32,271 nucleotides of DNA, from NCBI GenBank assembly GCA_022824265.1, contig JAJEAG010000002.1, positions 1-32,271 on the forward strand. The letters are read 5' to 3'. The stretch's first letter is position 1. Each line of letters begins with the position of its first letter. The notes below the pieces were generated by a model, which did no database searches, was not told where the DNA came from, and saw only the letters and a program-made list of their open reading frames with translations. Source of the DNA: Candidatus Poribacteria bacterium (GTDB lineage Bacteria > Poribacteria > WGA-4E > WGA-3G). Position numbers and translations under genes: made by a program. Below are positions 1 to 32,271 of this stretch, in pieces.

Positions 1-300
1 AGCAGTCGGCATTGGTTATAGTTGATGTTGTGGTAGACAACTGGGCAGTGAAACAACTATGTAAAAGCCTTGCGATTCAATACTGCTAAAGGGACTTTGT
101 CCCATCTATTGCACGTTCAGAGAAAGACGATTGAAATATCGCATCTCGTTCAAAAATCACGTGTCAAACATCTTAGGTACTACGGTGCATAGTTGGCATA
201 GCAACTATTGTGGAGCAGAAATAAGACGGGTGTTCTCTTAGAGATAAACGCAAACTGCTACGAAGCACAAGCCCCTACCTTTAGGTAGTGGGTCACTATG
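1..300 (+). mobile_element. Right end of an IS200/IS605 (TnpB-type) element, gene absent
   Basis: No credible gene is seen here. The stretch ends in a hairpin at 272-292 (CCC-CTACC, loop TTTA, GGTAG-t-GGG) followed by GTCAC, which is the usual form of a right end of IS1341/TnpB-type IS605 elements. Two more hairpins lie upstream: GGGAC/GTCCC at 91-103 and the 7-bp ATAGTTG/CAACTAT at 189-208. Structured DNA just before the right end is where the guide (omega) RNA scaffold of TnpB elements lies, so this may be its remnant. The element would have been on the plus strand, with tnpB to the left of the window or lost. The hairpin lies 13 nt past the stop of the sugar transferase gene and may also end that transcript. 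Family assignment rests on hairpin shape only. Confidence 0.55.
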
Positions 301-305
301 ACGAA

Positions 306-977
306 TTAATAGGTATTATCATCCCAAAATACTTTAAATGTCCGTAGCAATATTTTGAAGTCATTCCAAAACGAGAGATTTTCAATATATTCCAGATCAA
401 CAGGAATACCTTCCCTTATTGATCCACGACGACGTGGACTCAACTGCCATAATCCTGTCATACCTGGTCGGACAAGATGCCTCTGATTTTCCCAAGATTC
501 GTAATTTTCTGCAAGAAACGGCATTTCTGGACGGGGTCCCACAAGGCTCATTTCACCTTTGATGACATTGAAAAGTTGCGGTAATTCATCTAAACTCGTC
601 TTTCGAATCCATTTGCCGATAGGTGTAATACGAATATCTTCTGTGGAATCAGGTTTTTCTGAATATGAAGGCGTATCAATGTGTAGACTTCTAAATTTAT
701 GGATGACAAAGAGTTTATTTTTCACACCGACACGTTTATGTGAGAAAAATATAGGACCACGTGAAGTAAGTTTGATAAGTATTGCTATCAATAGCATTAT
801 CGGCGCAAATATAACAATTAAGCAAAAAGCTGCTACAAAGTCAAACAGATACTTACCTCGTTTAGCATAAAAGGTGGACAGTTTTTCTGTTGGAATTTGT
901 TCTGCTGTGTCGTTCATATATAATAACTTGGTATCTGTAATACCAATTTGTTGGTAGATATAACCTTTGTTTTTCAC
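306..977 (-). CDS. Undecaprenyl-phosphate sugar phosphotransferase (bacterial sugar transferase, small monotopic type)
   Basis: Expected to transfer a sugar-1-phosphate from a nucleotide sugar to undecaprenyl phosphate on the inner face of the membrane, the first step in building an exopolysaccharide or O-antigen repeat unit. The 223-residue protein has a basic stretch, then a hydrophobic membrane helix at about 47-70, then the family blocks GPIFFSHKRVG (74-84), the Asp-Glu catalytic pair in TSLDELPQ (D130, E131), SLVGPRP (144-150) and RPGMTGLWQ (170-178). It lacks the N-terminal multi-TM/CoA-binding-like region of WbaP/WcaJ-type enzymes, so it is the short PglC-like form rather than a truncation. 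The start is GTG, 23 nt after the stop of the upstream glycosyltransferase, without a clear Shine-Dalgarno sequence. It is the last gene of the minus-strand polysaccharide locus. The sugar used cannot be told. Confidence 0.93.
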   Translation of the reverse strand: MKNKGYIYQQIGITDTKLLYMNDTAEQIPTEKLSTFYAKRGKYLFDFVAAFCLIVIFAPIMLLIAILIKLTSRGPIFFSHKRVGVKNKLFVIHKFRSLHIDTPSYSEKPDSTEDIRITPIGKWIRKTSLDELPQLFNVIKGEMSLVGPRPEMPFLAENYESWENQRHLVRPGMTGLWQLSPRRRGSIREGIPVDLEYIENLSFWNDFKILLRTFKVFWDDNTY

Positions 978-1000
978 TCTACACCAAAACTTTGTAGATG

Positions 1001-2122
1001 TTACTTTTTCTTTTGAAGTTCGTCAAATACTTCGATATATTGTTCGGCAATATGGTCCCAATTGAACCTTTTTTTTATCTGTTCTGTGGCACGACTACGA
1101 TAGTCCTCTACTGTCTCAAGGTTTTGTTCTAATCTATTTATTATCTCTTTGAGATCTTCTGGCTTTTTGTCAAAAAGGACTCCATATTTACCATTCTCTA
1201 ATACTTCATTGTTAAATGGCGTATTTAACGCGAGAATACAATTTGAAAATCCCAATGCTTTCAAAATTGATGGATTAATTCCACCGAATTGATGACCATG
1301 GATGTATGCGAAGCAGTGATGGTGTAATTCTTTAATATGTTCAGAATTATCTATGTGTCCAAGAAACATTACATTATCATTTGCAATACTTTTCAATTTG
1401 TCTAAAAAGTCGTTTTCAAGTTTATTGCCTTTGTAATCAGCCCCACCAGCAATTGCAAGTTTTTTCTCACTATTGGAAGATACAAATGCCTGCATAATTA
1501 GGTCTGCGTTATTGTCAGGCACAAGACGACTTGCAATTAAATAGTAATCTCTTGATTTAAGCCCATATTCCTCAAGAATTTCAGGATGTTCAGAGGGTTC
1601 AATATTTGCTCCGTAAGCAATATAAGTGGTCTCTGCGCCTAATTCCTCAAGATATAACCGCTTCATCTCAGCTGCATCAGTGATAACGATTGGAAATGCA
1701 GAGGTAGCCATCTTAGCTGCCCATTTGAAATACACTGCCCCGATACCTTTCCACTTTGGACGAAGCCACTCCATCCCATCAACATTAATAACTGCCGTTT
1801 TACCAGCAATTCGGAAAAACCAGCCAAAAGGACCATTTCCAGCATTCCATGTTAATATTATATCTGATGAAGCAAATGAGGCATGCATTGAAGCTAAAAA
1901 ACTATGACTAAGAGTACTGAAGACCTTATGTTCAATACTTGGCAAATATACTAACTTTACACCTCTCCATTCTGGGGGTCTTTCTTTGAATACAGCTTTT
2001 CGGCAGTAGACTATTACCTCATGACCTGCATCTACCCAACGCGGGGCAAGTTCCCCCATGATGGTTTCCAATCCACTATAAGTTGCGGGTAGTCCACGTA
2101 TGCCTAAAACCCGAATTTTCAT
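1001..2122 (-). CDS. Glycosyltransferase with DUF1972 N-terminal domain (GT4-like, rhamnosyltransferase-type)
   Basis: A cytoplasmic GT-B glycosyltransferase expected to add one sugar to a lipid-linked repeat unit. The N-terminal motif GIRGLPATYSGLET (7-20) marks the DUF1972 family, often annotated as rhamnosyl- or galactosyltransferase. A NVDGMEW-type motif follows near residue 117. The C-terminal half has ASRLVPDNNADL and HGHQFGGINPSILKALGFSN, the donor-binding region of GT4 enzymes. The 373-residue length is normal for the family. It starts with ATG, and the 181-nt gap upstream separates it from the Wzi gene. It lies directly before the priming sugar transferase, which suits an early elongation step, but donor and acceptor are unknown. 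Confidence 0.9.
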   Translation of the reverse strand: MKIRVLGIRGLPATYSGLETIMGELAPRWVDAGHEVIVYCRKAVFKERPPEWRGVKLVYLPSIEHKVFSTLSHSFLASMHASFASSDIILTWNAGNGPFGWFFRIAGKTAVINVDGMEWLRPKWKGIGAVYFKWAAKMATSAFPIVITDAAEMKRLYLEELGAETTYIAYGANIEPSEHPEILEEYGLKSRDYYLIASRLVPDNNADLIMQAFVSSNSEKKLAIAGGADYKGNKLENDFLDKLKSIANDNVMFLGHIDNSEHIKELHHHCFAYIHGHQFGGINPSILKALGFSNCILALNTPFNNEVLENGKYGVLFDKKPEDLKEIINRLEQNLETVEDYRSRATEQIKKRFNWDHIAEQYIEVFDELQKKK

Positions 2123-2303
2123 CCAAATACCACCTGACCATTTTTCTTATATATTTTTACGATTATTATACTTAAGTTATATTACAACTTTATTTATTGT
2201 CACTTCAAAGTGTATTTCAAGGATAGGAAAAAACCAATTCGTTAGATACACTAACCATTACGAATCTTCATTAAATATGTAAATAACAGGCTTTCGTCTT
2301 ACT

Positions 2304-3932
2304 TTAGAAACGCAACAGGGCTTTTGCTTCAATTTCATTACCTGTATCATTTATTCCAAATTGATTACCTATGTTCCGTCTCCATACGCGATTCCATTCA
2401 CCATAAAACGAGTAATCTCCAATATTTACCCAGTTAAACCCGACTCTTAAACGGTGCTCACTTTCGGTTAGTCCAGATAATGGTGTCCAAACATCATCTT
2501 TAGGTGCATCAACAGGATGATTCTTATCTATGTCTCCTTGACCGTGCCGTTCAAGTTCATATCCAAATACGGTTTCAAGTTTATCAGTAATACGTTTCCG
2601 TAGTTCTAACCACAAATTATCCGCATCAGTACCGATATGATGCCCTATGACAGACGTAAAATGTTTATAAACGTTTACTGGATTTACATGTGTATATGTA
2701 TATTGATTGATGAAGGCATATTCTGCGTGAAAATCTGTATCTGCGAATCCGAATGGATCTGTTACATATATACCACCAAGTATTCCAAATTTTGTATCCC
2801 AATGATAAAAACTGGCGGCGGGATTGCCATCATCTACCATCAATTCACCATAAATTTCAAAATTGTTTATCGGTCTATATCGCATGTCAAAACTGATCAT
2901 CACATTATCCCCACTACCTGGGGCACGACTGTCAGCACGTGATATAGTTTGTTCGTTTATTAGATAGATATTTACTGGATTCAAATAACCCGGTTCAAAT
3001 CTGTTACCATAAACAACTACCTCAGACAAACCTAAACCGAATCTATCCCAGAAATACCCCTCTGCTCTATGTCCTGATATATATTTATCATTGATGTCTT
3101 CCGACATATCTTCTAATACACCAGTAAAGGCAGTAAAAGTAACATTCTTGAAAGTTGTATTCAATTTCAGCATATCAATGGCAATCGGGTTTGATGATAC
3201 TAACAAATTACCATGGTATCCAGGTCCCCACTGCAGATTGTCCTGTCCAAACTGCAGCTCAAACCATGGCATTTTAAATTTGAGATAACTATTGATTGCT
3301 GTTCTATTTTTCAGTTCCCCTTCTAATTGTCTATATTTCGATTCATCACGGTAAACATCGTCAAAAAAATCACCATACAAAAATCTATATGCCATATCAG
3401 CAGAGAAGGCAAAACTATCCTCCACCTGTCCATATATATGTGGGAATAGTGATGTAACGTGCATATTTCCTTCATCAGTTGGTAGTTCTGATATGTTATC
3501 AACTAATCGTGTTATTTCATGTTGTCCTGCTCGTAAATCAAAGGATAAACGAAAGGTAGAGTCGTCTGTTAATGAAAAAAGATGTAATCTACGATCTGGC
3601 GGTGTCTCAGTTCCTGCCTCTGAATAAAAGGCTAAGAATTCTCTTAAGCGTTTCTGATCATTGACACTTAATGTCAATTCACCATTTTCTTGCTTTTGAG
3701 AAACTTCTAACAGTAATGTTACGACCTGTTTTCGCGTAAAAGGTAGAGAACCTCGTGTTACACCTTTCAATACACGTTTATTAAGTAAACGTTGAATAAA
3801 GCGGTAGGTTTCAGTATTAAAGTCGGATAGGTTGGGATTTAAAGGGACATTAATCAGTGGAGATCCATGACAGAGTGGTATATAACAGATAAGAAAAAGT
3901 GCACAAAAAACTATTGAAATGCGTAAAGACAT
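2304..3932 (-). CDS. Capsule assembly Wzi family outer-membrane protein
   Basis: A probable outer-membrane beta-barrel that holds or assembles surface polysaccharide. The 542-residue protein has a signal peptide (hydrophobic core about 5-22, ending near HGS), a short helical region at about 25-105, and then alternating amphipathic strands to the C-terminus. It ends in Phe, as many barrel proteins do. Family-like blocks include FELQFGQDNLQWGPGYHGNLL, RAEGYF followed by LGLSEVVVYG, YLNPVN, and DTKFGILGGI. The ATG start is preceded by AGGAGG, one of the clearest ribosome binding sites in the locus. In Wzx/Wzy-type loci Wzi proteins act at the cell surface, and finding one here supports an attached capsule-like glycan rather than purely intracellular glycan metabolism. 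Confidence 0.85.
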   Translation of the reverse strand: MSLRISIVFCALFLICYIPLCHGSPLINVPLNPNLSDFNTETYRFIQRLLNKRVLKGVTRGSLPFTRKQVVTLLLEVSQKQENGELTLSVNDQKRLREFLAFYSEAGTETPPDRRLHLFSLTDDSTFRLSFDLRAGQHEITRLVDNISELPTDEGNMHVTSLFPHIYGQVEDSFAFSADMAYRFLYGDFFDDVYRDESKYRQLEGELKNRTAINSYLKFKMPWFELQFGQDNLQWGPGYHGNLLVSSNPIAIDMLKLNTTFKNVTFTAFTGVLEDMSEDINDKYISGHRAEGYFWDRFGLGLSEVVVYGNRFEPGYLNPVNIYLINEQTISRADSRAPGSGDNVMISFDMRYRPINNFEIYGELMVDDGNPAASFYHWDTKFGILGGIYVTDPFGFADTDFHAEYAFINQYTYTHVNPVNVYKHFTSVIGHHIGTDADNLWLELRKRITDKLETVFGYELERHGQGDIDKNHPVDAPKDDVWTPLSGLTESEHRLRVGFNWVNIGDYSFYGEWNRVWRRNIGNQFGINDTGNEIEAKALLRF

Positions 3933-4266
3933 TTGTATGTGTTCCTCCTCGCGACGAAGTATATATTTTTTTACGTGAATTCGGAATCAGTAACTTACGG
4001 AATCGGCTGAATCCACAACCTAAATTCAGTCGTCATTGATTTATGTAGAAGCATCCGAATTTTCAGAGTCATTCTTGACTAAATAAGTCATAATAGTCCT
4101 GTAAAACCATACTGAATATAGGTTCGTGGCACATGATAAAATTGTGCAAATTTCCCTCCGACTCTGAAAACTCTGAATCTTTAGAACGTAAGTAATGTAC
4201 ATTTCATCATATCAAAAGGTTTCCTTCTGGCTCACAATACTATCATTAATCGAACTCACGTTGTGA
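3933..4266. other. Intergenic region with an 11-bp inverted repeat
   Basis: No gene is seen in these 334 nt. The only structure noted is an inverted repeat, TTTTCAGAGTC at 4060-4070 and GACTCTGAAAA at 4160-4170, with arms about 90 nt apart. The Wzi ribosome binding site lies at the left edge. No convincing sigma-70 promoter for the minus strand was found, though the gap length would allow one for the Wzi gene. Confidence 0.4.
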
Positions 4267-6360
4267 TTATTTCAGAATAACCATTTGTCGAATTTTTTTT
4301 GTATTTCCAGCGTTGAGACTGTAATAATAAACTCCACTTGAAACAGGTTCACCATTAGTATTTCTTCCATCCCAAAACGCTGCCTGTGATTTTGTCCTAT
4401 ATGTTCCAGCTTTCTGAAAACCTATATGTATTTCCTTTATAGTTTCACCTTGCATATTGTAGATATTGATATTGACATAAGAATCTTGTGCTAAATCATA
4501 AGGTATCCAAGTTTCTGGATTAAAGGGATTCGGATAATTGGGTAGTAAAACAGTTTTTTCTGGTATGATGTTTTTCATCAATACTTCTAAGTTTGCGATC
4601 CCATATTTAAATACTTCTGAACCATCATCTGCTTGATATGCTTCAGACAGCCATTTGTCAATTTGTACAATATGATCCTGTGAAAGTAAAGTTGACTTGT
4701 TTGGTGCAGATGTGTTCGTACTTTCACCTATATGTGCAGCTACAAGCAGTAAATCAATTATGTTAACTGTACCATCATTGTTAACATCCACCCTCGGATT
4801 CTCAGGTTTTACATCACCAAAACTTGAAGAAATGATCATTAGATCCTGTATATCAACAATTCCATCGTTGTTTACATCCCAGGGTGTAGTTTGACGAATA
4901 TGAAATTGTTCTGGTATATCAGAAAGTGTTCCCTGCCAACCTTCTTGTAGTTTGGCACTAAGTTGATTAACAAGGTCAATGTTCTCTGGTAAATGTGCAA
5001 TATTAACTGTTTCAAACGGGTCATTGAAATAATTATAAAGTTCTTGACCGTGTTCACCCTGATTTCCCCATTCAGTATATCGGTACTGTGCTGTCCGTAT
5101 GGAAACACCTTTAACTATTCCTTTGTTTAATTGGCTAAATACTCCATCCTTCCAATTTCGAGTGGGTTCTTCTATGACAGGCATCAGACTCAAACCTTCT
5201 GACTGGATGGGCGTTGGAAGTTGACATACATCACACAAAGTCGGATAGATATCAACAAGTTCAGATAGGGCGTTAGTTTCTGCTGCCTGTTGCCCGGGCA
5301 CACTAACAATTAAAGGTGAACGGAGCGAAACTTCAAATAATGTTTGTTTCCCCCAAATCCCATGTTCACCAAGATGGTGTCCGTGATCACTGCAGAATAC
5401 AATTACAGTATTATTAGTTAGACCAAGGGAATCTAACTTTGATAATACTCGTCCGATTTGTGCATCAACATAACTTGTCGACGCTGCATAGGCACGTATT
5501 AACTCCAATGTCTTTTCGTTAGAAAGTGGCACATTTCCAGAAGGTAGATCTTGATAGTTTCTGATAGAGTTCCAATTATTAAGTGCTTTGGAAGGAACAT
5601 CCACAGGTGGTATATTAGAAACAGGTAAGTCAAAGTCTTGGATATCATATAATTCAAAATATTTTTCAGGTGCTTCCAATGGAAAATGTGGTTTGTAGAA
5701 TCCAACGGACAAAAAGAATTGTTCGTGTTTTATTTCATCTAAAACTTGAACTGCACGTAATGCAGTCTTCCCATCTCTTAGGTCACCATCCTCAACATCA
5801 AGTGCTTGCCAAGATGGAGTTGTTTGTATGTCAAATGGTCTCCAAGTAGGTCTCCAAGAAGGTACACTCCATGAGTTTTCATCGTCTTGGAGTCTCGGAT
5901 GATGTGCTACCCTACCGACAGATTGTGTATGGTATCCGTATCTTTTAAAGTTTTGTGGTAGTGTTACTACCTCAGGTAATTTCTCACGAAAATCATCAGT
6001 ATTATTTAGGACATCTGTCGATTCAGGTCGTAACCCTGTTATTATTGAGGTGCGGGATGGACTACAGAGAGGGTATTGACTATAAGCATGATTAAAAAGA
6101 GTTCCCCGCTCAGCAAGACTGTCTATATTAGGGGTATGCATCCTTGAATGCCCATAGCAGCCTAACATAGGACTTAGATCGTCTACAATGATGAACAACA
6201 CATTGTATTGTCCTGTAGCCTCAACACGAAGTTTAGGTAATAGAGAAGTCGTGAATGCAGCAGCACCTACCTTCAAACCTGTAGATAGAAAATCACGACG
6301 AGTTATTGAACGGTTTTGGGGAGAGTATTCTTTATTTTTAAAAAATGAATCTTTATTCAA
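4267..6360 (-). CDS. Tat-exported sulfatase (iduronate-2-sulfatase-like) with dockerin-like repeats and C-terminal sorting domain
   Basis: Predicted to hydrolyse sulfate esters on a glycan outside the cytoplasm. The 697-residue protein begins with a twin-arginine signal (TRRDFL at 20-25, then a hydrophobic stretch). The sulfatase domain follows, with metal ligands in the VDD motif (D60, D61) and the CSPSR signature (C99-R103), whose Cys is converted to formylglycine in active type I sulfatases. Motifs VGFYKPHFPLEAP and SDHGHHLGEHGIWGK fit the iduronate-2-sulfatase-like subgroup. Residues 495-543 hold two calcium-loop repeats (DVNNDGIVDIQDL, DVNNDGTVNIIDL) like a dockerin. Residues about 603-697 are an NYPNPFNPETWIPY-type C-terminal domain resembling T9SS/FlgD-like sorting tails. 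The start appears to be TTG, with AGGA 11 nt upstream; no ATG lies before the Tat motif. The substrate is unknown, and a role in trimming the locus's own glycan or host glycans is an inference. Confidence 0.92.
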   Translation of the reverse strand: MNKDSFFKNKEYSPQNRSITRRDFLSTGLKVGAAAFTTSLLPKLRVEATGQYNVLFIIVDDLSPMLGCYGHSRMHTPNIDSLAERGTLFNHAYSQYPLCSPSRTSIITGLRPESTDVLNNTDDFREKLPEVVTLPQNFKRYGYHTQSVGRVAHHPRLQDDENSWSVPSWRPTWRPFDIQTTPSWQALDVEDGDLRDGKTALRAVQVLDEIKHEQFFLSVGFYKPHFPLEAPEKYFELYDIQDFDLPVSNIPPVDVPSKALNNWNSIRNYQDLPSGNVPLSNEKTLELIRAYAASTSYVDAQIGRVLSKLDSLGLTNNTVIVFCSDHGHHLGEHGIWGKQTLFEVSLRSPLIVSVPGQQAAETNALSELVDIYPTLCDVCQLPTPIQSEGLSLMPVIEEPTRNWKDGVFSQLNKGIVKGVSIRTAQYRYTEWGNQGEHGQELYNYFNDPFETVNIAHLPENIDLVNQLSAKLQEGWQGTLSDIPEQFHIRQTTPWDVNNDGIVDIQDLMIISSSFGDVKPENPRVDVNNDGTVNIIDLLLVAAHIGESTNTSAPNKSTLLSQDHIVQIDKWLSEAYQADDGSEVFKYGIANLEVLMKNIIPEKTVLLPNYPNPFNPETWIPYDLAQDSYVNINIYNMQGETIKEIHIGFQKAGTYRTKSQAAFWDGRNTNGEPVSSGVYYYSLNAGNTKKIRQMVILK

Positions 6361-6430
6361 TTTAGGATGTGTCCTATTATTCTGGAAAAACTGTATTCAT
6401 GAAATTTACTCTCATTGAACAATAGTTCTT

Positions 6431-7432
6431 CTAAGTATTATACCCTAATCTATCCATAGTGTCATAGAAAAAAGGTTCGATTTTTGGATGCAAATCAAAT
6501 TGTTCTCTTGACGGTACCGGATGTAATGTATGTCTTGCATAATCAAGAAAGGTGTCGTCCTTAGGTAATTCGCAGAAATTACATAGTGATGAGAGTGTTT
6601 CCTCTGGTTTAGATGTCAAATCTTCAAAACGAACGGTGTGTATATATTCAGACCTCGTTTCAATCAAACTTAATCCCTCTCGCATTGTCACTACCCATTC
6701 AACAACAGCCCTTTCCAAATGGGATTTAGAGCTTTTAATATCTTCAAGGATGTCCTTCAAGTCAATATCTGTGGAAACCAGTTGATCAACCATTAGATGC
6801 CACTTTCTACTATTTACTCCCCACCAATCATGGGTTTCTCCATTTAGTTGTATACCAAGTCTATCCGACCAAGCAGCTATAGAGGTACAGGTATCCCAAC
6901 CATTCCGAACAAGAAAGATAAATCTGGCATCAGGAAATAAAGCACGAACATAATCTACTCTAAATATAAGTTCCGGATATTTATCAACGATACGTTTGAC
7001 ACCGGTTGCAGACAAATATGCTCCAAATAATTGTTTCGCTCGCTGCTCCATTTCATCAGTCATATCCTCTGCTTTCAGTCTATATTTTGCAGTGCCACGG
7101 CTATAACTTCCAATGATGTCCTCGTCTGGATGAATTAAGTGCCAAAGGGCTTTCGGTTCGTTTAGATATCCAACATCCTTGTGCATTGAAAGCACTATTC
7201 CAAGGATTGTCGTTCCACTTCTTCCTGTCCCGAGTATGAAGATAGGTTTTTGGATAGGAGTGAAACGTCTATTGCTTACAGAGATGCTTTTCAGGATTGA
7301 AAAGACGACAGGATTAAACCATCTTCCTTTTGTTGTTAATGGTCGTCCTTCAAAGAAGAAATAACTTATGAGACGTGTAATGGCTTTTATAGGTCGGGTT
7401 TTTATATAATATGGACTGAGTTGGGCTATCAT
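6431..7432 (-). CDS. Sulfotransferase family protein
   Basis: Expected to move sulfate from PAPS to a hydroxyl on a glycan or other acceptor. The 333-residue protein has the 5'-phosphosulfate loop GTGRSGTT at 68-75 and the 3'-phosphate motif RNGWDTCTS at 176-184, as in the Sulfotransfer_3 group. The 67 residues before the PAPS loop are longer than usual and contain a hydrophobic-aromatic stretch near 20-30, which may bind the membrane. Start ATG; 14 nt separate it from the stop of the next sulfotransferase upstream, so both are probably on one transcript. It is followed after 70 nt by the sulfatase gene, placing sulfation and desulfation side by side. Confidence 0.9.
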   Translation of the reverse strand: MIAQLSPYYIKTRPIKAITRLISYFFFEGRPLTTKGRWFNPVVFSILKSISVSNRRFTPIQKPIFILGTGRSGTTILGIVLSMHKDVGYLNEPKALWHLIHPDEDIIGSYSRGTAKYRLKAEDMTDEMEQRAKQLFGAYLSATGVKRIVDKYPELIFRVDYVRALFPDARFIFLVRNGWDTCTSIAAWSDRLGIQLNGETHDWWGVNSRKWHLMVDQLVSTDIDLKDILEDIKSSKSHLERAVVEWVVTMREGLSLIETRSEYIHTVRFEDLTSKPEETLSSLCNFCELPKDDTFLDYARHTLHPVPSREQFDLHPKIEPFFYDTMDRLGYNT

Positions 7433-7446
7433 TCTTATCGTTGTAT

Positions 7447-8484
7447 TTATATCAATAATTGTAAACGTCGTTTTAATGTTTCACGGATGTTTTTGATTCT
7501 ATCCAAATTATAAACAAATGCAGTAATCAATTTTAATGGAAATGAGAAAAGATAAACTACTATTAATATAAGATTAGGGAAAAATGAAAGAAGTTCATAA
7601 TTATGCTTTTTCATCAATTTTTCATTTATAATTTGACAAAAATATAATTCTGCGGAATTAAGTTGACTCTCTTTCAACCTGTCTTTATTCCATTTTCCTG
7701 CACGTTTAGGATTAATACCCATTTGTTCGGGACGATCAGTATTTACAGAGGAACCTACTTGCGGTACCAGCAACATTTTCGAATTGTATTGGATACCGAT
7801 GAATTCGCAGATACGCGAGACTGTATCCTCAGGATTCACTAAAAGGTTCTCAAAGTAAATAGTGATAAAACGTTCATTACATGCATACCTATCCCCAGCA
7901 GTAACAGCAGTATTCCATATTTTGCTTATTGTAATTGGGTGGTAATTAATCCAATCACGAAACGATTCTTTTATAGGCATATCAGAGCCGCCGAGAAAAC
8001 GCCGTTTCCATTTCTGTTTCTGGGATGAGAGTACATCGCGCGGATCACGTATCATGTTTATTATTCTACATTCAGGATATGATTTCAGGATTTCATTAAC
8101 ATAGAAGATGTTGCGAGGAGTCTGATCACAAGGAATGCTTTTTCCATTAAGGTCTGCTTCATGAAATAAAAATTTTCTAAATATATCTTCGGGAGAAATT
8201 GCGTCATTAGAGAAAGTTTTACAAAATGACCGCGCATCTTCAAGATGGCTGTTTGAATTGCCATGTGTCCTATATCCTTCACGGTGCAAACATAGTAGTT
8301 TAGACACTAATTGTTCGGCATCAGTAAGGTCAATATTAGAAGCAATCGCAGGTGACCATAATTGACCAAAAAAGTGTAATTCACCGAAGGTAAATACGTC
8401 GGGGTGGTTTCCTAAAATACGTCCCATCATTGTTGTTCCACTCCGACTGTTGCCAACAACAAAGAGCATTTTCTCCGAATTCAC
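7447..8484 (-). CDS. Sulfotransferase family protein with C-terminal hydrophobic segment
   Basis: A PAPS-dependent sulfotransferase by motif: GNSRSGTT at 11-18 (5'-phosphosulfate loop) and RDPRDVLSS at 146-154 (3'-phosphate binding). The length, 345 residues, is a little above the family core because of a C-terminal hydrophobic stretch at about 300-325 (PNLILIVVYLFSFPLKL) and a basic tail, which suggests membrane attachment at the inner face where lipid-linked glycans sit. The GTG start lies in GTGA and overlaps the stop of the upstream hydrolase gene by 3 nt, a translational-coupling arrangement. An in-frame ATG five codons later, preceded closely by GGAG, is an alternative start. The acceptor is unknown. 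Confidence 0.9.
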   Translation of the reverse strand: MNSEKMLFVVGNSRSGTTMMGRILGNHPDVFTFGELHFFGQLWSPAIASNIDLTDAEQLVSKLLCLHREGYRTHGNSNSHLEDARSFCKTFSNDAISPEDIFRKFLFHEADLNGKSIPCDQTPRNIFYVNEILKSYPECRIINMIRDPRDVLSSQKQKWKRRFLGGSDMPIKESFRDWINYHPITISKIWNTAVTAGDRYACNERFITIYFENLLVNPEDTVSRICEFIGIQYNSKMLLVPQVGSSVNTDRPEQMGINPKRAGKWNKDRLKESQLNSAELYFCQIINEKLMKKHNYELLSFFPNLILIVVYLFSFPLKLITAFVYNLDRIKNIRETLKRRLQLLI

Positions 8485-10106
8485 TTACTAACCTCAATTA
8501 CACCGAAACTATTTTTTGGAATTGTTATATTGTTTCCATTACCTGTCCACTCCTGTATTAACACTTCTATTGTACCTGAACCTTCCATCTCAGCGTTACC
8601 ACCGTTTGTTGCTTTAAGTCTTTCATTTTCAACATACCGATATGTGATTTTCTTTTTTATTCGTTTACCATTAAGAAATAGATGTGGATTCAAATCTTCT
8701 GATGTCCTATTACATACTAAAATAAACACTGAATTGGTATTTCCAATCGCTTGGGTTTGGACTCCACTCAACTGTTGTCCTTTATAATCCATTTGTCCCT
8801 CTAATAATGGTATTTTGGACACAGTGACTGAATACTGGGTGTTTGAATTTGAAACCGCTTCACCGATTAATTGAAATGAAAAGTATACTGTTCTGCGAAT
8901 AATACTTCCATAGTCAGATTCAGGTTCCCCACCATATTTCCAAAATGTTCTGTCTGAAACAGGAGCAATTTGTGAGAAGACAGGAAATCCTTTACCATAA
9001 CCTGTAATCACATGAAAGTTTGCTTGGGTTATTTTGGGGATGCTCATTAATTTAAGAAAAAAATCACCAACGTACATTGCGTGGAGTTGTGTGTTTGCTA
9101 CACGGTTGGCAGGATTAGCTATATTCCATTCAGTAACCCACATCTCTTTGTTAGGAAACAGCTTCTCATAGTATTTCATTCCTTCATCAATATCATAGTG
9201 TATCCACCCGAATAGATACCCTCGCATTTCTTCAATATCAACATCTTTCATTGCTTTGTAAGCATAGACATGTACAGAGAATGCATCAAACCAATCTGTA
9301 GATGTAGAATCTGTAGGTTTTGCTAACCCCTCATCCCATTTACGTTGTGCTGTTTTAATTAAAAATCCTTCTTTGTGAAAAGCTACTGGAGATGCACATA
9401 CAGATACCTTAATATTTGGATCAACCGCTTTCATAGCCATTGCATGTTCTTTTGCGGTCTTCATATAGGTTTTGGCAATTGGGTATTTGTTGACATAATG
9501 TGGAAGATAAAACTCATTACCAAGTTCCCAATGGGTTATATTGTATCCCTTTCCTCTTGAATATCGCACCCATTCAGCACTCTCTTCTGGACTTCCAGTC
9601 CATAAGTTGACTACGACTATCGGTGTAATGTTTAAGTCAATGCATAGTTGCATGAAATCGTCAAAGTGTATCTTCCCACCACGACGTTTATTGAGTTTAA
9701 CGAAATTCCCTTTATTTCGTTTATTCAACTGAGTATTGAGCGTAGTTGCCATTTCATCTTCAAGAAAACCAGATATTTTCCAGTGATAGAAATTGCCTAC
9801 TGTTCCTCCTGGAAACCTTAATGTCTTTGGTTGAAGAACCTTAGTGAGTGCAACAAAATCCTCATCCAGATAGCCGGATTCACCATTCATCATATTCGAG
9901 TTGAAACCGTAAAGTTCTTTCCTTAGAGGTGTGTCTTTTTGTGTGTTGATTTCAATACTAAATAATTCAGAAGTTCGGTCAATCATGTCACATCCACGTA
10001 TAATTACAAATGTTAGTAGAGATGCGATAACAATAGTACATAGAGAAAAAAGAAGTGTTGAAAATGATTTCCAATTCTTAGTATTTTCTTTGTTTGTTTG
10101 CATCAT
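8481..10106 (-). CDS. Membrane-anchored glycoside hydrolase, clan GH-A type (alpha-L-arabinofuranosidase/GH51-39-79-like)
   Basis: Probably cleaves a glycosidic bond outside the cytoplasm. The 541-residue protein has an uncleaved-looking signal anchor at about 14-37, then a TIM-barrel-like region. LRFPGGTVGNFYHW (96-109) resembles GH51/GH79 enzymes, THWELGNE (191-198) supplies the likely acid/base E198, and WVTEWN (323-328) the likely nucleophile E326. A beta-rich C-terminal domain follows, as in arabinofuranosidases and heparanase-like enzymes. The start ATG overlaps the upstream Wzy-like gene's stop as ATGA, and its own stop overlaps the next sulfotransferase start as GTGA, so the hydrolase is locked into the assembly operon. 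It may trim or edit the polymer as it is made. The exact GH family and substrate cannot be decided by eye. Confidence 0.8.
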   Translation of the reverse strand: MMQTNKENTKNWKSFSTLLFSLCTIVIASLLTFVIIRGCDMIDRTSELFSIEINTQKDTPLRKELYGFNSNMMNGESGYLDEDFVALTKVLQPKTLRFPGGTVGNFYHWKISGFLEDEMATTLNTQLNKRNKGNFVKLNKRRGGKIHFDDFMQLCIDLNITPIVVVNLWTGSPEESAEWVRYSRGKGYNITHWELGNEFYLPHYVNKYPIAKTYMKTAKEHAMAMKAVDPNIKVSVCASPVAFHKEGFLIKTAQRKWDEGLAKPTDSTSTDWFDAFSVHVYAYKAMKDVDIEEMRGYLFGWIHYDIDEGMKYYEKLFPNKEMWVTEWNIANPANRVANTQLHAMYVGDFFLKLMSIPKITQANFHVITGYGKGFPVFSQIAPVSDRTFWKYGGEPESDYGSIIRRTVYFSFQLIGEAVSNSNTQYSVTVSKIPLLEGQMDYKGQQLSGVQTQAIGNTNSVFILVCNRTSEDLNPHLFLNGKRIKKKITYRYVENERLKATNGGNAEMEGSGTIEVLIQEWTGNGNNITIPKNSFGVIEVSK

Positions 10107-11464
10107 AATGAAATTTTTATCCTTCTATACGTTTGAAGAGTGGTATCACTTGCAAACATTAGTCCAGCACAAGTCCAGAAATAGAAACCATAACCTCGAA
10201 ACTCTAATGTTCTATTAAAGAAAAGAAGGAATACTGTTACCGTTACCAAACAGAGCATTGCTAATGCAAGTTCTTTTGAGTATTTACTGACAGAATGTTT
10301 ATAGATGTCTAATGCAGCTAAAAATAGACGGAGAAAAATAAAACAGAATAATCCTAAACCTAACAAACCATAGAAACAAAGAATAGCGACCCAATATACA
10401 TCTTTGAATCCTTTTTTGCTCAATACTTTAAACAAGAATGATCGTTTGCTCTGATTCAATCTATCAATCGTGGTGTTTTGGTCAGCACCATATCCTAAAA
10501 TCGGTTTGTTGACAAGTACCGTTGGTACATTCCCTATTAATGCACCAAGTCTCTGTTTCTGCGCAATTCGAACATAAGAACCAGAAAATACACCTGTTAG
10601 ATTTCCAACTAAACCAACCTTTGATTTACGTGGGTTAATATATTCCGATTCAAATGGATTCACTATTGCTAACATAACACTAAAGACTAATCCCACCACT
10701 ATAGCTAAACGTAATGTGCTTTTCCAACCGAATTGAAAAAAATACCATGCAGCACATGCAAGAATTGCAGAAAAAGTGGCAGCACGGGAATATGAACGTG
10801 CAATGAACATAAACAGTACAACCACACCCAATATATTTAGGTATTCTAATCGTTTGATACGTGATAGGAAAATGACAAGTATCAGTATCATAAAGACACC
10901 ATATATCACTGTATCACCTAATGTGCCGTAGATACTTCCTATTTCTCGTCCGAGTTCAAGTAATCTATATTCTTTTGTAAATCCACCAACTTCAAGTGTT
11001 GATGCGCGTGGTAGGAAAAAATCAAATGCAGTGCGACCACCAATCCATTGAATTCCTCCTATAAAAAGTTGTAGAACACCAACTCCAAGGATGATCTTTA
11101 TCAATGTTGAGATACGTTTTTCAGAAAAAGGAGAATTTGCAATTAGATAAAATAGGATAATATACCGCGCAAGAGGTCTAATATTATATATACTACCAAT
11201 CAAAGGTGAACGGTTAATTACCATTGATAGGAATACAACGATGTAAAAACCGATGATTGGTAAATCTATTGCAGTTTTAACGAATGGGATCCCTTTATAA
11301 AGTTTATGAAAAACCAACCTTAAAAATGCTGCATAAATTAGCATCTCACCCAAAAATCTAAGGTAAGAATAAACAGAATCACTGACAGGTAAAAGCTTAA
11401 GGATCAACTCTTCAAAAGCAAAGTATCCTGTGAGAAAATAGATTATAGCCATCGTTAAATTCAA
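10103..11464 (-). CDS. O-antigen ligase/polymerase (Wzy/WaaL-like) membrane protein
   Basis: A polytopic inner-membrane protein of about 453 residues with roughly 10-11 hydrophobic helices. An Arg-rich loop, FIARSYSRAATFSA, comes before a late TM segment, and a large extracytoplasmic loop follows at about 280-350 containing GYGADQNTTIDRLNQ. This layout is typical of the Wzy_C/O-antigen ligase superfamily, which polymerises or transfers undecaprenyl-linked glycans in the periplasm. The longest frame starts at TTG (11464); the ATG five codons in (11452) is at least as likely, and neither has a clear ribosome binding site. Its stop overlaps the hydrolase start. Low sequence conservation in this family makes polymerase versus ligase undecidable here; with a Wzx-like flippase nearby, polymerase is favoured. 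Confidence 0.85.
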   Translation of the reverse strand: MNLTMAIIYFLTGYFAFEELILKLLPVSDSVYSYLRFLGEMLIYAAFLRLVFHKLYKGIPFVKTAIDLPIIGFYIVVFLSMVINRSPLIGSIYNIRPLARYIILFYLIANSPFSEKRISTLIKIILGVGVLQLFIGGIQWIGGRTAFDFFLPRASTLEVGGFTKEYRLLELGREIGSIYGTLGDTVIYGVFMILILVIFLSRIKRLEYLNILGVVVLFMFIARSYSRAATFSAILACAAWYFFQFGWKSTLRLAIVVGLVFSVMLAIVNPFESEYINPRKSKVGLVGNLTGVFSGSYVRIAQKQRLGALIGNVPTVLVNKPILGYGADQNTTIDRLNQSKRSFLFKVLSKKGFKDVYWVAILCFYGLLGLGLFCFIFLRLFLAALDIYKHSVSKYSKELALAMLCLVTVTVFLLFFNRTLEFRGYGFYFWTCAGLMFASDTTLQTYRRIKISL

Positions 11465-11482
11465 TTCAGAGATAGTATTATG

Positions 11483-12391
11483 TTAATCAGAATTTTGCCA
11501 ATGAGAGAGATCTTTTCCTATTAATGCAGCTAATTGCTCATTAAATGGTTGGAAATAATCAGATAATTCTCTGTGAGTATTGGGATTTATTTTTGGTGGA
11601 ATGAAAGATTTTTCATTCAGGTCATAAACAGTCTTCTTAAGTTTATGTGCGGTTGATGCAGGGATAATTTTCCGAATTGTACGTCTCAATGCATTTTGAG
11701 AAGATAGAAATTGTGTAAAAAAATATCCAAGTTTTTCAGACCGTGGCATTGCAGCTTGATTAAATTGTTGTTCTACTACTGGTTCAAAATCAGCTTTAAC
11801 ACCAATCAATTTATAGAGGCTTTGACATATATTAATTGCATTGTCTTTCAATTCATCTGTCAGAAAACAGTGTACCTGATCCTCTCCGAACTTGTCAATT
11901 ATGTTATATAAATGTTGATAGTAGGTACTATTATATTTATATAAAGACTGTCTCCATTTAAACCAGTCGTCCTTAAGTCGTTTATCCTCAACTGCAAGTG
12001 CTTCTTCAAATGACTTTTTATTATCCCATCCTCTACGTCTTGCCCACCAATATGCAGAATATGCGCGTGAGACAGGTTCTCTTAAGAGTACAACAAGTTG
12101 GATTTCCGGATTGTGTTCGTATATACGTTGCATTCTTTCAGGAGAACACATTACCATAACGTTTTTCGCGATGATTTGATTGTCATTAGGACAATCGGAA
12201 TAATATTTGTTGTGCGCCCATTCAACACCTTTTTCATATTCATGGTCCTGAAGGAAATAAGTCATCTCTGGTTGTGGATGCGCAAAAATTTCAGGATGCT
12301 GAGCTAAATATCGTAGAAGCGATGATGTTCCAGATTTCTGTGATCCCACAATCATAAGTGGCATTTGTAGGAATTGATTATCCTTATCCAT
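11483..12391 (-). CDS. Sulfotransferase domain protein (heparan sulfotransferase-like)
   Basis: A PAPS-dependent sulfotransferase of the Sulfotransfer_1 type. From the chosen ATG the protein has 302 residues, with the 5'-phosphosulfate loop GSQKSGTSS at 16-24 and the 3'-phosphate motif REPVSRAYSAYWWA at 104-117, close in style to heparan sulfate sulfotransferases. The frame stays open to 12478, but that longer start would overlap the upstream gene by 95 nt. The ATG at 12391 has AAGGA 9 nt upstream and overlaps the upstream stop by 8 nt, so I prefer it. It lies 18 nt before the Wzy-like gene. Acceptor unknown. Confidence 0.9.
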   Translation of the reverse strand: MDKDNQFLQMPLMIVGSQKSGTSSLLRYLAQHPEIFAHPQPEMTYFLQDHEYEKGVEWAHNKYYSDCPNDNQIIAKNVMVMCSPERMQRIYEHNPEIQLVVLLREPVSRAYSAYWWARRRGWDNKKSFEEALAVEDKRLKDDWFKWRQSLYKYNSTYYQHLYNIIDKFGEDQVHCFLTDELKDNAINICQSLYKLIGVKADFEPVVEQQFNQAAMPRSEKLGYFFTQFLSSQNALRRTIRKIIPASTAHKLKKTVYDLNEKSFIPPKINPNTHRELSDYFQPFNEQLAALIGKDLSHWQNSD

Positions 12392-13352
12392 GTGAGGATT
12401 CCTTAAAAAATAGTGACCATGGTGGTTGTTTCCCAAGCAAGACTTGTAAATCAGATACATCTTTTTTATAGTATTCAATTAACCGGCTTTGAGTCTTTGG
12501 TGAAACTTTAATTTCTTCATCTGTACGAGTATTCAAGCGGAGATATAAAGGTTCAATAGTTCTTCTCACTGTTCGAAAAGTTTTGTGGATTAATGGTTTA
12601 TTGTGTGTCCATTTGCGAACACTAAATCTCAACGCTCTGTATTTTTGGTGCAACTCGGTATTTTTCATTCTTTCGGTGCGATTTGTTACTTTGAATGTAT
12701 AGTCATCAAAAAAACCGTTTTCAATTTCAGCAAAATCACATATCCCTCTTAATATATTTAATGGGTCTGTAGCGAGTTCTTCATAGAATAACGTATATAT
12801 CCGATTGTTCCCAAATTGTTCTATATACTTTTTCAGATAGGTGGCATAACAACCTTGCTTGAGTGCTAACCAATGTTGTTCAGGTTTCTTAGATAGTTTT
12901 TTCTGCCCAATATCTTGATAATTAAATAGTTGGTCTACATATTGGTCAAAACTCATGTCTTGAGGTAATTTACTAATCTGTCTTGCGAATCGGTACCATG
13001 AGATCAAACGTGAAATCGGTTCACGAAGACTAAAAATCAATTTGACATGTGGAAGATACTCAGCAATTCTCTCAAGTGCTGATGAGCAATATAAATAGTC
13101 TGGAGTTGTATCAAGTCTTATCTGGTCATCTTGACAGTGTGTGAATAGATCATTGTATTCCGAAATATCCCCTTTGAAACGATATTTTGAGGGTAAAGGA
13201 TATTCTGTATCAAGGAAGAATCGTGTTTCCTTATATGTTGCTCCACATATCGCTGGATGATCAACAAGATATGTATATAGTGATGTGGTAGCAGCCTTAG
13301 TTGTACCACCCACAATCAAATAATGAAAATCACTAACATTTTTTTTTGACAT
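12384..13352 (-). CDS. Sulfotransferase domain protein
   Basis: A second Sulfotransfer_1-type enzyme next to the previous one, but clearly diverged. From the chosen ATG it has 322 residues, with the PAPS loop GGTTKAATTSL at 15-25 and the 3'-phosphate motif REPISRLISWY at 110-120. The frame is open further upstream to 13457, which would put 35 Cys/Phe-rich residues before the catalytic core inside the flippase gene. The ATG at 13352 instead forms TGATG with the flippase stop, a standard coupling overlap, and places the PAPS loop at its usual distance from the N-terminus. Together with three other sulfotransferases it suggests sulfation at several positions of the glycan. Confidence 0.9.
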   Translation of the reverse strand: MSKKNVSDFHYLIVGGTTKAATTSLYTYLVDHPAICGATYKETRFFLDTEYPLPSKYRFKGDISEYNDLFTHCQDDQIRLDTTPDYLYCSSALERIAEYLPHVKLIFSLREPISRLISWYRFARQISKLPQDMSFDQYVDQLFNYQDIGQKKLSKKPEQHWLALKQGCYATYLKKYIEQFGNNRIYTLFYEELATDPLNILRGICDFAEIENGFFDDYTFKVTNRTERMKNTELHQKYRALRFSVRKWTHNKPLIHKTFRTVRRTIEPLYLRLNTRTDEEIKVSPKTQSRLIEYYKKDVSDLQVLLGKQPPWSLFFKESSHG

Positions 13353-14689
13353 CAGGAAAATAAAGAAACACCTGTTTTTTGTAACAAATAGGATATATTT
13401 ACGACTGCCAGTAATGCAGTGCCTGAAACTGCTATCGCTATACCCGTCAAACCCCAAACATTGACCAATCCAATTGCAATTGCAAAGTTAAGCACAGCCA
13501 TTGTAACCATATTTCTAAATACATATCCGAATGCTCTCTGTGCGTATAAACCTGCATTTAGAACTGGTATCAAACAGAAAAATACCGTAGCAAAACTGAG
13601 ACAAAATAGAAGTTGCGAAATCTGTTGAATAGATTGTTCAGAGAACCTATTATCACTGAAAAGTAACTGGGATATCTTTGATGAACCAAATAGTAACATT
13701 AGTGATATAGGGGCAGCAATGAATATCGCAGTACGAATGTTTCCAATAAGAGTCTGTCTGAATTTTTGCTTGTTTTCTTCAGTGATTTCCTCAGACATAT
13801 TGGGTAAGCCAGTCGTAGCAATACTAATTCCAATAAGTGTTTGTATAGCAGAAAAAATACGGAACGCACTGTTATATAGGGTAATAGATCCTTTACCAAG
13901 TTTCCCAACTAAAAACACTTCAACTAACAGACGGGCAGTTATTTGACGTATCGCGAAACCCAACGTCGGCAATGAAATTGTATTTTTCAGTGAATGGAGG
14001 ACATCTGACGTTATCCACGTTAACCTGTAACAATGCCCCATACGTTTTACTCCGATAGTTAACCACACAAAATATGTTAGAAAACCACATGTGTATGCAA
14101 CTGCAACAAATTGTGCAATATTATCATTACCAGATAGTAGTAGAAAAGCAAGCGTAGCAATTCCTGGTGGAAGTGCATTACGTAATGCGACAGTTTTGAA
14201 ATGCTGCTGACTATTTAAAAGCGCACCAAGTACTGTACCTGCTGACCCAAATACAATTAAAGGGGCAGTCAATCGTAAAAAGATAATCATTTCTGTACCT
14301 GCCCCAATTGAACTATCTTGTAACAAAAGGATTGAAATCCAATTTGCAAATACCTCAATAAAAAGCATACAAAGCAGACCAACACAGAGAGCAAAATTCA
14401 AGATTCCATTAAATAGAAAATTGAAATCCTCTCTATTTTTTTGCTTTGTCTCTTCTATAAAAAGAGGTACAAGACTAAATTTTGCACCTTCTCTAATTAC
14501 AATGTCAAATAACAGAACAACTTTTAAAGCTGCAACTAATGCATCGGATGCTTCACTTAAACCAAGATATTTTGGAATTAACACAGCATGGAAAAGTAGG
14601 CTTAATCCCATTCCAACAAAGGTAATCACCATTACCCATCGTGTTGGAGACTTCCAAAATTTCACTATGAAATTGCGAAATCTGTTCAT
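13352..14689 (-). CDS. MurJ/Wzx-type lipid-linked oligosaccharide flippase (MVIN superfamily)
   Basis: A 445-residue polytopic membrane protein with about 12 hydrophobic segments, predicted to flip an undecaprenyl-linked repeat unit across the inner membrane. The N-terminal stretch with SEASDALVAALKV, REGAKFSLVPLF and an inter-helix loop ending in EETKQ resembles MurJ, whose members begin with a DAF-type motif and a (A/E)GAFS-type motif followed by VPVF. Within a locus holding a priming transferase, a Wzy-like protein and glycosyltransferases, a Wzx role is more likely than lipid II flipping. Start ATG. Its stop overlaps the next sulfotransferase start (TGATG). Confidence 0.85.
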   Translation of the reverse strand: MNRFRNFIVKFWKSPTRWVMVITFVGMGLSLLFHAVLIPKYLGLSEASDALVAALKVVLLFDIVIREGAKFSLVPLFIEETKQKNREDFNFLFNGILNFALCVGLLCMLFIEVFANWISILLLQDSSIGAGTEMIIFLRLTAPLIVFGSAGTVLGALLNSQQHFKTVALRNALPPGIATLAFLLLSGNDNIAQFVAVAYTCGFLTYFVWLTIGVKRMGHCYRLTWITSDVLHSLKNTISLPTLGFAIRQITARLLVEVFLVGKLGKGSITLYNSAFRIFSAIQTLIGISIATTGLPNMSEEITEENKQKFRQTLIGNIRTAIFIAAPISLMLLFGSSKISQLLFSDNRFSEQSIQQISQLLFCLSFATVFFCLIPVLNAGLYAQRAFGYVFRNMVTMAVLNFAIAIGLVNVWGLTGIAIAVSGTALLAVVNISYLLQKTGVSLFS

Positions 14690-14733
14690 AATGAATTAAT
14701 TACACAAAATGGAATCTTCAGTTCATATACCAC

Positions 14734-15732
14734 TTATTTTTTCCATGCTTCTGGTAGGTTTTTACAAATTTCTATTTCGTCAAATTCAGTTGCAGGACGG
14801 GGTCCAACATCCTTTGCCCATGTAGCCATACGATGTAATCCTTCTGACAATTCTATTGGAGATGTTGTTCCAAATACGCGTTGGAATTTATCATGTGAGC
14901 AATATGCATGCTTGACTTCATCTCTCGCACGAAAATGTTGCACAGATACTTCCTTCTCCATCGCAGACATCACCAAATCAGCCAATTTATTTACAGAAAC
15001 GTGTTTATCCGTACCAAGGTTAAAAATCTCACACGATGCTTCAGGTATATTTACAGATTGAGCAATATGTGGCGCAACATCAGCAATATGTGTAAATGCT
15101 CGTGTCTGTTCACCATCACCAAAGATTACCAAAGATTCTCCCTGCATTATTTTGTTCATAAAAATGCCGATGACATTACGATATCTATCACTTATATTTT
15201 GTAGTTCACCATAGACATTATGGGGTCGGAAAATAGTATAATCCAAGTCAAAAAGTCGTTTAGTTACAATAAGTTCCTGTTCTACTGCATATTTTGCAAT
15301 ACCGTATGGGTCTTCTGGCATCGGTGTGAGTTCTTCGTGCATTGGAAGTTGGTTTTCACCATAGACGGCGATGGATGATGTGAATACAAATCTCTTTACA
15401 TTATAATTCACAGCAGCATTAATTAGATTTACACTTCCTATAAGGTTATTTTGATAGTTGAACCGTTTAATAAAATGACTCAAACCTTCTGCTGCATAAG
15501 CGGCAAGATGATATATATAGGTAAAGTTATGTTCTTCACAGAGTTTGTTTATTAATTCAACATCCAGAATGCTACCCTCAACGAAAGTTGCTTTTGGGTT
15601 AACGTTATCACGAAACCCACCACTTAAATCGTCAAGGACGACTACATTTTGGTCACCTTCCTGTAGTAATTCATTAACTACATGGGCACCCATAAATCCT
15701 GCCCCTCCAGTGACCAATGAGGTATTTTTCAT
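14734..15732 (-). CDS. NAD-dependent sugar epimerase/dehydratase (UDP-glucose 4-epimerase-like SDR)
   Basis: An extended short-chain dehydrogenase that probably converts one nucleotide sugar to another to supply the polysaccharide pathway. The 332-residue protein has the NAD loop GGAGFMG at 9-15, an acidic residue pair after beta-2 (DD, 34-35), the SSIAVYG block at 119-125, the catalytic Tyr-x3-Lys pair (Y143, K147), and the FRPHNVYG motif for nucleotide-sugar binding. The length is normal for GalE-like enzymes. It follows the FG-GAP protein gene with only 12 nt between, and 44 nt separate it from the flippase. The exact product sugar cannot be named. Confidence 0.92.
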   Translation of the reverse strand: MKNTSLVTGGAGFMGAHVVNELLQEGDQNVVVLDDLSGGFRDNVNPKATFVEGSILDVELINKLCEEHNFTYIYHLAAYAAEGLSHFIKRFNYQNNLIGSVNLINAAVNYNVKRFVFTSSIAVYGENQLPMHEELTPMPEDPYGIAKYAVEQELIVTKRLFDLDYTIFRPHNVYGELQNISDRYRNVIGIFMNKIMQGESLVIFGDGEQTRAFTHIADVAPHIAQSVNIPEASCEIFNLGTDKHVSVNKLADLVMSAMEKEVSVQHFRARDEVKHAYCSHDKFQRVFGTTSPIELSEGLHRMATWAKDVGPRPATEFDEIEICKNLPEAWKK

Positions 15733-15744
15733 ATTATTTGCCTT

Positions 15745-16944
15745 TTACTTTAAGATAACAAGTCGTCTCGTAAGTTTATTATTAGGAGTCTCTAACTCGT
15801 AGATGTACAATCCACTTGCTGCAATTTCTCCTATATCATTTTTACCATCCCAGTATGCAGCTTTTCCTTGACTTATATAAAATCCAGCCCTTTGATGTCC
15901 AGAGAAAATGGTTCGAACAACTTTACCTTTGGTGTTATAAATCCGTATAGTTACTTGTGAATCTTCAGCAAGTTGGTAAGGTATCCATGTCTCTGGATTA
16001 AACGGGTTAGGATAGTTAGCATATAGTCTTGTAATTATAGGATTACTATCTGGCATTATTAGGTTTTTAATGAAACGTTTTACAATATCTATATGTGTAC
16101 GATTATCCGATAAATCTTCAATTTTTTCGTAAAAGGTGTGGAAAAGTGCTATTTCAATATCCGAAAGTGACGATATGTCTATTGCAATATCAGGAGATGT
16201 AGTTGACTTGGTTAGGAAGGATTGCTGTGGGGCAGCTACACCATCATTTGTAGCTTCTATAATTTCAATTACAGATACAAGATCTTGAATATCTACAACA
16301 CCATCTTTATTGACATCGGCGTGTGGATTAGAGGGTGGATCTTCACCAAAATGAACAATAATAACAAGCAGATCCAATATATCAACTTTTCTATCCCGAT
16401 TTACATCACCTGGCACTTTGGTTTGAATTCCTTCTTCTACAACATGCAATACTTGATTTACTCTAACATCATTTAATGTCTGTAGAATGCCACTTGGCCA
16501 ATAAATTTCCAATTTACTAACTTTCTCATTCTTTGCAAGTCCAAAATGGATGCGTTTCTGGTCTTGTTGACACCAGTGTATTCCTCCACCATTTTCTCGT
16601 AATTGAGTTTTGCCATCGGGTGTGGTTGCGAACAATCTCGCCCCAATTCCATCACGATTTGAGACAGTTCCTTCCAAGTCAACTTGTAGCCAGTTGTTAC
16701 CATTATTTGTTGTGTTTCGATATAACTGATCAGGTCCTTCGTTTAATGGATAGGCTCCTTGTCCATTAGTAACAAAAAGATCAAGATACCCATCTCGATC
16801 ATAGTCAGCCATCGTTACACTCTGTCCTCTTCCATTAACACTTCCTTCTGCACCACCAGCACCAGAGATTTCAGTCATATTACCATTACCATCGTTTTCA
16901 TAAAGTCGATTTGGAAGGTTTCCTGCACTCTGCACAGACAACAT
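15745..16944 (-). CDS. FG-GAP/ASPIC-UnbV secreted protein, C-terminal fragment after frameshift
   Basis: The downstream half of a split gene. It carries one VCBS/FG-GAP-type motif (ADYDRDGYLDLFVTNG), then an ASPIC/UnbV domain (RDGIGARLFATT, RENGGG, IHFGL, YWPSG), then two dockerin-like calcium loops (DVNRDRKVDILDL, DVNKDGVVDIQDL), and ends with the same NYPNPFNPETWIPY sorting domain as the sulfatase. The apparent ATG at 16944 lies inside the upstream half's coding sequence and has no signal peptide, so the fragment is unlikely to be made or exported alone. If one 7-bp copy at 16922-16935 is removed, both halves join into a single 901-codon frame. Secreted CRTAC1-like proteins of this kind are surface or adhesion proteins in many bacteria; the function here is not known. 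Confidence 0.85.
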   Translation of the reverse strand: MLSVQSAGNLPNRLYENDGNGNMTEISGAGGAEGSVNGRGQSVTMADYDRDGYLDLFVTNGQGAYPLNEGPDQLYRNTTNNGNNWLQVDLEGTVSNRDGIGARLFATTPDGKTQLRENGGGIHWCQQDQKRIHFGLAKNEKVSKLEIYWPSGILQTLNDVRVNQVLHVVEEGIQTKVPGDVNRDRKVDILDLLVIIVHFGEDPPSNPHADVNKDGVVDIQDLVSVIEIIEATNDGVAAPQQSFLTKSTTSPDIAIDISSLSDIEIALFHTFYEKIEDLSDNRTHIDIVKRFIKNLIMPDSNPIITRLYANYPNPFNPETWIPYQLAEDSQVTIRIYNTKGKVVRTIFSGHQRAGFYISQGKAAYWDGKNDIGEIAASGLYIYELETPNNKLTRRLVILK

Positions 16945-18457
16945 AAAGGTCTACATCCATATCATTATCAAAATCTCCAGCAACAACTGATTCCCCATTA
17001 ATAGATTCTGAGAACCTGTTACCAGAATGAAAACCAATAGTATCACCCAGTAACAGAAATGACGGAGGATTATAATTACTCCCTTCATAAAGAAAGTTTG
17101 TTCTTTCAATATCAGTTATTGGATTATCTGATTGAACTATAACTTCAAAGACAGTCCAATTGTTGTCAACCGGAGGATCTGTATGATATATAAAGTTCCA
17201 TCTTTCTGAATCAGGATCATAACCAATATAGACACCCCACTTTTCATTCTTTACACGAGGTTTGAGACCAAATACTTTTTGATCTTCAGGGGACAACGTG
17301 AAGTAAAATGATGCAACGTTACGTACTGGATCATTTGGAAGGAATTCTCCATTGAATTCTGACAGATTCAGACCAAGTTTCCCGATTTTTACGTGATGTT
17401 CTCTTGTCATCCAAACAGAATGTATTTCAAAACTGACATCACCTTCTGTCTTGAAACTAATTCCAGTTTCACCTTTATTGAGTCTAAGTTGAAATGTAAT
17501 CTTACAAGGATCAGTCTGATTCTGTTGGGTAGATACACCATGATTTTCAGTGCAAGCATCAAATGTATCAATGAATGGTCTATATACTGATCGAGCAAGA
17601 AATACATCAGGCATTAAGTCACCATTAAAATCAGCAAACACTGCATCCCTAACATCATAAACAAGCTTCGGGACTCTTAATGATGCAGTTAAGTCAATAA
17701 AGTGAGTTGATGAAACATCATAGATTTTCAATGGATATGGAGATCCTTCAACGAATAGATCTAAATTACCATCACCTGTTATGTCCATAAGTTGTGCAAA
17801 TTCACTTCCCTTATTAATAGAGAATCCCGCCTCAGTATTAACTTCCTGAAATCCAACTGATGTTTGCCTAAAAAGAGAAGACGTCACAAGGTTACCTTTA
17901 CTATCCGGTCTGGTATGACCTGTGAATAGAACATCTAACAGACCATCATTATCCCAATCAAACCATAAAGGTGTTCTACCCCGCAATAACGGCATAGTTA
18001 ATCCATAATCTGATGCTCGTTCTACAAGCAAACCATTTTCATTGACAAAAAAGCGGTTATGATTCCTTGTATCTACAGGATTTGTTCCACCACCACCTCC
18101 AGACAAAACAATCAAATCTTGATCACCATCGTTATCAAAATCTGCCCATGCAGATCCATGCGTGTCTGTCAACCACTCTCTCCCCTGGGAGTCTATATAT
18201 GGACTTGCTTCCCACACGTCGTTTATAATATCCGTAAATGTGCCATCACCATTATTCCTGTATAAACTGGGTTTATGTTTATGGTTGGTTGCCCATAAAT
18301 CAAGGTATCCATCTCCATCAAAATCACCCCAAGCATTTCCCCAACTCTCACCAATCCGAGTAATACCTGCTTGATGTGATACATCTTCAAATTGTATATC
18401 ACTCAATGAATATTGAATTAAGCAAAAGGTAAAAACAAATATAATTAATGTTCGCAT
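16898..18457 (-). CDS. FG-GAP/VCBS-repeat secreted protein (CRTAC1-like), N-terminal fragment before frameshift
   Basis: The upstream half of the split gene, 519 residues as it stands. It has a signal peptide at about 1-19 and six calcium-binding FG-GAP/VCBS-type motifs of the form DFDGDGYLDL: GDFDGDGYLDLWATN near 44, ADFDNDGDQDL near 113, DWDNDGLLDV, DITGDGNLDL, DFNGDLMPDV, and DFDNDMDVDL near the break. Such repeats build a beta-propeller. A region without motifs between the fifth and sixth may be an inserted carbohydrate-binding-like domain. The last residues after VVC are out of frame. ATG start, weak ribosome binding site. It lies within the polysaccharide locus, but whether it belongs to the pathway is unclear. 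Confidence 0.88.
   Translation of the reverse strand: MRTLIIFVFTFCLIQYSLSDIQFEDVSHQAGITRIGESWGNAWGDFDGDGYLDLWATNHKHKPSLYRNNGDGTFTDIINDVWEASPYIDSQGREWLTDTHGSAWADFDNDGDQDLIVLSGGGGGTNPVDTRNHNRFFVNENGLLVERASDYGLTMPLLRGRTPLWFDWDNDGLLDVLFTGHTRPDSKGNLVTSSLFRQTSVGFQEVNTEAGFSINKGSEFAQLMDITGDGNLDLFVEGSPYPLKIYDVSSTHFIDLTASLRVPKLVYDVRDAVFADFNGDLMPDVFLARSVYRPFIDTFDACTENHGVSTQQNQTDPCKITFQLRLNKGETGISFKTEGDVSFEIHSVWMTREHHVKIGKLGLNLSEFNGEFLPNDPVRNVASFYFTLSPEDQKVFGLKPRVKNEKWGVYIGYDPDSERWNFIYHTDPPVDNNWTVFEVIVQSDNPITDIERTNFLYEGSNYNPPSFLLLGDTIGFHSGNRFSESINGESVVAGDFDNDMDVDLYVVCAECRKPSKSTL
16922..16935 (-). repeat. 7-bp tandem duplication that breaks the FG-GAP protein frame
   Basis: On the coding strand two near-identical heptamers stand side by side, GTGCAGA then GTGCAGG. 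Removing exactly one copy changes the reading to VVCAGNLPNRLYEND, the expected continuation of an FG-GAP repeat, and makes 15745-18457 one open frame (2713 minus 7 nt = 902 codons with stop). This is a direct reading of the sequence. Whether it is a mutation, a slippage switch or an assembly error is unknown. Confidence 0.85.
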
Positions 18458-18510
18458 TTATTTCTTTTAAGTTTAATATTCTAAGTGAGAAAAAGTCTGT
18501 TGTGTATTTG

Positions 18511-19122
18511 TCATTGATTGTTGCTTATCATATTTGTTTTTAACAACACATTGTTATCTAACTTGCCCTTTGATGCGATAAGAGAACCAGGAACACGTAC
18601 TTGCATTACGCTTGGATCGTTTATGGCTTTAAGTCGTTTTGGTATTATTATTCTTGGTACATCTTCACAGACCATGATACCCGGTGTAGCACACAACGAT
18701 GAATACATTTTGAAAAATGCTACTTGTTGTGAATGTATATGTTCAGCGTCATCAATCAGAAGATGATAGGGGGCATATTTTGCAGCAGCTTGTTTTCCTT
18801 CCTCCGAGTATGCATCGGCTTTAAGAAAAACACCTTTCTCTCCAAAATCCTTCTCTATTGGATTCACATCTAATCCCACAAACATCTCTACAAAAGGCAT
18901 CTTTGCAAATGCGTGTCCACTCCCTTCACCAAACATAGTAACACCTATTTCTAAAACGCGTATAGGTTGCATATCATTTTGGAAAAGAAGCGAGGAGAAC
19001 AACCAATCATATAGGTTTCCGTAATCGTGTCGAACGCCTGTCTTATCTGAATTAGATTCATCAAAATATGTTGATGGAGGTTTTTCTGCAAAACATTCCA
19101 CCAACGACTTCTCTAAAGACAT
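18511..19122 (-). CDS. Class I SAM-dependent methyltransferase-like protein
   Basis: A 203-residue Rossmann-fold protein. VLEIGV (56-61) is motif I of class I methyltransferases, GLDVNP the post-I acidic strand, and YHLLIDDAEHIHSQQVAFF followed by CATPGIMVCEDV matches the IIDDGSH...L.PGG...EDL pattern of small sugar- and macrolide-type methyltransferases related to TylF and cephalosporin hydroxylase-like proteins. It may methylate a sugar or act on another small substrate, which is inferred from its place in the polysaccharide locus. ATG start with AGGAGA about 12 nt upstream. It has its own promoter-like sequence upstream (19198-19226), so it may head a transcription unit running into the FG-GAP gene. 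Confidence 0.72.
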   Translation of the reverse strand: MSLEKSLVECFAEKPPSTYFDESNSDKTGVRHDYGNLYDWLFSSLLFQNDMQPIRVLEIGVTMFGEGSGHAFAKMPFVEMFVGLDVNPIEKDFGEKGVFLKADAYSEEGKQAAAKYAPYHLLIDDAEHIHSQQVAFFKMYSSLCATPGIMVCEDVPRIIIPKRLKAINDPSVMQVRVPGSLIASKGKLDNNVLLKTNMISNNQ

Positions 19123-19197
19123 TGTACTTAATATCTCCTACTATTATACGTAATCAAATCTAAAACTTTTTCATTTCATCTCGTAAAACAACATGTG

Positions 19198-19226
19198 ATA
19201 TTACCATATCCTTTGTATCATGTCAA
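19198..19226 (-). promoter_or_regulatory. Sigma-70-type promoter for the methyltransferase-like gene
   Basis: Read on the minus strand: -35 TTGACA (19226-19221), 17-nt spacer, -10 TAATAT (19203-19198). It stands about 76 nt before the ATG at 19122 in a 192-nt gap, the only gap of this size between 14.7 and 20.5 kb. The -35 is perfect; the -10 keeps the essential first TA and last T. Confidence 0.55.
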
Positions 19227-19314
19227 AAATGTATCATTCATATACATCAGAAAACTGTAAATTCTGTCAATGTAAGCGACGTTTTTCTGTCCAATTTTCG
19301 TCTACATGTTTATT

Positions 19315-20517
19315 TTACATAAACTTCTTATATACATTCAAAATCTTTTCATAATGAATGTCAGCATTGAATTCATTCTCCATTTTTTCCCGTGCGGTTT
19401 TACCCATCTCTATTGCCTGAGTCTTATTATCACACATCCATTGTAGACGATCACGTAATTCTTCTACATCACCTGATGGAACAAGAAAACCATCATCCCC
19501 ATGGTTGATTAATTCTGGAATACCACCGATATCCGCACCAATTACAGGCTTACCATAGGCAAAGGATTCCAATATTGACATAGGACAATTTTCATACCAT
19601 TCGGACGGCAAGACGGTACATGTACTGTTCAAAATCAATTCACGTAATTCATCTCCCTGTTTAAAACCTAACAGATGGATATGTTCACAACCATTTTCCT
19701 CAATAAAACGCTCCACTTCAGGCATTGCTTCCCCTTCTCCTGCAATGTATAAAGGAAACTGCTTTAACGACTCAGCCGCCTCTATCAGTGTAAATATACC
19801 TTTACTTCGATCCACTCTACCGAAGTATAGTACATATTCTCCATCTGAATAATTAGGAGTAAAGTTGGATACATCAACGAAGTTATGTACTGTTGATATC
19901 TTTTCTTCGGGTATATCAAATTGTATCATCTTTTTCCGTAGAAAATTTGACACAGAGATAAAGTGGTCAAACTTATCAACATTACCAAGGAAACGAGAAA
20001 CATAAGACTCGGAAACGCTCAATACAGTACGTGCAAGAGACCGTCTATTACACCGTTTTGGTATCGCACGGTAGAAACTCTTACCTTCACACGATTCACA
20101 GATTTCATCATTGGACAGATGGGTTGCAATGGGACAAGTTAATTTGTAGTCATGCAACGTCTGAATAAGCGGAATATCAGCTTTTTTTAATGAACCTAAA
20201 ATTGATGCAGTTAGCTTACCATGGTAGACATGAAAGTGGGCAATGTCCACATCTGCATTACGCAATAATCTTTGAATTGAGGTAGATGCATTGCGTGAAT
20301 ATATAAAACGCAACAAGTCAATAGGTCCTGGATTATCAAAATCTGCACCACGAGGAAAATACTGTTCCCATTCTGTATGTTCATTTTTCGGACTCGCAGC
20401 AGTGAAGGGAATCACATTGTTCCCATGTTTTTGCAGTAGTTCACCCATCGTAAAAAAATATCTATCACAACCCCCACGAATATAATGATTTTGGGAAATA
20501 TTTAGCACCGTCAACAT
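19315..20517 (-). CDS. Glycosyltransferase family 4 protein
   Basis: A GT-B, retaining-type glycosyltransferase of 400 residues expected to extend the polysaccharide repeat unit in the cytoplasm. The N-terminal half has the glycine-rich RGG loop near 14-16 and a Cys-rich insertion (CPIATHLSNDEICESC, about 148-163, with a further Cys near 175) that occurs in a GT4 subgroup and might bind metal. The C-terminal half has YFGRVDRSKG, the E-x7-E donor motif (E309 and E317 in EWYENCPMSILE) and GIPELINHGDDGFL. ATG start with GGGAG upstream. Only 6 nt separate it from the stop of the beta-helix lipoprotein gene, so the two are co-transcribed. Confidence 0.92.
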   Translation of the reverse strand: MLTVLNISQNHYIRGGCDRYFFTMGELLQKHGNNVIPFTAASPKNEHTEWEQYFPRGADFDNPGPIDLLRFIYSRNASTSIQRLLRNADVDIAHFHVYHGKLTASILGSLKKADIPLIQTLHDYKLTCPIATHLSNDEICESCEGKSFYRAIPKRCNRRSLARTVLSVSESYVSRFLGNVDKFDHFISVSNFLRKKMIQFDIPEEKISTVHNFVDVSNFTPNYSDGEYVLYFGRVDRSKGIFTLIEAAESLKQFPLYIAGEGEAMPEVERFIEENGCEHIHLLGFKQGDELRELILNSTCTVLPSEWYENCPMSILESFAYGKPVIGADIGGIPELINHGDDGFLVPSGDVEELRDRLQWMCDNKTQAIEMGKTAREKMENEFNADIHYEKILNVYKKFM

Positions 20518-20523
20518 AATTTA

Positions 20524-21441
20524 TCACTCCCGAGGACCAGCATCAACATAACGGGTTAACGAGATAGGTTCATATATTACTGTTCCGATGGTTTTTGTTA
20601 TTATGTTTGTGTCATTAGCATCAATGATGACCTTGCCTATTTCTTCATTGACAACTGTTCCCCACCAATTGTTAGACATTTCAAAATTAAATTTCACATT
20701 TAACCATACTGATTGATTATTGTTTTCTAAATTATTTTCCCGAATTATGGATTGTACATTTTCACAAAAAATCCCTGTGTTGTTATTTGTTATATTATTT
20801 CTTTCAATTTGGGGTCGGTTCTGTCTCTCGATGGTTCTAATTCCAATATCATTTTCAATGATTGCATTATGTTGAATTATGGAATCACTCCCATCCAAAG
20901 CAATTGCAGTTTCATTATGACGCAATATACAATCAATCACAGATGGGGAAGTTGTCTTGATGTCAAGTCCAATCTTCGCATATTCAATAACTACTCCCCG
21001 CAAATAACTATTTGCGCCATGCGTGAAGTCAAACAGTATACCATTCCAATCTCCAGATTCAGGATTGTCGTTAATTGAGGTAAGAACTACTGAATCATCC
21101 AATGTTACTTGGAATAACGATGTGCCAATTTTCAGTATTCCCCGAACCTTAACTTGTGCATTGTTCCCGAATTTAACCTTTGTTCCGGGTAATATTTCAA
21201 GCACTTTATCTGTTGGAATTTGTAATATGCCGTGTACAATATAGATGTTTTCTTGATCCCAAGTTTCATCTTCAGAAAGCGCATAATCACGCAGGACCAC
21301 TTCATTATCTTTTTTTGACCCATTTACAACTGAAGTTGAATCTCCACAACCTAATAATATCAACATGAACGTTAACAATATGCTATGACAATGATTTATT
21401 AGATTATGTGCCTTTATCTCTCTATTACAATATATGAACAT
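20524..21441 (-). CDS. Right-handed beta-helix lipoprotein
   Basis: A 305-residue protein predicted to be exported and lipid-anchored. A long signal region ends in the lipobox LLGC (Cys32). After it come repeated short beta-strand turns with Asn ladders, such as GVVIEYAKIGLDIK, AIALDGSDSIIQHNAIIENDIGI and NNITNNNTGIFCENVQSIIRENNLENN, typical of parallel beta-helix/NosD-PbH1 proteins that bind or cleave polysaccharides. A trailing NNWWG motif is common at the end of such helices. No lyase active site can be assigned. It is the first gene of the polysaccharide locus, directly before a GT4 gene, so a glycan-binding or glycan-processing role at the membrane is inferred. Confidence 0.75.
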   Translation of the reverse strand: MFIYCNREIKAHNLINHCHSILLTFMLILLGCGDSTSVVNGSKKDNEVVLRDYALSEDETWDQENIYIVHGILQIPTDKVLEILPGTKVKFGNNAQVKVRGILKIGTSLFQVTLDDSVVLTSINDNPESGDWNGILFDFTHGANSYLRGVVIEYAKIGLDIKTTSPSVIDCILRHNETAIALDGSDSIIQHNAIIENDIGIRTIERQNRPQIERNNITNNNTGIFCENVQSIIRENNLENNNQSVWLNVKFNFEMSNNWWGTVVNEEIGKVIIDANDTNIITKTIGTVIYEPISLTRYVDAGPRE

Positions 21442-21548
21442 ATTATTCAGACTAAATTGAAGTTATATTTGTGGTGTGTTAGTTGCAAATAGTACATATT
21501 TTATTCAGTAATTGAACTGATATAAAATATATAAGGAATACAACAGAA

Positions 21549-24113
21549 TTAAAGTCTCGGATCCACAGTTTCACTTTCAAGAGCCAATACACCAAAAACA
21601 CACTCATGAACCTTAGATAACGGTTCACGATGCACGAACCTTTCAAGTGCTTCTACTCCCAAGGCAAATTCTCGTATAGCAAGTGATCGTTTCAGAGATA
21701 GACCTCGTGTACGTAATCTCTCTAAATTGTGTGATAATGTATATTCTGGACCATATATTATTCGAAGATATTCTTTACCACGACATTTTACAGCAGGTTG
21801 AATTATACCGCGTTTACCTTTGACAATAAAATCCAAAGGTTTTATTACAATCCCTTCTCCACCTTGTGCTGTAAGTTCTTCCCATTGACTAATCGCAGTT
21901 TTTTCACTCTCTTGGTCAGTAAGATTAACTGTTCCATTAGATGTAGCAAATAATACATTATCATCAGAACTATTACACAGTTTTGTAAGCATCTCTATAT
22001 GCCAAAGATGATCCTTGTCAAAATGGACTGTTCCTTCAGTAGCTAAAATGTGAAATGGGGCAAGTCTTATATCAGATATGGATTTTACATCCCAACAATA
22101 TCTTTGGTATGCTGCGGTATACTCTATTACTGCATTCTTGCGTTCCTGATATCCTTCTAAAAATTCATCCACCTGCACACCACGTTTTTTCGCAGATTCT
22201 AATGATGAAATTACTTCTTCCATAGCAACACTGGCAGATGAACCTACGGGTGCATATTGTTGTCTCAATAACTCTTGGGCTTTTATTGACCAAGGCATTA
22301 ACTCACAATCAAGACAAATCCAATCTGTATCTAAGGTTTCCCAAAATCCCATTTTATCAATAGCATGTTTTAACCTTAGAAGTAATTCGTTCTCCAATGA
22401 TGTATCTTCAAAAAATGGTCTGCCTGTTCGCGTATAACAGACACCAAGTGTATCAACAGACACGCCAAACCGTTTTCGTGCTGTTTCAGGTGATTTACAC
22501 ACGATTACAATAGCACGCGAACCCATATGTTTCTCCTGCCAGATAACTTTAGATACTCCTTGATTCCGATAATATGCAAAACCTTCTGCAGGATGTTCAA
22601 GTAGGTCGTCTATTGTCGTAGTAGCGGTTGGAGACATCGTTGGAGGTAGATAGATAAGCCATTTTGGGTCTATGGCAAAACGACTAATTACTTCAAGCGC
22701 AGTGATAGTATTCTCTTCACGGATTGTTACGTTGTGATTCAACCGTGTACTGATAACTCGCCTACCAATCACATCATTAATATCAAGAATACCTTCATCT
22801 TGATGTGTTTCTAATGAAGTAGGTTTTATGGAATCATCTTGTAATGGTTTAGCGGGTTCGTAATAGGTTTTATGAGCAGGTACGGATACAAGTTCTTTTT
22901 CTGGATATCGCAATGCAGTAAGTTGTCCACCAAAGACGCATCCTGTATCTATATTGATGGTTCGGTTAAACCATTGGGGTTCGGCAACTGGTGTATGTCC
23001 GTAAACTACAGTGGCACTACCTCTATATTCTTCTGCCCAATTAAGACGCACCGGTAATCCGATTTCATCTGTTTCACCTGTTGTTTCTCCATACAATGCA
23101 AATTCACGCACACGACCAGATGCACGTCCCTGTAAATTCTCTTTCATTCCTGCATGTGCAACAACAAGCTTTCCATTGTCAAATTCATAGTGACTGATTA
23201 ATCCCGCAATGAATTCAGCAACTTGTAGCTTAAACGCATCAGATTCATTCTCTAACTGAGAAAGCGATTCTGCCAAACCGTGTGTTGTCGTAACATTTTT
23301 TCCGCTCAATGCACGAGCAAGTTTGACATCATGATTTCCCGGAACACAGTGTGCTATACCACTTTTACACATATTCATGACCAATCGCATTACATCTACA
23401 ACCTTAGGTCCTCTATCAACATAATCTCCTAAGAAAATAGTTTTTCTTCCATGTGGAGCACTGACACTCGGATGTCCATCATCATTGATAGAGACTTCAT
23501 AACCGAGTTTTATCAGTAATTCCACCAATTCATCATAACAACCATGAATATCCCCAATTATGTCAAATGGACCTGATTCATCCTTACGATTAGTCCACAA
23601 CGGTTGTCTTTCAACTTGTGCTGCATCTACTTCCTCTGGTGAAGAAAGCACATATATGAAGTTACGAAAACCTTCACGTTTTAACGAACGTATTGATCTG
23701 CGTAGTTGACTGGTCTGATTGCGTACAACATGTCGTCCAAAATCACGATCAGGACGATTAACATTTCTCTCTTGGCAGACTTTCGCTGGAATGTTTAGCA
23801 CGATAGCAACCGTCAAATAATGGTATTCGCGTGCCAAGGCAAGTAAAGGTTTACGTGCATCAGGCTGAACGTTAGTTGCATCAATCACAGTCAATTTACC
23901 AGCAGCAAGTCGTTTTGAGGCAATGAAATGCAGTACCTCAAACGCATCAGTTGTGACTGTTTGGTCATTTTCATCGTCTGAAACGATACCACGACAGAAA
24001 TCAGATGAGAGGATTTCTGTCGGTTTAAAATGTTCTTGAGCAAACGTAGACTTTCCAGAGCCTGATGCTCCAATAAGGATTACGAGTGACGGATCCGGTA
24101 TTTTTATGACCAT
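21549..24113 (-). CDS. pnkp: Polynucleotide kinase-phosphatase/ligase Pnkp (bacterial RNA repair)
   Basis: The end-healing and sealing enzyme of the bacterial Pnkp/Hen1 RNA repair system. From the chosen ATG it has 854 residues in three domains. The first is a 5' kinase with P-loop GASGSGKS (15-22). The second is a metallophosphoesterase 3' phosphatase with GDIHG (187-191), GDYVDRG (229-235) and GNHD (259-262). The third is a C-terminal ligase/adenylyltransferase with nucleotidyl lysine K528 in EKHMGSR. Domain order and length match the known Clostridium thermocellum Pnkp, and the N-terminal motif order is the same. The frame is open 14 codons further to a TTG at 24155, but known family members start close to the P-loop, so ATG 24113 is preferred. 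hen1 lies 65 nt upstream on the same strand. No catalytic residue looks lost. Confidence 0.95.
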   Translation of the reverse strand: MVIKIPDPSLVILIGASGSGKSTFAQEHFKPTEILSSDFCRGIVSDDENDQTVTTDAFEVLHFIASKRLAAGKLTVIDATNVQPDARKPLLALAREYHYLTVAIVLNIPAKVCQERNVNRPDRDFGRHVVRNQTSQLRRSIRSLKREGFRNFIYVLSSPEEVDAAQVERQPLWTNRKDESGPFDIIGDIHGCYDELVELLIKLGYEVSINDDGHPSVSAPHGRKTIFLGDYVDRGPKVVDVMRLVMNMCKSGIAHCVPGNHDVKLARALSGKNVTTTHGLAESLSQLENESDAFKLQVAEFIAGLISHYEFDNGKLVVAHAGMKENLQGRASGRVREFALYGETTGETDEIGLPVRLNWAEEYRGSATVVYGHTPVAEPQWFNRTINIDTGCVFGGQLTALRYPEKELVSVPAHKTYYEPAKPLQDDSIKPTSLETHQDEGILDINDVIGRRVISTRLNHNVTIREENTITALEVISRFAIDPKWLIYLPPTMSPTATTTIDDLLEHPAEGFAYYRNQGVSKVIWQEKHMGSRAIVIVCKSPETARKRFGVSVDTLGVCYTRTGRPFFEDTSLENELLLRLKHAIDKMGFWETLDTDWICLDCELMPWSIKAQELLRQQYAPVGSSASVAMEEVISSLESAKKRGVQVDEFLEGYQERKNAVIEYTAAYQRYCWDVKSISDIRLAPFHILATEGTVHFDKDHLWHIEMLTKLCNSSDDNVLFATSNGTVNLTDQESEKTAISQWEELTAQGGEGIVIKPLDFIVKGKRGIIQPAVKCRGKEYLRIIYGPEYTLSHNLERLRTRGLSLKRSLAIREFALGVEALERFVHREPLSKVHECVFGVLALESETVDPRL

Positions 24114-24178
24114 TATTCTATAAACCTTATTACCGAAAAGAGTTTTGATTATCAATCAGACAATTCATTACAGTTAAA

Positions 24179-25582
24179 TCAATCTAAATTTTTCCGTTTA
24201 AATACTGCCATCTGTGTAGGTGAACCAACAACTTCATCATTTTCACCAATAGGATGAAACGCTACCTTATAACCGAATCGATTTGACACTTCATTTGCCC
24301 ATGTCTCAAATTCTAAACGTGTCCATTCAAAACGGTGATCTTTGTGCCGAAAACGTCCTGATGGGAGATTTTCAAACTTAATGTTGTATTCTACATTTGG
24401 TGTTGTCAACACAATCATATCGGGACAGGTATACTCAAACAAAACGCGTTCAAAAGCAGAAAGACGAGAGGAATCCAGATGTTCAATTACCTCAATTACA
24501 GCAGCAGCATCGTATCCTTCTAAACGTTTGTCTCTATAGCAAAGCGATCCTTGAAATAGTGTAAGACGTTCTTTTTTCTTCTCAGGTAATCGATCATAAT
24601 GTAAACGTTGTTTTACTTTAATTAGATTGCTATGTGAAACATCCATACCCACGATCTCTTCAAACTGTTTTTCTGCTAACAGTATCCGTATTAGCTTCCC
24701 TTCACCACAACCTAAATCAAGTACACGTTTTGCCCCGAAATCTTTGATTACCTCGGCAGTTTTTGATAAGCGAATTTCGTTTAAACCAATGTGTTCTTCA
24801 ATCTGTGTTTCCTCTTCATTTTGTTTATCCTCATCTGGTTCTACACCTGTATCGGATAATTGAGAGAACGCTTGACGTGTAAGTCTACGTTGATGTTTTA
24901 AATAACGGTTTACAATTGTTTCTTGTTCAGGATGATCTGAAAGCCATGCATCACCGTGTCTTAATAGTTTTTCTATCTCTGCTTCATCAACCCAATAGTG
25001 TTTTTCATCATCAAGGACTGGAATTAAAACATAGAGATGTGTTAGGAGTTCGCTTAATCTACGGGTAGCATCAAGTGTAACTGAAAAATAACGACTATTT
25101 CCCCAATCAGGAAACTGAGAATCCAAAATGTGTCGTTTTGCATGAACCGTATACTGTAAAGGCTCAAAGAGGTGTCGCAGAAAATGTTCACCACCTCTAC
25201 ACGGCAAAGTAGACAATTTGGCTGTTAACGGTATAGGTGTATCTAAGAGTTCAGGTCGATCCTTACATTTCCCTGCCAATGCACTCCCAAAAACCCTCGC
25301 GATAGCAACACTCAGAAATGATGATGCAGCATAAGGACGATCATTGACATATTCTGCTAAGGAAAAACTCTCACTTGACTGTCCACGATACCGACGCACA
25401 AGTCCAACTGAATCAATATCAAGCAGTAAAGCAGCAGTGCATTTCTCAGAACATGCCTCAGGATAAAAGACATGTGCTTGTCCATACGGAAGCGTAAATG
25501 TTTGAAGTTTGTCAGGATGCTTATGCAATAAAAAGCCAAGATCTGTAGCGGGAGAATGTGTTGTTGTGATAGTAAGAAGCAT
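24179..25582 (-). CDS. hen1: Hen1, 3' terminal RNA ribose 2'-O-methyltransferase
   Basis: Methylates the 2'-OH at the 3' end of cleaved RNA before Pnkp seals it, protecting the repaired site against renewed ribotoxin cleavage. The protein has 467 residues. The bacterial N-terminal domain begins MLLTITTTHSPATDLG, typical for the family, and is thought to stimulate the ligase of Pnkp. The C-terminal methyltransferase has motif I DLGCGEG (289-295) and the Hen1 metal-binding set E364, E367, H368 and H413 (EVIEHLD, then FRHKDHR). The start is ATG at 25582. A TTG 14 codons upstream is excluded in practice because it lies within the -10 box of the promoter at 25624-25652. It is the first gene of the hen1-pnkp operon. 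Confidence 0.95.
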   Translation of the reverse strand: MLLTITTTHSPATDLGFLLHKHPDKLQTFTLPYGQAHVFYPEACSEKCTAALLLDIDSVGLVRRYRGQSSESFSLAEYVNDRPYAASSFLSVAIARVFGSALAGKCKDRPELLDTPIPLTAKLSTLPCRGGEHFLRHLFEPLQYTVHAKRHILDSQFPDWGNSRYFSVTLDATRRLSELLTHLYVLIPVLDDEKHYWVDEAEIEKLLRHGDAWLSDHPEQETIVNRYLKHQRRLTRQAFSQLSDTGVEPDEDKQNEEETQIEEHIGLNEIRLSKTAEVIKDFGAKRVLDLGCGEGKLIRILLAEKQFEEIVGMDVSHSNLIKVKQRLHYDRLPEKKKERLTLFQGSLCYRDKRLEGYDAAAVIEVIEHLDSSRLSAFERVLFEYTCPDMIVLTTPNVEYNIKFENLPSGRFRHKDHRFEWTRLEFETWANEVSNRFGYKVAFHPIGENDEVVGSPTQMAVFKRKNLD

Positions 25583-25623
25583 TATTTTGGTAAATGAAAA
25601 TGATGTATTCTTCAGCAATTTCA

Positions 25624-25652
25624 ATTATATCTATTATGTCGCATGTTGTCAA
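25624..25652 (-). promoter_or_regulatory. Perfect consensus sigma-70 promoter of the hen1-pnkp operon
   Basis: On the minus strand: -35 TTGACA (25652-25647), spacer of exactly 17 nt, -10 TATAAT (25629-25624). Expected transcription start near 25617, giving a leader of about 35 nt before the hen1 ATG. A full consensus match suggests strong, constitutive expression unless a repressor acts here; no clear operator palindrome is seen. Confidence 0.85.
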
Positions 25653-25919
25653 GATATATGCATAAACATTCAATCATCGCGTTGTAATCTTATAATAGAG
25701 GTTTCTTCCCTTGATTACTTTCTACTTGAATCAAGAATTGCTCGTTCTCTACGTCTGAGATACGACAATCCCTTGAAAAAGTCTCCATCCCACCAAATTC
25801 CCTTCCGCGTCTTCAGTGCCTTCCGCGATTCAGACAACAAAAAACTGAAAACTGACCACTGAAAACTGAAAACTACTCCAAACATACATGAAACATATTG
25901 TTCACAGGTCCACAAACCC
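25653..25919. other. Intergenic region with short direct repeats
   Basis: No gene is supported. It contains a motif GTCTTCAG...ATTCAGACA (25809-25836), related to two copies at 26544-26591, and two copies of ACTGAAAACTGA (25844-25855 and 25858-25869) 14 nt apart. Short frames in it have no family features. Confidence 0.45.
25844..25869. repeat. 12-bp direct repeat pair ACTGAAAACTGA
   Basis: Two exact copies at 25844-25855 and 25858-25869, with a third partial copy running on to 25875. Low-complexity tandem sequence of this type often fills intergenic DNA; function unknown. Confidence 0.7.
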
Positions 25920-25948
25920 TTCACATCCCTCTTAACACCTGTTATAAT
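25920..25948 (+). promoter_or_regulatory. Sigma-70 promoter with extended -10, plus strand
   Basis: -35 TTCACA (25920-25925, one mismatch to consensus), 17-nt spacer, -10 TATAAT (25943-25948) preceded by TGn, an extended -10. It points toward the small gene at 26215, giving a leader of about 260 nt rich in A and C. The same leader holds the paired AAAAGATACCGTA repeats. It runs divergently from the hen1 promoter, about 270 nt away. Confidence 0.6.
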
Positions 25949-26151
25949 ACTACCACTATGAAACACAAAAAACGCTTACACTCCACATTCTCAATAAAAA
26001 ACGCCACCCGTCACCCAACAAATATCCACCCAAAAACCGACCACAACCCAGCACATAAAAAAGTTACCAAAAATATTTTTTTTCAACCACAAAAACCCAA
26101 TTTCAGCAACCCACGAACCCAGACAACCACTAACTTTAGACCGATTTTACC

Positions 26152-26190
26152 AAAAGATACCGTAATGTCAAAAAAAGATACCGTACGGTA
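26152..26190 (+). promoter_or_regulatory. Candidate operator: two AAAAGATACCGTA repeats and a 12-bp palindrome
   Basis: AAAAGATACCGTA occurs at 26152-26164 and 26173-26185, exactly 21 bp apart start to start, so the copies lie on the same face of the helix. The second copy extends into the perfect palindrome TACCGTACGGTA (26179-26190). The pair ends 8 nt before the AAAGGAGG ribosome binding site of the small gene. Binding by a repressor is an inference. Confidence 0.45.
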
Positions 26191-26214
26191 ACCTTTTAAA
26201 GGAGGAATATTCCA

Positions 26215-26445
26215 ATGAAATTCGGAGACAAACACAAACAATTCGTAGTCAAATCCTTCGCATCAGACATGCACTTTGCCAGAATCACAGAAACCACGGA
26301 AGACGCGGAAAGGCATCTTGTTATACCATTTCTGAATAATAACTTCTCATTAACAAGAAACGCGTTCGTAGTCGCGCAATTCATTGCCAAATCAACGCCA
26401 AATGCGCGTTTGGCATTTGGCGCCTTGGACATTTGGATTTATTAG
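26215..26445 (+). CDS. Small hypothetical protein, probably truncated by repeat DNA
   Basis: A 76-residue frame with a near-perfect ribosome binding site (AAAGGAGG at 26198-26205) and its own promoter region, so translation is likely. Only the first 17 or so residues (MKFGDKHKQFVVKSFAS) look like a normal protein start; they loosely recall DUF2280-type proteins, but this is a weak recollection. From about residue 38 on, the coding DNA is a Poribacteria-like GCGCAATTCATTGCC-type intergenic repeat followed by the perfect stem-loop at 26396-26422, so the original 3' part of the gene was probably lost. No function can be assigned. Confidence 0.35.
   Translation: MKFGDKHKQFVVKSFASDMHFARITETTEDAERHLVIPFLNNNFSLTRNAFVVAQFIAKSTPNARLAFGALDIWIY
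26396..26422. repeat. Perfect 10-bp stem-loop (CGCCAAATGC/GCATTTGGCG)
   Basis: Arms 26396-26405 and 26413-26422 with a 7-nt loop GCGTTTG. It lies inside the 3' part of the small gene's frame and looks like a REP-type dispersed element. It is not followed by a T-run, so it is not a standard terminator. Confidence 0.7.
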
Positions 26446-26543
26446 AGTCTCAAAATGTGGTTTTATTTATTAGAATTGGTATTATATCATATTTTTCCAA
26501 TGCTTAACGTGTCTGTTGTACAGGTCTTTTCAGTGTTTTCAGT

Positions 26544-26591
26544 GTCTTCAGCAATTCAGACAATTAACACGCGTCTTCAGCAATTCAGACA
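26544..26591 (+). repeat. Two copies of GTCTTCAGCAATTCAGACA
   Basis: Exact 19-bp copies at 26544-26562 and 26573-26591; a related, longer version is at 25809-25836. Each copy can form a small hairpin between GTCT and AGAC. Probably a dispersed intergenic repeat of this genome. Confidence 0.7.
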
Positions 26592-26629
26592 GGAAAATCG
26601 ACAGTTGTATACCTTTGCTACCATGTAAG

Positions 26630-26819
26630 CAGGGTTATTTAGTTTTCGGTTTTTCTGATGCATTTTATCACAAACGTTAATGTAGTGTCGTAAGGTGTTA
26701 CTTGGAAACTCAACATGGTAGTAGGCACACTCCGGAGTGTGCCTACTACTTTGCAAGGATAAAATCCTAACTATTAGTCCAACTCGTCAACAAGAAATTT
26801 ATAAAACTAAATAACCCTG
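26630..26819. mobile_element. MITE-like element with 17-bp inverted ends and a near-central 32-bp palindrome
   Basis: The 190-bp stretch is bounded by exact inverted repeats CAGGGTTATTTAGTTTT (26630-26646) and its complement (26803-26819). Near its middle lies a perfect 32-bp palindrome, 26718-26749, with half-site GTAGTAGGCACACTCC and no loop. There is no coding sequence and no obvious target-site duplication. The layout suggests a non-autonomous element or a composite of two repeat units; no transposase in the window is a clear partner. Confidence 0.55.
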
Positions 26820-26837
26820 GCATATCAGAGATGTTGG

Positions 26838-26954
26838 TTGATTTTTCTGCTGAATGCTGCTATACTGTGAATGCCCTTATATGGGTTATCCCAATTCTTG
26901 TTTATCAAACGTTCCGTTCAAAACCCAATCCTTTAGATTTGGGATGTAGAACGG
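26838..26954 (+). mobile_element. Miniature IS605-like unit 1: promoter-like box and TTTA-type right-end hairpin
   Basis: A promoter-like pair, TTGATT (26838-26843), 17 nt, TATACT (26861-26866), is followed after about 50 nt by a compound hairpin: outer stem CCGTTC/GAACGG (26914-26919, 26949-26954) and inner stem CCCAA/TTGGG with a CTTTA loop (26924-26943). The inner hairpin has the form of an IS200/IS605 right end. No gene is present. It is the first of three similar successive units. Confidence 0.4.
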
Positions 26955-26981
26955 CTAAATCTTTTATTTTCTCAAAAGAAC

Positions 26982-27230
26982 TTGACATTAAATTTGTATT
27001 GTAGCATACTATTAGTAGTATTGTGATGGTGGATGCAACCTTCTGCCTGGAAGTGCCACCACACCATTTTACAGTGGTAGTACAATGTTGAAGGATATAC
27101 AATGCAAACCTATAAATACAAGTTGAAAAACATACTAACGTCAGAGTTAGAGAAGTTGACTGCGTCTTCTGCATCCGTATGGAATGAAGATAGTTTGCTA
27201 ACAATCCCATTGCTTTAGCAATGGGTCAGA
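26982..27230 (+). mobile_element. Internally deleted IS605/TnpB-type element (unit 2)
   Basis: Starts with a promoter, TTGACA (26982-26987), 17 nt, CATACT (27005-27010), then a leader with a TGGTGG/CCACCA stem, then the first codons of a tnpB-like gene (27102) that run straight into the right-end hairpin CCCATTGC-TTTA-GCAATGGG at 27206-27225, an 8-bp perfect stem. The central and 3' parts of tnpB are missing, so this is a miniature derivative that might be moved in trans by a full element elsewhere. The exact outer ends cannot be fixed from one copy. Confidence 0.55.
27102..27218 (+). pseudogene. tnpB N-terminal remnant
   Basis: ATG at 27102 begins a 38-codon frame, MQTYKYKLKNILTSELEKL then TASSASVWNED, which resembles the start of IS1341-type TnpB proteins (short basic strand, helix, SA-x-x-WNE). 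The similarity ends after WNE, and the frame then reads through the element's right-end hairpin and stops at TAG 27216-27218. None of the RuvC or zinc-finger region remains. Confidence 0.5.
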
Positions 27231-27236
27231 AAACGC

Positions 27237-27265
27237 TTGACATTTTTCTGTTTATCGGATATAAT
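27237..27265 (+). promoter_or_regulatory. Perfect consensus sigma-70 promoter in front of a gene-free region
   Basis: -35 TTGACA (27237-27242), exactly 17 nt, -10 TATAAT (27260-27265). Expected start near 27272. What follows is about 400 nt without a convincing gene but with many potential stems. It may also feed the membrane-protein and PspA-like genes from about 27724 on. Confidence 0.8.
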
Positions 27266-27271
27266 GTTCTT

Positions 27272-27672
27272 ATCTCACAGTGAGAGGAAATGCTATCGTT
27301 ATCATCCTTGATAACGTTCCTCTCCATCCAAGTAGCATATAGGATTTTGTGAGTTGTGAGAACAAACCCGATTTAGATACCTACAAACATTTAGATGCGC
27401 TTGTAGCCTAAACATCAGCAAGTCTAAAAACAGACTCCCGCGATACTCAACATGTGGTTGGTCGCGTATCAGGAGGTTCCACACTAAAAAGTCTCCTATA
27501 GTCGCATCTGTGGTGCGTGCCGTAGAGCGTTGCATGACTTCTACGTTACTTAAGTTTAGCCGTTACCAAAATGGAACGCATAACTTTGGAGTCGCTATAA
27601 GCGACAAAACGCTGCTCGTATGCCTTGTGGGAGGCGAGTCTTCTTAAAGAAGCCCACTGCTTTAGTTGTGGG
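27272..27672 (+). ncRNA. Candidate structured RNA ending in an IS605-type right end (unit 3)
   Basis: The expected transcript folds from its first bases. CTCACA (27274-27279) can pair with TGTGAG (27348-27353 or 27355-27360). Inside is a long hairpin with outer stem GAGAGGAA/TTCCTCTC (27282-27289, 27317-27324) and inner stem CGTTATCA/TGATAACG (27297-27304, 27309-27316, loop TCCT). The bulge ATGCTA (27290-27295) can pair with TAGCAT (27333-27338) as a pseudoknot. More stems follow: CTACAA/TTGTAG (27381-27406), AGTCT/AGACT (27421-27436), CGCGA-CAAC/GTTG-TCGCG (27439-27466), AGGAG/CTCCT (27471-27497), GTCGC/GCGAC (27591-27605), GCCT/AGGC (27622-27635), and the right-end hairpin at 27653-27672. 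The short stems could each arise by chance; the first nested hairpin is unlikely to. It could be an orphan TnpB guide (omega) RNA or another element-borne RNA. Confidence 0.4.
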
Positions 27673-27723
27673 AGTGCATCACCTGTATGGAATATCCATA
27701 CTACTGGTATCGTATGCAATTTG

Positions 27724-28557
27724 GTGAAAACGTTGATTGATAGAAAATTGTTTCGGCAGAAATACTTATTTCATCTTATTAGCAACCCCTACACCATTTA
27801 CCCATTTGCAACAGGTGTACTTGGCGTTTTTTTATCTTGGGTTTTCAACTTAGAACCACAGGTACTCTATTTATTCGCAAGCGCGGTTGTTGGTATTGGT
27901 CTTCCTATAGGTGCAATAATCACAAGATGGACAACTGGCACAGATGATATTGCTAAACAGGTCCATGAAGAGATACTCCACGAAACGCAACATAAACAGG
28001 AAGAAGAACTAAACGCGTTACATAGACAGTTACAGAAGGATGGAGACAAAAGAACAGAACAGATGTTAGAAGAACTTCGTGCCTTACATAATTCATTTCA
28101 AGAGGAGGCGCGAGATGCAGGTTGGATGGCTTCTCTTCCCCTAACAGTAAGTGCTGAAATTACCGATAAAGTTACTGACTTATTCACACAAGCGGTCGAA
28201 TGTTTGAAAGATACATTGAAGATGTATGAGAAATCAAGGGATTCGCAGCTAACAACTGTCAGGCGAGTATTACGACAACATAGAGAACAACAGATTGCAG
28301 ATGTCCAACAGACAATTGTTCAGCTTTCACACCTCTATGCACGAGTATTGACGATTAGTCCTGAAAGTAATGAAACAGAACTTGCACGATTACGTACAGA
28401 ACTTGATGAAAGTCTTGCATTTGCAAAGAAAGTTGATGAACAGATACGCGAAACCACAGATCAGGATATACTGCAAAAGAGTCACTCTGTAAAAGACGCA
28501 CATACGATGAATGCTCATCAAAATACAACGTCGGTAGAAGAAAACGAACTCCAATGA
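27724..28557 (+). CDS. Two-TM coiled-coil membrane protein of the PspA-like operon
   Basis: Family not recognised. From the GTG at 27724 the protein has 277 residues: two hydrophobic helices at about 24-42 and 46-67, then a charged, Gln/Glu-rich coiled coil (HEEILHETQHKQEEELNAL onward), a helical region at about 105-160, and a second coiled coil at about 175-250. The frame stays open to a TTG at 27625, but that part runs through the IS605-type right-end hairpin and is probably not coding. TTG 27721 or GTG 27724 are the first plausible starts after it; neither has a good ribosome binding site, so the start is uncertain. It precedes the 11-residue-repeat protein by 46 nt. Its membrane anchor and coiled coil make it a candidate partner or receptor for the PspA-like proteins downstream. 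Confidence 0.65.
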   Translation: MKTLIDRKLFRQKYLFHLISNPYTIYPFATGVLGVFLSWVFNLEPQVLYLFASAVVGIGLPIGAIITRWTTGTDDIAKQVHEEILHETQHKQEEELNALHRQLQKDGDKRTEQMLEELRALHNSFQEEARDAGWMASLPLTVSAEITDKVTDLFTQAVECLKDTLKMYEKSRDSQLTTVRRVLRQHREQQIADVQQTIVQLSHLYARVLTISPESNETELARLRTELDESLAFAKKVDEQIRETTDQDILQKSHSVKDAHTMNAHQNTTSVEENELQ

Positions 28558-28603
28558 ATAGTTTTATATCCATAGGATAACTATTTCTACTATTTTAAGG
28601 TGA

Positions 28604-29164
28604 GTGAAATTGACCGAAACATTTGTAGTTGAAAAGTTCAAACAAGTTTTTCGATCTTACTATTTGAAGAGGTGTATTCTCTGCGGTGTTTTGTGGTGTG
28701 TTTATCTTTCATACACTATGTATAGAGTATTCGGTAATGTTGAATCTTCAATTGACGTACAAGGGATGATGGCTACTGGAAAGATTGCTGTTGCGGGTCT
28801 TGTAGCAACTGGTGCCATTGCGATTGGGGGTGGATTTGCAGGAGGTATTATTGCGATTGGGGGTGCTGGAGCAATTGGTGTAATTGCGATCGGTGGCGTA
28901 TTCGCATGGGGGATTATTGCCATTAGCAGTTCCCAGTCTATTGGTATAATCGCTATTTCTGGTTTATACAGTTATGGGATAATTGTATTTGTCGGTTTTA
29001 TTGCAATTGGTTTATATGTCTGGGGTGTTTATACACTGTCTATTACTGGGAAAGGAAAGAGCAAATACGAATTTTCAACTAACTATCAAAACCCACAAGC
29101 AGTCAAGGTCTTTACAAGTATTATGCCAAAGTTAAAATTAGCGTTCTTGTCAACTCCTAACTGA
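28604..29164 (+). CDS. Small membrane protein with eight 11-residue glycine-led repeats
   Basis: No family recognised. The 186-residue protein has a basic N-terminal part, a hydrophobic segment at about 22-40, and then eight registers of exactly 11 residues, each starting with Gly: G59, G70, G81, G92, G103, G114, G125 and G136. The consensus is G-[IVA]-I-A-I-[GS]-[GS]-x-x-x-x, for example GIIAIGGAGAI and GVIAIGGVFAW. A short polar tail follows. The repeats are almost wholly apolar, so they either lie in the membrane or form a solenoid against it. The GTG at 28604 is too close to AAGG (28597-28600); TTG 28610 has better spacing, so the true start may be six nt later. It sits between the coiled-coil protein and the PspA-like genes. 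Confidence 0.7.
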   Translation: MKLTETFVVEKFKQVFRSYYLKRCILCGVLWCVYLSYTMYRVFGNVESSIDVQGMMATGKIAVAGLVATGAIAIGGGFAGGIIAIGGAGAIGVIAIGGVFAWGIIAISSSQSIGIIAISGLYSYGIIVFVGFIAIGLYVWGVYTLSITGKGKSKYEFSTNYQNPQAVKVFTSIMPKLKLAFLSTPN

Positions 29165-29176
29165 GAATATATTCCT

Positions 29177-29791
29177 ATGTCACGCATAATAACCCGTTTT
29201 TTTAAAGCGGTTTGGTATACAATTACCTTTCGTGCACACGAGAAAGCAGATAGACTCATGCAACACCCTATGGCAGTTCATGCGATGTATGAAGACATCA
29301 TAAGCGAAAAACAAGAGAATCTCATCATGTATAAAAAAGGGATTGAGCAAATGACCAATCTGATTGAACTAAAGAGAAATTCAGTCGATGGATTTACTTC
29401 AGACATCAACAACATTGAAAAATTGAAGGAGAGAGCATTTTCTGAGCAGAATAATATCATCGCTGACCTACAAAAAGCAGGAACATCAACCGAGGAGATC
29501 GAACATCATCCCTCCTACTTAAGATGTAATACTGTTAACAATAATTATCACTCCATATTAGAGAAAAAACACATGCATCTTGACAAACTTAAACAGGATA
29601 TTGAACAGGGACAGAAAGACATTGAATCGCATTCGCAGCATCTTATACACCTACAGAATGAATTGGAAATAATTAAGCAGGAGCAATTCGAAATGGTTGC
29701 TGAATTAATCAGGGAACGCGAACAGAAGGAATTAGAGAAGATACTCTATGATATTCCGAGTGTTAGCACATCAAATAATGAAAAAACTTAA
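29177..29791 (+). CDS. PspA/IM30-like coiled-coil protein, paralogue 1
   Basis: A 204-residue, almost fully helical protein. It starts with an amphipathic segment (IITRFFKAVWYTITFRAHEKADRL), like the membrane-binding helix 0 and helix 1 of PspA/Vipp1, followed by YEDIISEKQENLIMYKKGI and long heptad-rich helices to about 195. PspA/IM30 proteins belong to the ESCRT-III superfamily and polymerise on membranes to protect or reshape them. This copy is the most diverged of the four in the RYKQAIGQ block (here MYKKGIEQ). It starts 12 nt after the stop of the 11-residue-repeat gene, without a clear ribosome binding site, so it is probably translated by coupling. Assignment is by pattern and by similarity to paralogue 4, not by an alignment search. 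Confidence 0.72.
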   Translation: MSRIITRFFKAVWYTITFRAHEKADRLMQHPMAVHAMYEDIISEKQENLIMYKKGIEQMTNLIELKRNSVDGFTSDINNIEKLKERAFSEQNNIIADLQKAGTSTEEIEHHPSYLRCNTVNNNYHSILEKKHMHLDKLKQDIEQGQKDIESHSQHLIHLQNELEIIKQEQFEMVAELIREREQKELEKILYDIPSVSTSNNEKT

Positions 29792-29868
29792 CATGCGATA
29801 AAGATTGATTTTAGTGGATAAATATTGAAACAATGAAATGGTAAACTATTCATATAGGAGAAGTTGCG

Positions 29869-30474
29869 ATGGCAAATAAAAAATCACGTTTTCTCAAACC
29901 TTTTTGGTATAAAATATCTGGACATACTGATCAAGAAAAACATACGAAGACCATTGAAGAGGTGAGTGCAGCATACGACACGATTATTAGATTCAAACGT
30001 GCGTATATTCAATGCTACAAACAAGCGATTGGACAAATGCTCCCACCTATTGAACATAATAAGAGTATAATTGAGCAACTCACTAAAGAGATTGAAGAGT
30101 TGAACCAAAATATTGCTGACACTATAGATAATACGAAAAAACTTGTAGAGGCTCATAAAAAAGGTGGAGTATCAGACGAAGAGATTGAGCAGATGCCGGA
30201 TTACAAGGAATGGATTGACAGAAAAGACAGAATACAGTCTATGATTGAGGAGAGAAACAACTGGATCGAAAAACGAAAACAGGATAACGAACGGTTTGAG
30301 ACGGACATTGAATTCCACAAACAACAGTTGACAAGACTATTTCGTGGTATAGATATGATTAAGACAGATCAATCTGAAGCCATTGAGCATATCAATTATA
30401 TCCGTATGCAAAAAGGTATTGCGATGACACTGTCAGAGATCAGTTTAGACGACACCTCACAGGAAAAAGACTAA
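29869..30474 (+). CDS. PspA/IM30-like coiled-coil protein, paralogue 2
   Basis: A 201-residue helical protein related to its neighbours. The N-terminal basic-aromatic stretch (KSRFLKPFWYKISG) is followed by YDTIIRFKRAYIQCYKQAIGQM, matching the conserved IxRYKQAIGQL block of paralogues 3 and 4, then GGVSDEEIEQMPDYKEW, matching the AG-x-x-x-EEI-x-x-x-P-x-Y block, then a long coiled coil ending IKTDQSEAIEHI. The motif order is the same in all four copies, although the residues have drifted. ATG start with AGGAGA at good spacing. Its stop overlaps the next start by one nt (TAATG). Confidence 0.72.
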   Translation: MANKKSRFLKPFWYKISGHTDQEKHTKTIEEVSAAYDTIIRFKRAYIQCYKQAIGQMLPPIEHNKSIIEQLTKEIEELNQNIADTIDNTKKLVEAHKKGGVSDEEIEQMPDYKEWIDRKDRIQSMIEERNNWIEKRKQDNERFETDIEFHKQQLTRLFRGIDMIKTDQSEAIEHINYIRMQKGIAMTLSEISLDDTSQEKD

Positions 30475-31196
30475 TGAGAAATGGCATTACACGTTTATAC
30501 AAGGCAATGTGGTATACACAAGTTGGTCGATCACTTGAACAAGCAGATCAGCAGACCGATTATGATGATTTGTTTGACGAGAACGGTGATGACATTATCC
30601 AACACTTTGAAGAATCTGAATCTATCATTAATTATCCAGAATCTATACGTGGGGAATATGAAGACATTATCCGGCAGAAGCAAAGCAATATCCAACGTTA
30701 TAAGCAAGCGATTGGACAACTCATTGCACTTATTGAACAAAAAAAGAGTTCGTTAAAGGCACTTGATGGTGAGGTTGAGAATCTTGAACAGTTGAAGGAA
30801 GACGCATTTGCAAAAGTTGAGATAATTGCAGCCGAACTGCGAGAAGCTGGAGTTGCAGATGAAGAGATTGAACAACATCAATCCTATAAGCGTTGTATTA
30901 CCTCATTTAACGACTTTAAGTCAACCATTGTAAAGAAAAACGTACGTATTGACAAACTACAACAAGATATTGATCGTTTGCAGAATGACATTGAACATCA
31001 TAAGAATTCAATTACTATGCTGCATCGTGATTTAGATAAAACAAAGACTGAACAATCAGAGGCAGTCGCTGACTTCATTGCTGCCCGTGAAAAGGAAGAA
31101 ATTAACAATATGCTGTCAGGGGTTAGCAGTGAGGAGACAACAGCACAATTGAAACGTATACGAGAAATTCGGGAGAAAGTATTGCAAAAATTATAG
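30474..31196 (+). CDS. PspA/IM30-like coiled-coil protein, paralogue 3 with acidic N-terminal insertion
   Basis: A 240-residue paralogue. After the amphipathic start (GITRLYKAMWYTQVGRSLEQAD) it carries an acidic insertion of about 30 residues (DYDDLFDENGDDIIQHFEES) that the other three copies lack, located where helix 1 joins the core hairpin in PspA-type proteins. Then YEDIIRQKQSNIQRYKQAIG, REAGVADEEIEQHQSYKRC and KTEQSEAVADFI follow in the family order. It ends IREIREKVLQKL, without the C-terminal extension of paralogue 4. Start and stop are tightly coupled to paralogue 2. The insertion may change membrane binding or polymer contacts, which is an inference. Confidence 0.75.
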   Translation: MRNGITRLYKAMWYTQVGRSLEQADQQTDYDDLFDENGDDIIQHFEESESIINYPESIRGEYEDIIRQKQSNIQRYKQAIGQLIALIEQKKSSLKALDGEVENLEQLKEDAFAKVEIIAAELREAGVADEEIEQHQSYKRCITSFNDFKSTIVKKNVRIDKLQQDIDRLQNDIEHHKNSITMLHRDLDKTKTEQSEAVADFIAAREKEEINNMLSGVSSEETTAQLKRIREIREKVLQKL

Positions 31197-31290
31197 GTTG
31201 TAAGCGTAACTTGTTTGAAAATCGTTTTTATTTTAAGATTCAAATGGAAGAAATTAACAAAATTTCATATTTCACACAGGAGGAAATCCA

Positions 31291-32127
31291 ATGGCAAACG
31301 GCATTACCCGTTTTTTCAAAGCAATATGGTATACCCTAACCGGTCGCGCACACGAGCAGGCTGACAGACTCATGGAAAACCCCGAAGCGGTTCGTGGTGC
31401 CTATGAGGACATTATCAAAGATAAGCAGGGGAATATCCAACGTTATAAACAAGCGATCGGGCAACTCATCGCACTTGTTGAACAGAAAAAAGGTTCCCTT
31501 AAAAAACTTACTGATGAAATTGACAAACTTGAACAGATGAAGGCGGGTGCAATCGCTAAAGCGAAAAGCACAGCTGCTGAACTACAACAAGCAGGCACTC
31601 CAGATGAAGAAATCAAACAAAATCCAGATTATGTCCGTTGTGTCACATCATATAACGATTTTCATTCTACATTAGAAGAGAAAAACGCGCGGGTAACGGA
31701 ACTTGAAGATGATATTGAACGGGCACAAGGAGACATTGAATCCCATAAACTACAGATAACTGGTCTCCATAAAGATCTTGACAAGATTAAGACAGAACAA
31801 TCTGAAGCAGTTGCAGACCTAATTACTGCAAAGGAACAGGAAGATATTGCAGATATGCTTTCTGGTATAAGTATGGATGGCACCTCAGCGGAATTAAGTC
31901 GTATGCGCGAAATTCGAGAGAAAGCAAAAGGACGATCAAAAGTCGCACAAGAACTCGCTGGTACAGATTCACGCGCTGAAGAGGAAGAATTCCTTGCCGC
32001 TGCTCGGTCCACTGCTGCTACTGATGAATTTGATTCACTTATCTTTGGTGCACAACAAACGGATACTCCCGCGCAAACTGAAGAAGCCAAGGATGAGACA
32101 AAGAGTGAATCCGAATTGCCTTTATAA
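31291..32127 (+). CDS. PspA/IM30 family protein, paralogue 4 (longest, most typical)
   Basis: A 278-residue protein, the copy closest in length and layout to standard PspA/IM30/Vipp1 proteins (about 220-260 residues). It has an amphipathic N-terminus (ITRFFKAIWYTLTGRAHEQAD), YEDIIKDKQGNIQRYKQAIG (36-55), a central heptad-rich hairpin with AAELQQAGTPDEEIKQNPDY, and a KTEQSEAVADLI block. A C-terminal part, REIREKAKGRSKVAQELAG then EEEEFLAAARSTAATDEFDSLIFG, resembles the late helices of PspA. It ends in an acidic, Thr/Glu-rich tail of about 25 residues. Perfect AGGAGG ribosome binding site, the best of the four genes, so this may be the main polymer-forming subunit. The TAA stop is followed directly by an IS605-type right end. 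Confidence 0.82.
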   Translation: MANGITRFFKAIWYTLTGRAHEQADRLMENPEAVRGAYEDIIKDKQGNIQRYKQAIGQLIALVEQKKGSLKKLTDEIDKLEQMKAGAIAKAKSTAAELQQAGTPDEEIKQNPDYVRCVTSYNDFHSTLEEKNARVTELEDDIERAQGDIESHKLQITGLHKDLDKIKTEQSEAVADLITAKEQEDIADMLSGISMDGTSAELSRMREIREKAKGRSKVAQELAGTDSRAEEEEFLAAARSTAATDEFDSLIFGAQQTDTPAQTEEAKDETKSESELPL

Positions 32128-32190
32128 CTAATGACCGCTCCCCGCCCTAAAGGACGGGGTTTCTTTGAACCTCATCCGAACAATTAGGGG
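32128..32190 (-). mobile_element. Right end of an IS200/IS605 (TnpB-type) element, minus strand
   Basis: On the minus strand the sequence reads through a CCCCG-TCCTTTAGGG-CGGGG hairpin (32140-32159) to AGCGGTCA at the tip, a very typical right end of IS1341/TnpB-type elements. On the plus strand the same hairpin followed by TTTCTTT can serve as a terminator for the PspA-like operon. The element runs out of the window to the right. Confidence 0.65.
32140..32166 (+). terminator. Hairpin plus T-rich tail, terminator for the PspA-like operon
   Basis: CCCCG (32140-32144) pairs with CGGGG (32155-32159), with further pairing inside across one mismatch, followed by TTTCTTT. It starts 13 nt after the stop of the last PspA-like gene. 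The structure belongs to the transposon end but is well placed to end transcription. Confidence 0.55.
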
Positions 32191-32271
32191 TTAGACGCAC
32201 ATCCACGTGATGTTTTTGTCTATGGAACCATCTTCAGACTTCTTTAGGTATGAACCGTCATCACGGGGTCC
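32191..32271 (-). CDS. Possible C-terminal end of a TnpB-type protein, cut by the window edge
   Basis: Reading inward from the right edge on the minus strand, 26 codons are open (GPRDDGSYLKKSEDGSIDKN and on to WMCV) and end at TAA (32193-32191), about 32 nt before the right-end hairpin. That is where the end of tnpB is expected. The piece is too short to recognise the family by itself, so the call rests on its place in the element. Confidence 0.3.
   Translation of the reverse strand, partial: GPRDDGSYLKKSEDGSIDKNITWMCV

Follow-up and report, generated by a model that had tools for sequence, protein, structure and literature searches.

Operons that couple a PspA protein to an AAA ATPase and a Snf7-like transmembrane (TM) protein (PspA-AAA-TM), together with an ABC transporter and PBP-OmpA proteins, have been described by Ravi et al. 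2024 (PMC11237479). In the part of that paper considered here, the ATPase carries two AAA modules, the N-terminal one inactive, and the TM-bearing protein is a Snf7 homologue; the same part states that for PspA homologues without an AAA partner it is unknown how assembly is regulated. Cyanobacterial PspA/Vipp1 dyads and triads, also covered there, are adjacent PspA-family paralogues that pair PspA-like and Vipp1-like clusters. For Vipp1, helix alpha5 is needed for polymer interface 1, and protein without alpha5/6 forms neither rings nor filaments (PMC8281802); the alpha0-3 portion of IM30 binds membranes with an apparent KD of 2.2 uM (PMC12636044).

Here, we compare these systems with a locus from a metagenome-assembled genome of Candidatus Poribacteria, a sponge-associated bacterium. 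The window (the whole 32,271-nucleotide stretch that was analysed) is an entire contig (C28). A preliminary description read six genes near its end as a membrane cassette in which four diverged PspA/ESCRT-III-like subunits build one hetero-polymer alongside two membrane partners. Our sequence check confirmed all six plus-strand reading frames as real genes, as well as the one-nucleotide overlap of psp2 and psp3 (TAATG at 30472-30476) and the 11-residue period of 28604-29164, which is real and comprises about eight units. The features are:

27237..27265, + strand: promoter-like site, TTGACA-17-TATAAT, 12/12 match to the sigma-70 consensus
27727..28557 (start 27724/27727), + strand: TM2cc, two TM segments and a long coiled coil
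28604..29164, + strand: repTM, membrane protein of about eight 11-residue repeats, GxIAIGGxxAx
29177..29791, + strand: psp1, 204 aa, satellite with alpha0 and the alpha1-3 hairpin only, without alpha5
29869..30474, + strand: psp2, 201 aa, satellite with alpha0 and hairpin only, the fastest evolving
30474..31196, + strand: psp3, 240 aa, satellite with hairpin and most of alpha4, without alpha5
31291..32127, + strand: psp4, 278 aa, master PspA-like protein, complete alpha0-alpha5 and conserved tail
31381..31863, + strand: psp4 hairpin (residues 31-191), ESCRT-III-type alpha1-alpha2/3, predicted helices 31-100 and 112-191
31885..32046, + strand: psp4 alpha4 and alpha5 (residues 199-252), predicted helices 199-222 and 227-252
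32047..32124, + strand: psp4 tail (residues 253-278), predicted disordered, ends SELPL
32130..32271, - strand: hairpin and short reading frame, putatively resembling an IS200/IS605-type end; the contig breaks here

The promoter-like site precedes the first gene by about 460 nt and lies inside a structured, mobile-element-like stretch (27200-27720) that is absent from the related genome G002 and whose ends recur elsewhere in related genomes; it is thus not part of the conserved system. Rfam returned sub-threshold matches only within 25500-32271, and no Pfam match to the pspFABC-type partners PspB or PspC was found among the six proteins. Because the window is a whole contig that ends 144 nt past psp4, it does not include what follows psp4 in the operon, and the AAA ATPase of this genome is found on another contig: together with a gene designated c11, it stands at the start of contig C97. 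Synteny with relatives suggests that C28 adjoins C97.

In relatives, the AAA ATPase gene (c1) follows psp4 in 52 distinct neighbourhoods. It encodes a classical AAA protein (PF00004, 52 bits) with the module in the C-terminal half and conserved pore loop and Walker A/B residues; Cdc48/p97 proteins are its best PDB relatives, with Vps4 also among the matches listed. PF00004 was the sole Pfam domain found, with no match to an MIT-type domain; the N-terminal half, which has no Pfam match, is compatible with a degenerate AAA copy. Of 85 phylum genomes, 66 give a strong AAA match and 64 have psp4, the latter always accompanied by the ATPase (Fisher p 5e-17, a value that ignores kinship); in the two AAA-only genomes, the gene sits on contigs of 4.4-4.8 kb. 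This linkage to a Cdc48/Vps4-type ATPase makes the analogy to ESCRT stronger than the preliminary description could have known. Several complete paralogues that are conserved together, as in multi-subunit ESCRT-III, were not encountered.

Since the locus matches the PspA-AAA-TM association of Ravi et al. 2024, as far as the part of that paper considered here describes it, we regard the PspA-AAA system itself as already known. Both comprise a gene for a PspA-like protein, one for a TM coiled-coil protein and an ATPase whose AAA module lies in the C-terminal half. Genes for an ABC ATPase, permease, substrate-binding protein and PBP-OmpA protein occur, more or less completely, in L055, L056 and L058, relatives at order or class level, and are absent from the neighbourhoods of the window's own family (f1), that of the window included. 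Unlike the operons in that part of Ravi et al., those of f1 lack the transporter portion and carry c11 beside TM2cc, and one genus (g1) adds tandem PspA copies without alpha5, of which we found no mention in the same part of the paper (PMC11237479). The cyanobacterial dyads and triads, in the account considered here, likewise join adjacent paralogues, but of two clusters rather than a complete gene and its C-terminally truncated duplicates. Similarly, archaeal and eukaryotic ESCRT-III with Vps4 combine a hairpin polymer protein and a classical AAA ATPase, whereas the ATPase here has Cdc48/p97 as its nearest sequence relative, has no MIT match, and accompanies only one complete, conserved subunit.

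All four PspA-like proteins can be aligned along their length, with 28-45% identity to psp1 as reference and 31 invariant columns, including W13-Y14, Y38xxI41-I42, K53, Q58, G102 and E106-E107-I108. Their likeness is not due to chance, given that a search of its own genome with psp4 recovers the other three at E values of 6e-69 to 2e-36. Two motifs reported as common to all four are exact only in psp3 and psp4: RYKQAIGQ reads CYKQAIGQ in psp2 and MYKKGIEQ in psp1, and KTEQSEA reads KTDQSEA and KQEQFEM, respectively. For alpha0, an amphipathic signal stands out in psp1 and psp4 and not in psp2 or psp3, and psp3 has an acidic 24-aa insertion following alpha0 in the four-protein alignment. The proteins psp1-3 end where psp4 runs on for another 60-80 residues.

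The complete protein, psp4, was modelled by AF2 with helices alpha0 (5-28), alpha1 (31-100), alpha2/3 (112-191), alpha4 (199-222) and alpha5 (227-252), at a mean pLDDT of 72.5 that exceeds 90 across most of the hairpin and is low outside it. This order of helices, alpha0, hairpin, alpha4 and alpha5, is shared with Vipp1/IM30 (PF04012; PDB 6zvr, 8qbw and 7o3w), from which psp4 differs in its approximately 20% identity and its linked AAA ATPase. The five best Foldseek matches of the model in the PDB are all Vipp1 (best E 9e-4), and an hmmsearch of the PDB with the psp4 profile yields Vipp1/PspA as best matches, led by Vipp1 (E 4.5e-5, spanning the C-terminal half); the profile also matches the canonical Poribacteria PspA at E 1e-4. 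Both the ESCRT-III-type hairpin and the proposed membership in the PspA/Vipp1/ESCRT-III superfamily are therefore supported for psp4. In Pfam, the window protein scores 27.2 bits against PF04012, below the gathering cut-off of 33.9, and orthologues in G042, G010 and G003 exceed it (34.4-35.9 bits). VIA-align returned many generic coiled coils (Z 11-14) and no Vipp1 among the matches listed, which does not argue against the kinship that we base on Foldseek and HMMER, and NCBIfam matches to SMC, Rad50 and ASRP fell far below cut-off as coiled-coil cross-matches.

The gene is present in 57 of the 59 genomes of its family and in 7 others, and it is strongly conserved (dN/dS 0.06 for the window gene; 0.06-0.15 across psp4 comparisons). 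Every psp4 examined has alpha5 (26/26 positions). An EFDxLIFGAxQxD block begins at residue 246, shortly before the tail (253-278), which has pLDDT below 50 yet, over 25 orthologues, nearly invariant columns at 246-258 and 273-277. In the genomes of three relatives, a glycine-rich TM protein bears a fused alpha4-alpha5-EFDxLIFG piece.

The satellites retain the front of this architecture. All 161 hairpin positions of psp4 are aligned in psp1-3, at 40-63% identity, and none of the 26 alpha5 positions is; psp1 further covers alpha0 (28/28) and 6/24 of alpha4, and psp3 covers 17/24 of alpha4. With alpha5 gone, they are PspA homologues but not complete polymer subunits. The hairpin is kept in 22/22 satellites examined and a recognisable alpha5 in 0/22 (0-6 of 26 positions are filled in 21 copies, and 19/26 at 26% identity in one). 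The same end point is seen in an unlinked copy of 205 aa from another genus. Linked satellites are confined to g1, at 0-3 per genome; other genera of the family have no linked copies, most relatives have psp4 alone, and the same set of four psp genes occurs only in G000 and G002. Purifying selection on psp1 (dN/dS 0.18, 95% 0.11-0.28), psp2 (0.36, 0.19-0.56) and psp3 (0.26, 0.17-0.40) is 3-6 times weaker than on psp4.

The two membrane genes differ in standing, and only TM2cc is a conserved neighbour. Neighbouring orthologues occur in further families of the order (41-50% identity), its dN/dS is 0.07, and it is an old, ancestral partner of psp4. Its model (mean pLDDT only 60) has TM helices at about 22-41 and 45-72 and a coiled coil. 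TM2cc is at most a possible ESCRT-III (PspA/Snf7) homologue: there was no hhalign match and no Foldseek E below 0.09, and its VIA-align list comprises mainly designed repeats and assorted helical bundles. Relatives of repTM are scattered in 47 of 58 family genomes and lie at the psp locus in six, and repTM is an accessory rather than a core gene. The order of all six genes, whose conservation the preliminary description had named as a check, recurs in one other genome only (G002), two in all.

We tentatively propose, at somewhat below even confidence, that the locus forms the 5' portion of a divergent PspA-AAA operon in which psp4 polymerises and psp1-3 cap, dilute or tune the polymer. The module would act in ESCRT-III/Vps4-like membrane remodelling with the core order TM2cc - psp4 - (c11) - AAA ATPase. 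By analogy with published Vipp1/IM30 work, psp4 would be the polymerising subunit, its alpha0 and hairpin binding the inner membrane and its alpha4/alpha5 locking neighbouring subunits. The conserved tail, predicted to be disordered, could plausibly give the ATPase a grip, by which it would extract subunits and recycle the polymer, and TM2cc is a putative anchor or nucleator at the membrane. The satellites arose, on this reading, by tandem duplication of psp4 and then shed alpha5 and the tail. Such proteins are expected to bind membrane and should be able to take up the alpha5 of a neighbour, with no alpha5 to donate and no grip for the ATPase; judged by the same Vipp1/IM30 work, they would probably fail to polymerise. 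As putative caps, diluents or membrane-priming subunits, they may control how long or how dynamic the polymer is; with the hairpin kept and the polymerising helix missing, they resemble natural regulators more than equal building blocks. Counting against this reading, satellite number and sequence vary greatly, and the predicted psp hairpins carry net negative charge, whereas the IM30 hairpin binds through positive clusters. The unclear amphipathic signal of alpha0 in psp2 and psp3 and the low confidence of the psp4 model outside its hairpin also speak against it.

The main rival, which is possible but which we consider doubtful, is that psp1-3 are ordinary tandem duplicates in slow decay, tolerated and lost over time, and that TM2cc, psp4, c11 and the AAA ATPase alone matter. 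The restriction of fast-evolving linked copies to one genus, with stops in some, fits such decay: G007 holds only a short fragment, and one clearly broken satellite, G003_a, lacks alpha0, has an internal stop and fits decay as well as capping. Plain pseudogenes are nevertheless a weakened explanation, since in-frame stops mostly trim the last residues (codons 176/201, the psp2 orthologue of G002, 184/194 and 230/232), and most copies retain ribosome-binding sites and start codons. Decay is also countered by dN/dS, which lies at 0.18-0.50 across satellite pairs with every 95% upper limit below 1, and by the uniform truncation point, recurring in the unlinked copy, that random decay would not readily give.

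Alternatively, psp1-4 could be distinct structural subunits of one hetero-polymer in eukaryotic/archaeal ESCRT-III style, as first suggested. In its favour are four intact and diverged homologues, all reading in the same direction and with an ESCRT-III-type hairpin, and the Vps4-type ATPase in relatives' operons; the hairpins could pack side by side. The helix essential for Vipp1 polymers is nonetheless missing in all satellites, and conservation does not extend to the set: psp4 alone is complete and maintained, and the others are genus-restricted, weakly constrained and 3-6 times faster evolving. Four equal ESCRT-III subunits are therefore unsupported; we rejected them as the main reading and judge the idea improbable. 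Poribacteria have a host-associated lifestyle and PspA proteins a role in envelope stress, which, with fast, locus-variable satellites beside a slow core, would accord with a layer of diversifying proteins for defence or stress, such as decoys for membrane-active peptides, for phage proteins or for neighbours in the sponge, next to a psp4 devoted to housekeeping repair. We consider this the least probable account: PADLOC gave only weak LmuB and IetA matches, likely coiled-coil/ATPase cross-matches, no defence genes were recognised adjoining the locus, and with dN/dS below 1 there is no sign of positive selection on the satellites.

Finally, it is conceivable, though on balance unlikely, that one Poribacteria genus has, alongside the full-length protein, natural alpha0-alpha3 ESCRT-III-family caps or diluents dedicated to regulating a polymer that a linked Cdc48/Vps4-type ATPase recycles, with the alpha4-alpha5-tail piece reused as a recruitment tag on membrane proteins. 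It is still an open question how PspA/Vipp1 polymers of bacteria are taken apart and kept to a limited length, and the locus bears on both points. With its linked Vps4-like ATPase, conserved tail and naturally shortened subunits, the system offers parts for in vitro tests, and duplication with subsequent loss of the helix needed for polymerisation may represent a route from single- to multi-subunit ESCRT-III.

The 32,271-base contig (C28), one complete contig of a 4.45-Mb Candidatus Poribacteria MAG, ends in a locus that we file as a PspA-AAA operon carrying alpha5-less satellite copies; the operon type is known, and the satellites are its variant part. All six genes of the plus-strand cassette recognized in the preliminary description were found: a two-TM coiled-coil protein (TM2cc), an 11-residue-repeat membrane protein (repTM) and psp1-psp4, whose PspA-like proteins are true homologues of one another. 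A family search divides linked PspA-like copies into two classes, the 278-aa master psp4 and the satellites (psp1-3 and like copies in relatives). The stretch preceding the cassette (window 27200-27720) features a perfect sigma-70 consensus promoter, a highly stable predicted RNA (z -4.6), ends found again elsewhere in related genomes, and short hairpins resembling IS200/IS605 ends; it is possibly a non-autonomous element now providing the cassette's promoter. Further upstream, a reading frame of ~76 aa (26215-26445) follows a strong ribosome-binding site, within 2 kb of DNA that otherwise seem to be non-coding.

Orthologues of psp4 occur in 57 of 59 same-family genomes and in seven genomes from other families of the class. 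Its AlphaFold2 model, built with 25 homologues, comprises alpha0 (residues 5-28), a long hairpin (31-100 and 112-191; pLDDT >90 across most), alpha4 (199-222), alpha5 (227-252) and a disordered end. The top five Foldseek matches to the PDB are all Vipp1, the psp4-family profile ranks Vipp1/PspA first among PDB sequences (E 4.5e-5), and the family aligns to canonical Poribacteria PspA (E 1e-4). Against Pfam PspA_IM30, the window's psp4 scores 27.2 bits (cut-off 33.9), and three orthologues score above the cut-off. The proposed placement in the PspA/Vipp1/ESCRT-III superfamily is thus borne out by Foldseek, profile matches and predicted helix order, and we uphold the ESCRT logic. The C-terminal end, with a near-invariant EFDxLIFGAxQxD starting at residue 246 and a terminal DSELP, is conserved yet predicted to be disordered. 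Such a combination is characteristic of docking motifs, and we infer that this tail would serve the linked ATPase.

Features on other contigs of the window's genome (G000) and in relatives
L127:7122-8279, L129:7074-8324, L131:7053-8228: fusions of a glycine-rich TM domain with alpha4-alpha5-EFDxLIFG, by sequence comparison with psp4
G000 contig C97 start, L135:590-2386: c11, counterpart of c11 in relatives' psp4 neighbourhoods
G000 contig C97 start, 2474-4282: c1 AAA ATPase, counterpart of c1 in relatives
G000 contig C41, L044:4546-6833, minus strand: two adjoining fusions of an RDD membrane domain with PspA, each domain scoring above its Pfam cut-off
L137:4378-5800 (G010): PspA-like gene immediately 5' of an ABC ATPase and membrane protein, a separate PspA-ABC association

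The glycine-rich fusions (~385-416 aa; three genomes of one other genus) join a TM N-terminal domain, with relatives in three further genomes, to the psp4 module, the reciprocal of what the satellites retain, which suggests that this C-terminal module works independently. Elsewhere in G000, the RDD-PspA pair brings the PspA-family genes to at least seven; such matches recur in pairs or triples throughout the window's genus. The G000 match related to the PspA-ABC gene lies at contig C3:1777-2376.

Downstream of psp4, 52 distinct neighbourhoods of relatives encode c1 (~600 aa), with c11, another ~600-aa gene, intervening in ten. The c1 product is a classical AAA ATPase that conserves the Walker motifs as well as a pore loop of the form W/Y-F-G-Q; its nearest PDB relatives are Cdc48/p97, and Vps4 and katanin are also among the matches. 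Across 85 phylum genomes, 64 harbor psp4 and 66 a strong c1 match; none has psp4 without c1, and in the two c1-only genomes c1 sits on 4.4-4.8 kb contigs. C28 ends 144 nt past psp4. Similar hairpins lie at window 32130-32271 and the C97 start (CCCCGCCCTAAAGGACGGGG / CCCCGACCTAAAGGAACGGGG), and the contig break may stem from a mobile element lying between psp4 and c11. No match to c11 was found in Pfam, NCBIfam or PADLOC; in neighbourhoods of the window's family it is present if and only if TM2cc is (10/10). In other families, a longer operon includes PBP-OmpA and VWA proteins, TM2cc, psp4, an ABC substrate-binding protein, permease, ATPase and AAA, a composite list from which individual genomes miss some genes.

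Ravi et al. 2024 (PMC11237479) describe PspA and TM-bearing Snf7 homologues associated with a two-AAA protein, its N-terminal AAA inactive, and with an ABC transporter and PBPB-OmpA proteins. The Poribacteria operon corresponds to this association, so the system is already known; no experimental studies of it were found in the literature searched. TM2cc is an old partner of psp4: orthologues adjoin psp4 in other families (41-50% identity), and dN/dS is 0.07. Structure searches with its weak predicted model (pLDDT 60) gave no significant relative, so it is a candidate counterpart of Ravi's TM-Snf7. Relatives of repTM are scattered through 47 of 58 genomes, at the psp locus in only six.

Linked satellites are confined to the window's genus, at 0-3 per genome in varying order; the full order TM2cc-repTM-psp1-psp2-psp3-psp4 is common only to G000 and G002. 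Aligned to psp4, all 22 retain the hairpin, with 146-161 of its 161 positions matched, and alpha0 survives in nearly every copy, whereas alpha5, complete in every psp4 examined (26/26), is absent: 21 copies fill 0-6 of its positions and one fills 19 at 26% identity. Four equal ESCRT-III subunits, as initially envisaged, are therefore unsupported. An unlinked 205-aa PspA-like copy in another genus has the same end point. In the tree, every psp4 is set apart from every satellite by a moderately supported split (85/87), compatible with a shortened copy that arose once and was later gained and lost; this is tentative, since several satellite branches are long. The main rival reading is that satellites are tolerated duplicates being lost. 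Satellite dN/dS is 0.18-0.50 versus 0.06-0.15 for psp4, all bootstrap upper limits being <1, so they are constrained, 3-6 times less than psp4; in-frame stops mostly trim the C-terminus (codons 176/201, 184/194, 230/232), and one copy, G003_a, is broken.

In Vipp1, alpha5 of subunit j contacts the hairpin of subunit j+3, and protein without alpha5/6 forms neither rings nor filaments (PMC8281802). The laboratory-made IM30 alpha0-3 fragment, of which satellites are natural equivalents, binds membrane with an apparent KD of 2.2 uM, whereas alpha4-6 hardly binds (PMC12636044). The simplest inference is that satellites would bind membrane and accept a neighbour's alpha5 while donating none. By accepting without donating, satellites would cap or dilute psp4 polymers, and, because they lack the tail, might also evade the ATPase. 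Two points argue against this: the hairpins carry net negative charge, and a clear amphipathic alpha0 signal appears only in psp1 and psp4.
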